64,000 bases of DNA from Nitrosopumilus ureiphilus (lineage in GTDB: Archaea > Thermoproteota > Nitrososphaeria > Nitrososphaerales > Nitrosopumilaceae), in the NCBI RefSeq assembly GCF_013407185.1, contig NZ_CP026995.1, positions 1,509,913 through 1,573,912 on the forward strand. The letters are read 5' to 3'. Under the pieces are notes generated by a model. That model saw nothing but the letters and a program-made list of their open reading frames with translations. It did not search any database and had not been told where the DNA came from. Each line of letters starts with the position of its first letter. Position 1 is the stretch's first letter. Of this stretch, positions 1 through 64,000 are shown in pieces. The position numbers were made by a program, and so were the translations under genes.

Positions 1-260
1 AGGATTTTTCCGTTGAAATGGTAAATTATCTTGCCCATATGATTTAAAAATATTTCATAGTAAATGGAATACTTGTTTTGGGGTAACCTGGCTACGGTTT
101 TTGTAGAATTTACAATGTCAATAATTCCAACACATAATTGCTTTTGACTTCCCAAAACTGAGACATGAAATTCCTCATGTTCATCATCTGAAACTATATT
201 TTGTTTTAGAATATTCTCTGAATTTTTCAACATCAAATTTGTTAATGATTCTTTTGACAT
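1..260 (-). CDS. Adenylate/guanylate cyclase-like domain protein (3' part missing)
   Basis: This open frame starts at ATG 260 and runs off the left edge of the window, so only the first ~86 residues are visible. Residues ~45-55 read CVGIIDIVNST, the metal-binding first strand of class III nucleotidyl cyclase domains, followed by a helix like that of those folds. Whether it makes cAMP/cGMP or is an inactive sensor cannot be judged, because the second metal site and substrate residues lie outside. Soluble; no membrane segment in the visible part. It is a single gene facing out of the window. Confidence 0.6.
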   Translation of the reverse strand, partial: MSKESLTNLMLKNSENILKQNIVSDDEHEEFHVSVLGSQKQLCVGIIDIVNSTKTVARLPQNKYSIYYEIFLNHMGKIIYHFNGKI

Positions 261-395
261 TAATCATTTTGATATAATTATGATACATAATGTACAGGGA
301 TATCATTTTAAACGAACATGATCATAATTTTTCTAATTATATAACACAACACCCTTTTCAAAAAAACAAAAATAAAAAATTAGTAGATAAAAGTC

Positions 396-710
396 TTAAT
401 CTCTTCTTTTTTCATGAATGTTGTCTACTGAAGATTCACCATCAGAAATTCCTAGTTGTCCATATGAGAAATGGTTTTTCAAATTAGATCTCTCTTCTAA
501 TGCAATTCTATTTGAATCATCATACATGACTTGATTGGAATGAACTGGACTGCCTACTTTGAAATGATTTCTTACCAAAGACATTTCACCAGATAATTTG
601 TCCTCAATTCCTTCGGTTCCATAGACGTACGTGTTTTCTATTCCAGATGGAATATTTAGCATTAAAATGGTCAATGCAGACAACATTCCAAATAAGACTG
701 TCTTTTTCAT
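396..710 (-). CDS. Small secreted protein of unknown function
   Basis: 104 residues. I chose ATG 710 rather than the upstream ATG at 815 because it puts a clean signal peptide at the N-terminus (MKKTVLFGMLSALTILMLNI). The mature part is polar, without Cys and with no motif I recognise (YVYGTEGIEDKLSGEMS region). It is probably exported or membrane-anchored through its N-terminal segment. Stands alone; the next gene is on the other strand ~620 bases away. Confidence 0.5.
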   Translation of the reverse strand: MKKTVLFGMLSALTILMLNIPSGIENTYVYGTEGIEDKLSGEMSLVRNHFKVGSPVHSNQVMYDDSNRIALEERSNLKNHFSYGQLGISDGESSVDNIHEKRRD

Positions 711-1331
711 TGAGAAGAGTCTCGGTGTTTCAACTTTGTATTCTACACCAAAACATCCTATGTGTTTTTTTGTTTTGCTTTGTGTTGTATTGAGTATAAA
801 CATTATTTCATCCAATAGAATTATCCAATTAAGATTCTGTTTGTTTTTTGATTACAAACAAGTATTGGAGTTATTGTAGAAACAAAAAAATCCAAGTTTA
901 TTAAAAAAAATATGTAAAACAGTTATCAATGATCATATTTTTTACATTTTTTACTACATATCAGAACAAAACAAATAATAATTATATTTCATATCAAATA
1001 TTCTTTATCATATTGAAGTGTATTGTATGACATCTCAATTCTACATCATTGCAATCTAAAAATGCCTTTATTGCTGCAATTGGTAAATTGATAGTATTTG
1101 CAGATATGGTTTTTTTGAGATGCATTAGTCTTCCATCATAATTTGTAATTTTTCTTGAGAAATAGAAGTCAGTGTATCATATCTTTTACATCAAAAAAGG
1201 TCAGGAATTTATCCAAATGTTGGATGTGTGTTTTCCTTGTTGCGGGGGATTTTATCGTATTTTCAAAAATCAACATACTTCTTTGCATGGTGTTTTTATA
1301 GAATAAAGTGGTATTTTAACCAGAATATCCC
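711..1331. other. Intergenic region, no gene seen
   Basis: About 620 bases, very AT-rich, with several T- and A-runs (around 880-970) but no convincing reading frame on either strand and no strong hairpin. It should contain the promoters of the two flanking genes, which diverge from it. Confidence 0.5.
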
Positions 1332-1571
1332 ATGTTAGAAAAACAATTCAAACCAGATTTACTCTACAACAGTATTGTTCATTTTTACATGGATAAGAAA
1401 GGTTATTCAAAAGATAGGGCAAATGCAATTGCCCAATCAGTGGTACAAAAGGAAGCTCAAAGAAGGATATGTAAAAATGAAAAATGCAAGCATTTTTCAC
1501 ATGATCACATCAGAAATGCTGAAACATGTCTAGTTGAGAATTGTGAGTGCAGTAAATTTTCAACTAAGTAA
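1332..1571 (+). CDS. Small Cys/His-rich zinc-binding protein
   Basis: 79 residues, soluble. The N-terminal half is helical (a YSKDRANAIAQSVVQKE helix). The C-terminal half holds C-x4-C-x2-H-x3-H and then C-x4-C-x-C, which looks like one compact zinc site. No enzyme family recognised; a nucleic-acid or protein-interaction role is possible. Its stop overlaps the 3' end of the convergent nuclease gene by 8 bases. Confidence 0.65.
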   Translation: MLEKQFKPDLLYNSIVHFYMDKKGYSKDRANAIAQSVVQKEAQRRICKNEKCKHFSHDHIRNAETCLVENCECSKFSTK

Positions 1572-2544
1572 AGTCATCTAAAGAATTCTCTATTAGTGGT
1601 TGAGCATTAATGCCAATTTTTCGTAATTGTTGGGCAAACTCATCTACAAAACCATGAATTGTGTAAACTTGTTCTGCTCCTGATTGTACTACCATTTCTA
1701 CAAGTTCATTATAATCACAGTGATCACTCATTGGAATTGAATAATCAGTTCTTCGTCCAAAAGAGAATCTAGAAGATTGAGCCCATCCACTAAACCCAAT
1801 TGTTACTGCACCATATTTTGATTTCATGTCCTGAATGAATTTATTTTTACTTGACATCATTGGCGCTACCATCACCCATGGTTTTTTCTCAAGCAATCCA
1901 TTTTTTTCAGCATCTGAGTGACCAATCCCATCCTTTAATGAAACTCCAAATTTTTGATGAAGTAAATTCATATCTTTAACAGAATCATGAAAGTAAAGTG
2001 GCCCCCAATGGCCAAATAGTTGTGTGATGGTTTGTGCTTTTCCCAATTGATATCCCATTAAAATTACAGGTATGCCTTTACCATAAAGTTCAGAAATCAA
2101 TTCATTTACTTGTTTTTGAATTTCCGCCATTTTTGGAAAAACAAATTCAGGTAATCCAAACGTGCATTCAGTAATCAATGTTTTACATTTTGGAATTTTT
2201 GCGCCTTTTAGAAAACCTCTATCCCTTGTACAAACATCTCCAGTATAGAAAATATCATCAAAAAGCAAACCCTTGGCACCAAGAATATGGCCACTGTCAA
2301 TTAGAGAAAAAGCCTCCAGTGATTCCACATGGTTTTCCATTTTAAAGCCACGAAGATTAGCTATTTCATTTGTCTCAATTGATGATAAGATGATGCCGCC
2401 GTTTTTAGTTGGAAGATGATCAGAATGAGCATGGGATACAAAATTGATTCCGTCTGCATCACTGTTTTTAGGATCCAAGTAAACACGTTTTTCATTGACC
2501 TCACACAGGATTCCATTTTTAGTAATCCTGACTTTTCTAGACAA
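1564..2544 (-). CDS. Metallo-beta-lactamase fold beta-CASP exonuclease
   Basis: 326 residues. HAHSDH at ~38-43 is the metal-binding HxHxDH signature of the MBL fold, and later metal ligands sit around SGHILGA and FYTGDV. SGWAQ followed by MSDHCDYNEL and a late IHGF histidine match the compact beta-CASP nucleases grouped with archaeal/bacterial ligase-associated DNA exonucleases and mRNA 3'-end-processing-like factors. It likely degrades or trims DNA or RNA; which one is not decided by sequence alone. The length fits the ligase-associated subgroup, but no ligase gene is adjacent. Soluble; monocistronic. Confidence 0.8.
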   Translation of the reverse strand: MSRKVRITKNGILCEVNEKRVYLDPKNSDADGINFVSHAHSDHLPTKNGGIILSSIETNEIANLRGFKMENHVESLEAFSLIDSGHILGAKGLLFDDIFYTGDVCTRDRGFLKGAKIPKCKTLITECTFGLPEFVFPKMAEIQKQVNELISELYGKGIPVILMGYQLGKAQTITQLFGHWGPLYFHDSVKDMNLLHQKFGVSLKDGIGHSDAEKNGLLEKKPWVMVAPMMSSKNKFIQDMKSKYGAVTIGFSGWAQSSRFSFGRRTDYSIPMSDHCDYNELVEMVVQSGAEQVYTIHGFVDEFAQQLRKIGINAQPLIENSLDDFT

Positions 2545-2781
2545 TGAAAATCAAGATAATTGGATTTGATATAAATTGCAGGTTTAGTATATGTGAACCA
2601 TAGATCAATCTATTTTATACATTCGTAATCAAGATAAAATTATGTGAAAGAATAATACTGTAATGTATACAAAGTAGGGTTTAATACTAAAAAATTTCTT
2701 GGTTAGAAGCTATTTTCTACCAAAGATGGATTAAAAAAAGATCCGAATATTTTTTTCTACAAGTCTTGATATCATTATACC

Positions 2782-2815
2782 ATACTGCGCACACCTAACT
2801 AGGTGTACGAAGTAT
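2782..2815. promoter_or_regulatory. Nested dyad-symmetric site
   Basis: Inner arms ACACCTA and TAGGTGT (2791-2797, 2800-2806) are separated by 2 bases. Outside them, after 4-base spacers on each side, lie ATACT and AGTAT. The exact symmetry of spacing suggests a protein-binding operator rather than an RNA hairpin. It lies ~110 bases before the C2H2 microprotein gene. The rest of 2545-2925 shows no gene. Confidence 0.35.
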
Positions 2816-2925
2816 AGAATTAATTATTTTTAGATAAATGGTTTTTGTGTTTTTTTATTTTGGATACCATTGCAAAAAGACAAATCATTCATTGAGGTTA
2901 AATACAAAATTTGTTTAGAACAAAC

Positions 2926-3045
2926 ATGATGAATGCATGGAAGTGTTACCGTTGCAATCTGTCATTTACCGAAGAATCCCACGCTGACATGCACCATCAA
3001 TTAACAAAACACTCTTCCAGACTGATTGAATGCGTTAGTGCATAA
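2926..3045 (+). CDS. C2H2 zinc-finger microprotein
   Basis: 39 residues from a double ATG (MMNAWKCYRC). It holds C-x2-C, then H-H spacing (MHHQLTKH) typical of a single C2H2 finger, so it probably binds DNA or a partner. A close paralogue lies at 36143-36262 with the same length, the same MMNAWKCY start and a conserved stretch upstream (ATTGAGGTTAAATACAAAAT is identical in both). That makes translation credible despite the small size. Confidence 0.7.
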   Translation: MMNAWKCYRCNLSFTEESHADMHHQLTKHSSRLIECVSA

Positions 3046-3109
3046 GACAGTTCAAATCCCAATAGATTTGATGGAGTGGACCATTGAGGGTCAGAATTCT
3101 AGTTTTCAT
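3035..3109 (-). pseudogene. MKTR-type gene start, truncated
   Basis: A 24-codon frame beginning MKTRIL starts on the stop codon of the membrane gene upstream (ATGA overlap at 3106-3109) and soon ends. The ATGAAAACTAGA start is the one used by several membrane/secreted genes in this window (for example 21365 and 27697). I read it as the stub of a lost downstream gene, though a short leader peptide is possible. Confidence 0.3.
3053..3070. promoter_or_regulatory. 18-bp dyad site, CAAATC...GATTTG type
   Basis: CAAATCCCAATAGATTTG has matching ends (CAAATC / GATTTG). Near-copies occur at 22338, 22992, 23462, 27102 and 40530. Here it lies just downstream of both flanking genes rather than at a promoter. 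Confidence 0.4.
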
Positions 3110-4014
3110 TTCTTTATCAATTTCCTAATGACTGAGGATCTATACAATAGAATTCCTGCAATAATTGATACGATAATCGGCATCAATAGTAAAATAAACT
3201 GAGGATCAAAAACCCATGTTCTAATTTGTTCAGGTTGAGACAATATGATTGCAAAAGTCTGTAAAGATGCAATAAAACTAGGTATGCCAAAAAATAACAA
3301 CAAGCCTGATAAGATTAAAGATAGGTAGGGCTTGCTTGGGGTGTTTTTTCTTTTTAGAATGAAATAAGGCGTTAGAAATAATGATGAAATAATTCCAAAT
3401 AATACTAAGAGCTGCAAAAATATAGGGTAAAACAAACCGCCAGCAAAATCCAAAGCATAACTAGGAGATAAATCAGGATCTAAATCAATCGAACCACCTC
3501 CAAGATGGAATTCATAAAAATGTGTACAAAAAATTAAAGGAAGATCACATTGACCAATAACACCTCCAGTATTCCATACAAATGATGATGTCTGAATTGC
3601 TAAAATCATCAAGATCAAAACAAAATATGTCGCAACAATAGTTATTGCAGCAATTATTAGAGATGTATTTTGCGCAGGACTGATAATCTTTTTTTGAAGC
3701 ATAAATGCTGCAAATCCTGCTACAATTCCAACAATGATTCCAGCCATCGGTCCCAGAACTTGACTAAATGGAATCAATAATGATGTGCCAGTAATAATGC
3801 TTAGTGGAATTCCTATTGGTTTGATATTTTTTGATGCCCATGAAAACAAAACCCAAGACATAAGAGAAAACATGATGGTGAGTGTCATAACAATGATAGA
3901 ATTGATTGTAATTCCATTCCACATAACTTGATTATTCATGCCAAATTCTAATCCTCTAATCCAAGGAATCGATACAAGAAACGCTGCAATAATTATCAAA
4001 AGCCTAGTTTTCAT
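3106..4014 (-). CDS. Polytopic membrane protein, Yip1-like signature
   Basis: 302 residues with about seven hydrophobic segments (first at 3-20, MKTRLLIIIAAFL). No enzymatic motif. A short motif, SPSYALDFA, in an extracytoplasmic loop also occurs (as APSYALDFA) in the frameshifted membrane gene at 20016-20683, whose N-terminal part resembles Yip1-type proteins; the two may be distant relatives. The promoter at 4039-4080 has the TAGAA-N3-TTTATGA core and a leader almost identical to that of the gene starting at 23413. Function unknown. Confidence 0.6.
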   Translation of the reverse strand: MKTRLLIIIAAFLVSIPWIRGLEFGMNNQVMWNGITINSIIVMTLTIMFSLMSWVLFSWASKNIKPIGIPLSIITGTSLLIPFSQVLGPMAGIIVGIVAGFAAFMLQKKIISPAQNTSLIIAAITIVATYFVLILMILAIQTSSFVWNTGGVIGQCDLPLIFCTHFYEFHLGGGSIDLDPDLSPSYALDFAGGLFYPIFLQLLVLFGIISSLFLTPYFILKRKNTPSKPYLSLILSGLLLFFGIPSFIASLQTFAIILSQPEQIRTWVFDPQFILLLMPIIVSIIAGILLYRSSVIRKLIKK

Positions 4015-4038
4015 TTTCTTTTTCTTAGATGAATATAC

Positions 4039-4080
4039 TCATAAAACATTCTATTGACTGTATAAATCCACACAGATCCG
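4039..4080 (-). promoter_or_regulatory. Promoter of the shared TAGAA/TTTATGA class
   Basis: On the minus strand TAGAATGTTTTATGAG precedes ATG 4014 by about 25 bases, a good archaeal TATA position. Upstream lies a degenerate form of the dyad (GATCTGTGTGGATTT). The whole leader closely matches that at 23437-23413. Confidence 0.5.
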
Positions 4081-4086
4081 CATTAA

Positions 4087-4447
4087 TTATATTTAATTTT
4101 TCTAAATGTAATTTTATGTTCTGTACAAATGTTGATTTCATTTCCCAAGACTTCTCTGACAAATACCGCGTATTTTTCAATATTTCATTTTAAAATCATA
4201 TTCAGTAAATCCTTTCAAATTGGACTAGTCTAAATTCATTTGAATTTTTTGATTAAAGAATTCGTATAACTAATTTTAATAAAAATAAATCATGTTGTTA
4301 GAAGGATTCTTCAAGTGGTCATATGGATACAATATTTTTCATGATTTTCAGGAGAATGAAAAGGGAATATTGCTATTTTATGGTTTAAGAAAAAATATGG
4401 AACTAAATCAGGTTACTTTTCAGGTCTAATATAGAAAAGAAAAAAGG
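4087..4447. other. Intergenic region, no gene seen
   Basis: About 360 AT-rich bases between two minus-strand genes. I see no credible reading frame, tRNA or strong hairpin. Confidence 0.5.
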
Positions 4448-5344
4448 TTATGGATAGAAGTAGAGATATTGATATGTTTGATCTCCGCCGTCTACGTTGT
4501 ATGATGCATGAACTGTATGTGATGAGTATTGTTGACTCGGATACCATTCATTACTTGTTCTAGTATCACCATCGACGTAGTTCCAATTGGCATCATAGTG
4601 AATTGCTTGATGATAACCAGCTTGCCATTGACTTGCTTGTAGATTTCCAACTCTGTATCTATGTTCAAGAGTATTGATTGGGGAATCAATATATCCCGGC
4701 ACAACAATAGATGCATTCATTGACTCGCCTGGATCTAGATAGGCAAGAGTTTTAGCTGATTCACATTGAAATCCACCACATCCAAATTGTAGGAATATGA
4801 AGGTCTGATATTGTCCTAATGCAGCATGAGCATACTGAATAACCAATCCAAAAAAGTTTTCAGGAGATTGAAAGGGATCTAGACTAGTTCCCCGATATTC
4901 ATTCTGTATTTTCAAGAGTTCTTCATTATCTACGTCTTCGGGTGCGAAAATACCTACCTCAGCCATTCTAGGTTTCATAGCTTTTAGTTTTGCTTCCAAA
5001 GCCTTTTTGGTTTCAGGATCAGATGTTTTGTTAATCTGTTCATTAAGTGCCGTGGCTTTTTCTAATACTTCTGCCTGTTCTTTGTAGTATTTTATTTCTG
5101 CATCAGTAAGTGGTTTTGGATTTTCCATTGCTTCATAGAGACCTTTCATTATGTCAATTTTTATCTCATCAGATGGTTCTTCACCAGATGTGATTTTATT
5201 GCTAAATGATCGGTTCCATTCATCAATCAATTCTTTGTCTGTCTTCTCTGCTGCATACGCAAAATTCATACCAGAAAATGGCAAGATCATTGCAGCAATC
5301 AAAGAAGCAAACAATATTGTTTTGACTGTCTTTGTATTTTTCAT
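4448..5344 (-). CDS. Secreted protein with helical N-terminal half
   Basis: 298 residues from ATG 5344, chosen because it starts a typical thaumarchaeal signal peptide (MKNTKTVKTILFASLIAAM, cleavage near YAA). Residues ~35-120 are charged and helical (KEQAEVLEKATALNEQINK), possibly a coiled coil. The C-terminal half is Tyr/Gln-rich and probably beta-structured, with a FGCGGFQCE cysteine cluster. Extracellular; no family recognised. It stands alone with a long upstream region that contains two hairpins. Confidence 0.6.
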   Translation of the reverse strand: MKNTKTVKTILFASLIAAMILPFSGMNFAYAAEKTDKELIDEWNRSFSNKITSGEEPSDEIKIDIMKGLYEAMENPKPLTDAEIKYYKEQAEVLEKATALNEQINKTSDPETKKALEAKLKAMKPRMAEVGIFAPEDVDNEELLKIQNEYRGTSLDPFQSPENFFGLVIQYAHAALGQYQTFIFLQFGCGGFQCESAKTLAYLDPGESMNASIVVPGYIDSPINTLEHRYRVGNLQASQWQAGYHQAIHYDANWNYVDGDTRTSNEWYPSQQYSSHTVHASYNVDGGDQTYQYLYFYP

Positions 5345-5481
5345 GTTATTATCATTCTCATATAGTATGTGGTTATTAAACATTGATTCAATTTGTATTG
5401 AAGCAATATTCTTATAGTATGAATATATTAGAAATTAGATTATTAGAAACTGCTAACAAACATACAATTCTAATTAAATGA

Positions 5482-5503
5482 TTTTTACAAAGAATTGTAA
5501 AAA
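5482..5503. other. Perfect 9-bp hairpin
   Basis: TTTTTACAA, loop AGAA, TTGTAAAAA. Lies in the upstream region of the secreted gene at 4448-5344; could be an operator or a minus-strand leader structure. Confidence 0.35.
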
Positions 5504-5518
5504 ACACTAAAAGCAAGT

Positions 5519-5592
5519 CAGTTCTTCTTTTGTATATCCTGACTTTCAGGTCAGACGGGTAGAGAGTCAGGATACACTTTAAAGACGAACTG
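5519..5592. other. 74-nt long imperfect hairpin
   Basis: Outer arms of 12 (CAGTTCTTCTTT at 5519-5530 against AAAGACGAACTG at 5581-5592, one mismatch) and inner arms of 10 (TATCCTGACT at 5535-5544, AGTCAGGATA at 5565-5574, perfect) close a 20-base loop. It does not fold as a tRNA. It sits between the secreted gene and the RHH gene and could be a structured RNA or a small palindromic element. Confidence 0.45.
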
Positions 5593-5636
5593 TTGTTTGA
5601 AGTCATTCCCGTCTGATCAAATATTGGGTAATGTGA

Positions 5637-5792
5637 TTACTTTGAGTATTTTTCAAGCAATTCCCTTACAGCAGACACCACAAACTGTGTCTTACTAGTA
5701 TAACCAGATCTTTTTGCCTTTGCAGTATTGAGAAATTTTTCAATCTCATCGCTCATTTCTTTAGGCATACGCACTGCAGACCAATCAGCCAT
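5637..5792 (-). CDS. Ribbon-helix-helix protein (CopG/MetJ type)
   Basis: 51 residues from ATG 5792 (MADWSAVRMPKEM). A short beta strand (SAVRMP) followed by two helices (KEMSDEIEKFLNTA, SKTQFVVSAVRELLEKY) is the classic RHH DNA-binding layout, so it probably acts as a dimeric transcription factor. An ATG at 5804 is also possible but adds four unlikely residues. Diverges from another RHH-like gene at 5881; the 88-base space between them contains the repeated TGTAACA, a possible shared operator. Confidence 0.7.
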   Translation of the reverse strand: MADWSAVRMPKEMSDEIEKFLNTAKAKRSGYTSKTQFVVSAVRELLEKYSK

Positions 5793-5880
5793 ACAAAAAT
5801 CCATGTTATCTGACTAATCTCTCTTCCTTGTAACATATATGTAACAATATTTATTAATTTGTCTCACATCATAACATCAT
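5793..5880. promoter_or_regulatory. Divergent promoter region with TGTAACA repeats
   Basis: The space between the two RHH genes contains TTGTAACATATATGTAACAA, i.e. TGTAACA twice in direct orientation around a TATA-like centre, then ATATTTATTAATT. Likely TATA boxes and binding site for one or both RHH proteins. Confidence 0.4.
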
Positions 5881-6198
5881 ATGAAAAAGGCCAAGCCTGA
5901 AAACTGGATTAAAGTAAACATTCTCAAGTCACAATCCAAAGAGATCGCAAAGATCTTGAAAAACGGCGAGTTTGCAAACATGTCACAATTTGTGGTATTT
6001 ACAGTAAGAAAGGAATTGGATTTAAGAAAACGAATTCAGTCAGGAATAAAGAACAAAGCAGTAGATGAGAAAGAGATCAAGGAAAAACTAGAGTCATGGA
6101 TTGAGGAGATCAATAAAAAAGCAATTCTTGAAGAAAAACTCAAGAAAGCATTTGAGAACAGTAAAAGCCACACCAAAACCCTAAGCATGCTTACTTAG
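5881..6198 (+). CDS. Ribbon-helix-helix-like regulator with coiled-coil tail
   Basis: 105 residues. WIKVNIL is the beta strand, and SKEIAKILKNGEFANMSQFVVFTVRKEL the two helices, of an RHH domain (residues ~9-45). The rest is a highly charged helix (KEIKEKLESWIEEINKK). Soluble, probably dimeric, DNA binding. Divergent from the RHH gene at 5637-5792. A perfect 9-bp hairpin covers its stop codon. Confidence 0.65.
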   Translation: MKKAKPENWIKVNILKSQSKEIAKILKNGEFANMSQFVVFTVRKELDLRKRIQSGIKNKAVDEKEIKEKLESWIEEINKKAILEEKLKKAFENSKSHTKTLSMLT

Positions 6199-6202
6199 GG
6201 TT
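6177..6202 (+). terminator. Stop-codon hairpin, likely terminator or mRNA end
   Basis: AACCCTAAG, loop of 8, CTTAGGGTT. The 3' arm contains the TAG stop of the preceding gene. No T-run follows directly, so this may stabilise the 3' end rather than terminate. Confidence 0.45.
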
Positions 6203-6257
6203 CAAATATCAACAGATTTGAACTTGAAATAGTTTACTTGTAAAAAAATTGAAACCG

Positions 6258-6389
6258 ATGAGAGAGATATTGATCTTTGATGATTCTAAAATTTTGATTG
6301 ATTTGGATTATGGTAAAACACAGTTAGCAATTAATCTACGATCCACACACATTAATTGCAGGTTTGATCTAGTATTGACTAGTTGCTAA
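6258..6389 (+). CDS. Possible 43-residue protein upstream of purN
   Basis: MREILIFDDSKILIDLDYGK... is an open frame whose stop overlaps the purN TTG start. No known domain; its best support is position and lack of overlap with other genes. It could equally be chance. Confidence 0.25.
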   Translation: MREILIFDDSKILIDLDYGKTQLAINLRSTHINCRFDLVLTSC

Positions 6390-7000
6390 ATCTAGGAATT
6401 CTAATCTCAGGTCGTGGGAGCAACATGGAGAATATTCTAAAGTCAATTAAAAGTAAAAAGATCCCAATTAACCCAGCAGTAGTCATTTCAAACAGAACCG
6501 ATGCAAGAGGCCTAAAAATTGCAGGGAATCTAGGGATCAACACAGAGGTTATTGAGAGCAAAGGTTTTGAAGGAAGTAGAGCAGATTATGACAAAAAAAT
6601 TATCTCAATTCTAAAAAAATATGGAGTCACCCCAGAAAATGGACTTGTATGTCTTGCAGGATTTATGAGAATAATCAGTCCACAATTTGTAAAAGAATAC
6701 AAAAATAGAATAATCAACATTCATCCAGCATTGCTCCCAAGTTTTACAGGGCTAAATGCACAAAAACAGGCATTAGAGTATGGTGCAAAGTATTCAGGAT
6801 GTACAGTTCATTTTGTTGATGCAGAAATGGATACTGGACCAGTAATAATCCAGGCAGTTGTAAAAATCAAAGAAAATGATACAGAAGAATCATTATCAAA
6901 AAGAATTCTAAAAGAAGAACACAGAATCTATCCCGAAGCAGTAAATCTAATTGCCAGGAATAAAGTCAGAGTTTTTGGGAGAAAAACCATCATCACTTAA
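6383..7000 (+). CDS. purN: Phosphoribosylglycinamide formyltransferase
   Basis: 205 residues, the usual length. Transfers the formyl group of 10-formyl-THF to GAR, step 3 of purine synthesis. N-terminal GILISGRGSN is the GAR phosphate-binding motif; the catalytic set is N112 and H114 in NIHPALLPSF and D150 in DAEMDTGP. The start is TTG 6383: a stop lies directly upstream in frame, and later ATGs would lose the phosphate loop. purD, folD and a 5-formyl-THF cyclo-ligase follow within 3.4 kb, so this is a purine/one-carbon cluster. Confidence 0.95.
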   Translation: MLNLGILISGRGSNMENILKSIKSKKIPINPAVVISNRTDARGLKIAGNLGINTEVIESKGFEGSRADYDKKIISILKKYGVTPENGLVCLAGFMRIISPQFVKEYKNRIINIHPALLPSFTGLNAQKQALEYGAKYSGCTVHFVDAEMDTGPVIIQAVVKIKENDTEESLSKRILKEEHRIYPEAVNLIARNKVRVFGRKTIIT

Positions 7001-7317
7001 GAATCAGGGCCGCCAAAAAAATACAAAACTTTAAGCTCTTTAGTGTTTCCATGAAAAAAATGCTCTACGTCTTTTGCAACAAAAAATAATTTATCTTTTG
7101 AAACTGTGTAATCTTTGTCTTTAATTTTCAAAAAACCATCACCTGAGATGACATAGTATACTTCATCACTATCATGGGGTTCTTGAGTGTCTTCCTTGCC
7201 TGGCTGTAAAACCAAAATGCCGGCAGCAAGACTAGTACGATTAATAAAAGTGTAAAAATAAGAATTGCTTTTTTTAATTTTTTCAAGATATGAATTCAGG
7301 TCATAATCAAGTTTCAA
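6997..7317 (-). CDS. Cupin domain protein
   Basis: About 106 residues forming a single cupin barrel. PGKEDTQEPHDSDEVYYVISGDG is motif 1-like, with H and E metal ligands, and DVEHFFHG is motif 2 with its histidine. Metal-binding; substrate unknown. The start is uncertain: TTG 7317 comes right after the stop of the upstream ABM gene and avoids a 44-base overlap, but GTG 7362 is also open. The 3' end overlaps purN by 4 bases. Probably co-transcribed with the ABM gene. Confidence 0.75.
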   Translation of the reverse strand: MKLDYDLNSYLEKIKKSNSYFYTFINRTSLAAGILVLQPGKEDTQEPHDSDEVYYVISGDGFLKIKDKDYTVSKDKLFFVAKDVEHFFHGNTKELKVLYFFGGPDS

Positions 7318-7318
7318 T

Positions 7319-7603
7319 TTATTCAGCAGCAATTGAAAATGTTTTTCTTGCAGGTGGAGCACTCATGTAAGAATGCCCCTCAGGATGAAGTTTATCATGC
7401 TCAGGGCTATTATGCATTCGGATGAAAGTTTCTTTGCTTTCATGCTCTACAACAATCCTATAGCTCCCATCATTAGATTTTAGAAAGCGTCTAGAGATAA
7501 ACCCTGGAAAGTTTGCCAGTACTTTGTTTGATTCTGAAAACCATTTTTTAAAATCATCTTCAGCACCATCTTTGAGTTGAACATCCGCCATCATTACAAA
7601 CAT
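7319..7603 (-). CDS. Antibiotic biosynthesis monooxygenase (ABM) domain protein
   Basis: 94 residues, a single ferredoxin-like ABM domain: FVMMADVQLKDGAEDDFKKWF opens it and FPGFISRRFLKS.DGSYRIVVEHESKETF is the core. Such proteins act as small cofactor-free monooxygenases or haem/quinol-binding proteins. I start it at ATG 7603 because the upstream extension has no homology-like features. Followed at once by the cupin gene, so the two likely form an operon transcribed away from folD. Confidence 0.75.
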   Translation of the reverse strand: MFVMMADVQLKDGAEDDFKKWFSESNKVLANFPGFISRRFLKSNDGSYRIVVEHESKETFIRMHNSPEHDKLHPEGHSYMSAPPARKTFSIAAE

Positions 7604-7696
7604 ATTGTGACTAGAAATACCACCATTAAATTTCTTTTCTAAGACTTTTATTAAAAAAATTCCAAGAATTAAATATCTACAAATCAAAATCAGAAT

Positions 7697-8566
7697 ATGG
7701 CAGGCATTAAGATTGACGGCAAAGCAATTGCCCAATCAGTCAAAGATAGGGTCAAAAAGGCAGCAGAAGAACTCAAAGCCCAAGGAATTAGCCCTTGTTT
7801 GGCCACGATTTTGATTGGAGACAACCCAGCATCTGCAACGTATGTGAGAAACAAACACATTGCATGTAAAGAAGTGGGAATTGCAACAAAAGATCACAAA
7901 CTTGATTCAAATATTACTCAAATGGAACTGAATAAAATTATTGATAACCTAAACATGGATAGTTCGGTACACGGAATACTAGTTCAACTGCCATTGCCGG
8001 AACAGTTAGATGAATTTGCAACCACATCAAGAATCTCACCACTAAAAGATGTAGATGGATTGACTCCACACAATGCAGGATTGCTATCTATGAAAAAAGC
8101 AGCACTTGTTGCATGTACACCATCAGGAGTAATGGAGATGTTTGAATATCATGAAATTGATTTGGAAGGAAAAAATATTGTTCTAATTAATAGAAGCAAT
8201 CTCGTAGGAAAGCCGCTTTATCACCTATTATTAGAAAAGAATGCAACTGTGATTACATGTCATTCTAAAACAAAGAATCTCACTGAGTTTTGTAAATCTG
8301 CAGATATCATCATTACAGCAGTAGGAGATAGAAACAAATTCACATTGACGCCGGAGATGATTAAAGAGGGTGCAATAGTTATCGATGTTGCAATATCACG
8401 ATTTCAAGAAAAACTGGTAGGGGATTCAGATTATGAAAAAATTATTAAAAAAGCATCTTTTGCAACACCAGTTCCAGGAGGAGTTGGCCCCATGACAGTT
8501 GCCATGTTATTAAAAAATACAATCACTGCAGCATCACTGAGTAATCAAATTGGAAGGCAATCCTAA
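7697..8566 (+). CDS. folD: Methylene-THF dehydrogenase/methenyl-THF cyclohydrolase
   Basis: 289 residues, full length. Interconverts methylene-, methenyl- and 10-formyl-THF with NADP. Seen: Y49 and K53 in YVRNKHIAC (catalytic Tyr/Lys), QLPLP at 97-101, DVDGL at 118, the Rossmann segment INRSNLVGKP (usually GRS, here NRS) and PGGVGPMT near the C-terminus. Its end overlaps the cyclo-ligase gene by 17 bases. Provides formyl-THF for PurN. Confidence 0.97.
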   Translation: MAGIKIDGKAIAQSVKDRVKKAAEELKAQGISPCLATILIGDNPASATYVRNKHIACKEVGIATKDHKLDSNITQMELNKIIDNLNMDSSVHGILVQLPLPEQLDEFATTSRISPLKDVDGLTPHNAGLLSMKKAALVACTPSGVMEMFEYHEIDLEGKNIVLINRSNLVGKPLYHLLLEKNATVITCHSKTKNLTEFCKSADIIITAVGDRNKFTLTPEMIKEGAIVIDVAISRFQEKLVGDSDYEKIIKKASFATPVPGGVGPMTVAMLLKNTITAASLSNQIGRQS

Positions 8567-9113
8567 AAAAGATTCACTCAGAAATCTTCTTTTGGAAAAA
8601 AGAGACAACACATCTTTTGATCTACTGAAGATTGCAAGTGAGAAGATGCAGAAAAAATTAAAAAAGATTTATGCATTCAAAAATGCCAAAAAAATTGGAG
8701 CCTATTATCCAATTCAAAGTGAAATTTTCACACAAGACATCATTCAAGAATTAATCAGCAACGGAAAAGAGGTATTTTTACCAAAAGTAATTGGAGAGAA
8801 GATTGAATTTAGGAAAATAAAGGATTTTTCGAGCCTAGAGCAGGGGAGATTTGACATCATGGAGCCCAAAGACGACTGTACAACAGACAACAACCTAGAT
8901 GTAATTTTAATCCCAACTGTAGGTATTTCTCCAGATGGAGTAAGGTTAGGATACGGTCATGGGTTCTATGATAAATTCCTAGCAGAAAATAATACAGCAA
9001 CAATTGCCTTAACTTTGGAAAAACAAATTGTGAAAAATATTCCAAAATCAGATCATGATGTAATTATCGATTGGATTGTGACAGAAGACAGATTTTTTCA
9101 GACTCAGAGATAA
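8550..9113 (+). CDS. 5-formyltetrahydrofolate cyclo-ligase
   Basis: 187 residues. ATP-dependent conversion of 5-formyl-THF to methenyl-THF, recycling the folate handled by FolD. The signature RLGYGHGFYDK (usually GYGGGYYDR) and the ATP-linked KRD.. start region (LLLEKRDNTS) are present, as is the YYPIQSEI substrate strand. Start is TTG 8550, inside the folD end, implying translational coupling. Converges with purD with a 10-base overlap. Confidence 0.9.
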   Translation: MEGNPKKDSLRNLLLEKRDNTSFDLLKIASEKMQKKLKKIYAFKNAKKIGAYYPIQSEIFTQDIIQELISNGKEVFLPKVIGEKIEFRKIKDFSSLEQGRFDIMEPKDDCTTDNNLDVILIPTVGISPDGVRLGYGHGFYDKFLAENNTATIALTLEKQIVKNIPKSDHDVIIDWIVTEDRFFQTQR

Positions 9114-10369
9114 GACAATCCTTTTTTACCAATATCTTTTCTGCAGTATTTATTATTCCAAGATATTTTATCAGACGCAGCATATGCATTGTTAATTGCA
9201 TCATCCAAACTATCACCCAAAGCCGTAACACCTAAAACTCGTCCACCATTTGAAAGAATTTTTCCATCTACTTTTTTTGTACCAGCATGAAAAACATATG
9301 ATTCATTTGGAATTAAATCAAAACCTGAAATCTCTTCATCTTGGGCATATGACTCTGGATATCCTTTTGATGCCAAAACAACACATACAGCATATTGATT
9401 TTTCCAAGTAGGTAAAGGCATATCAGACAGTTTGCCTTCAATGCTTGCAACAAAATAATTATACAAATCAAAATCCATTCGCATTACAATTGGCTGGCAT
9501 TCAGGATCACCCATCCTAACATTGTATTCCAAAACATATGGTTCACCATCCCTAATCATAATTCCAGCATACAAAAATCCCTTGAACGGAATACCTTCAT
9601 TTTTCATAGAGTGTATAGTTTTATCAATAATCTTTTTTTGTATTTTTTCTGCCAAGACATCTGTAATAATTGGCGTAGGAGAATATGCACCCATTCCACC
9701 AGTGTTAGGACCTCGGTCATCATCAAAAATCCTCTTATGATCCTGACTAGAAGCCATTGGGAGGGCTATTTCTCCATCAGAAAGTGCAATGTATGATGCC
9801 TCAACACCATCAATTCTCTCCTCAATGATAATTCGATTTCCAGCATCACCAAATGTTTTTTTGACAAGAATTCTTTGAATCGCAACTACTGCCTCCCCAG
9901 CACTATTGCAAACAATGACTCCTTTTCCTGCTGCAAGACCATCTGCTTTTACCACCACGTTGTAATCAAGTGATTTCACATAGTCCTGGGCCTTATGAGC
10001 ATCATCAAATATTTCAAATCTGGCTGTTGGGATATTATTGCGCTTCATGAAATTCTTGGCCCAAATCTTACTTGACTCAAGTTGTGCGGCCATTTGAGAA
10101 GGGCCAAAAACTTTGAGATTTCGCTGATTGAATTTATCAACAATTCCTGCAGCCAAAGGATCCTCAGGTCCAACTACTGTAAAACAATTATTTTTTTGAG
10201 CAAAATCAGCTAATTCATCCAAGTTATTGACATCAATTGATATATTGTTTTCAGTCCCACCATTTCCCGGAGCTGTAAAAACTGTTTCAACTTTATCGCT
10301 TTGAGATAATTTCCATGATAATGCATGCTCTCTTCCTCCAGAGCCGACTACAAGTATATTTACCAACAA
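9104..10369 (-). CDS. purD: Phosphoribosylamine-glycine ligase
   Basis: 421 residues, usual length. Makes GAR from phosphoribosylamine, glycine and ATP. N-terminal VVGSGGREHAL is the PRA-binding signature; the ATP-grasp part has VVKADGLAAGKGV and the metal site LEYNVRMGDPECQ. Start is TTG 10369 (VNILVVGSGG follows); no ATG is available before the motif. Transcribed opposite to the folD genes, converging on them, and divergent from ileS with an 83-base spacer. Confidence 0.97.
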   Translation of the reverse strand: MLVNILVVGSGGREHALSWKLSQSDKVETVFTAPGNGGTENNISIDVNNLDELADFAQKNNCFTVVGPEDPLAAGIVDKFNQRNLKVFGPSQMAAQLESSKIWAKNFMKRNNIPTARFEIFDDAHKAQDYVKSLDYNVVVKADGLAAGKGVIVCNSAGEAVVAIQRILVKKTFGDAGNRIIIEERIDGVEASYIALSDGEIALPMASSQDHKRIFDDDRGPNTGGMGAYSPTPIITDVLAEKIQKKIIDKTIHSMKNEGIPFKGFLYAGIMIRDGEPYVLEYNVRMGDPECQPIVMRMDFDLYNYFVASIEGKLSDMPLPTWKNQYAVCVVLASKGYPESYAQDEEISGFDLIPNESYVFHAGTKKVDGKILSNGGRVLGVTALGDSLDDAINNAYAASDKISWNNKYCRKDIGKKGLSYL

Positions 10370-10452
10370 AAATCATCTTCTGCTCAATTATATAATCCAA
10401 GTCTCAAAAATTCAATTTAGCTTTATAATGCCATATACACATCAAAATCCAG

Positions 10453-13400
10453 ATGGAACTTTCTGCAAAGTTTGATGCAAAATCAATAGAGTCTCAAGTA
10501 AAAGAATACATCAAATCTATTGATATCGAGAAACAGATTTTTGCATCAGACAAACCTGAAAAAATCAGATTCATTGAAGGACCACCAACAATGAACGGCA
10601 TTCCACATGCAGGACATCTAAGAGGCAGAGTCATCAAAGACTTTTGGTACAGATTCAATACATTACAAGGAAAAAAAATTGAATTTAATGGAGGGTGGGA
10701 TACGCAAGGTCTTCCAGTAGAATTGCAGGTGGAAAAAGAATTAGGAGTCTCAGGTGGAAAAACTGAAGCAGTAAAACAATTTGGAATTGAGAGAATTGTC
10801 ACTGAATGTAAAAAAGTTGTAAAAAAATACAACAAGTCATGGGTAGAAGTTGACAAACTGCTTGGCATGTCATTTAATCATGATAAAGCATATTGGACTT
10901 TTAGGGATGAATTTATTGAAAGAGAATGGCAAGTGCTAAAAAAAGCACATGAAAATGGCATTTTAGAAGAAGACTTTACAGTAATTGCATATTGCCCTAG
11001 TTGCCAGACATCACTTAGTCATGCAGAAGTAAATCAAGGGTATGAAGAAGTAAAGGATCCTTCGTTATACTATAAAGTAAAACTAGTTGATGAAGATGCG
11101 TTTTTGATAGTATGGACTACCATGCCATTCACCCTTGTTACTGATGCAATGGTTGGTTTCCAACCTGAAGAAGACTATGCATATCTCAAAGTAGAAGACG
11201 AAACATGGGTTGTTGGAAAAACAAGACTGGAAGAATTCATGGCAGAGATGAAAATTGAAGATTATAAAATTGAAAAAACTGCAAAAGGCTCTGAATTTGA
11301 AGGAAAAAAATACATCCACCCATTACTTGAACTAATTCCAGAGTTAAACGAATGCTCAAAATTAAACAATTTTCATGTTGCAGTTTCAGAGACATTTGTT
11401 GATGCAAGCACAGGAAGTGGTCTTGTTCATTTGTCACCGGCAAACGGAGAAGAAGATATCAAAATAGCTAACAAAAGAAATGTAAAAATTTTCAGTCCAA
11501 TTGATGACGAAGTAAAATTCACCATACAAGCAGGAAAATACCATGGAATGTTTGTAAGAGATGCAGATAGGGTTATTGTCGAAGATCTAAAAGAGTGCAA
11601 AGCACTAGTAAAAATTGGAAAAATAAAACACAAGTATCCTCTTTGTTGGAGATCACACCATCCAATCGTATGGCTTGCAAGGAGAGGATGGTTTTACAAG
11701 CTAGACAGACTAGACAACATGGCAATTGATGCAGCAGAAAGTGTAGAATATTTTTTTGAACAACCAAAAAACAGATTCTTGGGAATTATCAAGGAAAGAC
11801 ACCCATGGTGTATTTCACGAGAAAGAATATGGGGATGTCCATTGCCTGTTTGGGGCTGCGAGGATTGTGGTGAGAAAAACTGGTTTTTCTCAAGAAAAGA
11901 AATAGTTGATGCAGCTGACAACTTGCCTGACGGTCCTGACTTTGAATTGCACCGACCATGGATTGACAACATTACAACAAAGTGTAAAAAATGCGGAAGC
12001 TCAAAAACAAAAAGAGAAGAATATGTTTTAGATACATGGCACAACAGTGGTTCTGCACCATACTCATCGTTGACTGATGAGCAATATGCCAATGAGATTC
12101 CAGCTCCATTTTTCACTGAAGGAATTGATCAAACCAGAGGATGGGCATATACCCTGCTAATAGAAAACATAATCTTAAACAACAGTCCTACTCCTCCTTA
12201 CAAGTCATTTTTGTTTCAAGGACATGTACTGGATGAGAATGGCGGTAAAATGAGCAAAAGCAAAGGAAATGTTTTGGAAGGTGCAGAATTATTGCGAAAA
12301 TATCCAGTTGATTTGATAAGATTCTATTTTTTGTGGAAGGCAAGTCCAATTGAGCCACTTAGTTTCAGTACAGATGAGTTGATGTCAAGGCCATACCAGA
12401 TAATCAACACATTATTCAATCTCCACCTATACTTTAAACAAAATAGCCAATACGACAATTTTGATCAGTCAAACACAATTACATGGGCAAAGCAAAATGA
12501 TTTACTTACATCACCGGACATATGGCTATTATCAAAACTGCAAAAACTAATCCAAAAAATTACAGAAAAAAATCAGACATGTAAATTTCATGAAAGTGCA
12601 AAAGCAATCGATGATTTCATCATAAATAATCTGAGTCAAATTTACATTCCAATTACCAGAGGAGAATTGTGGGATGAGGACGAAGACAAGAGAAATAGAA
12701 GATTGTCAATTTACGCAGTACTCAGTGAAGTACTCAAAACTCTGGATATTTTGATTCACCCATTTTGCCCATTTACTAGTGAGTATCTATACCAGACTGT
12801 ATTTCACGGAGAACAAAGTATTCTACTTGACAAATGGCCACAGTATGAAAAATCACTTGTTAATGAAGAGATCGAAGAATCATTTGACATCATGAAAGAT
12901 GTGGTTTCTGTATCATCTGCAGCAAGGATGAAAGGAAAATTAAAAAGGAGATGGCCATTAAATGAAGCACAAATTTGTGTCAAAAAAGGTCAAAAGAATA
13001 AACTCGAATCATTATCAGATTTATTGCAATCTCAATTAAATGTAGAAAAATTCTCCATCATAGAAACTGAAAAAGATTCAGGATTAGAACAAATTTTAGA
13101 ATTAAAACAGTTAGGATTACCAGTAAAAGCAATTATTGAACTAGAAAGAAAAAGAATTGGACCCAAGGCAAAACAACACATGGGAAAACTAGTTTCAAAA
13201 TTTGCAGAAACAGATCCTGAAGAAATTGTTTCATCATTGAAAGAGAATTCAAAATATGATTTTGATATTGATGGAGAAATCATTTCATTAGATAAAGAAG
13301 ACTATGTTGTAGATTTTGATGCAAGTGAAAATTTTGCAGTATCTAAAAGAGACAATTACATCGTATTCATTTCAACATTGCGAAACAAGGAGATGATGGC

Positions 13401-13650
13401 AAAGGGGTTGATTAAAGATGTTGCAAGAAGACTCCAAACTCTTAGAAAAGAGAGAGGATACAACCCCACAGATGTTTTAGAGATAGCATCAATTCTTGAT
13501 TTGGACGAAGAATCACTTGAAATGATTCAAGACAAAGCAGAAAACTTGGCATTTTTAGTCAGAGTAAAAAAGGTGAATTTTACAGAATCCTGCAAAGAAT
13601 ACAAAGATGATGATATTGACGGTCAAAAAATCAGAATATCTGTAGAATAG
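10453..13650 (+). CDS. ileS: Isoleucyl-tRNA synthetase
   Basis: 1065 residues, class Ia synthetase charging tRNA-Ile. The HIGH motif is HAGH at 52-55 (PPTMNGIPHAGH), KMSKS is at 599-603, and the CP1 editing domain lies between (WTTMPFTLVTD, about 220-400). Two CxxC-type zinc pairs (CPSC near 182, CEDC and CKKC near 470-515) fit the archaeal/eukaryotic-type enzyme, as does the long C-terminal anticodon-binding region. Monocistronic. Confidence 0.97.
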   Translation: MELSAKFDAKSIESQVKEYIKSIDIEKQIFASDKPEKIRFIEGPPTMNGIPHAGHLRGRVIKDFWYRFNTLQGKKIEFNGGWDTQGLPVELQVEKELGVSGGKTEAVKQFGIERIVTECKKVVKKYNKSWVEVDKLLGMSFNHDKAYWTFRDEFIEREWQVLKKAHENGILEEDFTVIAYCPSCQTSLSHAEVNQGYEEVKDPSLYYKVKLVDEDAFLIVWTTMPFTLVTDAMVGFQPEEDYAYLKVEDETWVVGKTRLEEFMAEMKIEDYKIEKTAKGSEFEGKKYIHPLLELIPELNECSKLNNFHVAVSETFVDASTGSGLVHLSPANGEEDIKIANKRNVKIFSPIDDEVKFTIQAGKYHGMFVRDADRVIVEDLKECKALVKIGKIKHKYPLCWRSHHPIVWLARRGWFYKLDRLDNMAIDAAESVEYFFEQPKNRFLGIIKERHPWCISRERIWGCPLPVWGCEDCGEKNWFFSRKEIVDAADNLPDGPDFELHRPWIDNITTKCKKCGSSKTKREEYVLDTWHNSGSAPYSSLTDEQYANEIPAPFFTEGIDQTRGWAYTLLIENIILNNSPTPPYKSFLFQGHVLDENGGKMSKSKGNVLEGAELLRKYPVDLIRFYFLWKASPIEPLSFSTDELMSRPYQIINTLFNLHLYFKQNSQYDNFDQSNTITWAKQNDLLTSPDIWLLSKLQKLIQKITEKNQTCKFHESAKAIDDFIINNLSQIYIPITRGELWDEDEDKRNRRLSIYAVLSEVLKTLDILIHPFCPFTSEYLYQTVFHGEQSILLDKWPQYEKSLVNEEIEESFDIMKDVVSVSSAARMKGKLKRRWPLNEAQICVKKGQKNKLESLSDLLQSQLNVEKFSIIETEKDSGLEQILELKQLGLPVKAIIELERKRIGPKAKQHMGKLVSKFAETDPEEIVSSLKENSKYDFDIDGEIISLDKEDYVVDFDASENFAVSKRDNYIVFISTLRNKEMMAKGLIKDVARRLQTLRKERGYNPTDVLEIASILDLDEESLEMIQDKAENLAFLVRVKKVNFTESCKEYKDDDIDGQKIRISVE

Positions 13651-13702
13651 ATATTGAAATTTAATGCAATATTTTTATTACAACCAGAAATTGTAAAATC
13701 AA

Positions 13703-14290
13703 ATGTCCGAATCAAAAACACCAAATGTTGTTGGAATTAACATTCTAAAACAAAATGGCCTTGATGTGGATGAATTGGTAAAAGAGTTAATCAAAAATGC
13801 AGCAGTTGAATTTACTGCATACTATTACTTTACCAATCTAAGAGCACATTGTACAGGCATGGAAGGAGAAGGACTCAAAGGAATTATCGAAGATGCAAGA
13901 CTAGAAGATCTTAGTCACTTTGAATCATGTCTTGAGAGAATCTATCAATTAGGTGGAGCACTCCCAAATGACGCAACAGAATTTATCAAAATTTCTGGGT
14001 GTGAATTCTTACAACTTCCAGCAAATCCAACAGATCATAAGGCAATTCTAGAGAAATGTCTCAAAGCAGAACAGGGTGCAATTGTCAATTGGGATAAAAT
14101 TTGCAAAATGACTTTAGGCAAAGATCCTGCCACATATGATATTGCAAAAGACATCTTAGCAGAAGAGATTGAGCATGAGTCTTGGTTCTTAGAGTTAATC
14201 TATGGACGACCATCAGGACACATGAGAAGAAAATATTCTGGTGAAAGACCACACACTAGAAAACACTCTAGAGCACTTGATATGGCTTGA
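13703..14290 (+). CDS. DPS-like ferritin (thioferritin, DPSL)
   Basis: 195 residues. A four-helix ferritin-like fold with di-iron carboxylate pattern: E36 in AVEFTAYYYF, an E..H pair in ARLEDLSHFE, E in KAEQGAIVNW and E/H in AEEIEHESWF. This is the archaeal DPSL type that oxidises Fe(II) with peroxide and shields DNA. The basic tail (RRKYSGERPHTRKHSRA) may bind DNA. Cysteines (GCEF, EKCLKAE, ICKM) lie near the metal site, as in thioferritins. Single gene. Confidence 0.85.
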   Translation: MSESKTPNVVGINILKQNGLDVDELVKELIKNAAVEFTAYYYFTNLRAHCTGMEGEGLKGIIEDARLEDLSHFESCLERIYQLGGALPNDATEFIKISGCEFLQLPANPTDHKAILEKCLKAEQGAIVNWDKICKMTLGKDPATYDIAKDILAEEIEHESWFLELIYGRPSGHMRRKYSGERPHTRKHSRALDMA

Positions 14291-14402
14291 GGCCAAATCA
14301 CTTTCTTTCTTTTAGATTACAAATTTTGTGATTTTATTGAAGACAAGTTGTGAAGATGCGTTGTTTTATCACGGTTAAATATAAAAATCACTCACAAAGA
14401 AC

Positions 14403-14732
14403 ATGGTAAAACAAATTAGCTTAGATGCTTGGCAAATTCAGCAGCTATCAAATCTGTTAGAAAAGGGTTCAAACATGGTTGCAAAGACAAACCGACCAAT
14501 TGTTCTCTACAGACAAACTCTAGAAGAAGAAGAAGAGTCCTATGAAGAAATCGTATGTACACTTACCAAGGGATATGTAATTGAACAGATGGTCACATCA
14601 GGTGGTGTTTTAGTTCCAAGCTTTCATCAACAATTTGTATTTACAATTGAAGAGTATCCTGAAGAATTATTGCGAAAAAGCAAAGATCGTTTTTTAGAAA
14701 TGATCGATTTTCTTGAAGAGCAATTAAAATAG
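14403..14732 (+). CDS. Conserved acidic protein of unknown function
   Basis: 109 residues, soluble, acidic stretch EEEEESYEE in the middle, ending in an amphipathic helix (KSKDRFLEMIDFLEEQLK). No motif recognised. A TATA-like stretch (GGTTAAATATAAAAA) lies ~20 bases before the ATG, implying a nearly leaderless mRNA. Next to, but probably not co-transcribed with, sucC 40 bases downstream. Confidence 0.65.
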   Translation: MVKQISLDAWQIQQLSNLLEKGSNMVAKTNRPIVLYRQTLEEEEESYEEIVCTLTKGYVIEQMVTSGGVLVPSFHQQFVFTIEEYPEELLRKSKDRFLEMIDFLEEQLK

Positions 14733-14772
14733 CATCATAGTTAATAAAGACCGTAAATTTGATGATTCTTGC

Positions 14773-15879
14773 ATGCAATTACTAGAATTTCAAGCAAAGG
14801 AGCTATTTCGAGAATATGGAATTAATCTACTAAAGAGCATATCATCTACAAATATCGAGGAAGGCCGAAAGCATGCAAAAGAATTAGGATATCCATTTGT
14901 AATTAAAATTCAGGTACCAGTTGGAGGCAGAGGAAAAGCAGGAGGTATTCAAAAATGTCAAAATGATGATGAATTTGAACTAAAATATCCTCAAGTCATG
15001 GATTTGACTATCAAAGGGGAGAAAGCCCGAGCAATTTTACTTGAAAAAATGGCAGATATCAAAAAAGAGTTGTATTTGTCACTATTTTTGAATCGTTCAA
15101 AAAGATGCTATACAATAATTGCATCTGCTGAAGGCGGAGTTGAAATTGAATCAGTGAAAAACCAAATTATCAAAGAGGTTGGGTTAGGAGAAGTTTCAGA
15201 TGAGCTTGCAAGACAGGTTGCAAAAGAGATGAGGTTGGAAGGAAATACAGCAGAACAATTTGTAGATACTCTGAAAAAATTATCAAAACTTACTATTGAA
15301 AAAGAGGCAGAGCTTGTAGAGATTAACCCACTTGCAATCATGCAAGATGATTCAATCATGGCACTTGATGGTAAATTTGTAACAGACGATAACAGTAACT
15401 TTAGACACCCAGAATTACAAAAGTATCAAGAAAAGACAGAGATTGAAGAGCAAGCTGAAAAAAGCGGATTTTCATTAGTAGAGTTGGATGGAGACATTGC
15501 AGTAGTAGGAAATGGTGCAGGACTAGTAATGTCTACACTAGATATGTTATCAGATAATGGCGGAAAGCCAGCATGTTTCTTAGATGTTGGTGGCGGTGCA
15601 ACTACAGAATCAGTTTATGAGGCATTAACTTTGATTAGTAAATTAAACAGGGTGAAAGGAATTCTAGTTAATCTCTATGGAGGAATTGTAAAAACAACAG
15701 TAGTAGCAGAAGCATTTCTAAAAGCATATGAAGATAATTTAATTGACTTGCCAGTATTTACAAGACTAAAGGGAACAGAGTCAGATAAAGCAAAAGAAAT
15801 GTTACAAGGCTCTAGAACCAACATATTTGATTCAGTAGAAGAGGCAATCAATGCAGCAGTTATGGGAGTAAAGAAATGA
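14773..15879 (+). CDS. sucC: Succinate-CoA ligase, beta subunit
   Basis: 368 residues. The ATP-grasp subunit that binds nucleotide and, via its C-terminal CoA-ligase domain, contacts the alpha subunit. Seen: FQAKELFREYGI opening, VPVGGRGKAGGI glycine-rich loop (~50-62), EINPLA metal-binding segment (~184) and the phosphohistidine-loop region GNGAGLVMSTLD. Overlaps sucD by 4 bases (ATGA). In these archaea the enzyme serves the TCA-type reactions that feed from the hydroxypropionate/hydroxybutyrate cycle; that placement is knowledge, not visible here. Confidence 0.95.
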   Translation: MQLLEFQAKELFREYGINLLKSISSTNIEEGRKHAKELGYPFVIKIQVPVGGRGKAGGIQKCQNDDEFELKYPQVMDLTIKGEKARAILLEKMADIKKELYLSLFLNRSKRCYTIIASAEGGVEIESVKNQIIKEVGLGEVSDELARQVAKEMRLEGNTAEQFVDTLKKLSKLTIEKEAELVEINPLAIMQDDSIMALDGKFVTDDNSNFRHPELQKYQEKTEIEEQAEKSGFSLVELDGDIAVVGNGAGLVMSTLDMLSDNGGKPACFLDVGGGATTESVYEALTLISKLNRVKGILVNLYGGIVKTTVVAEAFLKAYEDNLIDLPVFTRLKGTESDKAKEMLQGSRTNIFDSVEEAINAAVMGVKK

Positions 15880-16793
15880 CTGACATTTTTGGATTACTAA
15901 AAGGAAAACCAGGAGAGCCAGATTATGAAAAGAAAGGGGTAATCGTTCAAGGGATTACGGGATCATATGGATCACTGCATGCGGGAAAAATGTTGGAATA
16001 TGGAACCAACATAGTAGCTGGCGTCACTCCAGGTAAAGGAGGTCAAACATGGAATGAATGTGTGCCAATTTACAACACCATGCAAGAAGCAGTTGATGCA
16101 ACAAATGCGAAAATCTCAATTATTTTTGTGCCAGCAAAATTCTTCCTGAGAGCTGCAAAAGAAGCACTAGAGGCAGGAATCAAACTGTTAGTTGCAATTC
16201 CAGAGCATGTCCCAATTAGAGACACTATGGAGACATTGGAATTAGCAAACAAAAAAGGCGCAATAGTTATTGGACCAAATACTCCAGGAATTATGATTCC
16301 AGAATTAATCAAAATAGGAATCATGCCACCAATGCCCTTCAAGGCAGGAAAGATTGCAGTTTTGTCAAAAAGTGGCACATTGCTCTATGAAATTTCTGAT
16401 GCGCTAACTAATGCGGGGTTTGGTCAATCAATTACCATTGGAATTGGAGGAGACCCAATTAACGGAACAAGACTAATTGACGCATTTGATATGGTAAAAA
16501 ACATTCCAGATTTGGAAGGAATGGTAGTTGTTGGAGAAATAGGCGGAGACTCGGAAGAAATGTTAGCTCAAAGAATTATTGATAGTGGATTTAACAAGCC
16601 TACTGTAGCATACATTGCAGGTAGAGCAGCCCCCAAAGAAAAGAGAATGGGACACGCAGGGGCAATCGTTATGGGAAATTATGGCTCTGCAGAATCTAAA
16701 ATTTCAATGTTTAACAAGGCAAACATTCCTGTAGCAAAAAGACCTGCTGAAGTACCAGTATTATTAGCCGGAAAAATGGAAAAATCCGATTAG
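15876..16793 (+). CDS. sucD: Succinate-CoA ligase, alpha subunit
   Basis: 305 residues. N-terminal CoA-binding Rossmann domain (VIVQGITGSYGSLHAGKMLEYG) and C-terminal ligase domain with the phosphorylated histidine in MGHAGAIV (~257-264). Other family marks: VTPGKGGQTW, IGPNTPGI, SKSGTLLYE and GIGGDP. Starts inside the sucC stop (ATGA), so the two subunits are made at matched levels. Confidence 0.95.
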   Translation: MTDIFGLLKGKPGEPDYEKKGVIVQGITGSYGSLHAGKMLEYGTNIVAGVTPGKGGQTWNECVPIYNTMQEAVDATNAKISIIFVPAKFFLRAAKEALEAGIKLLVAIPEHVPIRDTMETLELANKKGAIVIGPNTPGIMIPELIKIGIMPPMPFKAGKIAVLSKSGTLLYEISDALTNAGFGQSITIGIGGDPINGTRLIDAFDMVKNIPDLEGMVVVGEIGGDSEEMLAQRIIDSGFNKPTVAYIAGRAAPKEKRMGHAGAIVMGNYGSAESKISMFNKANIPVAKRPAEVPVLLAGKMEKSD

Positions 16794-16824
16794 AATAAAA
16801 GAGAGAGATTGGAGAGTCAGTTAA

Positions 16825-16992
16825 ATGCCCATCACAGACCCAGAAAAGAAGCGAATTGCACAGCAAGCACGTCTTGTAATGAGAATTTGCTTCAAATGTG
16901 GATGCCGAAATGACATAGGTGCATCACGATGCAGAAAATGCAGAAATCCATACTTGAGATTAAAGAACAGGACTCTAGGCGTTAAGAAATAG
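16825..16992 (+). CDS. rpl40e: Large ribosomal subunit protein L40e
   Basis: 55 residues. The start MPITDPEKKRIAQQARL, four cysteines in C-x2-C ... C-x2-C (ICFKCG, CRKC) and ending YLRLKNRTLGVKK are characteristic of archaeal L40e, a zinc-ribbon ribosomal protein. It begins 31 bases after sucD on the same strand and may be co-transcribed. Convergent with the small gene at 16995 with only 2 bases between stops. Confidence 0.95.
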   Translation: MPITDPEKKRIAQQARLVMRICFKCGCRNDIGASRCRKCRNPYLRLKNRTLGVKK

Positions 16993-16994
16993 AA

Positions 16995-17243
16995 TTAAAA
17001 ATTCATCAATCTTTGTCGATAATTCACAATTGCAGATTTTAATTCGTTATTGTATTTTATGATAAAAGATTTTGCAGATTCTGGATTTTCCAAATCTTCT
17101 AGGATCAATTGAAGATCATCAGGTAACTGATCATTCATTTGGTAAAGGACTTTGGCTGCCTCTACATATTGTCCTAAATTTTCAGCATACTCATATGCCA
17201 ACTTCATCCTATCAATTAACGCATCAAATTCTTGCAGAGACAT
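16995..17243 (-). CDS. Small helical protein of unknown function
   Basis: 82 residues, all-helical in appearance (LQEFDALIDRMKLAYEYAENLGQYVEAAKVLYQ), soluble. No motif known to me. Start ATG 17243 is the only one that gives a full helix pattern. Sits between rpl40e and tRNA-Val. Confidence 0.6.
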   Translation of the reverse strand: MSLQEFDALIDRMKLAYEYAENLGQYVEAAKVLYQMNDQLPDDLQLILEDLENPESAKSFIIKYNNELKSAIVNYRQRLMNF

Positions 17244-17340
17244 GATGGGTATTTTCAGAATCAGTAGAAAAGGTCAAGGTAATAACAGTATAATTAGATA
17301 AACCTAAAGACAAAAAAACTCGTCTTTTAGTAGAATCGTT

Positions 17341-17435
17341 GGACCGGTCGTCTAGTTTGGTTTGGATGACGCACTCACACTGCGTAAGGAAGTTATTTCC
17401 CGCAAAGGTCGTGGGTTCAAATCCCATCCGGTCCA
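17341..17435 (+). tRNA. tRNA-Val(CAC) with a non-canonical intron
   Basis: Acceptor GGACCGG/CCGGTCC, D-arm GTCT/GGAT, anticodon stem ACGCA/TGCGT around loop CTCACAC (anticodon CAC at 17376-17378), T-arm GTGGG-TTCAAAT-CCCAT, discriminator A at 17435. The variable region is 20 bases too long. An insert at 17387-17406 folds with the flanks as TGCG-TAA-GGAA / TTCC-CGCA-AAG, a bulge-helix-bulge-like splice site; removing it leaves a normal 5-base variable loop AGGTC. The intron thus lies after position 44, not in the anticodon loop. No CCA encoded. Confidence 0.9.
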
Positions 17436-17458
17436 TGATTTTTTATTTAAAGAAAATG

Positions 17459-17584
17459 GCGGACCGTTTTCAGGCACGCAAATTTTGTTTAGAGGTTAGT
17501 AATTTTTTGAAATGATTATACAATATGAAAAATAATTTTGTAAAAATTTCTTTGAAGGGTTCAGAACCCTAAAGACAGGTCCGC
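17459..17584. other. Region closed by a 7-bp inverted repeat, with internal hairpin
   Basis: GCGGACC (17459-17465) pairs with GGTCCGC (17578-17584). Inside, AGGGTTC-A-GAACCCT (17556-17570) is a perfect dyad. Just beyond, GAATCC-TAAT-GGATTC makes another small hairpin. It may be a structured RNA or decayed tRNA DNA; I cannot decide. Confidence 0.3.
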
Positions 17585-17619
17585 ACCCATAGTTCGAATC
17601 CTAATGGATTCGGTCATGA

Positions 17620-17832
17620 TCATGAAAATGGTTCCCATACACATGTTTTAAGATTAAACTTGTGTGTATCGTTTTGAATTGGCATATCAGGCATTGGTGC
17701 ATTTTCAAGGGTATTTGGCACACAGTTTTTAACCAAAATTAATTCTTCTAGATTGTTTTTGAATTTGTTAGTTTCATCAAATGCAAAACCATAGATGATT
17801 CTAGCTGCAGCTATTATAACGCCAACTACCAC
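17620..17832 (-). CDS. Small protein with N-terminal membrane segment
   Basis: About 70 residues starting with a hydrophobic helix (VVGVIIAAARIIYGFAF), then a polar part ending in a LENAPMPDMPIQNDTHKFNLKTCVW stretch rich in Pro and Asn. A membrane-anchored protein of unknown role. No ATG: GTG 17832 is my start, but the hydrophobic run continues upstream to a stop, so a rare start further up (ATA/ATC) is possible. Confidence 0.5.
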   Translation of the reverse strand: MVVGVIIAAARIIYGFAFDETNKFKNNLEELILVKNCVPNTLENAPMPDMPIQNDTHKFNLKTCVWEPFS

Positions 17833-17897
17833 TGCTGCGATGATAACTATTTTTTAATATTAAACAACATGCATCATACAACAATCAAAATGATTTT

Positions 17898-18176
17898 TTA
17901 TTTCTTATTCTTTTTTAGCTTTTCAAAATTTTGTAACAATTGGATATGTTTTTTCTTTGCAGCATCCCACATTTTCTCAAATTCTTTGATATTGTAGTGT
18001 TCAGAATCTGCCGAAGCTGTAACTATAACTTGCATGGGATCAAAATCTTCTTCGGTAACAACAACTAACATTTTAGCAATACATTTACCACCTTGTACTG
18101 ATTTGTCGCCGATTTGTATGTCTTTGATTTGCGTATCTTTTCCACCAGCACTAATTTCGTAAGATTTTGGTAACAT
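17898..18176 (-). CDS. Conserved small soluble protein, function unknown
   Basis: 92 residues. Beta-rich N-terminal part (SYEISAGGKDTQIKDIQIGDKSVQGGKCIAKMLVVVTEEDFDPMQVIVTASAD) and a Lys-rich helical tail (KMWDAAKKKHIQLLQNFEKLKKNKK). The VTASAD/EHYN segment may be a ligand-binding strand, but I know no family. Lies in a minus-strand run with the next two genes; 30 bases separate it from 18207. Confidence 0.55.
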   Translation of the reverse strand: MLPKSYEISAGGKDTQIKDIQIGDKSVQGGKCIAKMLVVVTEEDFDPMQVIVTASADSEHYNIKEFEKMWDAAKKKHIQLLQNFEKLKKNKK

Positions 18177-18206
18177 AATAAAAAAAACAGATCTGATTAA
18201 ATAATG

Positions 18207-18434
18207 TTATGTTACATTATTTAAATCGATATTTGTTTGGATTGAAGTATTTGCTGAAACACTTGTACATCCACATGATGAACCTACTGTGTTACCATAC
18301 AACTTGAATTCAGTCAATGGATATGCATACTCTGAAAATGGCACAGAGCTATTATACGGACCAGCAGATCCAGGAGGATCAACAACTATTACTCCAACAC
18401 CAACATAAGTCTTGAATAATGCAGCTGGACTCAT
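18207..18434 (-). CDS. Fragment-like protein, possibly the tail of a secreted protein
   Basis: 75 residues from ATG 18434 (MSPAALFKTYVGVGVIVVDPPG). Rich in Ser, Thr, Gly and Tyr with a SSCGCTS cysteine pair, like the C-terminus of an exported protein, but no signal peptide. It begins 1 base after the stop of the truncated nucleotidyltransferase, so a recombination join probably placed the tail of one gene behind the head of another. Confidence 0.4.
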   Translation of the reverse strand: MSPAALFKTYVGVGVIVVDPPGSAGPYNSSVPFSEYAYPLTEFKLYGNTVGSSCGCTSVSANTSIQTNIDLNNVT

Positions 18435-18435
18435 C

Positions 18436-18609
18436 TTAAAGTAAGGAGTAATCCTTGCCTGGAATTGTAAAATCAACGTCTATGGTGGAGGGTTTTGCAT
18501 TCACAAGCGTCATTGCAGTGCCTCCCACGGCAACCACGACAATTCTGCGAGGAAGTTCCTTGTCCATCTCCCCAAGAAAGTCAAGCAGTCTGGTGTTATC
18601 AAGTGACAT
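18436..18609 (-). pseudogene. Truncated nucleotidyltransferase-like partner (DUF6036/AbiEii-like)
   Basis: 57 codons: MSLDNTRLLDFLGEMDKELP then RRIVVVAVGGTAMTL..KPSTIDVDFTIP. The VAVGGTAM..STIDVDF pattern is the start of an MNT/AbiEii-like nucleotidyltransferase fold, but the frame ends right after the second Asp-containing strand; the family is normally ~150-200 residues. It overlaps the end of the 358-residue wHTH gene by 11 bases, as expected for a coupled pair. Probably a non-functional remnant. Confidence 0.6.
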
Positions 18610-19675
18610 TGTACAGTCTCAGCTTTTCTTTGATGCTCTTGGTGTTTGCCTTTATCTCTTCTGTCTTCATGGCCTCTAGCAATCTTATTGGCTCATCGAC
18701 TGTCTTCATTCCATGTGCAACTAGGTTTCGTAATGTACGCAGTATGCCAAGTATCTTGCCGCCAAATCCGTATTTGCGTGCAAGAAACAGCAGCAGATCA
18801 TAACTTATCTTTGGATTCTTTGCGATGATTACTGGGATGGCATCAATCCTTCTTGCATCATCGTGAAACATTATTGAAGCTATTACGTACTCTATGCAAA
18901 ACAGTTTGCCTTGTTTGACTGTCGGTCCGATTTCTGCATACCCGAACCTTGCAAGATTAAACACGAGGTCTTCTTCAGATATTTTGGCAGGGTTTGTCTC
19001 GTGTTCGATGGCAGACATCTTGACTCCTTTCTCTGTTGCGTTTTTTATTCCCAACCAAAAGTCCTGAGGATGCAGTATTGCAATCTTGTTGTGCAGTGTT
19101 TCTCTAATCGTGTTGCTTTCAGTTGATTTGAGCAAGTCAAGAAACATTTTACTTTCCAGTGTAAGATAGTCTATCCTTGTGTTGTGCATCTGTTGCAATG
19201 TTTCTGCTATTGCATGAACCCCAATCTTTGTCTCTTCAACTGCTTGTTTGTCATCGGATTCTTTTAGACAAATCAGCATCTCTGCCTTGTTTAACTTTGC
19301 ATTTTTTTCTGGATACATCAAAAGTATGTAGGACACCAAAGGGATGCTGTGCAGACATGTGTCAATTTCTAGCATAAGCATCTGCATCTCTTGTCTTCCT
19401 TTAAGAAAATCCTGTTTGCGTTTGAGTTCCATTTCTGCAAGCATGTCAATTATCATGTAATTGTCAAAATTAAGCGACACCAATGATGATCTGCCAGATT
19501 TTGCAAGTGTGACAATTCCTTCTCGGTCAAGATCCTTGATCTTTTCATGTATGTCGGCATAGTGGGCTTTGCCATGTATTTCGTCTATGTTTTTTGTAAT
19601 CTCATTGATTGATATCGGACTGCCCAATCTTCGTGAGAGTATGTCAAGAATCCTGTATGCTGCCTCGTTCATCAT
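18599..19675 (-). CDS. Winged-helix protein of an AbiE-like/nucleotidyltransferase pair
   Basis: 358 residues. Residues ~1-75 form a wHTH (YRILDILSRRLGSPISINEITKNID...IHEKIKDLDREGIVTLAKSGRSSLVSLN). The rest is mixed alpha/beta with YILLMYPEKNAKLNKAEMLICLKE resembling a degenerate nucleotidyltransferase, and a helical end (LRTLRNLVAHGMK) like HEPN-type domains. A perfect 24-bp palindrome lies 17 bases upstream, suggesting autoregulation. Coupled to the truncated partner downstream. The DNA has higher GC than neighbours, suggesting acquisition. AbiE-like assignment is an inference. Confidence 0.55.
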   Translation of the reverse strand: MMNEAAYRILDILSRRLGSPISINEITKNIDEIHGKAHYADIHEKIKDLDREGIVTLAKSGRSSLVSLNFDNYMIIDMLAEMELKRKQDFLKGRQEMQMLMLEIDTCLHSIPLVSYILLMYPEKNAKLNKAEMLICLKESDDKQAVEETKIGVHAIAETLQQMHNTRIDYLTLESKMFLDLLKSTESNTIRETLHNKIAILHPQDFWLGIKNATEKGVKMSAIEHETNPAKISEEDLVFNLARFGYAEIGPTVKQGKLFCIEYVIASIMFHDDARRIDAIPVIIAKNPKISYDLLLFLARKYGFGGKILGILRTLRNLVAHGMKTVDEPIRLLEAMKTEEIKANTKSIKEKLRLYNVT

Positions 19676-19691
19676 ATCACCTATTATAGAT

Positions 19692-19715
19692 AAAACCTAT
19701 AATATTATAGGTTTT
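19692..19715. promoter_or_regulatory. Perfect 24-bp palindromic operator
   Basis: Half-site AAAACCTATAAT is followed directly by its exact reverse complement ATTATAGGTTTT. It covers the likely TATA region of the gene starting at 19675, so binding there would block transcription. Confidence 0.65.
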
Positions 19716-19769
19716 TCCTATAGATATATGTTATATTTGGCGCAGGCATGAGGAAATCGTGGTTACAGA

Positions 19770-19964
19770 ATGGTTTCAGTAAGATATGATGAGGAAGCAA
19801 AGGCACTTTATTTTCATATGACAAAAGGCAAGGTTGCAAAAACTGTATCCCTTGGAAAAGACCAGTTCTTAGACGTTGACAAAAAAGGAAAGATGATTGG
19901 CCTTGAAGTCTTACTGCCAAGCAAAATTTCAACTGAAGCAAAAAAAGTAATCCTAAACGCCTGA
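19770..19964 (+). CDS. DUF2283 domain protein
   Basis: 64 residues. VRYDEEAKALYFHMTKGKV...TVSLGKDQFLDVDKKGKMIGLEVL matches the short beta-sheet DUF2283 family (YD.eaDalYi.l pattern). Such proteins are often near toxin-antitoxin or mobile genes; role unknown. Divergent from the AbiE-like gene across the palindrome. Confidence 0.8.
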   Translation: MVSVRYDEEAKALYFHMTKGKVAKTVSLGKDQFLDVDKKGKMIGLEVLLPSKISTEAKKVILNA

Positions 19965-20015
19965 TTTTTTCAAACTAATCCTGGAACTTTCTTTGAAATA
20001 ATATCCTAGATTAAA

Positions 20016-20683
20016 ATGACTCAACAAAAGATAACTACAATCGCGCAGATACTAAAAAGACCAAACTCTGCTTTCAGAGAGATTTCTGAAAACCCTAGAT
20101 ATTATTTTGTCTCGTCTGTTGTGATATTTGCCATATCAGCTAGTCTTTCGTTTTACTCGTCATACACCAACCATGTTGCAGCGATGATTGAGGAGGCAAG
20201 ACACGAATGGAGTGCTGCAATATATTCAATAGAGTCTGTCCAGGTGTGGCATCTCCCCTCTTGGTGTTTGCAGTCATCTTTTATGTCGGAAAAAGGTTTG
20301 GAGGAACCTCAAGCTTCAAAAAGATCTTTTCGGTTCTGTCGTATTGCCTGATTCCAATGATTATTGGAACGGCAAGTGTCACTTGGTACCGGAATTTTTA
20401 TGAATTTGTTTTTGTAGATGATTATTCGTCTGGGAAGTATGATGGGCTTGCTCCTTCTTATGCGCTAGACTTTGCCTTACAACAGTCCATGATTTTTGGT
20501 CTTATTGCATTGCCCTTTGTTGCATGGTCTGTAATACTGGCAATAAAGGCAGTAAAAATAGTAAACAATTTTGAGACCAAAAGATCATTTGGAATCATCT
20601 ACATTGTAATACCGGACAGTTACCTGTTTATGATACTGTATGACATTTCATTTAGTGTCATTTTTTATCTACGTTTGACTTGA
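20016..20683 (+). pseudogene. Yip1-like membrane protein broken by a frameshift
   Basis: The first frame (20016 to ~20240) gives MTQQKITTIAQILKRPNSAF and a membrane segment. The second (from ~20240 to 20683) continues with four more membrane segments (LLVFAVIFYVGKRFGG, LPFVAWSVILAIKAV...). Joining them needs a one-base shift near GTCTGTCCAGG. The motif LKRPNSAFREISENPRYYF and the layout resemble Yip1-domain proteins. The APSYALDFA motif is shared with the gene at 3106-4014. May be a real mutation or a sequencing error. Convergent with the operon ending at 20665, overlapping it by 19 bases. Confidence 0.7.
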
Positions 20684-20847
20684 TCAAAGTTTTCTGCACA
20701 TTTTGCCAAATTTAGATCAGATTCAAGGCCAGTAATAACATCAGGAGAAAGTTCAGGTTCTGTTTCAACTTTAAAACCAAATACAATAATTGAAAATATA
20801 AGAAAAAAACCACCTACTGAAATGAGTATTAATGTCCAAGGTTTCAT
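20665..20847 (-). CDS. Short single-pass membrane protein, last gene of an operon
   Basis: 60 residues: MKPWTLILISVGGFFLIFSIIVFGF is a membrane helix, followed by an acidic outside segment and a CAENF cysteine. Start ATG 20847 overlaps the preceding stop as ATGA. Function unknown; coupled to the TIMP/NTR-like gene. Confidence 0.6.
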   Translation of the reverse strand: MKPWTLILISVGGFFLIFSIIVFGFKVETEPELSPDVITGLESDLNLAKCAENFDQVKRR

Positions 20848-21365
20848 TTTCTTTTTCTCCAAACAACAAAACTTGGAATTATTATTGCGATAGATATGGG
20901 AATGATTATAGTTCCAAGGTTGTATTGAGTTAAAATGTTGTAATCTTCTCTGTAATGTTCTATTTGGCCATTCTCATCTTCATGTGAATATTCACTAAAA
21001 CCAGTGATTTGTTTTGTGTCACACATATTTGTCGTGCCAAGCGCTCCAACTTCATTGTATGTAAAGACCTGATAGGTTTCACCAACATTGTAATTTACTG
21101 CACAACTACTACGCTTTGACTGCTCAATTACATATTTGCCAGAAGAAATTCCTTTTTGTGGGAAAGTAATATCAAAATAAATTTCTTCATAGTTATCGGC
21201 TTGTATGATTTTTGTAACAGTTCCCTGAAATGCAGATCTTGATTCCAACAAAGTTCGCAAATAATCAGGATATCCATTACAAGAACAAGCATGAGCATTA
21301 TGAGGAATAAATGAAATTAATGACAAAACACCTAGTCCAACAATTATCAAAAGTCTAGTTTTCAT
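20844..21365 (-). CDS. Secreted membrane-anchored NTR/TIMP-like protein
   Basis: 173 residues. Signal peptide (MKTRLLIIVGLGVLSLISFIPHNAHA), then CSC right at the mature N-terminus, AFQGTVTKI, and later SSCAVNY, VGETYQVFTY and TNMCDTK. This is the Cys-x-Cys start and OB-fold layout of netrin/TIMP-like domains, known in bacteria as well. A C-terminal membrane helix (LGTIIIPISIAIIIPSFVVW) anchors it. TIMPs inhibit metalloproteases; whether this one does is speculation. Overlaps the genes on both sides, a tight operon. Confidence 0.65.
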   Translation of the reverse strand: MKTRLLIIVGLGVLSLISFIPHNAHACSCNGYPDYLRTLLESRSAFQGTVTKIIQADNYEEIYFDITFPQKGISSGKYVIEQSKRSSCAVNYNVGETYQVFTYNEVGALGTTNMCDTKQITGFSEYSHEDENGQIEHYREDYNILTQYNLGTIIIPISIAIIIPSFVVWRKRK

Positions 21366-22077
21366 TTTCTAGATCCTTTGGGTTTCTTTCCAGCAGTTCC
21401 TCTACACATATATCAAAATCATCTACATTGATACTACTATCCATACTAATCCACTCTAGTGTATATGGTACATTTCTGTCAAACATTGATGAATATTTTA
21501 CTAGATGTTTTATCATGTCCTCTGTGCATATTTCTGGAATGTCAAATCCCAAAAATGCAGGATGGCGGTTTCCTGGACTGTCAAATGTTTCACCAAAATC
21601 ATCAATAATTTCAGATTCATTTGTTGGGTTTACAACTTGAAAATTAATCAAAACATGTTTTTTTGCATCAACATCTACACGAAGAGTATAGTTTCCTTTA
21701 TCAAAAAATCTAATTGGTTCATCCAAATCTAAAGGAAAGTTCCAAGTTTTCTTTCTCCACTCTAATGGTTTTTGTTTATCTACTGATTCAATTGGAGTCA
21801 TGTACATTCGAGAATAAGCAGGTTCTGAACTAATATCTACATAATTTTGATATATTCTCAGAGTGGGCCACGGCACAGTATTTCCTAAAGAATTTACATG
21901 AACAGTAAAGGTAACAGATTCCCCAATTTCATAGATCGGTTTTATTCCAACAACATTCATTTCTATATCAAGAACTTTGTATGTACTGTTATCATCAAAG
22001 ATGTAAAACGCCATGAGAAAAATAGAAAGCGTGATTATCAATGAAATTCCAATAATTATCAAAAACTTGTTTTTCAT
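21355..22077 (-). CDS. Membrane-anchored extracellular beta-sandwich protein
   Basis: 240 residues. N-terminal anchor (MKNKFLIIIGISLIITLSIFLMAFYIF), then a probable Ig-like domain (YEIGESVTFTVHVNSLGNTV ... GNYTLRVDVDAKKHVLINFQVV), then a C-terminal part with two Cys (EICTED, DICVEE). Extracytoplasmic; role unknown. Starts 19 bases after the zinc-ribbon gene and overlaps the next gene by 11 bases. Confidence 0.6.
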   Translation of the reverse strand: MKNKFLIIIGISLIITLSIFLMAFYIFDDNSTYKVLDIEMNVVGIKPIYEIGESVTFTVHVNSLGNTVPWPTLRIYQNYVDISSEPAYSRMYMTPIESVDKQKPLEWRKKTWNFPLDLDEPIRFFDKGNYTLRVDVDAKKHVLINFQVVNPTNESEIIDDFGETFDSPGNRHPAFLGFDIPEICTEDMIKHLVKYSSMFDRNVPYTLEWISMDSSINVDDFDICVEELLERNPKDLENEN

Positions 22078-22096
22078 TTCCCTATTTTTACCAAGA

Positions 22097-22291
22097 TCAT
22101 ATTCTGCAAATTTGTCTTTGTTCCTTGTTGTTTCTAGTGTTACGTCGAGTCAAACTGTTACAACAGGGACATCTCAGGCATAATTTTTTGAAATAATATT
22201 CACAGTTTCTGCAAAAGCACCCGTTTTCTGCATACACTCTGGAATTATTTCCTTTTTCAAATTCATCACAGATATTTTTGCAATGGTTCAT
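22097..22291 (-). CDS. Cys-rich zinc-ribbon microprotein (CNGIC/CPCC family)
   Basis: 64 residues: MNHCKNICDEF, then CFCRNCEYYFKKLCLRCPCCN. The C-x3-C start and C-x2-C...CPCC ending match two other genes here (40657-40863, 53243-53452), a family I know to be expanded in Nitrosopumilus-type genomes. Likely binds zinc; role unknown. First gene of a four-gene operon running down to 20665. Confidence 0.65.
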   Translation of the reverse strand: MNHCKNICDEFEKGNNSRVYAENGCFCRNCEYYFKKLCLRCPCCNSLTRRNTRNNKEQRQICRI

Positions 22292-22313
22292 TGTTTGGTT
22301 TGTAGATCACATC

Positions 22314-22355
22314 TTCATAAATTCTTCTAATGATTATCAAATCCATACAGGTTTG
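22314..22355 (-). promoter_or_regulatory. Promoter with dyad site, for the operon starting at 22291
   Basis: On the minus strand: CAAACCTGTATGGATTTG (dyad), spacer, TAGAAGAATTTATGAA (TATA core), then ATG 22291 about 25 bases on. Just upstream is ATGAAAACTAGA, the MKTR start seen elsewhere. Confidence 0.5.
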
Positions 22356-22397
22356 AACTCTAGTTTTCATTTTCTTCTATACAAAACAACAAAATAG

Positions 22398-22934
22398 TCA
22401 ATAATCAGAATCTATTATGATTCTAGATGGATTAACCTTAATTGGGACTGGATTTCCATTTTCATCAATTAAATTAGAAGGTGCATCAATAAGACCTGGA
22501 CCTTCAAGGCAATCTACTTTTTCAATGAATTGCGTTGCTAAAGAACCTCTAATACTATACTGATTTCTATCTGTGTTACTATAACACTCAACATATTCTC
22601 TTACAGAATCGTTTCTTTTATGATACTCTAATTCTAATCGTAATGTTTGATATGATTCAAAATTCATTGCATTAATTTCTAGTCTGCCACCTCCATTACC
22701 ATAAGAATCAAAGTACTCCCCATTTTCAGGATATTTGTTGATGAATGCCTTATATGATTCAGTCTCATAAAACATGGCCTTTAATTCCTCATCAGATTTA
22801 CCTGGAAGAACGTCACCCCACTGATTTTCTATTTGGTTTACAATATGAGGCATTATACTAATGACAAATAATATAAAAATTGAACAAGCAATTGCCATTC
22901 CCATGTAAATTGCAATTTTGGACAATGTTTCCAT
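22398..22934 (-). CDS. Membrane-anchored protein of unknown function
   Basis: 178 residues; one N-terminal membrane helix (IAIYMGMAIACSIFILFVISIM) followed by a polar extracellular domain with an ESYKAFINKYPENGEYFDSYG region and two Cys (VECYSN, VDCLEG). The FxxKYPxNGEYF stretch resembles other exported thaumarchaeal proteins but no domain name can be given. Confidence 0.55.
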   Translation of the reverse strand: METLSKIAIYMGMAIACSIFILFVISIMPHIVNQIENQWGDVLPGKSDEELKAMFYETESYKAFINKYPENGEYFDSYGNGGGRLEINAMNFESYQTLRLELEYHKRNDSVREYVECYSNTDRNQYSIRGSLATQFIEKVDCLEGPGLIDAPSNLIDENGNPVPIKVNPSRIIIDSDY

Positions 22935-22991
22935 ATGTAATCAAAATTCATAATGTATGACTAATAACGATTGATGAAAATAGAATTTCAC

Positions 22992-23024
22992 CAAATCCCA
23001 ATAGGTTTGAACTGTTCAAACCTA
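22992..23024. promoter_or_regulatory. Dyad site fused to a perfect 23-bp palindrome
   Basis: CAAATCCCAATAGGTTTG (22992-23009) runs into a palindrome at 23002-23024 whose arms are TAGGTTTGAAC and GTTCAAACCTA around a single T. Lies ~60 bases upstream of the gene starting at 22934 and 18 bases beyond the end of the gene at 23042. Confidence 0.5.
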
Positions 23025-23041
23025 GTCTATATTGTAACTCA

Positions 23042-23413
23042 TTATTTTTTGTATGTGACAAGAAGGCCTCCAGCAACAACTAGAATTCCAGGCACGATAT
23101 ATGATGAAATCACCATTGCAATACCCATGATTATCACATAATTGCCATATTTGTTTGTCGTTTCATGAAATTGCTTTATGTGCCACCTGTACTTTATTGC
23201 AAGCCATCCAAGTACAAACCCCATCACTGTTTTGATTGCAGAAAAAATTGTGTTTGGACTTATTTGTTGATATTGAAATCCAGGATCAAAAAAGAATAAA
23301 GGGATGTTAATTGTTGCAAATACAAAACAAAGCAGTGCACCAAACATTATCAAAAGTAGTCCTAGATGATTTGGATCTTGAATCAAGCTATTAACAAAAT
23401 CTTTGATGTTCAT
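23042..23413 (-). CDS. Small polytopic membrane protein
   Basis: 123 residues with four hydrophobic segments (LLLIMFGALLCFVFATINIPLFFF; TVMGFVLGWLAI; YVIIMGIAMVISSYIV; GILVVAGGLLVTY). No motif recognised. Its promoter and leader nearly equal those of the membrane gene at 3106-4014. Confidence 0.6.
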   Translation of the reverse strand: MNIKDFVNSLIQDPNHLGLLLIMFGALLCFVFATINIPLFFFDPGFQYQQISPNTIFSAIKTVMGFVLGWLAIKYRWHIKQFHETTNKYGNYVIIMGIAMVISSYIVPGILVVAGGLLVTYKK

Positions 23414-23436
23414 TTTATTTTTCTCAGATTTATGTA

Positions 23437-23479
23437 TTCATAAAACATTCTATCTTATGTACAAATTCATACAGGTTTG
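23437..23479 (-). promoter_or_regulatory. Promoter with dyad site, for the gene starting at 23413
   Basis: Minus strand: CAAACCTGTATGAATTTG, spacer, TAGAATGTTTTATGAA, then ATG 23413. ATGAACACCAGA, a variant of the MKTR start, directly precedes the dyad and follows the stop of the big beta-propeller gene. Confidence 0.5.
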
Positions 23480-23497
23480 AACTCTGGTGTTCATTTT

Positions 23498-26400
23498 CTA
23501 TTCATCATCAGAAAAAATTATAGTCCAAGACAGATTATCAGGGACAGTATTTTCAATCACAGATTCAAATTGTTTGATTTTTTCAGCATCATATTTTACA
23601 ACATCAGATAGCATGACTTCAAGATTTTCGTCATTGGGATTTATTTGCACTGAAACTAATGGAAATGCCTGCATTTTCTCCTCCAAAGACTTTCCATTCC
23701 AAAAATCTTCTTTTATTGTATCTTCAAGAGCAATTTTGGCATCTGCATATTCCTGGTATTTTTCAGGTCTGAGTTTATACATCAGGATATTTTCAGACTC
23801 AATCTCGCCCACTTTTTGGAAAATTTCCTCAGTTGTGTATTGGAATTTATTTTTGGTCAATTCAGCCAGTTGAGTTTCAAGTTTTTTAATTTCATCAGAT
23901 ATTGATTCAAGAGCAAGTTGCTTGTTACTTTGCTCTACAAGTTCATCATACATGGTCTGTTTTTGATATAGATCATTTTCTAGAAGGGTTTTTTCCTCCT
24001 GTCTTTTCATGTCAAACTCAATGAGTTTTTTTACCGTCTCAAATCCAAGATCAGAATCATATGTACCATCACTTACAGTACCCACGTCTATGTTCATCAG
24101 TTTCTCAAGTGAAAAATAGTTGTATTGTGCCATAGATTCAAGCTCAGATAGTTGCTCGTTGATCTCATGTTCATTGTCAGAACCATAGGAAATCAATATT
24201 CTGTCATCTTCAGATAAAACATACTCAGATATGTCATCTCTCTTTTGATCATTTATGTAAAATTTTAATTCATACTCATCATTGTTGCAAAATTCTCTTC
24301 CGTCATAAAACACAAAACATTGTGAAGAAAGATTCATCCCAAGTGTCTCGAAAAGAAATCCAATTGTTGCGTCTTGTGATGTTCTGTGGATTACGTTTGG
24401 TTGTGCGGGCTCAAAATTAATTTGCGGATTTTTTAGCTGAAAATTAGACTGTGTAAAATCAAATGTATCTCCAAATATTTTTGCTAAAATTGTTGCATGT
24501 TCATGAATATCATCTGATCCAATGTTTGATTTTGGAGAATAGTACGATGCAGTCCAATTATCATCTATCTGAAACTCTAATTTTGTATAGTATGCATGAG
24601 TTGCATCGTTACTTGTTTTTTCCAGAGGACACAGAATAGTTTCGTTTGTAATCACTTTGGCATTTGGTTGTAATTCCACCTCCGGTTTAAACAAGGATAC
24701 AAACCTAATGTCATAAACCCCGTTATCATCAGGATAAATTCCCTTATCTGTGGACCTAAAGTATACCATGGACGTATCATTTCTTGTAGGCAAGGTATAA
24801 TGCCACCCAGACTCTCCCTCTATTCGTTCATCTCCACATAAAACAGGAAAGGTAAACAGGGGTAACGGAATTCCAAAATTCTCAGGCATTCTTTCTCGGT
24901 CTATTGCATCATTACCAAATTCATCAACGGTTTCAGTAATCCTGTATTGGTCAGGTAAAAATCCCCATCTCTCATCCCTGTTGTCACCCTGATATCCAAT
25001 TGATTGAAACGTCCAGTGGGTTGTTTTGTCGTATCCACCTTGAGAAACTTCAGTAATTATCAGAGGAATCAATCCCTTGTTGTTTATCCTGTCCCCTGGA
25101 CTCAGTATTGTTTTAAGAGTAGGTGATACAATCGTGTCCAATCTTGGATGTCGTTCCTCTTTCAAGTCAGACTCGAACAAAGAGTATGTTTCGTCAATCA
25201 ATGCAAGGTGAACCTTGTTGTTTTGTACCAGCGTGATCTCAACGCTGTGATTAAAAGGGTCTGAGTCATTTTCATAAATTGGAGATATAGTTTCAAAAGA
25301 GCCACGAATGACAAATGCAGGAGGAATAGAATGTCGAGTCATAAATATTTCCAGAACAAGCGAATCATCTACAATGCTAGATATTTTGGGATGAGATAAA
25401 AGATAATTTTTTGCAGCACTTTGCGCTATTGTCTCAAATGACTGGTCAGAAATTATTTCTCTCTCAGACAATTTGTCATAGCTTGCAGATGTAACACATA
25501 TTGGCTGATCATCACGTTCGCGCAAAGCAAGTATGTATCCCTTTGTGCGATCATCATTACATCTAATGTCTTCAATATCTGTTCCAAGGTTAGTCTGGTG
25601 TTTGGGTGATGTTATTTCATCTTCAATTCCAAGACATGTCTTTGGTGTTCCGTTAGGACTGATATTTACAACATCGCTAAATGATTTTCCGCCATCATTA
25701 CTGTACGAATAAAGGATACAACTTTGGTCGTTATTTCCCTCGGTTACAAAATATACGTTGTTCTCATTTGTTGCAAAATCAGGCATCCAGCCAATTTGAG
25801 TCGAAATATCTTTTAGAATATCTACAGGTATTGTGTCTGCATCAAGACTTCTTGATGTAAAATATACTGCAGCATCGTTGAATGGAGGGTTTTTTGATGT
25901 CATTCCAATTTGATAAAAATTATTTTTGTCTAGTTTGGATATCATGTATCCATGTTGAGATAACTCATCATTTAGCGGGACTGACTCTATTGTAAAATCT
26001 TTACCTCTGTTATCGCTATAAGCTAGATATGTTTTGAAACTCTGAGTTTCCCCGTCATAGTATTCTGATTTCCATAAAACATATACCGAATTTCCATGGG
26101 CAAAGACAAAATTTCCTTCTGTACCTACAGTGTCAATTGATTTAGGATCAGAATCAAAGGTAATTACATCATCAAATGTTTTTCCACCATCATGACTTTT
26201 TGTGAATACTTGATACCATCTTTCAGTAATTCCAAAATTACCTTTTTCGTGAACCCTGTCCCTCCATGAAACATACACATTTTCTCCAGATACTGCAAAT
26301 TGAGGATAAGTCACCGTTGTTTTGCCGCCATTGACATTTACAATGTCAGTTAATGTCCCATCAGACAAAATTTTTCTAAGATATAATGAGCCTTTTTCGT

Positions 26401-27052
26401 CAAAATCCTTTTCATCATCCATGAGTAGATAGATTACACCATTACTGGTAGTTGTTACAATATCTTGGCGTACTTTGCCTTGATTGAAAAGTTTGGATGG
26501 TTCTGAGAATGTATTCCCAAAATCATCACTGACTGAATAAAATGCATAGCTTGTATTTTCTTCTCTAGTCCACATTGTGCCAAAAACATATAATTTTTCA
26601 TTTACAAATTCAACACTAGTTATACCATAATACACATCATCCACAGTTAGGATTAGTTTTGGTTCTGAGAATGTTTTACCATCATCACTGATTAATACAT
26701 AGAATTGAGGTACAGCATTCCCATTTCGTGTGGATAACTCATAAAATACAAAGATATGTTGTTCTTGTGAAAGAATTTTGATGTTGCCAATAAACGATCC
26801 AGTTGCAATATCTTTAGGGGCTATAGTTGTTTTGCCATCAGATAACTGCGTGAACATAATTGCTGAACCGCTATTTTGATTATAAGACTCCCAAATTATA
26901 TTGGCTTTGTCATTATGAACTGAAACCAATGGATTTGAAAAACGAGTCTCTTGCTCATCCTCATGATGTCCAAATGCAAAATAGCCTTCATCATAATGAC
27001 TTACAATGCCCACCATTCCAATTAAAACCAATAAAATTACAAAAGATTTCAT
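23498..27052 (-). CDS. Large secreted BNR/sialidase-like beta-propeller protein
   Basis: 1184 residues. Signal peptide at 1-27. Residues ~30-470 hold repeated Asp-box motifs (SDDGKTF, SDDFGNTF, SHDGGKTF, SDNRGKDF, SNDGGKSF), the mark of sialidase-type propellers. The catalytic Arg triad and Tyr of true sialidases are not evident, so a binding role is likelier. Then come beta-rich domains (with LCPLEKTS and QCFVFYDGREFCNN cysteines) and a long C-terminal coiled coil (~980-1100, EIKKLETQLAELTKN). No C-terminal anchor. Promoter at 27078-27119. Confidence 0.75.
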   Translation of the reverse strand: MKSFVILLVLIGMVGIVSHYDEGYFAFGHHEDEQETRFSNPLVSVHNDKANIIWESYNQNSGSAIMFTQLSDGKTTIAPKDIATGSFIGNIKILSQEQHIFVFYELSTRNGNAVPQFYVLISDDGKTFSEPKLILTVDDVYYGITSVEFVNEKLYVFGTMWTREENTSYAFYSVSDDFGNTFSEPSKLFNQGKVRQDIVTTTSNGVIYLLMDDEKDFDEKGSLYLRKILSDGTLTDIVNVNGGKTTVTYPQFAVSGENVYVSWRDRVHEKGNFGITERWYQVFTKSHDGGKTFDDVITFDSDPKSIDTVGTEGNFVFAHGNSVYVLWKSEYYDGETQSFKTYLAYSDNRGKDFTIESVPLNDELSQHGYMISKLDKNNFYQIGMTSKNPPFNDAAVYFTSRSLDADTIPVDILKDISTQIGWMPDFATNENNVYFVTEGNNDQSCILYSYSNDGGKSFSDVVNISPNGTPKTCLGIEDEITSPKHQTNLGTDIEDIRCNDDRTKGYILALRERDDQPICVTSASYDKLSEREIISDQSFETIAQSAAKNYLLSHPKISSIVDDSLVLEIFMTRHSIPPAFVIRGSFETISPIYENDSDPFNHSVEITLVQNNKVHLALIDETYSLFESDLKEERHPRLDTIVSPTLKTILSPGDRINNKGLIPLIITEVSQGGYDKTTHWTFQSIGYQGDNRDERWGFLPDQYRITETVDEFGNDAIDRERMPENFGIPLPLFTFPVLCGDERIEGESGWHYTLPTRNDTSMVYFRSTDKGIYPDDNGVYDIRFVSLFKPEVELQPNAKVITNETILCPLEKTSNDATHAYYTKLEFQIDDNWTASYYSPKSNIGSDDIHEHATILAKIFGDTFDFTQSNFQLKNPQINFEPAQPNVIHRTSQDATIGFLFETLGMNLSSQCFVFYDGREFCNNDEYELKFYINDQKRDDISEYVLSEDDRILISYGSDNEHEINEQLSELESMAQYNYFSLEKLMNIDVGTVSDGTYDSDLGFETVKKLIEFDMKRQEEKTLLENDLYQKQTMYDELVEQSNKQLALESISDEIKKLETQLAELTKNKFQYTTEEIFQKVGEIESENILMYKLRPEKYQEYADAKIALEDTIKEDFWNGKSLEEKMQAFPLVSVQINPNDENLEVMLSDVVKYDAEKIKQFESVIENTVPDNLSWTIIFSDDE

Positions 27053-27077
27053 AATATAACTAAGAATTATAGGAGGT

Positions 27078-27119
27078 TCATAAAGTGTTCTACTAAAATA
27101 GTGAATCCATACAGGTTTG
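27078..27119 (-). promoter_or_regulatory. Promoter with dyad site, for the beta-propeller gene
   Basis: Minus strand: CAAACCTGTATGGATTC, spacer, TAGAACACTTTATGAA, then ATG 27052 about 26 bases after the TATA core. Best-spaced example of the class. Confidence 0.55.
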
Positions 27120-27197
27120 AACCATATGTATTTTATTCATGGATTTAGTGTCATAATTACAAGAAAAAGTAATAAAACAATAATTTATGAAAAGTAT

Positions 27198-27359
27198 ATG
27201 CTATTTGATTTCATTTCCAACCTTTTTCAAGTTATGATGTTTACAGTATTTCCGTTCACAGTAACATTGTTAATTTCCCTTAGAATCATCAAGAAAAAAA
27301 CACAAACTAAAAAATATGAAAAACCTCAAACGGAATTAGAAGAAATTTTAGGATTTTAA
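27198..27359 (+). CDS. Small single-pass membrane protein
   Basis: 53 residues from ATG 27198: MLFDFISNLFQ, membrane helix VMMFTVFPFTVTLLISLRI, then a Lys-rich cytoplasmic tail (KKKTQTKKYEKPQTELEEIL). A longer frame from 27117 exists but overlaps the dyad promoter. The only plus-strand gene in this block. Confidence 0.45.
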   Translation: MLFDFISNLFQVMMFTVFPFTVTLLISLRIIKKKTQTKKYEKPQTELEEILGF

Positions 27360-27382
27360 GTAATTAAAAATTTGAATAATAA

Positions 27383-27697
27383 TTAGGGAAAGATACATGA
27401 AATATGTATGAGTCCTGCATCAGAACACCAAGAATCGCCAGTATCTGTAATCTCCGATTCACATTCAGGTGTAACATCCCATGAAATTTTAGTGCCTCCA
27501 ACACGTTCACAGATATCGAAAATGCCATCACAATAATTTCCAAGTCCATTCCATTGACCTCCATTCATTATACAAACCATATCTGCATCAATTCAAGGAT
27601 ATGAAAAATAATTCATCCAGAAATCAGGAATAATGGTGATAAGGAAGACAGAAAAAATTAAGAACATACACAAGATAATCAAAAGTCTAGTTTTCAT
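27383..27697 (-). pseudogene. Secreted Cys-rich protein with an in-frame stop
   Basis: Starts MKTRLLIILCMFLIFSVFLI (signal/anchor) at 27697, 4 bases after the preceding stop. TGA at 27593-27595 interrupts it after 34 codons, yet the same frame continues IDADMVCIMNGGQWNGLGNYCDGI... to 27383 with six Cys in a secreted-domain pattern. Restoring one base would give a 104-residue protein. Either a nonsense mutation or a sequencing error; thaumarchaea are not known to use TGA as a sense codon. Confidence 0.65.
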
Positions 27698-27701
27698 TTT
27701 C

Positions 27702-27893
27702 TCAACTACCAAATTTCATCCCACATTTTGGACATAGGTTGTAATTATTTGGAAAGTTTTGATTGCAATTATAACAAAATTTATCATTTCTGGGTGTTTT
27801 TTTGCGTTCTGCCAGATAGTATCGTAATAAGATGGCACCAATAGTTGTTACAGCCCCAATGATTGCATACAAGATAACCATGTAGATAATCAT
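27702..27893 (-). CDS. Membrane-anchored zinc-ribbon protein
   Basis: 63 residues: membrane helix MVILYAIIGAVTTIGAILLRYYL, then FCYNCNQNFPNNYNLCPKCGMKFG, a C-x2-C...C-x2-C zinc ribbon. Such proteins are common small membrane partners of unknown role. First gene of a two-gene unit with the broken gene below it. Confidence 0.7.
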   Translation of the reverse strand: MIIYMVILYAIIGAVTTIGAILLRYYLAERKKTPRNDKFCYNCNQNFPNNYNLCPKCGMKFGS

Positions 27894-27904
27894 CTAAATT
27901 GTGA

Positions 27905-27945
27905 TTCATAAAGTGTTCTAATCTTTTGTAAATAAATGGTTTGAA
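27905..27945 (-). promoter_or_regulatory. Promoter of the shared TAGAA/TTTATGA class
   Basis: Minus strand TAGAACACTTTATGAA is identical to the core at 27078-27093. The dyad part is degenerate (CTTCAAACCATTTATTTAC). ATG 27893 is only ~13 bases after the TATA core, so the gene may really start slightly downstream. Confidence 0.45.
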
Positions 27946-28065
27946 GTAAACGTCTGGAAATAACCTCCAACCTACTATTATGATTTGAATTGTTCGAATT
28001 ATAATAAAAGCAACATGAATGAATTGTTCATATAAATTCTCAGTGTTACATAAATACTATTTTGA

Positions 28066-28131
28066 GAATGTAATTTCAATTGGAACTCTCATCAAATACC
28101 TATTTAGTTTTGGTCTTAGGTTTCAATTTTT
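28066..28131 (+). ncRNA. Candidate structured small RNA, copy 1
   Basis: AATTGGAA (28078-28085) pairs with TTTCAATT (28121-28128); inside, ATCAAA (28091-28096) pairs with TTTGGT (28109-28114). A diverged copy at 44079-44129 has the same 51-nt length and pairs even better. Upstream of both is an ATGAAY-N5-GTTCAT dyad and a TATA-like stretch (TTCATATAAATT here), and a T-run follows the outer arm. Strand is inferred from that promoter/T-run order. Confidence 0.45.
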
Positions 28132-28170
28132 AAATGATAATTATCAAATAAAGAAAAAATTATCAAATTA

Positions 28171-28551
28171 TTAGCAATAAGAGGGACTTGCTAAAATATC
28201 TTCAATAGTAGGATTTGCCATAGTAATAATGACTCTGTGATTGTTCATATCACTGATGTCATGACAAATTAATTCCATTCGATCATTTTCTTGTGGATAG
28301 ATTCTTAATTCAATAAATATTTCTTTTCCAAAATCGGTATTAGTATAACTTACTGTTTCTAACCAAAATCCAATACTCGAAGAAGACATTCCTTGTGTTG
28401 GATAAGTTTCTTGGAAAGATTTCACTTCTTTAAAATTATCATATTTTTCTTTAATATTTGAAAAAGATAAATGGGTGACGGAAGTCACTACAACAAAATA
28501 AAGTAAAAGTCCCAATAAAATAATCACAGGTATAAAATAATATTTTTTCAT
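28171..28551 (-). CDS. Membrane-anchored extracellular protein
   Basis: 126 residues: N-terminal anchor (MKKYYFIPVIILLGLLLYFVVV) and a small beta-rich outside domain (FWLETVSYTNTDFGKEIFIELRIYPQ) with two Cys (LICHD, PSYC at the end). Unknown family. Follows the lodAB-associated genes on the same strand, 41 bases below 28593. Confidence 0.55.
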   Translation of the reverse strand: MKKYYFIPVIILLGLLLYFVVVTSVTHLSFSNIKEKYDNFKEVKSFQETYPTQGMSSSSIGFWLETVSYTNTDFGKEIFIELRIYPQENDRMELICHDISDMNNHRVIITMANPTIEDILASPSYC

Positions 28552-28592
28552 GACCTTTCATTAATCATTTATCATATAAAATAAAAAGGGGT

Positions 28593-29015
28593 TTAAAGCC
28601 AGAACGAATCAGACATAGGATATGGCCAATACGTTAAACTGTCTTCATAGAATCCTTCTGAATTTAAGATCACAATATCCCCAGATTGTAAACCCGTACA
28701 AGATTCATTGATTGAACCTGTTGTAGTTTGCCAATCATGATAGCATCCTTGACCTGGATTGAATAAATCCCACATTACAACAACGTGTTCATTTAGATCA
28801 GAAGATCCTCCACTACAGTTGCTATTTGCATAGATATATCCTGGATAATATTGATAGGCATAGTAGCTAACACTACTAGAATATGCTGTAATTGAACCAG
28901 AGGCAACTGCTGTTGTTGATTGACATTCTGTACGATTTTGTGTCAGATACCAATAATCATCAGCTGCAAATGCATTTGGAATAAAATTAAGCAATTTTAA
29001 TTTCGCCTTTTCCAA
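28593..29015 (-). CDS. Secreted Cys/Tyr-rich protein, third gene of the lodAB operon
   Basis: About 140 residues, overlapping the end of lodB by 19 bases. The N-terminus is a short hydrophobic stretch ending FAA, perhaps a weak signal. The body is Ser/Tyr-rich (SVSYYAYQYYPGYIY) with four Cys (TECQS, SNCSG, QGCYHDW, ESCTG), likely two disulfides. Start TTG 29015 is uncertain; a later TTG (KLLNF) is possible. No known family; position suggests a role tied to the oxidase. Confidence 0.5.
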   Translation of the reverse strand: MEKAKLKLLNFIPNAFAADDYWYLTQNRTECQSTTAVASGSITAYSSSVSYYAYQYYPGYIYANSNCSGGSSDLNEHVVVMWDLFNPGQGCYHDWQTTTGSINESCTGLQSGDIVILNSEGFYEDSLTYWPYPMSDSFWL

Positions 29016-30091
29016 AAATCAGAATCAGGCCATCTTTTCTCACTAGAGTAGAATTTTTGGCGTTCAAGTAGATAATTACAAAATATTTTGTTAATCCATG
29101 TAGAATACTCCTCCAAGGGATTTTCTTTATTTTCTAGATATTTTTTTATGGCCTCTGCTGCATGTATTCCAGTTTGAAGAGATTTCCACACTCCCTGTGA
29201 GGATAGAGGATCAAATGCTATTGCTGCATCACCTACTGCTAACCACCCCTTTCCACTAACTTTATCAAGGTGAAAACTTGATGCAGAATACACATTCAAG
29301 ATATATTGTGTCGGGTACGATGATAAACGTGATTTTGTATGTATTGTTTTCTGTAACTCATCATTCCAAAAAGTTGTAGATTTTTTGATTCCATGTTTAT
29401 AAATATCAGCATCAGTCATGTATGCAACAACAATATTTTGATCTGGCAATATTGCAGAATACCACCATCCACATTCTGCTGCTTCAATAAGAAGATGATT
29501 ATCGGAAGTCATTTTTGAATTGGGTGATAAATAGCACACAATTCCAATCAATTTATCATGAACAATTTTGTTTGCATTAAATTGTAAAGATATTGCAGAT
29601 TGATGTCCGGTAGCATCTATCAAAAATCTGCTTTTAAAATGATATAGTTTGTTATCACATGCTACTTTTAACTTCCAATTATTATCTTCGAGATTAAAGG
29701 AAACCAGTTTGGCCTTAAGATATAATCTGGATCCTGCAGATTCTGATGCATGAGCTAGAAAAGCATCAAATTGACACCTATTAACGTGCCATCCCTTACC
29801 AAAAGGATTGAAAATAAAATTATTTTCATGTAGTTCCTTTTTGCCCCAGGATGAAAGAATTGTAAAAGAAGGAGAAGAATTATTTTCATTCAAAAATTTC
29901 TTCCATATTCCAAGATAAGACAGTGGCACTTGTATTTTGGGAGGAAGAATCTCCCCCACCCTCAAGTTGTTGTAATCGGTTTTTTCCATAATGACTACTG
30001 AGTATCCATATTTGAGAAGGGATAATGCCGTAGCACAACCCGCAGGACCTCCACCAATAATTGCTACATCAAATTTCTCATCTTGTGTCAA
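28997..30091 (-). CDS. lodB: LodB-like FAD-dependent maturation protein
   Basis: 364 residues. GGGPAGCATALSLLKYG (13-29) is the FAD-binding GxGxxG, and GDAAIAFDPLSSQG (~285-298) the second FAD motif. Overall it resembles tryptophan-halogenase/geranylgeranyl-reductase-like flavoproteins, the class to which LodB belongs. LodB is needed to build the cysteine tryptophylquinone cofactor of its LodA partner. It sits 23 bases after lodA on the same strand, the usual arrangement. Substrate halogenation is unlikely: the Lys of halogenases is not evident. Confidence 0.85.
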   Translation of the reverse strand: MTQDEKFDVAIIGGGPAGCATALSLLKYGYSVVIMEKTDYNNLRVGEILPPKIQVPLSYLGIWKKFLNENNSSPSFTILSSWGKKELHENNFIFNPFGKGWHVNRCQFDAFLAHASESAGSRLYLKAKLVSFNLEDNNWKLKVACDNKLYHFKSRFLIDATGHQSAISLQFNANKIVHDKLIGIVCYLSPNSKMTSDNHLLIEAAECGWWYSAILPDQNIVVAYMTDADIYKHGIKKSTTFWNDELQKTIHTKSRLSSYPTQYILNVYSASSFHLDKVSGKGWLAVGDAAIAFDPLSSQGVWKSLQTGIHAAEAIKKYLENKENPLEEYSTWINKIFCNYLLERQKFYSSEKRWPDSDFWKRRN

Positions 30092-30114
30092 GTCTTTAGA
30101 TTCATTATCAAAAA

Positions 30115-33100
30115 CTATGCTTTTTCAATCCGGTACCATATCTTCCAGTCACCTAGATCCTCTAGTTCTATCTGTTCATTCTTAGGACCTTTTGTTCCAT
30201 ACCATGAATCAGGATTGCCAGTAAAAACGCGTTTGTAGAAACATAGGTTATCATCAGGATCAAAAGTATCCATCTCTATTCCTGTTATTTGTATTCCAAG
30301 ATATTCATATGCTGTTCCTTCATAAAGAACTTCATTCATTTTCACGATATTTTTACCCGGACGATCAGATATAGAATAAGTACCTTTTTTAGGGAATTGT
30401 ACTTCAACAGGTTCATTTATTGTATCTGTTTTTATTTTGGATTTAAACCTGAATTCACCCTTTCCTTTTAAAAATGGATCATGATCATCTAATATCTGAA
30501 TTTGTTCAATTATCAAACGTATCTTGTGATACTGTCCTCCATCTCCGTCTGGAGATGGCTTTATGACTATTGGGTTTCCACCAAACAGCTTGACTCTTTC
30601 TGCAACTTGTTCCGTATATCTTTGAAATATAGAGTGCCAGTGATCATCACTGGGTATTGATTTTTCAATGTGTCTTAGGACAGAGAGCTTTCTTATTTCA
30701 TCTTTTAGAAGCGTCTTGGCAGTCATTATTGGGATTGTAATTTGAAATGAACCAAGAACAGATCCAGTCATTCTATTTATTTGCATGATGACAGTATCAA
30801 ACACTTGACCGCATTTAATTTCATGAGGAAGTTCTATTGTTATAAGACCTGCAATGTTTTTTCTTTGAGAGTTGGGTATCGGCACATAGGTTACATCACC
30901 TACTAAACATTTGATTGTATGATCGTCTACTTTAAACAAGCGTTCAGATTCATAGTTTTTTCCTGCAGTACTAATGATTTCATTTGCATCCAAGTCAGGC
31001 ATGTATAGCGTCACAGTTGAGGAACGTGGAAGATTTCCCCAATTGAACATCAGCTCATCAACAAAATTTGCTATGGGAGGGTTATTCTTTTCTTGTAAAC
31101 GATGAGTTAGTCTATACATGGATTTCTTTTCAGAGGGTCTTATCTCAAATGTATGTTGTACTTTATTGGCAGTGGGGTTGGTAGACTCCACAATGACCAG
31201 ATTTCGTTGTGATAAGTTATCATTTGATGATGGTGTAGCTCCTTGTGGAATTGGATCTGACTCAAAGAAAACTTCTGCTGCTAAACACTGGTGCATGCCT
31301 CGAATCAATTCTTGAATGGATTTAATTTCGCCAGATATGAAAGGTCCATCATTTGATGGAAAAGCAGGGAATTGTGCTTCTGTTTGGTTAAAATCCAACC
31401 AACATCCAAAGTATTCTGAAGATTCACCTCCCCCACCTGCCGGAGATATAGTACGAACATTTGTAATATCAGTCTGATCTTCTGTAGATTGAGTAGTGGG
31501 ATCTACACGAGATTCGGCAAAAAATGGTATTGTTCCAATTCTGTTATCTGCTAACCCCAGCAAAGGAATAGTATTGTTGGGGTCTCTCTCAAAACGACGA
31601 TAAGTTGAATATGAATTATAATTAAAATTAGTAGCTGCCGTCGTAAACAATCGGAAAAAGACCCTCACGTTTTCAGCTGAAAGTGCTTCTCCCCTATACC
31701 TTACTTTTGCTACAGCAAAATTAAACACACGTCTACCATCAACAGATCTTGACAACTCTAGCTTACTGGTATTAGCATCAGTGGATATCATGTCAAAGGG
31801 ATGATTTGCAGAGGGGGTTGAATTAAAATCGTTTGTTAAATCCTGGATAAAGTTTATCGCTGCGTTAGCAGTATTACCAATGATAAGATTGCTAAACGAT
31901 GGACTTTCACCTTCTTTTACTTGGAATACACGTACGTCAGTACTGAGCCAATGTGTAGAACCATCAAGCATATAGGGATTAGGTTGATGAATTAGCGATA
32001 CATTGCCTTCGCCAGATTCATTTTGTATTTCTGCGATAACTCGAATGTTTTGAATTTCTATCGGAGTAACACCATCATTTTCAAAAAATGCGCGGGTGCC
32101 AGTAAAATCAACTGAGTAGACAAATGTAAATCTCTGTCGAAGGTTTGCGGGTAATGTTGGATCCTCTAGCAATAATTCTTGTACGGTAGTACTCATTTCA
32201 GCAGGTACCGTATTATCGCTTGTACGTCTCAAAGTGATTTGAGGTGCAATTCCTACCAGCTGAGCTGGATCCAAGTTCGGGGCATTGATATTTAGATCAT
32301 TTGGAAGAAAACCCTCAACTACCACATAAAGTGAAGGGGTAAAATGTGCAGGGTTTACACCACCGGTTAAAACTGAATCTACTTCATCTTTAGAGAAGTG
32401 ACTACGATCTGTAATGACATAACATTTCTTGCAGGTTACTGAACGTTCGGTTTCAACAAATCTGTCTCCTTTCTTTACAACAAAACCAAGCTTGTGCCAA
32501 TTATCCACCATATCTCGGTGAGAGTTGACTAGAGTCCCAGTCCAACTTTCAAACTGATCTGTGAGACTCCCTTCTTTGATGACCGAATCTGGGCGTTGAG
32601 CAGGCCACCAAGTCCCTACACAATCCCTAAAATCGGCTTGCCAAGGAACTGCCATCCACTTTGTAATATCTCCCGGTTCTAGTATTTGCTCTTGGTCATT
32701 TTCATCAAGGTAATTATTGTCAAGTCGAAACGCTTCAGTGAATTTACATCTTTCACGAATAAACCATGAAGACTCGATTCCTGGAAAAAAAGGACCTCCA
32801 ACACAAGGCTCTAGGGCAGCCCTATCTAGTCCTTCGGGAGTTATGTTTGTTGTAGGTGGATTATTCCAATCATTATCAAATTCGTCGGCTGCCCACTTTT
32901 GCATTATGTAGTATTGAATTTTTGTTACTGCTTGTGAATCATCAAATCCATCAGTGCGGACTACAGGCATACGTCCCCCTGCTGTTAAATCATTTGGATT
33001 TTTTAGCACTCCAAAGATTATTTGACGGTCTGCCATTGAGCCAGGAGGATTAGATATGACGTTCTCTAGTATTCCATGACTTGTTCTGCCTGTAGAAACT

Positions 33101-33930
33101 ACCCATTTTAGGTTCACAGTTCTTTCTAAAATTGGAAATATGTCATTTTTGTATGATGGTGTAGTAGGGCGTGGGATATGTGGTATTCCTTTGTCCTCAG
33201 CTAGTTGTAAAAGAATATCATAAAGTGAGGAGTAGGTATCTATTGCTGGAGCAAAGTTTGGCGGTGCGCAAATTATCCATGATCTTTCAGATTCGATTGG
33301 TTCGGTTCTTCCGTTAAGGATCACGGTAGCGTTTACTGGACCGTCAGATACATCATCATACCACCTATCATTATTAGCATAATGAAAAACACTTTCATCA
33401 GGAGGAACTGAAGAAGATTTTCCATGACCTCCCAAAACGAGTAGACGTCCAAGATCATCGGTTTGCATTTTTCCTAGGTACACGTTTTCGCCTAGAAAGG
33501 TACCGGTATCAAACTGAGCCATTTGATTTGGCCCAGTAACTGATCGTTCACCTGGATCTATTTTTAGATCATTGCGGGTAAATTGCGGATCTGCATCTAC
33601 CCAAGAATTTCTAAAAGATGGATTCTCTGTACTGCCGGCAAATATTTTGCCTGCTGCTTTTTTGTTAGCAAGATGGGCTCTCCAAGTAATGGCTCCATCA
33701 TCTTTTGTAATCTCTTGAACCAAGTTATCATTTTGATCATAACCAAAAAGCCTAAAACGCGATGCTTGACGTTTGATACGACATTGATTGTCTTTATAAA
33801 ATCCATCTGCGGGAGGTAATCGTTCTTCAGGAATTTCAGGTTCAATAAAATATTCGCTAGGGCTATTTCCCAATCTAGTAATTCCAATAGCAGGATATAT
33901 TTTGATTTTAGTAATATCATCAAGAGACAT
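30115..33930 (-). CDS. lodA: LodA/GoxA-like CTQ-dependent amine or amino-acid oxidase
   Basis: 1271 residues. The start IYPAIGITRLGNSPSEYFI and RIKRQASRFRLFGYD are LodA-family hallmarks. C376 in EPCVGGPFFPGIE and W441 in CVGTWWPAQRPD are 65 residues apart, the spacing I remember for the cross-linked CTQ pair of Marinomonas LodA. Family members oxidise amino acids (lysine, glycine) releasing H2O2 and ammonia. No signal peptide, as in other LodA proteins. The large insert (~470-1270) is beta-rich. Promoter has a dyad at 33964-33983. Substrate cannot be read from sequence. Confidence 0.9.
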   Translation of the reverse strand: MSLDDITKIKIYPAIGITRLGNSPSEYFIEPEIPEERLPPADGFYKDNQCRIKRQASRFRLFGYDQNDNLVQEITKDDGAITWRAHLANKKAAGKIFAGSTENPSFRNSWVDADPQFTRNDLKIDPGERSVTGPNQMAQFDTGTFLGENVYLGKMQTDDLGRLLVLGGHGKSSSVPPDESVFHYANNDRWYDDVSDGPVNATVILNGRTEPIESERSWIICAPPNFAPAIDTYSSLYDILLQLAEDKGIPHIPRPTTPSYKNDIFPILERTVNLKWVVSTGRTSHGILENVISNPPGSMADRQIIFGVLKNPNDLTAGGRMPVVRTDGFDDSQAVTKIQYYIMQKWAADEFDNDWNNPPTTNITPEGLDRAALEPCVGGPFFPGIESSWFIRERCKFTEAFRLDNNYLDENDQEQILEPGDITKWMAVPWQADFRDCVGTWWPAQRPDSVIKEGSLTDQFESWTGTLVNSHRDMVDNWHKLGFVVKKGDRFVETERSVTCKKCYVITDRSHFSKDEVDSVLTGGVNPAHFTPSLYVVVEGFLPNDLNINAPNLDPAQLVGIAPQITLRRTSDNTVPAEMSTTVQELLLEDPTLPANLRQRFTFVYSVDFTGTRAFFENDGVTPIEIQNIRVIAEIQNESGEGNVSLIHQPNPYMLDGSTHWLSTDVRVFQVKEGESPSFSNLIIGNTANAAINFIQDLTNDFNSTPSANHPFDMISTDANTSKLELSRSVDGRRVFNFAVAKVRYRGEALSAENVRVFFRLFTTAATNFNYNSYSTYRRFERDPNNTIPLLGLADNRIGTIPFFAESRVDPTTQSTEDQTDITNVRTISPAGGGGESSEYFGCWLDFNQTEAQFPAFPSNDGPFISGEIKSIQELIRGMHQCLAAEVFFESDPIPQGATPSSNDNLSQRNLVIVESTNPTANKVQHTFEIRPSEKKSMYRLTHRLQEKNNPPIANFVDELMFNWGNLPRSSTVTLYMPDLDANEIISTAGKNYESERLFKVDDHTIKCLVGDVTYVPIPNSQRKNIAGLITIELPHEIKCGQVFDTVIMQINRMTGSVLGSFQITIPIMTAKTLLKDEIRKLSVLRHIEKSIPSDDHWHSIFQRYTEQVAERVKLFGGNPIVIKPSPDGDGGQYHKIRLIIEQIQILDDHDPFLKGKGEFRFKSKIKTDTINEPVEVQFPKKGTYSISDRPGKNIVKMNEVLYEGTAYEYLGIQITGIEMDTFDPDDNLCFYKRVFTGNPDSWYGTKGPKNEQIELEDLGDWKIWYRIEKA

Positions 33931-33963
33931 TAAAGATCACTATAGATAAGAAATATTTGGATA

Positions 33964-33983
33964 AACAATGATTCTGCATTGTT
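33964..33983. promoter_or_regulatory. Dyad operator upstream of lodA
   Basis: AACAATG-ATTCTG-CATTGTT, perfect 7-bp arms, ending 33 bases before the lodA ATG and overlapping the expected BRE/TATA zone (minus strand TTGTTTATCCAAATA). Confidence 0.45.
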
Positions 33984-33999
33984 AATTTTAGGAATAAGA

Positions 34000-34344
34000 A
34001 TTAATTAAGTATGATCGTATATAATATCATAAAGTACTATAAAAATACCTAATGCATAAATTATCATAAGGAGGTAGAACTGAAATGCTTATGACACTTG
34101 TAATATTTCAATATTTTAGGATCATCTTTAATTATCATCATATTATAAAATAAAATTGATAGGAGTTTAAAAGCATTCCAATAACTTTCTGCCATTAGTT
34201 TGTAAAATAATCAAAAAGGTATCCAGGCCCACTGTGGTTTCAAATCCCTTTCTGATAATTCTCCAAAACAACCTTTCCGTTTGGCAGAGTACCAACGAAT
34301 TTCCAACATTCTGAAATGAATTCTTCTACGTCTTCAGCAGATAC
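34000..34344. other. Intergenic region, no gene seen
   Basis: AT-rich spacer between lodA and the integrase remnant; several weak TATA-like stretches but no reading frame I can support. Confidence 0.45.
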
Positions 34345-34960
34345 TACTTTTTGACTTGGTTTGTTTTACCGATGTTCAGAGTCTGAAACATCTCTAGTAC
34401 CTTACCAAGTTCTTCAGGTGTAGCCTTTTGAATAGTGTCTTGAATCTCTTCTTTTTGTTTTACCATTTGGATCTTCTTGGATTAGTTCCAGATCAAGCAG
34501 TTCTTCACAGCGCTTGAATGCATTACGCATTTCTGTAACAAGAACTTCTGGAAGAATTCCTTTGTTTGTTGTATATTTTGCCTCAATCGTTCCCTTGTGT
34601 CCCATAAAGAATGCACGAAAGTCATGTGCAATTTTTCCTTTTGATTCGGCAATAAGTAATTCCGTATCAAAGTAGGCTTATAGAACATATGTTCTCCAAC
34701 TGAAACGAGGTTTGAATGTCTCTCTGACTTCTTTGCTTATCTGTCGTGTTGGCAAGAATGGTTTGTTGTTATTGTTCCCCCGATTCGTCTTGTATACATA
34801 ATCAGGTGCAACAACAGGAGAATCATCGTTTAGTGGTTCGCCATGTTCAAGCCTGTCATTGAGATATGCAATCATCTTTTTGGTAGCAGATGATGTCGAG
34901 AATGTAAAGTACTGATGCCGTGTTTTTGATAGTTCACGGCTAACAACAATTTCGTTGGTT
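34345..34960 (-). pseudogene. Tyrosine recombinase (integrase), degraded
   Basis: Reading in pieces: TNEIVVSRELSKTRHQYFTF..KKMIAYLNDRLEHGEPLNDD..KPRFSWRTYVL, then an in-frame TAA (~34679), AYFDTELLIAESKGKIAHDF R..MGHKGTIEAKYTTNKG, then a frameshift near 34465 and KEEIQDTIQKATPEELGKVLEMF. HDFR, GHKG and the YTTNKG tyrosine are the catalytic-domain marks of the thaumarchaeal integrase family. The N-terminal part is missing (stop near 34961). At least two disabling changes, so inactive. Confidence 0.75.
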
Positions 34961-34978
34961 CATTTTTTGGTAAGCAAA

Positions 34979-35248
34979 TCATTCTTCCTCCAAATACTCT
35001 TGTATCTTTTCAATCATCTTTGGATTCAAACTAACTTCTAATCCATATCCTGTAGGTTTTGATAAAATCAGATTCTCTTTGATCAAAGATTCTCCCATTT
35101 TGTCCACTTTTTTGGAACCCTGTTTTTCAGCATCTCTTTGTGTGAATCCTTTCTTGAGATTCTCAAATGATGTGTGACTGGCGCCCCAGTTTCCACGTCT
35201 GTAGAGTTTTCGTATGATTCTACCCTTGATTTCTTCGTCAGTTAGCAT
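34979..35248 (-). CDS. Winged-helix-like protein linked to an integrated element
   Basis: 89 residues, basic. TDEEIKGRIIRKLYRRGNWG..HTSFENLKKGF looks like a winged-helix N-terminal part and LILSKPTGYGLEVSLNPKMIEKIQEYL its wing and last helix. Thaumarchaeal integrases often have such neighbours. Divergent from the HTH gene at 35311 across 62 bases that hold both promoters. Confidence 0.55.
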   Translation of the reverse strand: MLTDEEIKGRIIRKLYRRGNWGASHTSFENLKKGFTQRDAEKQGSKKVDKMGESLIKENLILSKPTGYGLEVSLNPKMIEKIQEYLEEE

Positions 35249-35310
35249 ATGTTCACTTACAGTACCTTTGTTGGTTCACATTTAAATACGTTTAAAATCA
35301 TAGTAATACC

Positions 35311-35634
35311 ATGGAAGACCAATCACTACTCCTACAGTACATGGGGGACACCCCTAAACTCAGAATAATAGACTTCTTTCTGGAAAATAGAGAGAGTGAC
35401 TATTCTAAAAAAGAGATTATAGAGTACACGGGTATTTCTAAAACTACGTTCTACAAGGTCTGGGATGGAATTTTAGAGTTTGAGTTTTTAAAAACTACAA
35501 GAAAATATGGCAAGGCGCAACTGTATGCACTAAATCCAGATAGTACACTTATCCAGAAGTTTAAAGATCTGGATAATGAACTTGGGAAGCAATCTATGAA
35601 AAAGGCACTAGAAGAACCAATTCCTGCTCACTGA
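35311..35634 (+). CDS. Winged-helix transcription regulator
   Basis: 107 residues. LRIIDFFLENRESDYSKKEIIEYTGISKTTFYKVWDGILEFEFL is a clear wHTH with its recognition helix (SKTTFYKVWDGI), followed by a wing (KTTRKYGKAQLYALN). The TATA stretch TTTAAATACG precedes the ATG by ~25 bases. Divergent from the gene at 34979-35248; likely regulates the element they belong to. Confidence 0.7.
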   Translation: MEDQSLLLQYMGDTPKLRIIDFFLENRESDYSKKEIIEYTGISKTTFYKVWDGILEFEFLKTTRKYGKAQLYALNPDSTLIQKFKDLDNELGKQSMKKALEEPIPAH

Positions 35635-36085
35635 CATACTCCACTAGTTAAAGCATAGTGGGTTCTGCTTTTCATTCGATTCCGTCCTCATCTGTTGCCA
35701 TCGGAGCGGGTTTTGCAGAAACCAGCGGTTGCCGAGTTCTATGGTCACAGTCGTCTGCTGCGTTGCCATTCTATGGGTATCAGTGCTCCCTTTGCACACA
35801 TCTCTTTCTGCATGCAATCGAGATACACCATGTGGCTCAACATGATATGACTACACGTCAAATGCAGGTGTTCTCAACCTCCCTTTGGAAGTTTCAAGAG
35901 GTCCAGAGTGTTCAAGCGATTCCCTAAAGACCGAATCGGTGCGACATAGGAGATCTCCATACAGGACATTATTGGCAGTTGTATGGTTTTGATAGATTTA
36001 ACAATATTGTTGTGCTTTGCTTTGTGGTGTGCTCGCTTTCATCCCAACCCTAAAGAGTTAGGGCTTTCCCGCTCGCATGAGTAAA
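35632..36085 (-). mobile_element. IS200/IS605-type remnant with right-end hairpin
   Basis: At 35641-35661 CCACTA...TAGTGG closes a hairpin with a TAAA loop, like the omega-RNA/right-end hairpins at 49394 and 52117. At the other end, ~36050-36082, CCCAACCCTAAAGAGTTAGGG resembles the left-end hairpin at 49650. A minus-strand tail, ...PLVSAKPAPMATDEDGIE*, may be the end of a lost TnpB. The inner DNA is clearly richer in GC than its surroundings. No intact transposase. Confidence 0.55.
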
Positions 36086-36142
36086 ACAGTAAAAGGACAA
36101 TTCATTCATTGAGGTTAAATACAAAATTTGTAAAAGACGAAT

Positions 36143-36262
36143 ATGATGAATGCATGGAAGTGTTATCACTGCAATCTAGAATTCAAAGAAGAGATACACG
36201 TCAAGATACATCATCAAATTACAAAACATTCTGTTAGCCCAATTGAATTAGTTTGTGCCTAA
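36143..36262 (+). CDS. C2H2 zinc-finger microprotein, paralogue
   Basis: 39 residues: MMNAWKCYHCNLEFKEEIHVKIHHQITKH. It has the same CxxC...HHxxTKH finger and length as 2926-3045, about two thirds identical, and the DNA upstream is also conserved. Lies between an IS remnant and a toxin-antitoxin pair. Confidence 0.7.
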   Translation: MMNAWKCYHCNLEFKEEIHVKIHHQITKHSVSPIELVCA

Positions 36263-36325
36263 AATCATTTGAATGTCTTCAAAATAAAAAAATATGAATA
36301 TTGTAAGCGTTCCACTCGCATTGCT

Positions 36326-36363
36326 TTTATATTAGAATATACCATAGTATACTAGAGTATACC
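36326..36363. promoter_or_regulatory. Toxin-antitoxin promoter with repeated TATAC boxes
   Basis: TTTTATATTAGAATATACC (TATA) is followed by AGTATACT and GAGTATACC, giving overlapping direct and inverted copies of GTATAC up to the antitoxin ATG at 36364. Typical of autoregulated TA operators. Confidence 0.5.
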
Positions 36364-36597
36364 ATGGAGCAAAGTACAATCAAGCTTTCTAAAAAGATAA
36401 AAAATGATCTAAAAAAGCAGATGAATCATCCAGGTGAAACCTACGAGACAGTAATTGCAAGATTACTAAAAAATGCACAAGAAGACGATGTATTAAGTCC
36501 TGCAATCATCAAAAATATTGAGGAAGGAGTAGCAGACATCAAGGCAGGGCGTGTGTATACATCTGAACAAGTGAAAAAGAGACTAGGTCTAAAATGA
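36364..36597 (+). CDS. RelB-like antitoxin
   Basis: 77 residues. STIKLSKKIKNDLKKQMNHPGETYETVIARLLKN is a ribbon-helix-helix DNA-binding N-terminus; the C-terminal KAGRVYTSEQVKKRLGL segment is the part that wraps the toxin in this family. Stop lies 1 base before the toxin start. Probably represses its own operon. Confidence 0.8.
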   Translation: MEQSTIKLSKKIKNDLKKQMNHPGETYETVIARLLKNAQEDDVLSPAIIKNIEEGVADIKAGRVYTSEQVKKRLGLK

Positions 36598-36598
36598 T

Positions 36599-36853
36599 AT
36601 GACATGGAAAGTCATGTGGTCTGAAAAGTCTGTAAAGCAGCTTGAAAGGACAGACAAGAAAACTGCCCAACGCATATTTAATGCAGTTTTGGATTGTGCC
36701 GATGAACCATTCAAAAGTGTAACAAGATTGACAAATTCACCATTTTACAGATTAAGAATAGGAAGTTACAGAGTCATTTTGGATTTACAGCAAAGCAGAA
36801 TGATAATTTTTGTAGTAGAAACAGATCATAGAGGAAAAATTTACAAAAAATAA
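36599..36853 (+). CDS. RelE/ParE-family toxin
   Basis: 84 residues: MTWKVMWSEKSVKQLERTDKKTAQRIFNAVLDC...RLTNSPFYRLRIGSYRVILDLQQSRMIIFVVETDHRGKIYKK. The RLRIGSYRVIL core and the H-R-x2-YK ending are RelE/ParE-fold marks of ribosome-dependent mRNA interferases. Pairs with the antitoxin just upstream. Convergent with the metzincin gene, 6 bases apart. Confidence 0.85.
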   Translation: MTWKVMWSEKSVKQLERTDKKTAQRIFNAVLDCADEPFKSVTRLTNSPFYRLRIGSYRVILDLQQSRMIIFVVETDHRGKIYKK

Positions 36854-36859
36854 GAATTA

Positions 36860-38518
36860 TTAGATTATCGTCCAACCGCGCTGTTTGAGAACCTTTGCTG
36901 TCTGAGAAATGACACATGCTGGCTTATCTGACGGTGAACTAACAAGATCCAGATCCTGCCTGCATTCTATTTCTGCAAGAGGAATATTCTGCAAGTGTTG
37001 TTTTCTTGGTTTGTCGATAACTGTGTATACCACGATGTCTATGTTATGGTTTCCGTCTATTATGTCAAGAAGAAAGTTGCCAGTATTTGTTTCGGATATC
37101 CTTAGTTCAGACTCGAACATACCGTTTGTGTCAGTGGTTTCTTTTGTAACAACTTTGTTAAAGTTGTTATTCCAGTACATTGTCACTGAATCGTCAGGAG
37201 CAAAACCCGACCCGCTAAGCGTGACGGTAGTAAAAGGAGTTACCTTCAGCAGGTTCGACTCTGTTTGAGGCCGATCCGCTTTGGTCATAACCTCGAACGG
37301 CTCAACGGTCTGAACCGCATCGGTCGTCAAGAGATTCATGCTGACGATCATGACATCGCTTAACTTTCCAAAATCATCCAAAGACACATCAAAAACTATG
37401 CTGTCGTCCTGCGGTATTCCCTCTTCGGATACGTCCAATCTTACATGCGTGAATACCTCTGCATGTAAAAGATCCTTTGTTTCCTCCGTTATTGTGTCCA
37501 TCAAGGTTCCTGACACGGTTCCAGTCTCTTCATCAAACGGATAGATTCCGTCTACGTCTATCTGGACTATCTTGTCTACGCCTGCGTGGTCGTTGATCAA
37601 CATTCCTGTTTCTTCGTTGTTGTCGTTGTCAAAGTAGACAGAATATCTTGCACTGACCTCTTCGTCCCTAGGCAGAAATCCATTCAAAAATATCTTCGAG
37701 CTCAGCTCGTTTCTGTTCTCTGTTTCAACAAACAAGAACTTTGTAGCAAATGCATCAACGTATCCAAATCCCGATGCTGTTTCTCCGGTGGTGGGATCTA
37801 CAGGTTCTGCCGAAACGAGGACGGTTGCCAGGGCTGTTGTGGGAGGAGGCACCAAACCCATCTGATCAATTGTCAATTCTACTATTGGACTCAGATTGAG
37901 AAAATTCTGTCTGATTGTCTCACATTGGTCCTCTGTGAGTGAAGTTCCTGTGGGAGTTCCATCAGGCCTTTCCCTGTCAGGATACATGAGGTTATTTGGA
38001 TCACTTGAGTCAGGATCTCTATGGCTCAATCCTAGACCGTGACCTATCTCATGTGCCCACGTTCGGCCATCTCCATTAATTCCATCTTGTTCTCGGATTA
38101 TGGAAATTTCCTTTCCAACATCTGTAAAGCCGTTTGACTCTCCGCCTCCAGATCCAATGACGCTGTGTGCCAAGAATATCTTGTATCCTCCATGTTCTAT
38201 TTCAGGATTAGCGGCATCTACCATCTCGCGGTTTGTGGTTCCGTCTGATATGATCTCGTTGTCTGCATCGTGGTTGAATCCATCTGGAAATGAATCGGGT
38301 CTGTTTATGACGGGAGTAAGGGATATGTTGCCACACTGTGCTAGTATGTCGTTAATCTCTTTTACCATGTCATTTATCTGCTCATCTGTCTGGCCATTGC
38401 CAGGCATCACATTGATTGCCAGTTTGGCTTCAAGATACACATGTCCGTATGCAGATGATACTGTCGAAGTAGACAATATGGCAATGATCCAAATCGCCAG
38501 AATAGCTCTGTAATCCAA
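36860..38518 (-). CDS. Secreted metzincin-type zinc metalloprotease
   Basis: 552 residues. Signal peptide (~1-25). HEIGHGLGLSH at 156-166 gives the three zinc His and catalytic Glu, and NLMYP (M178) the Met-turn, so this is an active-looking matrixin-like protease. Downstream are beta domains, one PEGA/Ig-like (TPFTTVTLSGSGFAPDDSVTMYW, ~450-530), probably for binding. A CRQDLDLV..KPACVI pair may form a disulfide near the C-terminus. Codon third positions are richer in G/C than in neighbouring genes, suggesting transfer. Confidence 0.8.
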   Translation of the reverse strand: MDYRAILAIWIIAILSTSTVSSAYGHVYLEAKLAINVMPGNGQTDEQINDMVKEINDILAQCGNISLTPVINRPDSFPDGFNHDADNEIISDGTTNREMVDAANPEIEHGGYKIFLAHSVIGSGGGESNGFTDVGKEISIIREQDGINGDGRTWAHEIGHGLGLSHRDPDSSDPNNLMYPDRERPDGTPTGTSLTEDQCETIRQNFLNLSPIVELTIDQMGLVPPPTTALATVLVSAEPVDPTTGETASGFGYVDAFATKFLFVETENRNELSSKIFLNGFLPRDEEVSARYSVYFDNDNNEETGMLINDHAGVDKIVQIDVDGIYPFDEETGTVSGTLMDTITEETKDLLHAEVFTHVRLDVSEEGIPQDDSIVFDVSLDDFGKLSDVMIVSMNLLTTDAVQTVEPFEVMTKADRPQTESNLLKVTPFTTVTLSGSGFAPDDSVTMYWNNNFNKVVTKETTDTNGMFESELRISETNTGNFLLDIIDGNHNIDIVVYTVIDKPRKQHLQNIPLAEIECRQDLDLVSSPSDKPACVISQTAKVLKQRGWTII

Positions 38519-38658
38519 TTCATACCTTAGTGAATGATAGAAAATAAGTATTTCTCAAGATATGAGCATAATTGTAATTGTTTTTAATTCATTGTAGCAT
38601 ACCATAGAGGAGAATGAAATGAGCAAAGCCTGCAGGAAAATCCACTAACACTTAACCT

Positions 38659-38808
38659 ATGCAATTGCAAGATAAGGTGATTGTAGTTGATGATGAATGC
38701 GACATGGCAGAAAGATTCTCCATCTATCTGGAGTTCATCATGAAGGGATGCAGGCATACGGGAAGATACGATTCGAGACAGTTGTTTACGAGTATTTTTG
38801 ATTCTTAA
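38659..38808 (+). pseudogene. Response-regulator receiver fragment
   Basis: 49 codons: MQLQDKVIVVDDECDMAERFSIYLE matches the first strand and helix of a receiver domain (the DDE acidic triad is present), then the frame degenerates and stops. A normal receiver needs ~120 residues including the phospho-Asp, which is missing. The flanking 38519-38658 and 38809-38876 hold nothing else I can support. Confidence 0.5.
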
Positions 38809-38876
38809 AGGATATCAGAGTTGTGAAACGTAGAAGATTTGGCAAAATAACTTAATTTCACTAAACCCACCCTATA

Positions 38877-40319
38877 CTACGGTAAAGGAGAAATTAATGC
38901 TGTTCCGGACGTGGTTGGAGACAATCTAATGGTGGTTATTGGTTCTAACCCATCATGTTGAATTATTACATTTTCTTCGATTCCATTAATTGTCACTACA
39001 AATTTTTCTGATAATAATTCGTCCCAGACATAAATTCCAATTACCTCTGGTCTATCAAAAGAAAATGTCATTGTCTTTGTATCTTCAAGATATTCAAAGT
39101 CAGAAATTATGGCTAAAGAGATAAAGTCAACTATCCATTTTTTATCCCCTTGTTTAATCCATTGAGGTTGGAATTTTTCCTGGTCTTTTTCAGGAATCAC
39201 TATTTGTTTGTCCATGTTGTATTTTGAAATTTCTTCTTTTAATTGTACAAGGCAAAGATCTCGGCTTTGTTCATTTTCTATCATTTGACATGATTTTGAT
39301 GATTTTTCAAAATCATGATTATTGTGAAATGCTAAACTTATCCCTATATTTCTACTACACATTTGAAAATCAAAATTGTTCAAGATTGATTCTAAACACA
39401 TATTGGAAAGATTTTCTTTTGTTTCCCCAAATTCAGTTAATCTATTGTCAGTGTACTCCATCATTGCTCCAGAAGCACATGCATAATATTGGAAATAAGA
39501 CATTTGATGACACTGATCAATTGCTAATTCTAAATCTACAGGATAGTAATTTACTAATCCGTGACCTACCCCGTGCATACAATCAAGGTAATTTGATGTT
39601 CCTATCAGATCGTTGCAAATCAATGTTAGATTATCAGGGATTGGTTCATTCTTATCTTTGAGATTGTGAAAAAATGCCCCCATAACTCCATGATAATATC
39701 CTCCTCTACATAATGAACCGTTAAAATCAAAATTTTGAGAAATTTTTGAAGTTTTATCAAAAATCGCATGTCCTATCACATGAGATATAAAATGACAGTC
39801 ATCGATAACACCAATTTTGGAAAGACTCAATGCCAACTCCAAAGGATCGTCATTATTTGCATCACGATCTACTAAAGAATCAAAGAAATTCCCATAACAC
39901 AGAAGTCGAATAGTTCCATCATCTACAAAACAACTCTCAATTTCTGTCATGTATTGTCGCGTCAGTTTTTCAGATATTGTAATTGGTATAGTATCTTCGT
40001 CATCTAAAATCCCATCATTATCATCATCAGTGTCTTTGAAAGAACCCAAACCATCAAAGTCAAAATCAGCCCAATCTAGTGGATCCGTGTCGAATTGATC
40101 AAGTAGATCAGATACCCCATCATTATCATCATCAGTATCGCATTCATCCCCTAGTTTATCAAAGTCAAAGTCGGTCTGTTCCAGATTTGAGTTTACAGGA
40201 CAATTATCAATAGAATCCATTACACCATCTTTGTCAGAATCTGCAAAAGAAACTATTTCAGACCATGTCAAAAAAGATACACTCAAACTAATTCCTAATA
40301 AAACAAGCAAAAGTCTCAT
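38877..40319 (-). CDS. Secreted Ca-binding protein with a Cys/His-rich domain
   Basis: 480 residues from ATG 40319, which starts the signal peptide (MRLLLVLLGISLSVSFL). Residues ~25-115 are thrombospondin type-3-like repeats (DSDKDGVMDSIDNCP, DTDDDNDGVSD, DTDDDNDGILD), binding calcium. Residues ~140-350 contain CHFISHVIGHAI, CRGGYYHGVMGAFF, CMHGVGHGL and regularly spaced Cys, a domain I cannot name; the paired H-x3-H and HG motifs suggest a metal site. The C-terminal ~100 residues are beta-rich. Extracellular. Confidence 0.65.
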   Translation of the reverse strand: MRLLLVLLGISLSVSFLTWSEIVSFADSDKDGVMDSIDNCPVNSNLEQTDFDFDKLGDECDTDDDNDGVSDLLDQFDTDPLDWADFDFDGLGSFKDTDDDNDGILDDEDTIPITISEKLTRQYMTEIESCFVDDGTIRLLCYGNFFDSLVDRDANNDDPLELALSLSKIGVIDDCHFISHVIGHAIFDKTSKISQNFDFNGSLCRGGYYHGVMGAFFHNLKDKNEPIPDNLTLICNDLIGTSNYLDCMHGVGHGLVNYYPVDLELAIDQCHQMSYFQYYACASGAMMEYTDNRLTEFGETKENLSNMCLESILNNFDFQMCSRNIGISLAFHNNHDFEKSSKSCQMIENEQSRDLCLVQLKEEISKYNMDKQIVIPEKDQEKFQPQWIKQGDKKWIVDFISLAIISDFEYLEDTKTMTFSFDRPEVIGIYVWDELLSEKFVVTINGIEENVIIQHDGLEPITTIRLSPTTSGTALISPLP

Positions 40320-40656
40320 TTTTTTATTAATAAAATATGTTGCCATTTGAGATTCTCCAATTTATTATTTCAGATATTTTAACTCTCCGGACAAATTATT
40401 TTATGTTTAAATGGAATAACTAGAATTTGGTAATTTCACTTTTTCAATGGATGGCAACACCGCATTCAAAAAGTTTAGAATTTAACATATTCAAATAAAG
40501 TGGAACTCAAAAAAGAACCATCATGAGACCAAATCCCATTCGATTTGAATCTTTTAAAGAGATTTGAAGTATTAGTTCAACGCCCTATTCCATAGGAAGG
40601 ATAATCAGTCTGGCTTCCAAATATGGTTCAATTTACTTTAAGAATCACTTAATATT
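40320..40656. other. Intergenic region with one dyad site
   Basis: No gene seen. At 40530-40547 CAAATCCCATTCGATTTG matches the dyad found at 3053, 22992 and others. Here it stands ~210 bases upstream of the secreted gene. Confidence 0.4.
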
Positions 40657-40863
40657 TTAAATTCGTTGGAACTCTTGAAATTTTTCCTTATATTTTCTAT
40701 AGCGAGACTGTACTCTTAATTGCATTTTACAGCACGGGCAAAATAATCCATCCCATATAATGAAAATTCCACATGTATTACACCGTTTTCTGCCCTTATG
40801 ATATCTTCTAATTCCAACAGGTGCTAAATTCTTGTATCTGTGACAAATTCCATTACAACTCAT
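40657..40863 (-). CDS. Cys-rich zinc-ribbon microprotein (CNGIC/CPCC family)
   Basis: 68 residues from ATG 40863: MSCNGICHRYKNLAPVG.., then RCNTCGIFIIWDGLFCPCCKMQLR. This is the full form of the family also seen at 22097 and 53243, with C-x3-C and C-x2-C...CPCC. Starts 5 bases after the stop of the gene above, so part of its transcript. Confidence 0.75.
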   Translation of the reverse strand: MSCNGICHRYKNLAPVGIRRYHKGRKRCNTCGIFIIWDGLFCPCCKMQLRVQSRYRKYKEKFQEFQRI

Positions 40864-40868
40864 GATGT

Positions 40869-41027
40869 CTAGTCGTAAGTGTTCTCCCATGCCATTTTAT
40901 AAGAATAAATGACAAACGAATCTTTTTTGTTATTTGAGACAGAGTTGCCCCACTCATTTTGTGTGTGACCATAATTTTCTTCAATACTTGGTTCTTCCCA
41001 ATCAAATTTCACTTTTACAGGTTTCAC
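40869..41027 (-). CDS. Small acidic protein under the TGCACTGCA motif
   Basis: 52 residues from GTG 41027: MKPVKVKFDWEEPSIEENYG...FVIYSYKMAWENTYD. Unknown. A longer frame to 41084 would run through the regulatory motif, so I prefer the GTG, which sits ~28 bases after an AT-rich TATA-like stretch. Heads a two-gene unit with the zinc-ribbon gene. Confidence 0.45.
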   Translation of the reverse strand: MKPVKVKFDWEEPSIEENYGHTQNEWGNSVSNNKKDSFVIYSYKMAWENTYD

Positions 41028-41066
41028 ATTAAAACAAATTAGCAAATAAGAAATAAACAGATGGTT

Positions 41067-41080
41067 TGCACTGCAATGCA
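41067..41080 (-). promoter_or_regulatory. TGCACTGCAWTGCA motif, site A
   Basis: TGCACTGCAATGCA, upstream of the TATA-like stretch (GTTTATTTCTTATTTG on the minus strand) of the gene starting at 41027. Same sequence and geometry as site B. Confidence 0.55.
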
Positions 41081-41245
41081 GCAACGTGTGAGTGTTTGGA
41101 TTGAAATACAGGCGTGTTGTTTTTGTAATTTTTTACACTTTGGTTAAGAAATAGAATTATCCTAACTATGTCAAAACAAGTATTTCATGTTACAGGTGCT
41201 CTAGTTATAATAATCCAAGTCTAACATGTTCTATATCTATTCAGT

Positions 41246-41578
41246 TTAGTAGGATGCAGGAGTTGCAGAACCCGAAATGTGTTCAATGTCTTGGTCTTTA
41301 GAAATCTCTTCAATGAGATCAATATTCATACGTCCTACCGCTGTTAAGCCTTGAATACTTGTCTGTGTTGGAAATCCATATTTCCCTCTCATTTGTTCTT
41401 GTTTCTTCATTGGGTCAACTCCTGATTTGTAGTCGATATATAATTCCACTCTAGGATCTACATCAGGTAATTTTCTCTCCAAATACATGATCTTCATCAT
41501 CAGATTGACATCAACATTTGTAATCAATTGACCAATTGAAGACAAAAATTCATTATACTGATTCTCTACCTGGGACAT
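41246..41578 (-). CDS. Helical protein of unknown function under the same motif
   Basis: 110 residues. MSQVENQYNEFLSSIGQLITNVDVNLMMKIMYLERKL is helical; then LPDVDPRVELYIDYKSGVDPMKKQEQMRGKYGFPTQTSIQGLTAVGRMNIDLI. Soluble, no motif recognised. Clean promoter: TCTATAAATATA ends about 20 bases before the ATG, with site B directly upstream. Confidence 0.55.
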   Translation of the reverse strand: MSQVENQYNEFLSSIGQLITNVDVNLMMKIMYLERKLPDVDPRVELYIDYKSGVDPMKKQEQMRGKYGFPTQTSIQGLTAVGRMNIDLIEEISKDQDIEHISGSATPASY

Positions 41579-41616
41579 GGCACAATTTATTCTAAAATAT
41601 ATTTATAGAATTGGAT

Positions 41617-41630
41617 TGCACTGCATTGCA
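41617..41630 (-). promoter_or_regulatory. TGCACTGCAWTGCA motif, site B
   Basis: TGCACTGCATTGCA immediately upstream of BRE/TATA (TCTATAAATATA, minus strand) of the gene starting at 41578; a position used by archaeal activators and repressors. Confidence 0.6.
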
Positions 41631-41753
41631 TTAATTTGATTTTGTTTTGTGCAAAACGTATATGTTTTTAATTATTTTTTTGGTGTATTGATGGTGCGGG
41701 TATGTTGATGAGTTTGGAAATCTGTGCCATTCATCAATGTTCTCGTTTTGAAA

Positions 41754-42068
41754 TTATATCTGATTAAAAGATAAGATTACTTTAAAATTTCCATTCTGAT
41801 ATCTCAAATCAACTCCATTAATTTTGCATTGGTAATAATACGATTTTTTACCGTCAGTTGTAATTTGAACTGTAATTTTCAACAGATTGTATTTTTGGAA
41901 TTTATGTAACCTGCGATAAATTGCACTTAATTCTGCATCTAATTCATTACTTATTTGAACCGCATTTTTAGGTTCTGTCTGAATGGAGTCTATGATTTTT
42001 CTTGAGCATTGATCAGAGATTAGTTTTAGAATGCTTTCTTCTTCTGCATGAGGATTGTATTGTAACAA
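41754..42068 (-). CDS. Winged-helix (ArsR/TrmB-like) regulator
   Basis: 104 residues from TTG 42068 (MLQYNPHAEEESILKLISDQ). SRKIIDSIQTEPKNAVQISNELDAELSAIYRRLHKFQKYNLLKI is a wHTH with recognition helix ELSAIYRRLHKF; the rest is a beta wing and strands (KKSYYYQCKINGVDLRYQ). The frame stays open up to ATG 42119, but that would include motif site C. Probably the regulator that binds the three TGCACTGCA sites, including its own. Confidence 0.65.
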   Translation of the reverse strand: MLQYNPHAEEESILKLISDQCSRKIIDSIQTEPKNAVQISNELDAELSAIYRRLHKFQKYNLLKITVQITTDGKKSYYYQCKINGVDLRYQNGNFKVILSFNQI

Positions 42069-42109
42069 TTCTAAAAAAAATAACCCTGTACTGATTAAAA
42101 CAACATGTC

Positions 42110-42122
42110 TGCACTGCAATGC
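42110..42122 (-). promoter_or_regulatory. TGCACTGCAWTGC motif, site C
   Basis: TGCACTGCAATGC, ~42 bases upstream of the TTG start of the wHTH gene. Third copy within 1.06 kb. Confidence 0.5.
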
Positions 42123-42330
42123 TCTTTTAGAAGATTATTTTTTATGTTATACATCAATGTTAAACATCGGATTTTACAAATGATTAAAGAAATTTTTGTA
42201 ACATTTTTTTCCAAATATTGATTATTTTTTGAATATTTTATAAATTTTAATGCAAATCATTACAATAATTTTGATTTTCATTTTTCGAAAACGTCTCTGA
42301 GTTTAAACCCATAATTCACCAATTGGTCTT

Positions 42331-42894
42331 ATGGCTCAGATGCCCGCATTAATCCCAAAAGAAGTTGAGATTCAGAGACTAAAGAAACTTTGGCTCATCA
42401 TTATTGCTATGGGATCCACTGCAGCATCAGTCGAAGTAGACAACTTCGTTGATGGTTCTCTACATCAGACTTCTATCAGAGATAGTGCTTTCACACCAGC
42501 ACACTGGTGGTTGTATTCCCACTTCATCACATTACCACTTGGATGGGGAGCAGCAGCAATCTATGATAGAAAAGTTCCAGTTCTTAGAGGCCCAAATAAT
42601 TCAATGAACACTGGATTGAAGATGACCATTCTTGGTTACCTTGCAACTATGTTTACAATTGGGGTCAATGAGATGTGGCACTTCTGGTTTGTAGAAGAAA
42701 TATTTGCGGTTCCAAACCACTGGATGTTTAACATGGGCGTAGTAGTTGCATTTATTGGTGCACTTGCATACGTAGTCAGAGTATATGCTAGACTCGTAGA
42801 ATTAGGTGCAGAAACTCCAGGAGAGAACCCATATGTTGCAGAGATGTACAAGATGGCCTTAGAAGGCAAATTGTACAGCAGATCAATTCCATAG
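42331..42894 (+). CDS. amoC: Ammonia monooxygenase subunit C
   Basis: 187 residues, membrane protein with several helices (LWLIIIAMGSTAASV, WWLYSHFITLPLGWGAAAI, MTILGYLATMFTIGV, VVVAFIGALAYVVRVYARLVE). Together with AmoA and AmoB it oxidises ammonia to hydroxylamine; the conserved acidic/His positions (VDNFVDGS, HWWLYSH, NEMWHFWFVEE, PNHW) that form the membrane copper site are present. The sequence is the typical marine archaeal form. TATA TTTATAAAT lies at ~42237. A hairpin terminator follows. No amoA, amoX or amoB is next to it. Confidence 0.97.
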   Translation: MAQMPALIPKEVEIQRLKKLWLIIIAMGSTAASVEVDNFVDGSLHQTSIRDSAFTPAHWWLYSHFITLPLGWGAAAIYDRKVPVLRGPNNSMNTGLKMTILGYLATMFTIGVNEMWHFWFVEEIFAVPNHWMFNMGVVVAFIGALAYVVRVYARLVELGAETPGENPYVAEMYKMALEGKLYSRSIP

Positions 42895-42900
42895 ACAAAT

Positions 42901-42920
42901 TGTGCAAAAGCACATTTTTT
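42901..42920 (+). terminator. Hairpin and T-run after amoC
   Basis: TGTGC-AAAA-GCACA followed by TTTTT, 6 bases after the amoC stop; looks like an intrinsic terminator. Confidence 0.7.
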
Positions 42921-43124
42921 CTATTTTTTAAAAATCAAATTTCGTTTACTTGATTTCATATGTGACTTATTTTCATCAGTGGTATTACACCATAATTTTA
43001 TTAGATTAAATATTCTCAAAGATGGTGGAAGCTGGTTCACACCATAAAAATGATGATAGTTTTCAACAAATTTAGTGGATTGTCTACCGACCAACAAGCC
43101 TGACTTCAAAGGAATGGCAATCAC
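42921..43124 (-). pseudogene. Possible fragment of a lost gene
   Basis: An open stretch reads ..LKEAGVIAIPLKSGLLVGRQ.. and continues to LRIFNLIKLW. It looks protein-like (hydrophobic alternation, common residues) but has no start, and I recognise no family. Downstream of the amoC terminator on the opposite strand. Confidence 0.25.
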
Positions 43125-43251
43125 ACCGGCTTCCTTTAGTTAAGTGTTCAAATTAATACATAAAAATAAAACATTGATTGACATTCTCTGAAACTCACTC
43201 ATTCTTTTAGACATAGGAACTCTTTTTTCTAACTTTGTGTTTATACTAATC

Positions 43252-43809
43252 GTGTTTGACAAATTCAAAAAGCACAATAAAGAGACAGATGAGATACCTG
43301 AAAATGAAAACGAAGAAGAGATTAAAGACTCTAAAAAATATGAGATCACTGAAAACAAAACAGAAACAGATATTGATGAACAGTTTACTGGATCAGGAGA
43401 ATTTGAACCATCTGAATCTGTAGACACTTTCTCATCATCTGGCACTTCAAGTGAAATTGGAATCGGCGAACTGATGGATAAACGTGCCAAACTCGAAGAG
43501 GCAATAGATTATGTCGGATTAATGATTAAAAATCTCAAAGACAAGAGAACTAATTTAGAAAAAGATATCGAAGAAGAATCAGTAGACATCAAAAATCTAA
43601 AAGAAAAACTCCAGAAAGTAAGTGAATACATAGACGAAGAAAACAGAGGAATCAAGGATCTTGCTAATAAGAGACAACAAGTAGAAAACGAGGCTGACGA
43701 AGTAGGCGCTCTAATCAATAGTTTTAGAAATAGATTATCCGGAATTGGTAGGATTATTGATGGTGAAGGAAATAAAATCAAACAAGTTAAGGAATCTAGA
43801 GAATCTTAG
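43252..43809 (+). CDS. Coiled-coil protein of unknown function
   Basis: 185 residues from GTG 43252 (MFDKFKKHNKETDEIPE). Residues ~1-75 are acidic and disordered; ~80-185 form an uninterrupted coiled coil (KRAKLEEAIDYVGLMIKNLKDKRTNLEKDIEEE...). Soluble; perhaps structural or a scaffold. Regularly spaced repeats of LxxKRxxLE-type heptads. GTG 43237 is an alternative start. Confidence 0.55.
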   Translation: MFDKFKKHNKETDEIPENENEEEIKDSKKYEITENKTETDIDEQFTGSGEFEPSESVDTFSSSGTSSEIGIGELMDKRAKLEEAIDYVGLMIKNLKDKRTNLEKDIEEESVDIKNLKEKLQKVSEYIDEENRGIKDLANKRQQVENEADEVGALINSFRNRLSGIGRIIDGEGNKIKQVKESRES

Positions 43810-44480
43810 AACCTAATTTTTTCAGAAAGTAGTTTGAATAGAAATTAATTAATTCACAATATAATTTAGAGTAATAAGAGAATCATGAAGAGCTCTAATC
43901 GTTTGCCCTATTCTTCATCAAGAATTGTCCAAGACAATCCCATTAGTTGTTCCCAAGATTCAGATGTGTAATCATTTGACATGACATACATTTACAAAAT
44001 TTACTTAAAATACTAATGAACAAATCGTTCATACAAATCATCAGTATTTCCTAAATATTAAAATGACATACTAGATTCAATTGGAACTCGCACCAAGTAC
44101 CTAATAGGTTTTGGTCTTAAGTTCCAATTTTAATTGTCTAATTTCAGTTCCTTCAAAGGGATTTACAGTTTTAGTTTGACACCCCAAAATAATCTATAAT
44201 TTTGGAATGATGTTGTGGATTAATCATACTCATTTTCCTATCCATGTATGCGATGTGATTCTGTTTCTCTAGTTCGTTTGAACAGTTAATTTTCAATCTA
44301 GACATATTGATTTCTGGATTTATGACATCCTAGGTTTTTTGGTCCCATGCGGTATTTTTTGTCATCATGATCGTCATTTCTCTTTTTGGTAGTTGTTTAG
44401 CTGCAAGTGCTTAAAACATTTGTCTTGCCAGACGAAACGGCGCGTATTTTCATCTGAGAGTTTAGAAAAGATTAGTTAAA
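43810..44480. other. Long intergenic region holding one structured element
   Basis: About 670 bases without a gene I can support. The only clear structure is the 51-nt hairpin element listed at 44063-44132. A short frame at 43884 (MKSSNRLPYSSS) is not convincing. Confidence 0.5.
44063..44132 (+). ncRNA. Candidate structured small RNA, copy 2
   Basis: Outer helix AATTGGAACT (44079-44088) / AGTTCCAATT (44120-44129), perfect 10 bp. Inner helix ACCAAG (44092-44097) / TTTGGT (44110-44115), then ACCT/AGGT around loop AAT. Upstream ATGAAC-AAATC-GTTCAT (44026-44042) and a TATA-like TTCATACAAATC match copy 1. Differences from copy 1 keep pairing (for example C-G versus U-G, G-U versus A-U). Confidence 0.5.
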
Positions 44481-44636
44481 ATGAACCAAATTCAAACAAA
44501 TACTATGAAGGCCAAATTCAACGGCAAATGCGTAGAGTGTGGAGAATCAATCAAAGTAGGCAAGGAAATATTGAAAAATTCTGAAGATAAATGGGTTCAC
44601 AAAGCATGTTCAGATTTGGAAGAAGAACTACCATAA
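44481..44636 (+). CDS. Small CxxC...HxxC zinc protein
   Basis: 51 residues: MNQIQTNTMKAKFNGKCVECGESIKVGKEILKNSEDKWVHKACSDLEEELP. The KCVECGESI...WVHKAC part is a compact zinc site like one half of a LIM or PARP-type finger. MKAKF (44505) is an alternative start. TATA-like AAAATT precedes; single gene. Confidence 0.65.
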   Translation: MNQIQTNTMKAKFNGKCVECGESIKVGKEILKNSEDKWVHKACSDLEEELP

Positions 44637-44694
44637 GTAACTAGAACAAATTAGTGAAAAAATTTTTAAATAACTTTGGAAAACATGCAATCAA

Positions 44695-45117
44695 ATGAAT
44701 TTAAAATCCAAAGTATTTTTGATGGCATCAATTCTGGCATCATTATCCATTGGGATAATTCCAGTAGAGGTTTCTGCACAAACCAATGAAATTACAGTTA
44801 CACCAATTAATGAGGAGGTTAGTTTGAAAAAAACAGTAACTACAATGAATGTACCTCAAGACAACAAGCTTCCTTGGGGTTTTGTAAAGGGTGCACCATC
44901 TGAATACGTTGAAAGATATCCTGTGATCATTCAGTTTTACAGTGGTGAAGATCCAGTTCACTTTGCACAAGTGGATGTAAAGGGGGATGGCTCATATGAA
45001 TACAAATTCAGAGTAAGAAATTTTGATCCAAACACAGGGGAATTTGTAAATATCTTTGAGGGAGACTATACAGTGAAAATCTTCAGAGTTATTCCAAATA
45101 CCAATGATTTGGTTTAA
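44695..45117 (+). CDS. Secreted protein with a beta-sandwich domain
   Basis: 140 residues: signal peptide MNLKSKVFLMASILASLSIGIIPVEVSAQ, then PVIIQFYSGEDPVHFAQVDVKGDGSYEYKFRVRNFDPNTGEF..FEGDYTVKIF. This VHFAQVxVxxDGSYEYxFRV..GxYTVxIF pattern is a small Ig-like domain found in many exported thaumarchaeal proteins; role unknown, extracellular. Confidence 0.65.
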   Translation: MNLKSKVFLMASILASLSIGIIPVEVSAQTNEITVTPINEEVSLKKTVTTMNVPQDNKLPWGFVKGAPSEYVERYPVIIQFYSGEDPVHFAQVDVKGDGSYEYKFRVRNFDPNTGEFVNIFEGDYTVKIFRVIPNTNDLV

Positions 45118-45177
45118 AATCAACAAGGCGTCCCAATTTCTCTTTGTTTTGCAAAAGCTGAAACATGCTACTCAAAT

Positions 45178-45682
45178 TCATCTAAAAGTTATTCTCTCAT
45201 AGTTTTCATCTATTAATTTTCCATCATTATCAAAAACTTCTTGAACTTTGGAGATTGGTAGTCGTGATTGAATTGCAGGTGCACCCATCTCTGCAGATAT
45301 TTGTCGCAGATGATTTCCTGCAAGAATTCCACCAAAAGGGCCTACAGAACATGAGACAATAGCTGAAGGCTTGAAGAAATATTCTTCTAAAAAACAATCC
45401 AATGTATTTTTTAATGCAGATGACACACTGTGATTATATTCAGGAGTAATCAGGGCATACCCATCTGCATCTTTGATAATTTTTTGAAGTTCTTGTAATT
45501 TTTCAGATAGAGAGTCCATTTCTTTGTACGTTTTATCAAGTAATGGAAGTTGCTAACTCCATAGGATCTGCCAAAAAAACTTGATGGCCTCTGTTTTGTA
45601 GTTTTTCAACTATCCATTTTGCAACTTTAATTCCATGTCTTTCAGATCTAACAGAGCCAGCAATAACTGCAATTTTTGCCAA
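45178..45682 (-). pseudogene. NAD(P)H-dependent FMN reductase, frameshifted
   Basis: The first frame from TTG 45682 gives AKIAVIAGSVRSERHGIKVAKWI (flavodoxin-like N-terminus, GSVR FMN phosphate loop) to ~45545, where it stops. The second frame from there gives LPLLDKTYKEMDSLSEKL..ALITPEYNHSVSSALKNTLD (PEYN FMN motif) to 45178. Together they form a normal ~168-residue enzyme of quinone/flavin reduction; a one-base change near GAGTTAGCAACTTCC separates them. True decay or sequencing error. Confidence 0.75.
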
Positions 45683-45786
45683 TAAGCACAGAGCAAGAAA
45701 ACAGAACAAAAGATTTTTTCAAAATACTCTACCCAAAATAAATTCACAGAATTCATATATTGAGTAGATAGTTGAAGAGACAGAAA

Positions 45787-46326
45787 ATGAGCAAGAACTT
45801 TTGGCACGACATAGAATCAGGAAATGACATTCCTGAAATTATTAATGTCATAGTTGAAATTCCAAAAGGTTCAATGAACAAATATGAATATGACAAAAAA
45901 CACAACATGATAAAATTAGACAGAGTTCTTTTCTCACCCTTTCACTATCCAGGTGATTATGGACTTGTACCGCAATCTCTATCTGATGATGGGGATCCTC
46001 TTGATGCACTTGTTTTAGTAACAAACTCAACATATCCGGGAATTCTAATTGAGGCAAGGCCAATAGGATTGCTTCAAATGAAAGATGATGGTAAATTAGA
46101 TGACAAAATAATTTGTGTTGCAACAAATGATCCTAGATATTTACACACTACGGATATTTCAGATATTGAAGACCACTACCGCTCAGAAATAGCCCATTTT
46201 TTCCAAGTGTACAAAGACTTGGAAGGAAAAAAAGTAGAAATATTGGGTTGGAAATCTGCCAAAGAAGCAAAAATTGTAATTGTTGAATCAATAAAGAGAT
46301 ACAAAGATACTTTGAAAAAATATTAA
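45787..46326 (+). CDS. ppa: Inorganic pyrophosphatase
   Basis: 179 residues from ATG 45787. Hydrolyses PPi with Mg. Family marks: EIPKGSMNKYEYDKK, FHYPGDYGLVPQSL and the metal Asp cluster DDGDPLDALVL, all of the soluble family I type. Followed 1 base later by the UBP zinc-finger gene, so probably co-transcribed. Confidence 0.97.
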   Translation: MSKNFWHDIESGNDIPEIINVIVEIPKGSMNKYEYDKKHNMIKLDRVLFSPFHYPGDYGLVPQSLSDDGDPLDALVLVTNSTYPGILIEARPIGLLQMKDDGKLDDKIICVATNDPRYLHTTDISDIEDHYRSEIAHFFQVYKDLEGKKVEILGWKSAKEAKIVIVESIKRYKDTLKKY

Positions 46327-46327
46327 C

Positions 46328-46582
46328 ATGTCAAAAAAATGCGAACATTTCTCTGAAGAGAAAGATGTTTCTCCAAAAACAAAAAGTTGTGAAGAATGTG
46401 AAAAGGAACACTTGCCAGTTGTTGCAATTAGAATGTGTTTGACATGTGGTCATGTTGGATGCTGTGATTCATCAATTGGAAAACATGCCACTAAACACTT
46501 TGAGGAAACTGGACACCCAGTTATGAAAGCAATTCCTAATGACATTTGGAAGTGGTGTTATATTCATGAAGAGTATTATTGA
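46328..46582 (+). CDS. UBP-type zinc-finger protein
   Basis: 84 residues. CEECEKEH...VAIRMCLTCGHVGCCDSSIGKHATKHFEETGHPVMKAI is the ZnF-UBP fold (Cys/His pattern with GHVGCCDSS.GKHA.KHF..TGHP). In eukaryotes it binds ubiquitin C-termini; archaeal single-domain forms are of unknown role. Directly after ppa. Confidence 0.85.
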   Translation: MSKKCEHFSEEKDVSPKTKSCEECEKEHLPVVAIRMCLTCGHVGCCDSSIGKHATKHFEETGHPVMKAIPNDIWKWCYIHEEYY

Positions 46583-46595
46583 TTTTTTAGTATGA

Positions 46596-46802
46596 TTAGT
46601 TCATTGTCCGTAGTTGTCTTTCAGTATCTCGAATAAAATCCTCATATTTCATAATCTGCGTAGTTATTCGAAATGCATTCATTTGGTCCTCGTTAGCTTT
46701 TGAGCCTAAGAGAGGCTTTCGAAGTGCCATCAGTCTCTGCTGTTCTTCTGTTGCCTTTAGAATATCATTTCTAAGATCTTCTCTTGTTGCCACATATCTC
46801 AT
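46596..46802 (-). CDS. Small helical protein of unknown function
   Basis: 68 residues, Arg/Gln-rich, helical (REDLRNDILKATEEQQRLMALRKPL..RITTQIMKYEDFIRDTERQLRTMN). Soluble, no known motif. Convergent with the UBP gene. Confidence 0.5.
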   Translation of the reverse strand: MRYVATREDLRNDILKATEEQQRLMALRKPLLGSKANEDQMNAFRITTQIMKYEDFIRDTERQLRTMN

Positions 46803-46870
46803 ACGTGAATTTGAGATTTAAGAATTTCAGCACATATTGATTTTTTAATAGTTACAAAAAGATATTTTTG

Positions 46871-48643
46871 ATGACGGAGCATCAACTTGGAAAATGGGAT
46901 CTATCAGAATTGGCAAAAGATCCAAAAAGTCCCGCATTTCAAAAACAGATTCAGGAATTAGAAAAACAGTCTAAAAAGTTTGAAAAAATAAAATCCAAAT
47001 TAGATCCCAAAATACCATCTGAGAAATTTATGAATATTTTACATCAGGTAGAAGAAATCTCTGAGAAGATGAGCATGATTGGAGGGTACGCATCTTTGTC
47101 ATATTCCTCAGACACACAATCAGATGAGGCAACATCACTTATGACAAAAATGTCAAAATTAGGTTCTGAGATATCAAACAAGATATTATTTTTTGATTTG
47201 TGGTGGAAAACACAAGTTGATGATAAAAATGCAAAAAGGCTTATGAAAAATGCCGGAGAGGTTACAGAATATCTCTCTCACAAGAGACTATTTGCAAAAT
47301 ATGCTCTCAGTGAACCCGAAGAGAGAATAATCAACACCCTAGATGTAACTGGAGTATCTGCACTTGTAAAACTCTATGACAAGATAACAAACGCGTACGA
47401 GTATAAAATGAAGATAGGAAATAAAACAAAAAAGATGACAAGAGAAGAACTTACAAATTATGTTCGAAGCACAAATTCAAAAGTTCGTGAAACTGCCTAC
47501 AAAACAATTCTTACAAAATATACTGAAAACAAGGGGGTAATTGGAGAAATATACCAAAATATTGTTCTCAATTGGAGAGATGAGGGTATCGAGATTAGAG
47601 GATACAAATCCCCAATATCTATGAGAAACATTGGAAACGATGTAGATGATAAAACTATAGAGTCTCTTCTTTCAGTGTGTAGAAAAAATTCCCCAGTATT
47701 TCAAAAATTCTTTATTCAAAAAGCAAAGATGCTGAAAATGAAAAAATTGAGAAGATATGATTTGTACGCACCAGCAGCAGCAAACATCAAAGAAAAAAAT
47801 TATTCATACAACAATTCTGTAAAACTAGTTTTTGAGTCTCTAGGAAAATTCAGTGAAACATTAGAAGAATTTGCAAGAAAAGTATTCAATGAGAATCACA
47901 TTGATTCATCAGTAAGACAAGGAAAAAGAGACGGAGCATTTTGCAGTACTCTTACTCCAAAAATCACACCATATGTTCTAGTAAACTTTACAGGAAAGTC
48001 AAGGGATGTCTTTACTTTAGCTCATGAATTAGGCCATGCAGTTCACAGTCAAGCTGCGCAAGACAGATCAATTCTTGTTCAAGATGCCCCATTGCCCCTA
48101 GCAGAGACTGCATCCACATTTTCAGAATTGCTCCTATATGATAATTTGTCAGACAAAATTTCAGATAACGAGAAAAAGATCATGTTGTCTGAAAAAATAG
48201 ATGATCTTTATGCAACAATTCTCAGACAATCATTTTTTACAATTTTTGAAGTAGATGCTCATGAGCAGATTGGAAAAGGAACTACTGTTGATGAAATTTC
48301 AAAGACATATCTGAAAAATCTCAAAGAGCAATTTGGAAATTCAGTGAATCTTTCAGAAGACTTTGCAATAGAGTGGAGTTGTATTCCACACTTTTATCAT
48401 ACACCGTTTTACTGCTATGCATATTCTTTTGGAAATTTACTTGCATTGTCTCTATTTCAAAGATACAAGAAGGAAGGAGAGGACTTTGTTCCATCATATA
48501 TTGAAATTCTTGCTGCAGGTGGTTCTAAGAAACCAGAGAAACTCCTCTTAGAGCATGGCTTTGATATAAGATCTCCAAAGTTTTGGCAAGAAGGATTTGA
48601 TTATGTTAGGGAACAAGTTAGAACATTATCATCATTAAATTAG
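46871..48643 (+). CDS. pepF: Oligoendopeptidase F-type M3 metallopeptidase
   Basis: 590 residues from ATG 46871. Zinc site HELGHAVH (~385-392), with the third ligand Glu in the ETASTFSELLLYD helix (~420), characteristic of M3B oligoendopeptidase F. Long helical N-terminal part (..LEKQSKKFEKIKSKLDPK) encloses the channel; ends CIPHFYHTPFYCYAYSFGNLLALSL as usual. Cytosolic peptide degradation. Single gene; GC-rich hairpin after its stop. Confidence 0.95.
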   Translation: MTEHQLGKWDLSELAKDPKSPAFQKQIQELEKQSKKFEKIKSKLDPKIPSEKFMNILHQVEEISEKMSMIGGYASLSYSSDTQSDEATSLMTKMSKLGSEISNKILFFDLWWKTQVDDKNAKRLMKNAGEVTEYLSHKRLFAKYALSEPEERIINTLDVTGVSALVKLYDKITNAYEYKMKIGNKTKKMTREELTNYVRSTNSKVRETAYKTILTKYTENKGVIGEIYQNIVLNWRDEGIEIRGYKSPISMRNIGNDVDDKTIESLLSVCRKNSPVFQKFFIQKAKMLKMKKLRRYDLYAPAAANIKEKNYSYNNSVKLVFESLGKFSETLEEFARKVFNENHIDSSVRQGKRDGAFCSTLTPKITPYVLVNFTGKSRDVFTLAHELGHAVHSQAAQDRSILVQDAPLPLAETASTFSELLLYDNLSDKISDNEKKIMLSEKIDDLYATILRQSFFTIFEVDAHEQIGKGTTVDEISKTYLKNLKEQFGNSVNLSEDFAIEWSCIPHFYHTPFYCYAYSFGNLLALSLFQRYKKEGEDFVPSYIEILAAGGSKKPEKLLLEHGFDIRSPKFWQEGFDYVREQVRTLSSLN

Positions 48644-48659
48644 ATTTTAAATTAATGGG

Positions 48660-48688
48660 GCCGGCAGTCCAACGCATGGACTGCCGGC
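48660..48688. other. Perfect 11-bp GC-rich hairpin
   Basis: GCCGGCAGTCC - AACGCAT - GGACTGCCGGC, 17 bases after the pepF stop. Followed by TTGTTCCCC, which can extend pairing with GGG in front. Unusually GC-rich for this genome. May terminate pepF and the convergent membrane gene, or be an attachment or transposon-end hairpin. Confidence 0.55.
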
Positions 48689-48762
48689 TTGTTCCCCGAA
48701 CGGTTTGAATTCGATGTCATCCTACAAAAAATGACAATCTGATTTAAATGTTTGAAGTTATT

Positions 48763-49329
48763 TTAGGCCCAATTTTTTGGTTTAATTTTCCTAATAGTGC
48801 CAGCAAGAATGCCAATAGTAAATCCTAATTGATAAAGAAAATACAAAAGAACTTCAAATGTACTAGGAGTAAGATCTGTGAATCTACTCAAACCAGTCAG
48901 TAGAAGTAAAAGAACGCTGGAAAATAAAACAAAAATTTTTGCCACTCCACTAAGATTTGTAAATTTCAAAAGAACAAATGTCATCACAGTAACAGAAATT
49001 GCCAAGATGGTAAGAAATCCAGTATTCATTCCAAAAATCAAAAATAGTGATGAAGCAATCTCACCAGTACTTGCTGCAGGTAAATTGAAGAGATCAATTT
49101 TTTCAGGAGATGCAAATCTAGGAACACTCAAAATGGCATTTGCTAAAAACAAAAAAAACAGTGTTACAGATACTGTCTTTAGATGGTTTTGAAGACGTGG
49201 GAATCGTACAAGAATAGAGCGTCCAAGAATTATTCCTTGAATAAGACCAATGCCAAAAACTGCCAATATTGCAATTAGTTGTGTTATAGGATCATTGAAT
49301 GTCTCAATAAGAAAAGGAATTAGTGCCAT
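48763..49329 (-). CDS. Polytopic membrane protein, unknown
   Basis: 188 residues with about six hydrophobic segments (ITQLIAILAVFGIGLIQGIIL, TVSVTLFFLFLANAIL, GFLTILAISVTVMTFVLL, IFVLFSSVLLLLLTGL, YQLGFTIGILAG). No catalytic residues or named domain. Monocistronic. Confidence 0.65.
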   Translation of the reverse strand: MALIPFLIETFNDPITQLIAILAVFGIGLIQGIILGRSILVRFPRLQNHLKTVSVTLFFLFLANAILSVPRFASPEKIDLFNLPAASTGEIASSLFLIFGMNTGFLTILAISVTVMTFVLLKFTNLSGVAKIFVLFSSVLLLLLTGLSRFTDLTPSTFEVLLYFLYQLGFTIGILAGTIRKIKPKNWA

Positions 49330-49387
49330 TACCAGTTAGATTATTGTAATAATGAGAATATTATCTAACGGATATACTATTTTCGTG

Positions 49388-49685
49388 AACTTACCAATGA
49401 CTAAAGTCAATTGGCTTCTTCCTGCTTCAACGACCGAGTTTCTGATCTCCACAGGCGTGCATTCCTACGGTTCCCGCAGTAGTATGTCTGAACACAATCC
49501 ATTTTCGGCTTTACGTAACAAATGGTGCATGTTCATATTATTGATACGACCGTATTTGCCTAACTCTAACATGTTATTAATTACACATGTATTGGATTTG
49601 AATATTTGATTGTGTTTTGTTTTGAGTTGTGGTGTGTTCGCTTTCCCAACCCTAAAGGGTGTGGGTTTTTCCGCACGCATCTGTA
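49388..49685 (-). mobile_element. IS605-derived non-autonomous element
   Basis: On the minus strand, the left end at ~49685-49640 has hairpin CCCACACCCTTTAGGGTTGGG; the right end at ~49414-49394 has GTCAATTGG/CCAATGAC around TTTA, the omega-RNA hairpin, then GTTCACG. Between them only the tail of tnpB (..GMHACGDQKLGR) can be guessed. Total ~300 bp, i.e. a MITE-like derivative. The plus-strand frames here are chance. Confidence 0.6.
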
Positions 49686-49760
49686 AAAATCATCTAATTA
49701 TGATGTTTTAGTGTGCAAAATAGGAGTAAATTTTATAATTTCCTTACTATTTGGAACACC

Positions 49761-50918
49761 ATGCAAAAATTAATTTTTTTATTTGTTTTAGTTGCATTAA
49801 TTGGAATTTCAGCAAATTATGCATATTCACAAGAAATGAGTCTTGCAACTTTTCAAGAATCAGCTCAAATAGTTGTAGACAATAGCATATCCCAAAATGT
49901 AACGGCGTCAATAACATTGCAAAGTACAAGTATTCAAGAGATTAAAATTCCAGCAGAATTAGAACAAGAAATAAGAGAAGATAAGAGAATAAAGGCAATA
50001 ATTTTGACTAATCAAGATCAATGCGTTCTAGGAGTAGTAGATCAATCATGCATTATGATAAATGTTGCAAGAAATCCAGAAGATAAAGGAATCATAGCAA
50101 TTCAAGGATCTACAAAAGAGATTGCGCAATTATACATAGAGGATATTAATCGAGTATTTGATACAGATGCAAAATTTCATTCAATTTTCATTCATACTGA
50201 TGATGAATCAAATAGAGCATTTGAAACTTCAGGAATTATTTCTGGAAAGGGCATGATTTCAGCAGTATACACTATGACTCAAGAAGATACCAATTCAATG
50301 TATGAAAAAATTTCAGCAATTTTAATTCCAAAAGTAATTAGAGATTCAGGAGGATTTTATGAGGCTGCAAAGAATCTATCATCTCACGAAAATGCAAAGA
50401 TGACATTTTCTTTAATTCCACTTGAATCAAAATCACTTTTGCAGTTAAGATTATCAGTAAATTATCCAAATACGGCATCAAAGATTTCGGAAATTAGCCC
50501 ACTAGAATTTCTAAAAGTAGAGAACCTAAATAGATCAGACTATTTTTCATCTGGGTTTTATCCTCTAAATTCCATAATTCAGGTAGTAGTTTTATCTCCT
50601 GAAAATACCAAAGTTTCAGATGTTAGAGGAAACATCATCCCAACACAAATAATTGATAATGAAAATATTCCAACAGACATTACAGAGAAAGGATGGGTTT
50701 TTGATCCACAAGAAGGACAAAGGATTCAAGGAAAATATATTTTTGGCAAAGATACAACAGTTAACAAAAAAGAATTAGAGTTTTCACTTGGCGGCAAACA
50801 ATTACAAACCAAGGAACCAGAAAAAACAGAATTCGATGAATCAATCATTGTTGTAATCATCATCGCCAGTGTTGCAATTGCTGCTGCAATGTTCTATCTT
50901 AAAGGCTATAGAAAATAA
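49761..50918 (+). CDS. Secreted, C-terminally anchored protein
   Basis: 385 residues from ATG 49761: signal peptide MQKLIFLFVLVALIGISANYAYS, a large mixed alpha/beta outside part, and a C-terminal membrane helix (IIVVIIIASVAIAAAMFYL) with a Lys/Arg stop-transfer. A QCVLGVVDQSCIMI pair of Cys and repeated KIS/NLS segments; the family is common in thaumarchaea but unnamed. Tail-to-tail with pdaD. Confidence 0.65.
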   Translation: MQKLIFLFVLVALIGISANYAYSQEMSLATFQESAQIVVDNSISQNVTASITLQSTSIQEIKIPAELEQEIREDKRIKAIILTNQDQCVLGVVDQSCIMINVARNPEDKGIIAIQGSTKEIAQLYIEDINRVFDTDAKFHSIFIHTDDESNRAFETSGIISGKGMISAVYTMTQEDTNSMYEKISAILIPKVIRDSGGFYEAAKNLSSHENAKMTFSLIPLESKSLLQLRLSVNYPNTASKISEISPLEFLKVENLNRSDYFSSGFYPLNSIIQVVVLSPENTKVSDVRGNIIPTQIIDNENIPTDITEKGWVFDPQEGQRIQGKYIFGKDTTVNKKELEFSLGGKQLQTKEPEKTEFDESIIVVIIIASVAIAAAMFYLKGYRK

Positions 50919-51482
50919 TTACAACAAGAGAACAGCTGCTGCAAATACAGTAGTCCATTTTCCATCTTTATCACCTTTTGTGGACTGGGTGATATTTTTT
51001 GTATGATAAATTTTACCTGAAATAGACCACTGTTGTCTTTTTTCATCCCAGTTTTTGTCAACATCAAATGGAATTCCTAAGGAAGATGCCAACATTTGGG
51101 CTGCAATGTCTTCAGCATAATCACCAGCTTGAGTCTCATTTTGACCAAAAGATTCGTATTCAGAGAGATACCCATATCTGCTATTATCCTTTGGTAGTGC
51201 AATACCTACAGAAGCTGCACACATCCTATATGGCTCTCGAGTCTGATTCTTTGAATAAATTGTAAATAATATCTGCCCAGGGCTAATTTGCTTGAGACCT
51301 TCTTTTCTTGAAATCAATTTTGCTTTAGGTGGAAATATACTTGAAATCAGTACAAGGTTGGTTCCAGCAATTCCTGCATCCCTTAATGCATATTCAAAAC
51401 TTGTTAGTCTATCTTCATGTACTCCTTTTCCTTTTGTAAGAAATAATTTTTTAGCAACTAAATCAAGCATTTCTGAATTCAT
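50919..51482 (-). CDS. pdaD: Pyruvoyl-dependent arginine decarboxylase
   Basis: 187 residues. Converts arginine to agmatine, the first step of polyamine synthesis. Self-cleaves to expose a pyruvoyl group at the Ser of NLVLISSIFPP (~43-53). Other family marks: LTKGKGVHEDRLTSFEYALRDAGI, GQILFTIYSKNQTREPYRMCAASVGIALP and EYESFGQNETQAGDYAEDIA. Ends 1 base from the convergent gene. Confidence 0.95.
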   Translation of the reverse strand: MNSEMLDLVAKKLFLTKGKGVHEDRLTSFEYALRDAGIAGTNLVLISSIFPPKAKLISRKEGLKQISPGQILFTIYSKNQTREPYRMCAASVGIALPKDNSRYGYLSEYESFGQNETQAGDYAEDIAAQMLASSLGIPFDVDKNWDEKRQQWSISGKIYHTKNITQSTKGDKDGKWTTVFAAAVLLL

Positions 51483-51560
51483 GAAAGATAGTTATTATTT
51501 ATACTTTAATTGAGACAGAAAATTTTTAAAATCAATATAAAAAATTCCCAAACTCTTTGT

Positions 51561-51788
51561 CTAATCGCCTTTTCTTTTCTTCTTTCTTTTATCAGGGGAT
51601 TTTTGGATTTGCGTCAAAAAGATGAATGTAAAAAATGCCCCTAAACCAACATTGATGACGCCCATAAAAGTAAGCATCATGGTCATTGAAGGAGGTGCAA
51701 CAGACAATCCAATTATAATTCCCATCACTCCGGTGGCATAAAACAGCATCATCAAAACCTTAACCCTTGTTGGTTCAATGTATCTCAT
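51561..51788 (-). CDS. Small membrane protein, two helices
   Basis: 75 residues from ATG 51788 (MRYIEPTRVKVL). Two membrane helices (MMLFYATGVMGIIIGLSV, MTMMLTFMGVINVGLGAFFTFIFL) and a Lys/Arg-rich cytoplasmic tail (DKRKKKRKGD). No function known. Confidence 0.6.
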   Translation of the reverse strand: MRYIEPTRVKVLMMLFYATGVMGIIIGLSVAPPSMTMMLTFMGVINVGLGAFFTFIFLTQIQKSPDKRKKKRKGD

Positions 51789-51873
51789 AAGAGGTATCAA
51801 AATACGACATTATTATAAACTGATGTTCTGTCGGGTTATCAAGACCCATAAATAATACAGGTGAGAATAATAG

Positions 51874-52107
51874 TTGTTGAGAGCCACAAAGTCAATCAAA
51901 CAAAAAATCCCACATAACAATGATCTTGATTCCATGATGAGTGTATTCACAAAGATGATAAACCAATCAATAAAGATTGGATTAAAAAACAACTGCTCGA
52001 CTTTGAAACGATTATCAACACTGGCATACTATGACTTGGATTCGCAAGGACTGGTTACATCCTACAAACTAAACGCAGTGTCTCAGGCATGCGGAATTTT
52101 ATCAAGA
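51874..52107 (+). pseudogene. tnpB: TnpB, N-terminal fragment
   Basis: From TTG 51874: SIKQKIPHNNDLDSMMSVFTKMINQSIKIGLKNNCSTLKRLSTLAYYDLDSQGLVTSYKLNAVSQACGILSRR matches the N-terminal helical part of RNA-guided TnpB nucleases. It is cut at ~52107 by the inverted right end of another element; the RuvC core is missing. Its C-terminus resumes at 52383. Confidence 0.65.
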
Positions 52108-52380
52108 CGTGAACTACCACTCGCTAAAGCTCGTGGCTTTCTGCTTCCTTGACCTCATCGAGATCTCTACAAGCGTTACTTCCCGCAATTCCTACAGTAG
52201 TTTTTGATTGAATATGTTCAATCCTTTTTGCAAAATGTTAATGCTTGCATTGTAATCCCTGTCTATGACCAAATTGCATTTGTCACATTTGTGAATTCTT
52301 GTAGCTAATCTCTTTGGAACCATGCTGCCACACCTTGAACAATTTATGGTTGTATTTCTTGCCGGAACTTTGACTGGCAT
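52108..52380 (-). pseudogene. tnpB: TnpB C-terminal fragment with omega-RNA end of a second element
   Basis: Coding part 52192-52380 reads PARNTTINCSRCGSMV..HKCDKCNLVIDRDYNASINILQKGL, i.e. the CxxC/CxxC zinc ribbon and the DRD-x-NAS RuvC-III acid of TnpB. Downstream (52108-52191, minus strand) is the right end with hairpin CCACGAGC/GCGAGTGG around TTTA and GTTCAC before the join, where the guide would begin. The 5' part of this tnpB is gone. Confidence 0.65.
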
Positions 52381-52382
52381 TA

Positions 52383-52680
52383 TTGGATGGCATTCCAGTT
52401 GTCTTTGTTGACCCAAAACGCACAAGCAAGTTGTGTCCAATATGCGGAAACAGAATCCAAGAGTACAGGCAAAACAGACGTAAGTTATTGTGCACTGATT
52501 GTGGCAAGAGTATGGACAGGGATGTAGTTGCATCCATGAATATTGCTCACAAGGCGTGGTCTAGGTTTAACATGCTAGAGATGATACAGGTGAAGCGAAG
52601 CATTCTGCTTTTGAGGAATCAATGTCGGAATCCAGCTATGATGATGTGGTAATCCGAATAGTCGATGTATCAAAGTCAGG
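52383..52680 (+). pseudogene. tnpB: TnpB, C-terminal fragment of the interrupted gene
   Basis: VVFVDPKRTSKLCPICGNRIQEY..KLLCTDCGKSMDRDVVASMNIAHKAWSRF has the zinc ribbon and DRD-x-x-AS RuvC-III site. A frameshift near 52590 separates it from a TnpB-like tail (..DVSKSGSR*). Together with the fragment at 51874 about 230 middle residues are lacking. Confidence 0.65.
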
Positions 52681-52765
52681 GTCTCGATAATCCGACAGAA
52701 CCTAGAATAGTTTATCGAACAATCTTGGTAACATTTTAAACCTGAAAAATTTCATTTTACTTTGT

Positions 52766-52840
52766 GCCAATGTAGCTCAGCCTGGTTAGAGCAGCTGATT
52801 TGTAATCAGCAGGTCGTGGGTTCGGATCCCGTCATTGGCT
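52766..52840 (+). tRNA. tRNA-Thr(TGT)
   Basis: Acceptor GCCAATG/CATTGGC, D-arm GCTC...GAGC, anticodon stem GCTGA/TCAGC with loop TTTGTAA (anticodon TGT), T-arm GTGGG-TTCGGAT-CCCGT, discriminator T, then CCA encoded at 52841-52843. No intron. Confidence 0.95.
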
Positions 52841-52882
52841 CCACCTTTTGTGTTTAAAGCCCATAACTTACGTAGATATTTC

Positions 52883-53020
52883 ATGAATACAAAACAGGTT
52901 CAGAGAAATGAGATTGTAATTCATGATTTTACAAAGAAAGTAACCAGAAACTTTCTAGCCAAACTATTTGATGAGAGATTTCAAGCAAAAAAGAGTACAA
53001 AATATGAATGTGGGAGATAA
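52883..53020 (+). CDS. Small basic protein
   Basis: 45 residues from ATG 52883: MNTKQVQRNEIVIHDFTKKVTRNFLAKLFDERFQAKKSTKYECGR. Helical, basic; maybe DNA-associated. No family recognised. Its 3' end overlaps the next frame by 17 bases. Confidence 0.4.
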   Translation: MNTKQVQRNEIVIHDFTKKVTRNFLAKLFDERFQAKKSTKYECGR

Positions 53021-53171
53021 AAAATATCAAAGAACAGAATATCTATTTGATTTCAAGATAGTTCAGAAGTTTGTTCGGAAATACAATATTGAACTTCCAA
53101 TTGATAGTGTAATTTTAAGTGGTGGAGATGGTAGAAGTGGTGGAGATGGTAGAAGTGGTGAAACTAGATGA
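53004..53171 (+). CDS. Small protein with an 18-nt tandem repeat
   Basis: 55 residues from ATG 53004: MNVGDKKYQRTEYLFDFKIVQKFVRKYNIELPIDSVILSGGDGRSGGDGRSGETR. The end has GGDGRS twice, from a perfect direct repeat GGTGGAGATGGTAGAAGT. Unknown function. Confidence 0.4.
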   Translation: MNVGDKKYQRTEYLFDFKIVQKFVRKYNIELPIDSVILSGGDGRSGGDGRSGETR

Positions 53172-53242
53172 TCACATAGACCACGAATACCACTTGAAAT
53201 TAATGAAAAGTTATTCAATTTTAGGTGTAAAAGGAGAAGAAA

Positions 53243-53452
53243 GTGAGCAGTTCATGTAATGGTACATGTACACAATTAGGAAAGGAGTATTTTGGAATTC
53301 CAAAGTATTATCTAGGATACAAATATTGCACAATGTGTGGATACTCAATAATATGTGAAGTTATTTCGTGTCCATGTTGTAATAGCATACTAAGAAAAAA
53401 ACCCCAGACACAAAACAAAATTTCATGTTTAAAACCTAGAGCATACATCTGA
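53243..53452 (+). CDS. Cys-rich zinc-ribbon microprotein (CNGIC/CPCC family)
   Basis: 69 residues from GTG 53243: SSSCNGTCTQLG.., then YCTMCGYSIICEVISCPCCNSILRKKP. Third member of the family in the window (others 22097, 40657), on the plus strand here. Zinc binding likely; role unknown. Upstream of two small helical genes. Confidence 0.7.
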   Translation: MSSSCNGTCTQLGKEYFGIPKYYLGYKYCTMCGYSIICEVISCPCCNSILRKKPQTQNKISCLKPRAYI

Positions 53453-53457
53453 ATGTA

Positions 53458-53649
53458 TTGAGCAACAATTCTGAGATAAATTCTAATCATTCGAATCTAC
53501 TAATAGCTCAGAAACGGTATCAACAAAAAAATGCTTATGATATTGTTACAAGACAACATGTATTAGAAGAGATAATCTTTAATCTAAAATCAGAAAACAT
53601 CTCTGTTACTCCAAAGATAGTATTGGAGAAAATGAAAGAGAAAGGATAA
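53458..53649 (+). CDS. Small helical protein, uncertain
   Basis: 63 residues from TTG 53458: polar start, then helix QQKNAYDIVTRQHVLEEIIFNLKSENISVTPKIVLEKMKEKG, which looks HTH-like but cannot be assigned. Starts 5 bases after the zinc-ribbon stop, so may share its transcript. Confidence 0.4.
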   Translation: MSNNSEINSNHSNLLIAQKRYQQKNAYDIVTRQHVLEEIIFNLKSENISVTPKIVLEKMKEKG

Positions 53650-53704
53650 AGATAGATCAACACTGTATAGAGATAGATTATCTATTAACCAACGAAACAG
53701 TTTC

Positions 53705-53992
53705 TTGAGAGATTCGTCTGAATCAAATTATTCAAACTACATTGAAATAATGTGGGAGGATATTGAATTAGTGAAACAAGGTTCACAAGAGATGTTTCTT
53801 ACTGCAAAAAGTGATTCTATCAAAAACAATGTAGGAAAACTAATTTTAGAAACAGTAAGAACCAAAATCGAGCTACTCAGCAGTAAAGCATTGGATATTT
53901 CTGTGGAATTACTAGGAAAGAAATTACGTCAATTTCGTGATGAGAATCAAGACCTTAAACAACAACTTGGAAAATATCACGATTCAGAATAA
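53705..53992 (+). CDS. Helical protein, possibly coiled coil
   Basis: 95 residues from TTG 53705 (ATG 53750, MWEDIEL, is an alternative). All-helical with heptads at the end (KLRQFRDENQDLKQQLGKYHDSE). Soluble, unknown. Followed by the large secreted protein gene after ~100 bases. Confidence 0.45.
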   Translation: MRDSSESNYSNYIEIMWEDIELVKQGSQEMFLTAKSDSIKNNVGKLILETVRTKIELLSSKALDISVELLGKKLRQFRDENQDLKQQLGKYHDSE

Positions 53993-54090
53993 GATTTAGT
54001 GTTGAGATAGTATAGACCGCTTTTAAATATAGAAAATTTTTCCAAAATCACGCCTGATTTTACGCCTATGAGACTAAATATTATGAAATT

Positions 54091-57000
54091 ATGAAGTTTA
54101 GAATGAAGAATATTTTTTCAATTTCAATCATCCTTCTAATTGCATTTTCTTTTACAATATCAACCATATTACCTGCTGATGCTTTTGAGTTTAGTCCTCT
54201 TCCAATAGTGCACATGAAATCAATTCCAAATCAATCAGATTTTCTCAATAAAGATCAAAACTCCCTATTACCAAACACAATTCATTCAACTGAGATTAGA
54301 GACAATGGCAAAAAAGTAGACATCTACTTACTCTCAACAGGGACAAGAGCCGGTGACTCTATAGGAATATTTTATTTTGAAGATGATACTGAAAAACAGT
54401 TTGAGGATGGATATTATTTTACTGACCTCTTTGTAATGCATTTCAAATCCGAACTAGATGCAGAATTAGAATATGTAATTACATCACAACGTAACGACAA
54501 CAGCTGTGTAAAATCAATACCTCCAAACATCTCTGTAAGTTTTACACTTGATGGCGATTGTAGTGCAGGAGCTGTAATTACAAAACAAACGGAAAATGGA
54601 TGGGCAGCATATGTAAAGTTCTTTGTTGATTTTGAAAAGCCAACATATGATTCCCCATATTACATTCAATGGGCATATGTTGATGCAAAAGGTGTAGATG
54701 ATGATGGTTGGGACATTTCAAGTATTAGTTATTGGCCAAATAATTGGTTTTTTTATGGAACAGCATATCCAGTCCAAGAGGAAAATGTTTTAGTTAATGT
54801 CAATTTCGGAAGAATAGAAATCAATGATTTTTTACACATGCCAAATGAAATTCTAACTGAGAATTTATCTCAAAACAAGATAGATTGTGCAGACAATACC
54901 ATAGACGTTGTAACAGATAGTAATGAAGAAGGATACACAAAAAATGATGTTGCAAGAATTACTGCCAAAATTAATTCAATTGAAAAAAATATCAAAGTGT
55001 ATCTGACAATTTATGATCAACAAGATAATCGCGTATTGAAAAAAAGTACAACATTTACTGATTCGGATCCTATTTTCTTAGTAGATTTGGGTTCATTTGA
55101 ACGGGGAGTCTACAAAGCAGCAGTGGAATTTGGAATAAATGGACCAAAGGACCAAGTGTTGTTTAAGGTAGACATTATAGAAATACTCAAGCAAAAGGAG
55201 CCTAATCAGTGTAATCTGTACCTGCTATATGATGAAAACAAGAGTTCTTTGATTATTTTTGGTCAGGTGTATGATCCATCTGGGTCATCCATAGACGGAA
55301 TTGACATTTTTGTAGATAGAAAAGGTGATGGATTTACAGAATTAACTGAAGATGACATTAGACTCTACATATCAAAAAATAATTTTGGTGGAGAAAAGAT
55401 TTCAGCATCCCAAGGGTGGTCTAATGATGATAAATATCGAGAAAAAGGAAATGCAAGAATTAACAAATTAGGAGACGGATATGAGATTTATGCAGAAGTT
55501 CCTGTTGTAACCAAAAATTTCAAAATTGCAATAGAGCAAAGCGACAATACTTTTTATGAATTCAAAAAAAGCAGATTCCCCCCAAATAGTTTCTCAACTG
55601 CCCCTCAGACATGGGCTACAGTAAATTTTGTAGATAAAACTCCTATCAAATATGCTGCATCTAATTGGTCTCCTGATGAAGTAGTGGTCACTCAATCAAT
55701 TGATCTAAATTTGATTTTAGTGGGGGATCAATGGACAGAAAATCAAAAGAAAGAAATTCAAAGTAAATTAAGCAAATCAATTATTCCAATTACCAATAGT
55801 GAACTTCATCTAACTGGTGCAAAATATCTTTATCAGTATGACTTTGTTTCAGCTTCAGATGATTTTTCTAATGGATTATTCAATCTAATGAAAAAAGAAT
55901 CAGAAAGAATTAATCCGTTTTATGGAGAAAATGAATATAATAATCCATGGGGTTTAGCTAGTTGGGTTAAAACAAATCATACAGAATGGACAAGTCCATC
56001 TCAACAAAGATTTGAAATAGATTACAATCTTGTTGATGCAAATAAGGTAGAGGAGTATATTTTCAATGAATTAATTTCAAAGAATCCGTCGTTTCATTTG
56101 CCTCATTCTGTAAATTTGGTATTCATTGCAGATGATATGGACAAAATTGACTTTTTACACAATTACAAATTGCAGTCTATAGATGCATCAACTAAACAAT
56201 ATCATAAAGCGGTTGGATTGATGGGATATGGTGGAAATTACAATACTTACTTTTTTGATCTTTATGCAGCGCCATGGGATGATTTTCAGGGACTTCCAGG
56301 ACATTATGATCAAAATCTAATTAATGAATATACAAATTTTCATGACTTTACAGATGAAAAGGATAGGAATCAGTTATTCGTAAATTACATCAATAATGCA
56401 ACTGCTCTGTTAGTCACACCATCTTACGTCTATCCGCCAGTTTACAAGACCAATTATCTAATAGATTTAGTAATTGTTACAGAGCCTAGTTCTACTGCAA
56501 ACAATGTACTAATTGATCATTTCATTGATAAAGAAAAAATCATCTCAGAATTAGAACAATTAATTCCACACTCATCATGGGAACTTAATTTCTCTCTAGA
56601 GAGACTAAACAGCAGAGATCTTGCTACAGATGTTAAAGACCTGTTAAACTCTGCAAACAAAGTTCCTGCATTTTCTGAAGATTTTGGTCCCATCGTTTCA
56701 ATATTAAATGAAGAGAATGTTTCACGGGAATTGATTAGTTGGGCATCTACTAGAGAATCCTCAAATTTTAAGGACTTTAAGAATGTGGCAAATTCTCAAT
56801 GGACCATCCCTGTATTGGTAGTAATTGGAGAAGGGGATAATCAATGGTACATTGGAAACTATGGAACAGTAGGATTAGCAGCTGCACATCCAGATGATGC
56901 AAATCAGCCTTGTTGTGCCATTGCAATTTCAAATGACAAAACAGTTTGGGAGGAAGGTTATGGATTATCTGATCTTGTAATTCATGAAGTTGGTCATGTG

Positions 57001-57762
57001 GTTGGATTGATGCATCCATTTATGGGATATTCATCAAATTATGAATTTTTCATTAATAATTATTTTAATTGGATTGCAAGTCCCATGGCATACTCTAGTC
57101 CGTTACATGGATGTGCATATTGGTATTCTCTACATGATGAGGGACCATGTGGTATGGTTGATACAAATTTCACATACTTTGACAAAGAAACAATTTCACG
57201 AGGAATTGCAACGTACTTGGTTAAATCTGCAGAAAACAATGTCTACAGAACATTATTGGAATTAGAAAAATCTGGAACGTCACCATACAATTTACCTTCT
57301 GATGTGAAATCACAAGTAGACAACATTGAATCAGAAATTAAAAAGGCAAAAGATGCATTTAGAACAAACAAACTAGACGGGATGGATGGTGCAATAGAAC
57401 TAGGAATTGAAGCTGCACGTGATTCTCAAATATTGGCATCAGACTATACAGTAGAATACAAACAGACAGTGACAGATGATGTAAAAATCACCATACCTGC
57501 ATGGATAAAGGATCAGGCTGATTGGTGGGTAGCAGGCTCAATTAATGACAATGAATTTGTTAATTCTATCCAGTATTTGATAAAGGAGAAAATAATTGTA
57601 ATTCCTCCTACTGATGCAGAGGCTCAAGACGGATCCAAAGACATTCCAGATTGGGTGAAAAATAATGTTCGTTGGTGGTCAACTGGAACAATTTCAGATA
57701 AAGAACTTGTAAGTGCTCTTCAGCATCTAATCAAACAAGGAATTATCAAGGTTGGAAATTAA
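54091..57762 (+). CDS. Giant secreted metzincin-like protein with WW-repeat tail
   Basis: 1223 residues. Signal peptide ~1-32. Several beta domains (~40-500). HEVGHVVGLMHPF at 965-977 carries three zinc His and Glu as in metzincin proteases; SPMAYS ~45 residues later could be the Met-turn. The C-terminus has two tandem repeats (IPAWIKDQADWW..., IPDWVKNNVRWW...FLIKxGII-type), a domain I know from many secreted thaumarchaeal proteins. No C-terminal anchor. Probably an extracellular protease or surface protein. Confidence 0.7.
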   Translation: MKFRMKNIFSISIILLIAFSFTISTILPADAFEFSPLPIVHMKSIPNQSDFLNKDQNSLLPNTIHSTEIRDNGKKVDIYLLSTGTRAGDSIGIFYFEDDTEKQFEDGYYFTDLFVMHFKSELDAELEYVITSQRNDNSCVKSIPPNISVSFTLDGDCSAGAVITKQTENGWAAYVKFFVDFEKPTYDSPYYIQWAYVDAKGVDDDGWDISSISYWPNNWFFYGTAYPVQEENVLVNVNFGRIEINDFLHMPNEILTENLSQNKIDCADNTIDVVTDSNEEGYTKNDVARITAKINSIEKNIKVYLTIYDQQDNRVLKKSTTFTDSDPIFLVDLGSFERGVYKAAVEFGINGPKDQVLFKVDIIEILKQKEPNQCNLYLLYDENKSSLIIFGQVYDPSGSSIDGIDIFVDRKGDGFTELTEDDIRLYISKNNFGGEKISASQGWSNDDKYREKGNARINKLGDGYEIYAEVPVVTKNFKIAIEQSDNTFYEFKKSRFPPNSFSTAPQTWATVNFVDKTPIKYAASNWSPDEVVVTQSIDLNLILVGDQWTENQKKEIQSKLSKSIIPITNSELHLTGAKYLYQYDFVSASDDFSNGLFNLMKKESERINPFYGENEYNNPWGLASWVKTNHTEWTSPSQQRFEIDYNLVDANKVEEYIFNELISKNPSFHLPHSVNLVFIADDMDKIDFLHNYKLQSIDASTKQYHKAVGLMGYGGNYNTYFFDLYAAPWDDFQGLPGHYDQNLINEYTNFHDFTDEKDRNQLFVNYINNATALLVTPSYVYPPVYKTNYLIDLVIVTEPSSTANNVLIDHFIDKEKIISELEQLIPHSSWELNFSLERLNSRDLATDVKDLLNSANKVPAFSEDFGPIVSILNEENVSRELISWASTRESSNFKDFKNVANSQWTIPVLVVIGEGDNQWYIGNYGTVGLAAAHPDDANQPCCAIAISNDKTVWEEGYGLSDLVIHEVGHVVGLMHPFMGYSSNYEFFINNYFNWIASPMAYSSPLHGCAYWYSLHDEGPCGMVDTNFTYFDKETISRGIATYLVKSAENNVYRTLLELEKSGTSPYNLPSDVKSQVDNIESEIKKAKDAFRTNKLDGMDGAIELGIEAARDSQILASDYTVEYKQTVTDDVKITIPAWIKDQADWWVAGSINDNEFVNSIQYLIKEKIIVIPPTDAEAQDGSKDIPDWVKNNVRWWSTGTISDKELVSALQHLIKQGIIKVGN

Positions 57763-57764
57763 AA

Positions 57765-58001
57765 ATGAAAAAGAAATGTGTTGATTGTGGTAAACGTTTT
57801 AACCGAATTGATGTTTGGGCAGTAGAAAAAACTAGATTCAAGAAAAAATATGTCTGCAGAAATTGCTTTACATTTCACATGAAACAACTAAATCCACATC
57901 ACAGTGACAGTAGAGACCTGGGGCTTTGTTCTACTTATAGACCTCCACAATGGTTTACTGACCATTCCAATTACATAGATCATCATCACTCACATCATTA
58001 G
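57765..58001 (+). CDS. Zinc-finger protein with His-rich tail
   Basis: 78 residues: MKKKCVDCGKRFNRIDVWAVEKTRFKKKYVCRNC gives C-x2-C...C-x2-C, and the end is HSNYIDHHHSHH, a metal-chelating tail. Starts 2 bases after the metzincin stop, so possibly co-expressed; it may be a metal carrier or regulator. Confidence 0.6.
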   Translation: MKKKCVDCGKRFNRIDVWAVEKTRFKKKYVCRNCFTFHMKQLNPHHSDSRDLGLCSTYRPPQWFTDHSNYIDHHHSHH

Positions 58002-58099
58002 CCATAGGAAGATGGGAAGACAAACCAAAAGATACTCCAGATGACCAGGTTTCCTTTTTTCTAAAAATTCATAATTTGTTTTAATGAAAAGTGTTTTAA

Positions 58100-58219
58100 C
58101 TAGAGTTTCATCTCTGTCATAATTTTCCTGCAATCTGGACATATTGGATTTGGATAATCAGAGTATAGGACAAAGTAAATGTCACAATCTATGCATTTCC
58201 AGATAATAACTCCCATCAT
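58100..58219 (-). CDS. Zinc-ribbon microprotein, first of a tandem pair
   Basis: 39 residues: MMGVIIWKCIDCDIYFVLYSDYPNPICPDCRKIMTEMKL. C-x2-C...C-x2-C ribbon. A paralogue lies 87 bases upstream (58306-58419); both start with (M)M...WKCxDC and both have TTTAATGAAAAGTGTTT around their stop. Probably structural zinc protein or regulator. Confidence 0.6.
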   Translation of the reverse strand: MMGVIIWKCIDCDIYFVLYSDYPNPICPDCRKIMTEMKL

Positions 58220-58305
58220 GTCTTACTGTAGGTGAAACTCAAATAAGAAATCAACTACACAAAAAATGAACGATTGTTTAATTGGATTAGTTTAATGAAA
58301 AGTGT

Positions 58306-58419
58306 TTAAATCTCAATCAATTTTTTCTTGCAGTTGGGACAAAATATCACTAGAACACCATGTTCCAAAAACTGGGTAAACTCACAATCAACACACTTCC
58401 AAACACTCATCGCCATCAT
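58306..58419 (-). CDS. Zinc-ribbon microprotein, second of a tandem pair
   Basis: 37 residues: MMAMSVWKCVDCEFTQFLEHGVLVIFCPNCKKKLIEI. Same ribbon pattern as 58100-58219. Upstream is TGAACATTTGTTCA (58468-58481), a dyad like the one before the small RNA copies. Confidence 0.6.
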   Translation of the reverse strand: MMAMSVWKCVDCEFTQFLEHGVLVIFCPNCKKKLIEI

Positions 58420-58493
58420 CTTATAGTTCCATGACAAACTGGAATAATAACAGGATCATTTAGGAATTGAACATTTGTTCATTTAAGATTTGT

Positions 58494-58600
58494 TTACGCC
58501 AACGGCTGAATCCTGATGTTGGTGTCCTCTGCGACCATCTTTCTTGCATGAATCTCACACACCCTCATTATCTCCTTGAACATTGGCTGTTTAATCTTCC
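58494..58600 (-). pseudogene. C-terminal gene fragment, unidentified
   Basis: Frame ..KQPMFKEIMRVCEIHARKMVAEDTNIRIQPLA* is protein-like and GC-richer than its surroundings, but has no start. I do not recognise it; probably a relic of transferred DNA. Confidence 0.3.
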
Positions 58601-58659
58601 CAGAGTCATTTCACATTTGGCAATAGGAATAAGTATGCGGGGTTTTGGAATAAATCAAA

Positions 58660-59466
58660 ATGAGTTCTGAGGATTCTGAATTTAGTCAAAATAATATAGA
58701 AAATGTGGTTGTAAAAAAATCAACATTTAATGGATTAATAATTAGTTTAATTGTAATTGTTGGAATTGCATCATTTTTTGCTGGATCTTATGTTTCAAAT
58801 CTAAACTCTAATCAAATTTCAGACCAAGATCTAGATGATGCAATTGCCAAATTAGAACTCAAAATATTACAAAATCAATTACCTACAAAACAACCAACAC
58901 CCCCAGTAAAAATTTCAGCAGATAATGATCCAATTATCGGAAATCCTGATGCTCCAATTACAATAATTGAATTTTCAGATTTTCAATGTCCATTTTGTGC
59001 TAGATTTCACATCCAAACACTTCCATTAATTCTTGAACAATACATTGAGCAGGGAAAGGTAAAATTAGTTTTCAGAGATTTTCCTATTCAGAGTATTCAT
59101 CCTAATGCATTACCTGCATCTGTTGCAGCAGAATGTGCAAATGAGCAAGGAAAATTCAGAGAAATGCATGACATGTTATTTGACAATCAAAATCAATGGA
59201 ACAAACAAGAAACTGTTGAGGCACTTTCTTTGTTTAGCAATTATGCCACAGAGATTCAATTAGATCAAGGGACATTTGATTCATGTCTATCTAGTGGAAA
59301 ATATATTGAAGAGATTAGAAAAGATCTTGATGATGGAAGAGATTATGGGGTATCAGGCACGCCGGGATTTTTTGTAGGAAATGAAAAGATAGGATTTGTA
59401 GAACTAAAAGGTGCACAGCCATTTGATAGTTTTAAAAAAATTATTGATGCTCAGTTAGAGGCATAG
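58660..59466 (+). CDS. Membrane-anchored DsbA-like thiol oxidoreductase
   Basis: 268 residues. N-terminal membrane helix (LIISLIVIVGIASFFAGSYV, ~25-45), then a thioredoxin/DsbA domain outside the membrane: CPFC active site at 110-113 (FSDFQCPFCARFH) and cis-Pro loop GTPGFFVG. Likely forms or isomerises disulfides in the many Cys-containing exported proteins of this organism. Single gene. Confidence 0.85.
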   Translation: MSSEDSEFSQNNIENVVVKKSTFNGLIISLIVIVGIASFFAGSYVSNLNSNQISDQDLDDAIAKLELKILQNQLPTKQPTPPVKISADNDPIIGNPDAPITIIEFSDFQCPFCARFHIQTLPLILEQYIEQGKVKLVFRDFPIQSIHPNALPASVAAECANEQGKFREMHDMLFDNQNQWNKQETVEALSLFSNYATEIQLDQGTFDSCLSSGKYIEEIRKDLDDGRDYGVSGTPGFFVGNEKIGFVELKGAQPFDSFKKIIDAQLEA

Positions 59467-59517
59467 ATAATAACAAGCGTTTATTAGACCTTCAGCAGGG
59501 TTGTAATTATCGGAATA

Positions 59518-59553
59518 ATGACGTCTAAGCAATGAGCTTTTCGTCATTGCTTA
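59518..59553 (+). promoter_or_regulatory. 5' leader hairpin of the DEAD-box helicase mRNA
   Basis: TAAGCAATGA - 8-base loop - TCATTGCTTA (59526-59553), perfect 10 bp, ending 15 bases before the ATG. An alternative stem, ATGACG (59518-59523) with CGTCAT (59542-59547), is mutually exclusive with it, so the leader could switch. Confidence 0.5.
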
Positions 59554-59568
59554 AGAGAAGAAAATAAA

Positions 59569-60888
59569 ATGACAAAATTTACAGAATTAGGATTAAAAGA
59601 CGAGATACTAAAAGGAATTGCTGATCTAGGATTTGATGAAGCATTTCCAATTCAAGAGGCAGTTATTCCCGTACTTCTTTCGGGAAGAGATGTTGTAGGA
59701 CAAGCACATACAGGTTCTGGAAAAACTGCAGCCTTTGCGCTATCAATGCTGCAAGAGATTCAACCAAAAAACGGTATTCAAGGATTAATCATGGCCCCTA
59801 CAAGAGAACTTGCAATGCAAATTAGTGATGAAATTAAAAAATTCGGCAAATACACAGGAATCAAAGTAGCAACAGTTTATGGAGGACAAGGAATGGGAAT
59901 TCAGTTAGATACTCTTCATAGAGGAGTAGAGATTGTTGTTGCAACTCCAGGTAGATTAATTGATCATCTCAAAAGAGGATCAATTGAACTTAGAGACATT
60001 ACCCATATTGTACTTGATGAAGCAGACACAATGCTCGATATGGGATTCGTAGATGATATTTCATTTATTTTAGATTTAGCACCAGAAGATAGGGTAATGT
60101 CATTGTTTTCAGCAACAATGCCTACTGAAATCCTAAGATTATCAGAGGAATACCTCAATAATCCAAAGCAATTCCTTTTGGATGCAGATGATCTTAGTGG
60201 AGAAGGAATTGATCAATCATACTTGGTAATTAAAGACCGAGACAAATTCAAGTATCTGATTGATTTTATCAAACAAACAAAAGGTCAATCCATTGTATTT
60301 TGTTCAACTAAATATAGAACCAGAGATGTAGCAAAATTCCTCCATCAAGAGAAATACAATGCAGTTGCAATTGAGGGAGACATGTCACAGCACAGAAGAG
60401 AGCAATCTATGGGCAAATTCAGAAGTGGAAAAGCAGACATTCTTGTTGCAACAGATGTAGCATCAAGAGGAATTGATGTTCCAAGAGTAGAATTAGTAGT
60501 AAATTATGATGTACCAAATCAAGAGATGGCATATTTTCATAGAATTGGAAGAACCGCCAGAGCAGGAGCACTTGGTAAAGCAATCACATTTGTTTCATAT
60601 TCATCAGTAGGAGATTGGAATCTCATTAAACGTCAAATCAAAGTTCCTCTCAGAGATTTAAATCAAGAGATGGGAATTCAAATATCCATTCCAGACCCAC
60701 TAAAAAGACAAACACCTTCAAGAAGATATGGGGGTCAATCAAGATCTAACTATTCCAGAGGAGGAGGGCGTTCTGGAGGATACGGAAGATCTGATAGAAG
60801 CAGAAATCCTAGAGATGATAGAGGAGGAAGAAAGAGATACGGTGATAATGATAATAAAAACAGCTACGGTGGACGTAGTAGATGGTAA
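59569..60888 (+). CDS. DEAD-box RNA helicase with RGG tail
   Basis: 439 residues. All motifs are visible: Q motif (FPIQ), AHTGSGKT, PTRELA, TPGRL, DEAD, SAT, the second RecA domain with STKYRTRDVAKFL, ATDVASRGID and HRIGRTARAG. The C-terminus is a Gly/Arg/Ser-rich, RNA-binding tail (RSNYSRGGGRSGGYGR). Such helicases unwind structured mRNA or assist ribosome assembly and are often cold-induced. Its leader has a strong hairpin, suggesting autoregulation. Confidence 0.97.
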   Translation: MTKFTELGLKDEILKGIADLGFDEAFPIQEAVIPVLLSGRDVVGQAHTGSGKTAAFALSMLQEIQPKNGIQGLIMAPTRELAMQISDEIKKFGKYTGIKVATVYGGQGMGIQLDTLHRGVEIVVATPGRLIDHLKRGSIELRDITHIVLDEADTMLDMGFVDDISFILDLAPEDRVMSLFSATMPTEILRLSEEYLNNPKQFLLDADDLSGEGIDQSYLVIKDRDKFKYLIDFIKQTKGQSIVFCSTKYRTRDVAKFLHQEKYNAVAIEGDMSQHRREQSMGKFRSGKADILVATDVASRGIDVPRVELVVNYDVPNQEMAYFHRIGRTARAGALGKAITFVSYSSVGDWNLIKRQIKVPLRDLNQEMGIQISIPDPLKRQTPSRRYGGQSRSNYSRGGGRSGGYGRSDRSRNPRDDRGGRKRYGDNDNKNSYGGRSRW

Positions 60889-60940
60889 TCACTGTAAAAC
60901 TTAAAGACCTGAACTTCATTGATTATTACAAGGTATAGTA

Positions 60941-61174
60941 ATGCACAAAGGATTCATTTTATTAAATTGTGATCTTGGCGCTGAAGAATATATCGTAGAC
61001 GAATTAAAACATATGCAAGATGTCAATAATGCATACCTCACTTTTGGTGCATATGATGTAGTTGCAGAAGTGCAAACACAGAATCAAGATGAATTTGAAA
61101 AAGTAATTGCATCAATTAGGAAGTTATCAAGAGTTGTCAGCACCATGACACTAAATGTTATTCAGCCTGAATAA
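60941..61174 (+). CDS. Stand-alone Lrp/AsnC ligand-binding (RAM) domain
   Basis: 77 residues: GFILLNCDLGAEEYIVDELKHMQDVNNAYLTFGAYDVVAEVQTQNQDEFEKVIASIRKLSRVVSTMTLNVI. This is the alpha/beta RAM fold that binds amino acids and assembles as dimers/octamers, without its own HTH; could modulate a partner regulator. Single gene. Confidence 0.85.
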   Translation: MHKGFILLNCDLGAEEYIVDELKHMQDVNNAYLTFGAYDVVAEVQTQNQDEFEKVIASIRKLSRVVSTMTLNVIQPE

Positions 61175-61236
61175 TTGCTCTAAGATAGATTGTCAGATAT
61201 TCTTTTGTAAAAACTATCAAGAATCGTGACTAAATT

Positions 61237-61347
61237 CTAACAATTACAATCACAGTTTTTTCCTTTCTTAGGATTACAAATTTCACAATCTAAGAGACAT
61301 TTGTCATCAGGACAATAACCACAAAATTGCTTTTTCTTTGATTTCAT
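61237..61347 (-). CDS. Cys-rich metallothionein-like microprotein
   Basis: 36 residues with eight Cys: MKSKKKQFCGYCPDDKCLLD.. ending NCDCNC. Starts directly after the stop of the membrane gene above it. The cysteine density suggests metal binding (zinc or copper). Confidence 0.6.
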   Translation of the reverse strand: MKSKKKQFCGYCPDDKCLLDCEICNPKKGKNCDCNC

Positions 61348-62085
61348 TTATTTTCCTCTTCCCAAATCAAATATTGATATAGAATCTTTTTTCCATTTCT
61401 GTACAATTATTCCAAGTATTGCACCAAATGCCAAGTGAGCAATCAATGTAATTACAAAAATATTGTAACCATCCATATGCTCTATTCCAAATGGGCCTTT
61501 CATCATAATCAGATATGGTGCAACCATCATTACCATCTCAATTACTACTGCCCAGATCATGCCATACCACCATTTTCCTTTTCCAATTAACAACGCATAG
61601 ATAATTCCAAATGTTGCTCCATTCCAAAAATGCCAAAGACCACCAGCAATGAATGCATCAAATGGTGCATGATACAAATTCATTGGGACGCCTGATTGCA
61701 TTATTGTTTGTTTTACTTCAGATAGCATGGTAATTTTCTCAGTTAGTAATAATCCTGGAAGAGAAATCATGCTATCCATTGGCATCCATTTTGTAAACAT
61801 GTAAGCTGGAATGCGTATTGCTTCAAGTGCTATTGATGCTATTGCTCCTGCTGCCATTCCCTTGAATAATCTACTAGTGATTCGGGGGAACTTTGAACGT
61901 GACAATATTCCTATTGCAAAAATTATGATGACTGATGGAATTATTGCAACATCTCTAAAGGATGCATAAGAAATTATTCCTAATGGTGGAAGTACCAACA
62001 AGCTTGCCGATGCCCCACTAAGAATAATTATAATTATTGTTAATCCTAACTCTGTGCTATTTTTCCTTCGAGTTGTTTCTGACAC
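61348..62085 (-). CDS. Polytopic membrane protein, unknown
   Basis: 245 residues from GTG 62085 (SETTRRKNSTELGL follows). About six hydrophobic segments with conserved-looking HAPFDAFIAGGLWHFWNGATFGIIYALL, a motif with His and Asp that might bind metal. Divergent from the HxlR regulator across 52 bases; co-transcribed with the Cys-rich microprotein. Confidence 0.55.
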   Translation of the reverse strand: MSETTRRKNSTELGLTIIIIILSGASASLLVLPPLGIISYASFRDVAIIPSVIIIFAIGILSRSKFPRITSRLFKGMAAGAIASIALEAIRIPAYMFTKWMPMDSMISLPGLLLTEKITMLSEVKQTIMQSGVPMNLYHAPFDAFIAGGLWHFWNGATFGIIYALLIGKGKWWYGMIWAVVIEMVMMVAPYLIMMKGPFGIEHMDGYNIFVITLIAHLAFGAILGIIVQKWKKDSISIFDLGRGK

Positions 62086-62137
62086 GCTAACACTACAAAA
62101 TTCAAAGTATTTAAAATACAAAGTTCGTAGGATCGTA
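62086..62137. promoter_or_regulatory. Divergent promoter with near-palindrome
   Basis: CAAAGTATTTAAAATACAAAG lies midway between the membrane gene and hxlR-type gene and contains TATA-like TTTAAAATA; a probable operator of the HxlR-like protein. Confidence 0.4.
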
Positions 62138-62503
62138 GTGACTTTGAATCATCATAGTAATGTAGTTTGTTTGTGCCCACTTGATGGAATAATTGAAACA
62201 ATAGGTAAGAAATGGACCATGTTATTGGTAAATGAGATAGGAAATCATGGTTCTCTTAGATACAATAATCTTCTAGAAGAGCTAAAAGGAATCAGTCCTT
62301 CTACTTTGGCATCAATGCTCAAAGAACTTCAAAAAGAAGGCATTATCTCAAGGGAAGCATTCAATGAGATTCCTCCACGTGTAGAATATACCCTAACCAA
62401 ACGAGGTAAGGAACTACGTATTGCAATAATCCCTCTACTAAAATGGGCTACAAAGAAAGGTAATTTCAAAATGCATTGTAATTGTAGTTTATTGAAAAAA
62501 TAA
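62138..62503 (+). CDS. HxlR-family winged-helix regulator
   Basis: 121 residues from GTG 62138. CPLDGIIETIGKKWTMLLVNEIGNHGSLRYNNLLEELKGISPSTLASMLKELQKEGIISREAFNEIPPRVEYTLTKRGKEL is the HxlR/MarR-like wHTH. A Cys near the N-terminus (VCLCPL), as in redox- or electrophile-sensing members, and KMHCNC at the end could sense oxidants or metal. Followed 10 bases later by the YnfA pair. Confidence 0.85.
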   Translation: MTLNHHSNVVCLCPLDGIIETIGKKWTMLLVNEIGNHGSLRYNNLLEELKGISPSTLASMLKELQKEGIISREAFNEIPPRVEYTLTKRGKELRIAIIPLLKWATKKGNFKMHCNCSLLKK

Positions 62504-62513
62504 TTGAAAAGAC

Positions 62514-62879
62514 ATGGGCGAACAATCAAAAAATGTTCTCATTTCAGTCCTACTGTTTTTTTTAGCAGGTCTTTGTGAGATTGGTGGAGGGTACCTTGTT
62601 TGGCTTTGGTTACGTGAAAACTTTAGCTGGATGTTAGGTGCAGTGGGTGGTTTTGTATTATTTTTGTATGGCATAGTTCCAACATTTCAGAAAGCTCATT
62701 TTCATAGAGTCTATGCAGCTTATGGCGGAGTCTTTATTGTAATGTCAGTATTTTGGGGATGGTTAATTGATGGAGTAATACCTGACAACTATGACATCAT
62801 TGGAACGATAATTGCAGTAATTGGAGTTTTGGTAATTTTTTACTATCCAAGAAAAGGGGAGAAGATTTGGTCGAAGTAA
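62514..62879 (+). CDS. YnfA/UPF0060-like membrane protein, first of a pair
   Basis: 121 residues, four membrane helices. [21 protein letters not shown]...[43 protein letters not shown] is the UPF0060/YnfA signature ([12 protein letters not shown]..Y.AYGGVF), a family in the small multidrug resistance superfamily. Overlaps its paralogue by 13 bases. Transport substrate unknown. Confidence 0.85.
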
Positions 62880-63196
62880 CAACTACTCTGAGCATATTCT
62901 TTTTTGCAGCACTGCTAGAAATCGGTGGAGGTTATCTTGTATGGAGATGGTTGAAAGATCATAAAACAAAAATTTTTGGTTTGGTTGGAGCATTAATTTT
63001 ATTTTCTTATGGAATTGTCATGACTTTGCAACCTGCAAATTTTGGGAAAGTGTATGCAACGTATGGAGGAATTTTTGTTGTATCATCAATTATTTGGGGA
63101 TATTGGATTGATAAGAAAAGGCCAGATAAATTTGAGATAATAGGTTCAGTAGTTGTCATAATTGGCGTAGCAATCATGTTTTATTTTCCAAGATAG
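62867..63196 (+). CDS. YnfA/UPF0060-like membrane protein, second of a pair
   Basis: 109 residues from TTG 62867. [21 protein letters not shown]...[46 protein letters not shown], same family as the gene before; the two probably form a heterodimer, as in paired SMR transporters such as EbrAB. Part of the HxlR-led operon. Confidence 0.85.
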
Positions 63197-63235
63197 GTCA
63201 TACAAAAAATTCAGGCAAAATGTAGAGGCGATTAA

Positions 63236-63559
63236 TTGTTATATGAGTTAAATCAGGATTGTTTCAAATTGCAAAAAATTGATTATGAAGGACCAGTTTG
63301 GGTGCTAAATTACAACAATCCAAAACCACTATTAGATCACGCCATTCACATGCTAGAAAGGCATGGAGTTAAACGAGAAGACATGGTAATTACAGAAACT
63401 CCAACTGCAAAAGTAGGTGCGATAGTAGTTGAGATTTGGCCATATGAATTAGTCATAGGAAGAGTTAGAACAACTCGTAATGATTCATTTATCAGCGGTA
63501 CAGAATTTACAGTAGAATTAAAGTTAGACGAAGATGGAAATTATATAGATTATCTTTGA
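63236..63559 (+). CDS. Small soluble protein of unknown function
   Basis: 107 residues from TTG 63236. Alpha/beta: FKLQKIDYEGPVWVLNYNNPKPLLDHAIHMLERHGVKREDMVITETPTAKVGAIVVEIWPYELVIGRVRTTRNDSF. No motif I can assign. Its stop overlaps the TTG of the next gene (TTGA). Confidence 0.55.
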   Translation: MLYELNQDCFKLQKIDYEGPVWVLNYNNPKPLLDHAIHMLERHGVKREDMVITETPTAKVGAIVVEIWPYELVIGRVRTTRNDSFISGTEFTVELKLDEDGNYIDYL

Positions 63560-64000
63560 AAAAAAAGAAAATTCAAAATATCATAATTGCAGTAATAGCA
63601 GTTCTCATTATAGGGGCAATTGCAGCATACAATTTTTCAGTAGAACAGACCAAACAGAAAGGGCTTCAGTTTGGAACAGAATTAGAACAAATTCAAGAAG
63701 ATGTGAAAGAATTGCAGACAAAATTCTATTCTGAAAAAACAAGATGGGAAGAAGGGGACATTACAAAAGAAGAGTTACTGGAATTCTATGAAAAACATTT
63801 GAAAGATTTTGAAGAGATAATTTCCAGATATGACGAATTATCACCTCCAGAGATTTTCAAGAGTTCAGCAGATCTGTTAAAATTATCATCTGAGGTTCAA
63901 CTGGAAAGTGACTCACAGTTCATTGAATGGATTAAAACAGGAGATGAATCAGCAAAAATTCGATCAGATACACAAATTCAGGAATCATTAGAATATGAAA
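63556..64000 (+). CDS. Membrane-anchored coiled-coil protein (runs off the window)
   Basis: From TTG 63556, 148 residues visible and still open at 64000. N-terminal membrane helix (IIIAVIAVLIIGAIAAYNF) then a helical outside part (QFGTELEQIQEDVKELQTKFYSEKTRWEEGDITKEELLEFYEKHLKDFEEIISRYDELSPPEIF). A YDELSPPE segment recurs in exported helical-bundle proteins. Coupled to the gene before it. Confidence 0.6.
   Translation, partial: MKKKKIQNIIIAVIAVLIIGAIAAYNFSVEQTKQKGLQFGTELEQIQEDVKELQTKFYSEKTRWEEGDITKEELLEFYEKHLKDFEEIISRYDELSPPEIFKSSADLLKLSSEVQLESDSQFIEWIKTGDESAKIRSDTQIQESLEYE

What the first reader, a model, noticed from the sequence alone, without database searches (positions are those of the whole stretch)
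51825..52701. Nested TnpB elements, outer one with 23-bp inverted repeats
A plus-strand TnpB is split into N and C parts by the inverted 3' end (zinc ribbon plus omega-RNA) of another TnpB element. The outer boundaries form 21/23 inverted repeats, not expected for IS605/IS607 types. Either the repeats are chance hairpin flanks or this is a TnpB element carried by a TIR-type transposon.
Basis: partly seen in the sequence, partly recalled or inferred. Interest (0 to 1): 0.5.

Follow-up and report, generated by a model that had tools for sequence, protein, structure and literature searches.

The report
Archaeal TnpB elements with IS6-like ends
A decayed jumping gene in a marine archaeon belongs to a wider archaeal group in which a CRISPR-like RNA-guided DNA cutter (TnpB) sits between the ends of an ordinary inverted-repeat transposon, ends that also appear to form part of the cutter's own guide RNA.

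Summary
The repeats are real: the outer element is a broken copy of a TnpB-only transposon with 22-24 bp IS6-like terminal inverted repeats (TIRs). Intact relatives (about 1.25 kb, mostly tnpB) have the same ends. Of 138 distinct TnpB loci with a candidate end pair, 32 carry 8-bp target duplications (>=7/8; cross-paired control 0.075%). Similar TIRs bound autonomous transposons with IS6-type DDE transposases, so these are probably non-autonomous IS6-like elements moved in trans.

The right TIR is part of the predicted guide-RNA scaffold: it pairs with internal sequence with strong covariation, and its terminal GAAC pairs with a conserved GUUC, like the known TnpB pseudoknot. A TnpB-type target motif (NTA/NTG) stands just upstream of the left duplication in 25 of 32 TnpB elements, but in 9 of 32 on the right and on 13 of 56 sides of autonomous elements. 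That fits an active RNA-guided nuclease whose guide is the duplication plus right flank.

In the window copy an inverted IS605-type TnpB 3' end replaces the middle, a frameshift follows, and about 37 nt beside the right TIR are gone; 26 of 29 relatives read have no insertion there. No expression or cleavage is shown.

The parts
51813..51815 (+). TTA, TAM-like motif 8 bp upstream of the left end; also present in the uninterrupted site of relatives
51816..51823 (+). TAAACTGA, presumed remaining left copy of the 8-bp target duplication (the right copy is lost)
51824..51847 (+). left TIR (IS6-like; outermost G now T)
51874..52109 (+). N-terminal part of the outer TnpB
52110..52385 (-). inverted 3' end (zinc ribbon plus right end reading GTAGTTCA) of an IS605-type TnpB element; right junction uncertain by about 5 bp
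52383..52652 (+). C-terminal part of the outer TnpB (end of RuvC and zinc ribbon), frameshifted by a 1-nt loss after SRFN
52532..52702 (+). omega-RNA-like scaffold overlapping the tnpB 3' end and the right TIR (covariance model R1, 76.5 bits, E=1.2e-16; window not in the training set)
52679..52702 (-). right TIR; its CAGAACC end is the predicted junction between scaffold and guide

Best explanation
The outer element is a dead copy of a non-autonomous archaeal transposon made of one gene, tnpB, between IS6-like TIRs. Shown by sequence: TIRs, 8-bp duplications, autonomous IS6-type elements with similar TIRs, RuvC residues kept in relatives, a covarying RNA fold that includes the right TIR, and a TAM-like motif on the left only. 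Inferred: an IS6-type DDE transposase binds the TIRs in trans and inserts the element with an 8-bp duplication. A transcript reading through the tnpB 3' end, the right TIR and into the flank becomes the omega RNA, with the duplication plus right flank as guide. TnpB with this RNA cuts the same site when it is empty, if an NTR (mostly TTA/TTG) TAM precedes it; repair from a copy that holds the element restores or spreads it. Insertions at sites without a TAM gain nothing and are lost, which leaves the motif bias. In the window copy the middle was replaced by an IS605-type TnpB 3' end, the frame shifted and DNA beside the right end was deleted.
For: Same ends on intact relatives: L005/L115 25-1285 with 397-aa TnpB at 80-1273. 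In the own genome 10 of 10 hits of a TIR pattern made from TnpB-element ends lie at TnpB elements or remnants, eight of them forming four pairs of 1251-1268 bp. TSD: of 138 distinct TnpB loci with a candidate end pair, 25 have 8/8 and 7 have 7/8, the duplication not used to choose ends; cross-paired control 0.00075 for >=7 and 0 of 20000 for 8/8. A second finder, with right ends set by the RNA model and TIR plus TSD scored together, gave 39 of 136 at >=7; the same finder with another element's right flank gave 0 of 136. Autonomous elements: IS6-type transposase (PF13610; NCBIfam IS6 126.8 bits against cut-off 125); 38 of 63 transposase places read have a TIR pair (17/22 was the entry condition), 29 of these with TSD >=7/8; one lies in the own genome (L153 4110-6470, 24/24 TIR, CATTGTGT on both sides). 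Inner 15 TIR bases of 33 of 46 TnpB elements match an autonomous TIR at >=12/15, shuffled 0.1%. RuvC D/E/D kept in 38 of the 41 with an open frame of 330 aa or more. RNA: 92.6% of cells paired against 71.1% shuffled, covariation 0.623 against 0.230, 0 of 500; slid versions at most 0.15; 12 of 16 pairs with compensatory changes. Motif: left 25/32, right 9/32 (p=1.3e-4), autonomous 13/56 sides (p=6e-7); 12 of 16 further TnpB elements with good TIRs but no TSD. Uninterrupted site in 26 of 29 relatives read.
Against: Most TnpB loci read (106 of 138) have no recognisable duplication; decay, contig ends and missed left ends are likely but not shown, and on the tree rows with and without a recognised TIR are interleaved. 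No transcript, guide or cleavage has been seen. The motif was defined after looking at most of the elements it is counted on, so only the 12 of 16 is an independent count; 7 of 32 lack it, and among 38 accepted by the second finder 27 have it. The autonomous set has an unexplained bias of its own, T at the third base outside the right duplication in 23 of 28, partly from shared insertion sites. Movement in trans rests on TIR similarity only, and the TIR of the one autonomous element found in the own genome matches the window's right TIR in only 17 of 24 bases by eye; closer matches are in other genomes (L345). 25 of 63 transposase places had no TIR pair, and some of the 9 pairs with TSD below 7 may be chance. 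The IS6 label is borderline: L150 scores 96.2 against the 125 cut-off, and one paper holds that archaeal members do not belong in that family (PMC6807381, abstract and passages). The window's own clade fits the TIR helix less well. The window copy has no TSD and is dead.
Confidence: 0.8

Rival explanations
1. An ordinary IS605-type (IS1341-like) TnpB element that happens to lie between TIRs of an unrelated element: hitch-hiking cargo with no link between TIR and guide RNA.
For: IS605-type TnpB elements also occur in this genome. Autonomous IS6-like elements here carry varied cargo, such as methylases and NurA.
Against: The stop codon lies -2 to 79 nt from the right element end in 33 of 34 rows with good ends and a long frame. 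The right TIR covaries with internal RNA. Model R1 does not match the three loci with relatives of the inner IS605-type piece (of which only L161 was read) at E<=1.
Confidence: 0.07
2. The motif upstream of the left duplication is a target preference of the transposase, not a TnpB TAM.
For: Many transposases have target preferences (general knowledge). The autonomous set shows a bias of its own at one position.
Against: Autonomous elements with similar TIRs and duplications but without TnpB show the motif on 13 of 56 sides only, and in TnpB elements it is on the tnpB 5' side (25/32 against 9/32), the side where a TAM must lie.
Confidence: 0.15
3. TnpB guides the transposase: the RNA-guided complex recruits IS6-type transposase to TAM sites, so the bias arises at insertion and not by later selection.
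For: The bias and the coupling of TIR to scaffold would both fit. CRISPR-associated transposons show that such coupling can evolve (recalled).
Against: RuvC residues are kept in 38 of 41, as a cutting enzyme needs. A guide copied from the last insertion site would direct insertion back to that site only (inference).
Confidence: 0.08
4. Chance inverted repeats or hairpin flanks.
For: None found.
Against: None in 100 shuffles; same ends with TSDs in relatives.
Confidence: 0.005

Closest known systems
IS200/IS605 and IS607 TnpB elements, including TnpB-only IS1341-type
   Same: TnpB of the guided_TnpB family, RuvC and zinc ribbon, predicted RNA scaffold at the right end, presumed guide from the right flank, TAM-like motif on the left, pairing between bases next to the guide and a conserved loop (the pseudoknot described for ISDra2 and IS607 in PMC10711439, passages).
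   Different: TnpB-only elements of those kinds are said to lack TIRs and TSDs (PMC3627910, passages). Here TIRs, an 8-bp TSD and IS6-type partners; the motif stands 8 bp away from the element, with the duplication between them.
Fanzor1 and Fanzor2* elements of eukaryotes in DDE-type transposons
   Same: TnpB homologue captured by TIR/TSD transposons, in one case as the only gene, with the TIR predicted to be part of the guide-RNA scaffold (PMC10711439, passages). An IS4-type case with 18-bp TIRs and 8-bp TSDs is described (PMC3627910, passages).
   Different: Archaeal, TnpB and not Fanzor. The pseudoknot pairing is kept (said to be absent in Fanzor1). The TSD appears to be in the guide (the motif lies upstream of it), whereas in Fanzor1/2* the TSD is placed in the scaffold.
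IS6 family, including archaeal members
   Same: DDE_Tnp_IS240/IS6-type transposase in the partners, TIR beginning GG, 8-bp TSD.
   Different: Partner transposases are about 370 aa; the IS6 domain covers residues 132-332 of L153. Several partner elements carry cargo; the review of the family names one passenger-bearing member, ISDsp3 (PMC7986276, passages). TnpB elements lack the transposase.

Membership tests
TnpB RNA-guided nuclease | TnpB/RuvC family with D, E, D residues | tested here: met
   NCBIfam guided_TnpB 136.6 bits against cut-off 100 for L115; D/E/D in 38 of 41 long-frame relatives. The window copy itself is broken.
TnpB RNA-guided nuclease | structured RNA at the right end with pseudoknot next to the guide | tested here: met
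   covarying helices and pairing of a conserved GUUC with the TIR terminus; by sequence only, no RNA data; the enclosing hairpin was not counted
TnpB RNA-guided nuclease | RNA-guided DNA cleavage | not testable with these tools
   no experiment
IS200/IS605 element | no TIRs, no TSD; TnpA partner | tested here: not met
   TIRs and 8-bp TSDs; elements with similar TIRs encode IS6-type DDE transposase. A TnpA gene was not searched for.
IS6-like transposon, as non-autonomous member | TIR beginning GG, shared with autonomous IS6-type elements | tested here: met
   33 of 46 at >=12/15 over the inner 15 bases, shuffled 0.1%; in the own genome the autonomous TIR is less alike, 17 of 24 by eye
IS6-like transposon, as non-autonomous member | 8-bp target duplication | tested here: met
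   TnpB loci 32 of 138 at >=7/8; autonomous 29 of 38 with a TIR pair
IS6-like transposon, as non-autonomous member | IS6/IS240 DDE transposase in the partner | tested here: inconclusive
   L153 126.8 bits against cut-off 125, L150 96.2 below it; PF13610 54.8 bits against 27 for L153
IS6-like transposon, as non-autonomous member | is actually moved by that transposase | not testable with these tools
   needs a transposition assay
TldR-type nuclease-dead regulator | loss of RuvC residues (recalled) | tested here: not met
   residues kept in 38 of 41

The most novel reading that the evidence does not exclude
TnpB does not only cut empty sites but steers the IS6-type DDE transposase: an archaeal RNA-guided DDE transposition system in which transposase end, guide-RNA scaffold and guide boundary are one and the same sequence.
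Probability: 0.08. Interest if true: 0.95.

Novelty: new variant of a known kind. Interest (0 to 1): 0.75.

Why it matters
[quoted passage not shown] These elements look like a prokaryotic case of that move, with the adaptation visible: the TIR has become part of the predicted guide-RNA scaffold and covaries with it. They also separate two things that coincide in IS605 elements, where the TAM is also the transposase's preferred site (PMC11870625, a preprint, passages). Here the same kind of ends occurs with and without TnpB, and the motif is enriched only with TnpB. That would let one measure whether nuclease homing by itself shapes where TnpB elements survive.

Tried and rejected
Unbiased inverted-repeat search around PF13610 transposases with 1.1 kb flanks gave little, because many autonomous elements are 2-7 kb; wider stretches and the GGTTCTG motif did better. 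One scan of viral contigs confirmed no relative of the TnpB alignment (41 pattern matches, none confirmed); phages gave none for the element's DNA. Rfam gave only the tRNA above its threshold in 48000-56000. Single-origin test: on a quick tree of 109 TnpBs, rows with and without recognised TIR are interleaved (TIR label needs 28 changes, shuffled mean 30.7, 91 of 500 shuffles as low), so lack of a recognised TIR looks like decay or a missed end; no separate non-TIR sister group could be named, and a single capture is neither shown nor excluded. Considered and rejected: TldR-type repressor (residues kept); casposon or recombination site (8-bp TSD and DDE partners). Not run: structure prediction, dN/dS, a search for TnpA. 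A hairpin around the conserved GUUC was seen by eye in the alignment but not counted, since its columns are aligned differently between clades. Rows dropped: seven element ends were left out when the reference list was printed, seven more of its 39 were not passed to the alignment of 32, and 12 loci were excluded from the scripted fold of 34; these were mostly the window's clade or forms that aligned poorly, so the helix counts describe the better-aligning members. 'Not found in print' rests on full-text searches, 99 of open-licence papers only; ISfinder, subscription journals and most preprints were not searched.

Full report
The observation. Window 51825-51847 and 52679-52701 are inverted repeats, 21 of 23; 100 shuffles of the window give none. 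The right repeat extends to 52702 (GAACC). The plus strand holds an N-terminal TnpB piece (51874-52109) and a C-terminal piece from about 52383. Between them is a minus-strand zinc ribbon followed by an IS605-type right end reading GTAGTTCA. Compared by eye with the intact 397-aa relative, residues of about 80-293 are missing, so an IS605-type insertion was probably followed by a deletion that took the 5' part of the insert and the middle of the outer gene. A 1-nt loss after SRFN shifts the frame of the C part (gap in the model alignment). Relatives of the inner piece lie elsewhere in the genome (79% at two loci, plus shorter right-end matches; 18 matches in all, including itself).

Intact relatives have the same ends. 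The first pattern search found two ends 1261 bp apart in another species of the genus, with an intact tnpB filling the space (L005/L115 25-1285). In the own genome, 10 of 10 hits of GGTTCTGTSAAGTTATRGRGA (3 mismatches; a pattern made from TnpB-element ends) lie at TnpB elements: eight form four pairs of 1251-1268 bp and two are single ends beside remnants; the tnpB in one of the four pairs has stops. A scan of a collection of 84,980 species' genomes with an alignment of these TnpBs gave 78 loci from Thaumarchaeota/Nitrososphaerota, Bathyarchaeota, Crenarchaeota/Thermoproteota and Asgard-group records, with a few weak hits in haloarchaea and one bacterial MAG. A model search found matches at E<=1e-30 in 66 of 400 genomes of the class.

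Target duplications. Ends were chosen by GGTTCTG similarity and TIR match only. Of 176 TnpB places, 138 distinct ones had a candidate end pair; 25 have an 8/8 duplication and 7 have 7/8, against 0.075% (>=7) and 0 of 20000 (8/8) for cross-paired flanks. The other 106 have less. A second end finder takes the right end from the RNA model and scores TIR and duplication together; it gave 39 of 136 at >=7, against 0 of 136 when run with another element's right flank.

Autonomous partners. IS240/IS6-type DDE transposase genes occur in 24 of 95 genomes of the genus (PF13610). In the stretches read, 38 of 63 transposase places (a few places counted twice under two loci) are enclosed by a TIR pair, with 17/22 as entry condition, and 29 of these have a duplication of 7 or 8 of 8; 25 have no pair. 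One is in the own genome (L153 4110-6470: 24/24 TIR, CATTGTGT on both sides); its TIR matches the window's right TIR in 17 of 24 bases by eye. Six aligned partner transposases share D203, D262 and E297 as invariant residues (their reading as the DDE triad is mine). The TIR of one autonomous element (L345) is identical over 22 bases to that of TnpB element L188, and 33 of 46 TnpB elements match some autonomous TIR at >=12 of the 15 inner bases (shuffled 0.1%). Several autonomous elements carry cargo: type I methylase and specificity subunits (L147), N6/N4 methylase with Mrr and iREase matches below cut-off (L149), NurA (L099).

The guide RNA. Many C-termini share a stretch of the type DEAVKGN...PILRVDGSKL that reaches nearly to the right TIR, while in other elements the frame closes earlier and the same DNA is non-coding (alignment), which suggests conservation of RNA. 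On 32 aligned 165-nt 3' ends, RNAalifold proposes three helices: an internal 6-bp helix; a 6-bp helix in which internal sequence after AAG pairs with the inner part of the right TIR; and a 4-bp pairing of GUUC, in a conserved AGGUUC that by eye lies in a hairpin loop, with GAAC of the TIR terminus. Twelve of 16 pairs show compensatory changes. Counted against controls: 92.6% of cells paired (shuffled 71.1%), covariation 0.623 (shuffled 0.230, 0 of 500; slid 0.07-0.15). In the loop/terminus helix three sequences change both sides at one pair (UA to CG), going with GAGCC TIRs. The known TnpB pseudoknot joins five nucleotides flanking the guide to an apical loop (PMC10711439, passages). A covariance model from this alignment finds the window copy at 52532-52702 (76.5 bits, E=1.2e-16; not in the training set) and matches 8 of 11 sources given, one of which (L115) is the same element as a training row. 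The three misses are the loci with relatives of the inner IS605-type piece. Elements of the window's clade fit the TIR helix less well: L115 has four non-standard pairs there, the window one. Over the relatives the model matches 72 of 78 loci and 90 of 90 loci; training members and overlapping genomes are included.

A TAM without TnpA. In the 32 elements with a duplication, the bases just upstream of the left (tnpB 5') duplication are NTA or NTG in 25 (TTG 9, TTA 8, ATA 5, others 3). The mirrored place on the right has this in 9 of 32 (p=1.3e-4). In 28 autonomous elements it is 7 left and 6 right (p=6e-7 against both sides together). The motif was defined after a first look at part of these elements, so these p-values are descriptive. 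Sixteen TnpB elements with good TIRs but no duplication, not used to define it, have it in 12; among 38 elements accepted by the second finder, most of them the same elements, 27 have it. This is where a TAM would stand if the guide began with the duplication and ran into the right flank. AT-rich TAMs (TTTAA, and TTTAT for solo tnpB) lie at the left end of Sulfolobus TnpB elements (PMC10640517, passages). The window has TTA at 51813-51815, exactly 8 bp before its left TIR. Against this: 7 of 32 lack the motif, and the autonomous set has T at the third base outside the right duplication in 23 of 28, which I cannot explain and which partly reflects shared sites.

The uninterrupted site. The 79-aa gene left of the element has relatives in 78 of 95 genomes; the 30 best loci, own included, were read. 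In 26 of the 29 others the gene and tRNA-Thr are neighbours with a gap of 102-124 bp, so no element; two show no tRNA in the stretch, and one has an unrelated stretch of about 1.1 kb. Most relatives read TTATTATAAACTGACGGT or close to it, so the window insertion follows TTA plus TAAACTGA. By eye, the right flank of the window resumes about 37 nt further on than in the best-matching relative (L393), so the right duplication and its neighbour were lost next to the TIR. This explains the missing duplication.

Mechanism. Shown by sequence: element boundaries, duplications, autonomous elements with similar ends, kept RuvC residues (38 of 41 long-frame elements, of 52 with good ends), scaffold covariation including the TIR, motif asymmetry. 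Inferred: movement in trans by IS6-type transposase; transcription into the flank; guide = duplication plus right flank; cutting of empty sites and repair from a copy with the element, as described for IS200/605 TnpB as retention and gene drive (PMC11870625, passages); loss of insertions that lack a TAM. The left junction keeps TAM plus 8 guide-matching bases, so self-sparing must rest on mismatch beyond position 8 (inference).

Relation to known systems. It works like a TnpB element, but by its ends it is not an IS605 or IS607 member: TIRs and TSD are present and the likely partner is DDE-type. It is best filed as a non-autonomous IS6-like transposon carrying TnpB. The IS6 label is provisional, since one partner transposase passes and another fails the NCBIfam cut-off and the place of archaeal members in that family is disputed (PMC6807381, abstract and passages). 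The nearest parallel is Fanzor in eukaryotic DDE transposons; differences are the kept pseudoknot pairing and the TSD in the guide and not in the scaffold. [quoted passage not shown]

Noticed in passing
L159 1464-3404 (G041:C103): A TIR-TnpB of 647 aa has a LAGLIDADG homing-endonuclease domain (PF14528, E=2e-8) inserted in frame at the zinc ribbon: a nuclease gene inside a nuclease gene, intein or other insert not resolved.
   Followed up: partly
L147 3344-7916, L149 1952-5306, L148 3707-6933, L099 1318-4485: Autonomous IS6-like transposons carry methylase/specificity (L147), methylase with weak Mrr (L149), NurA (L099) or a weak methylase match below cut-off (L148) between TIRs with TSDs.
   Followed up: partly
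L100 4133-5902 (G107:C87): TIR pair GGTACTGTGTAGTTATMGG around small ORFs with no transposase or TnpB recognised: perhaps another kind of non-autonomous element.
   Followed up: no
L114 1043-1640 (own genome, C1 near 798542): A second decayed outer-type copy: right TIR and TnpB C-terminal end, cut short next to an IS605-type right end.
   Followed up: partly
autonomous IS6-like elements, third base outside the right duplication: T (mirrored) in 23 of 28; unexplained, partly from insertions at shared sites (L099, L377, L383 have the same right flank).
   Followed up: no
L147, L373, L379, L376 left flanks: Several autonomous elements lie exactly 8 bp from another outward CAGAACC-like end, as if inserted next to, or sharing, a TIR of an earlier element.
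   Followed up: no
genus genomes: GTTCTGTTGCATGATA and GTTCTGATGCATTATA recur in many genomes, usually once each, and are probably conserved genic sequence rather than element ends.
   Followed up: no
L115, L112, L190 TnpBs: Second-best NCBIfam match is Cas12f2 (77-110 bits, far below its cut-off of 450), so this archaeal TnpB group may be of interest for the origin of Cas12f.
   Followed up: no
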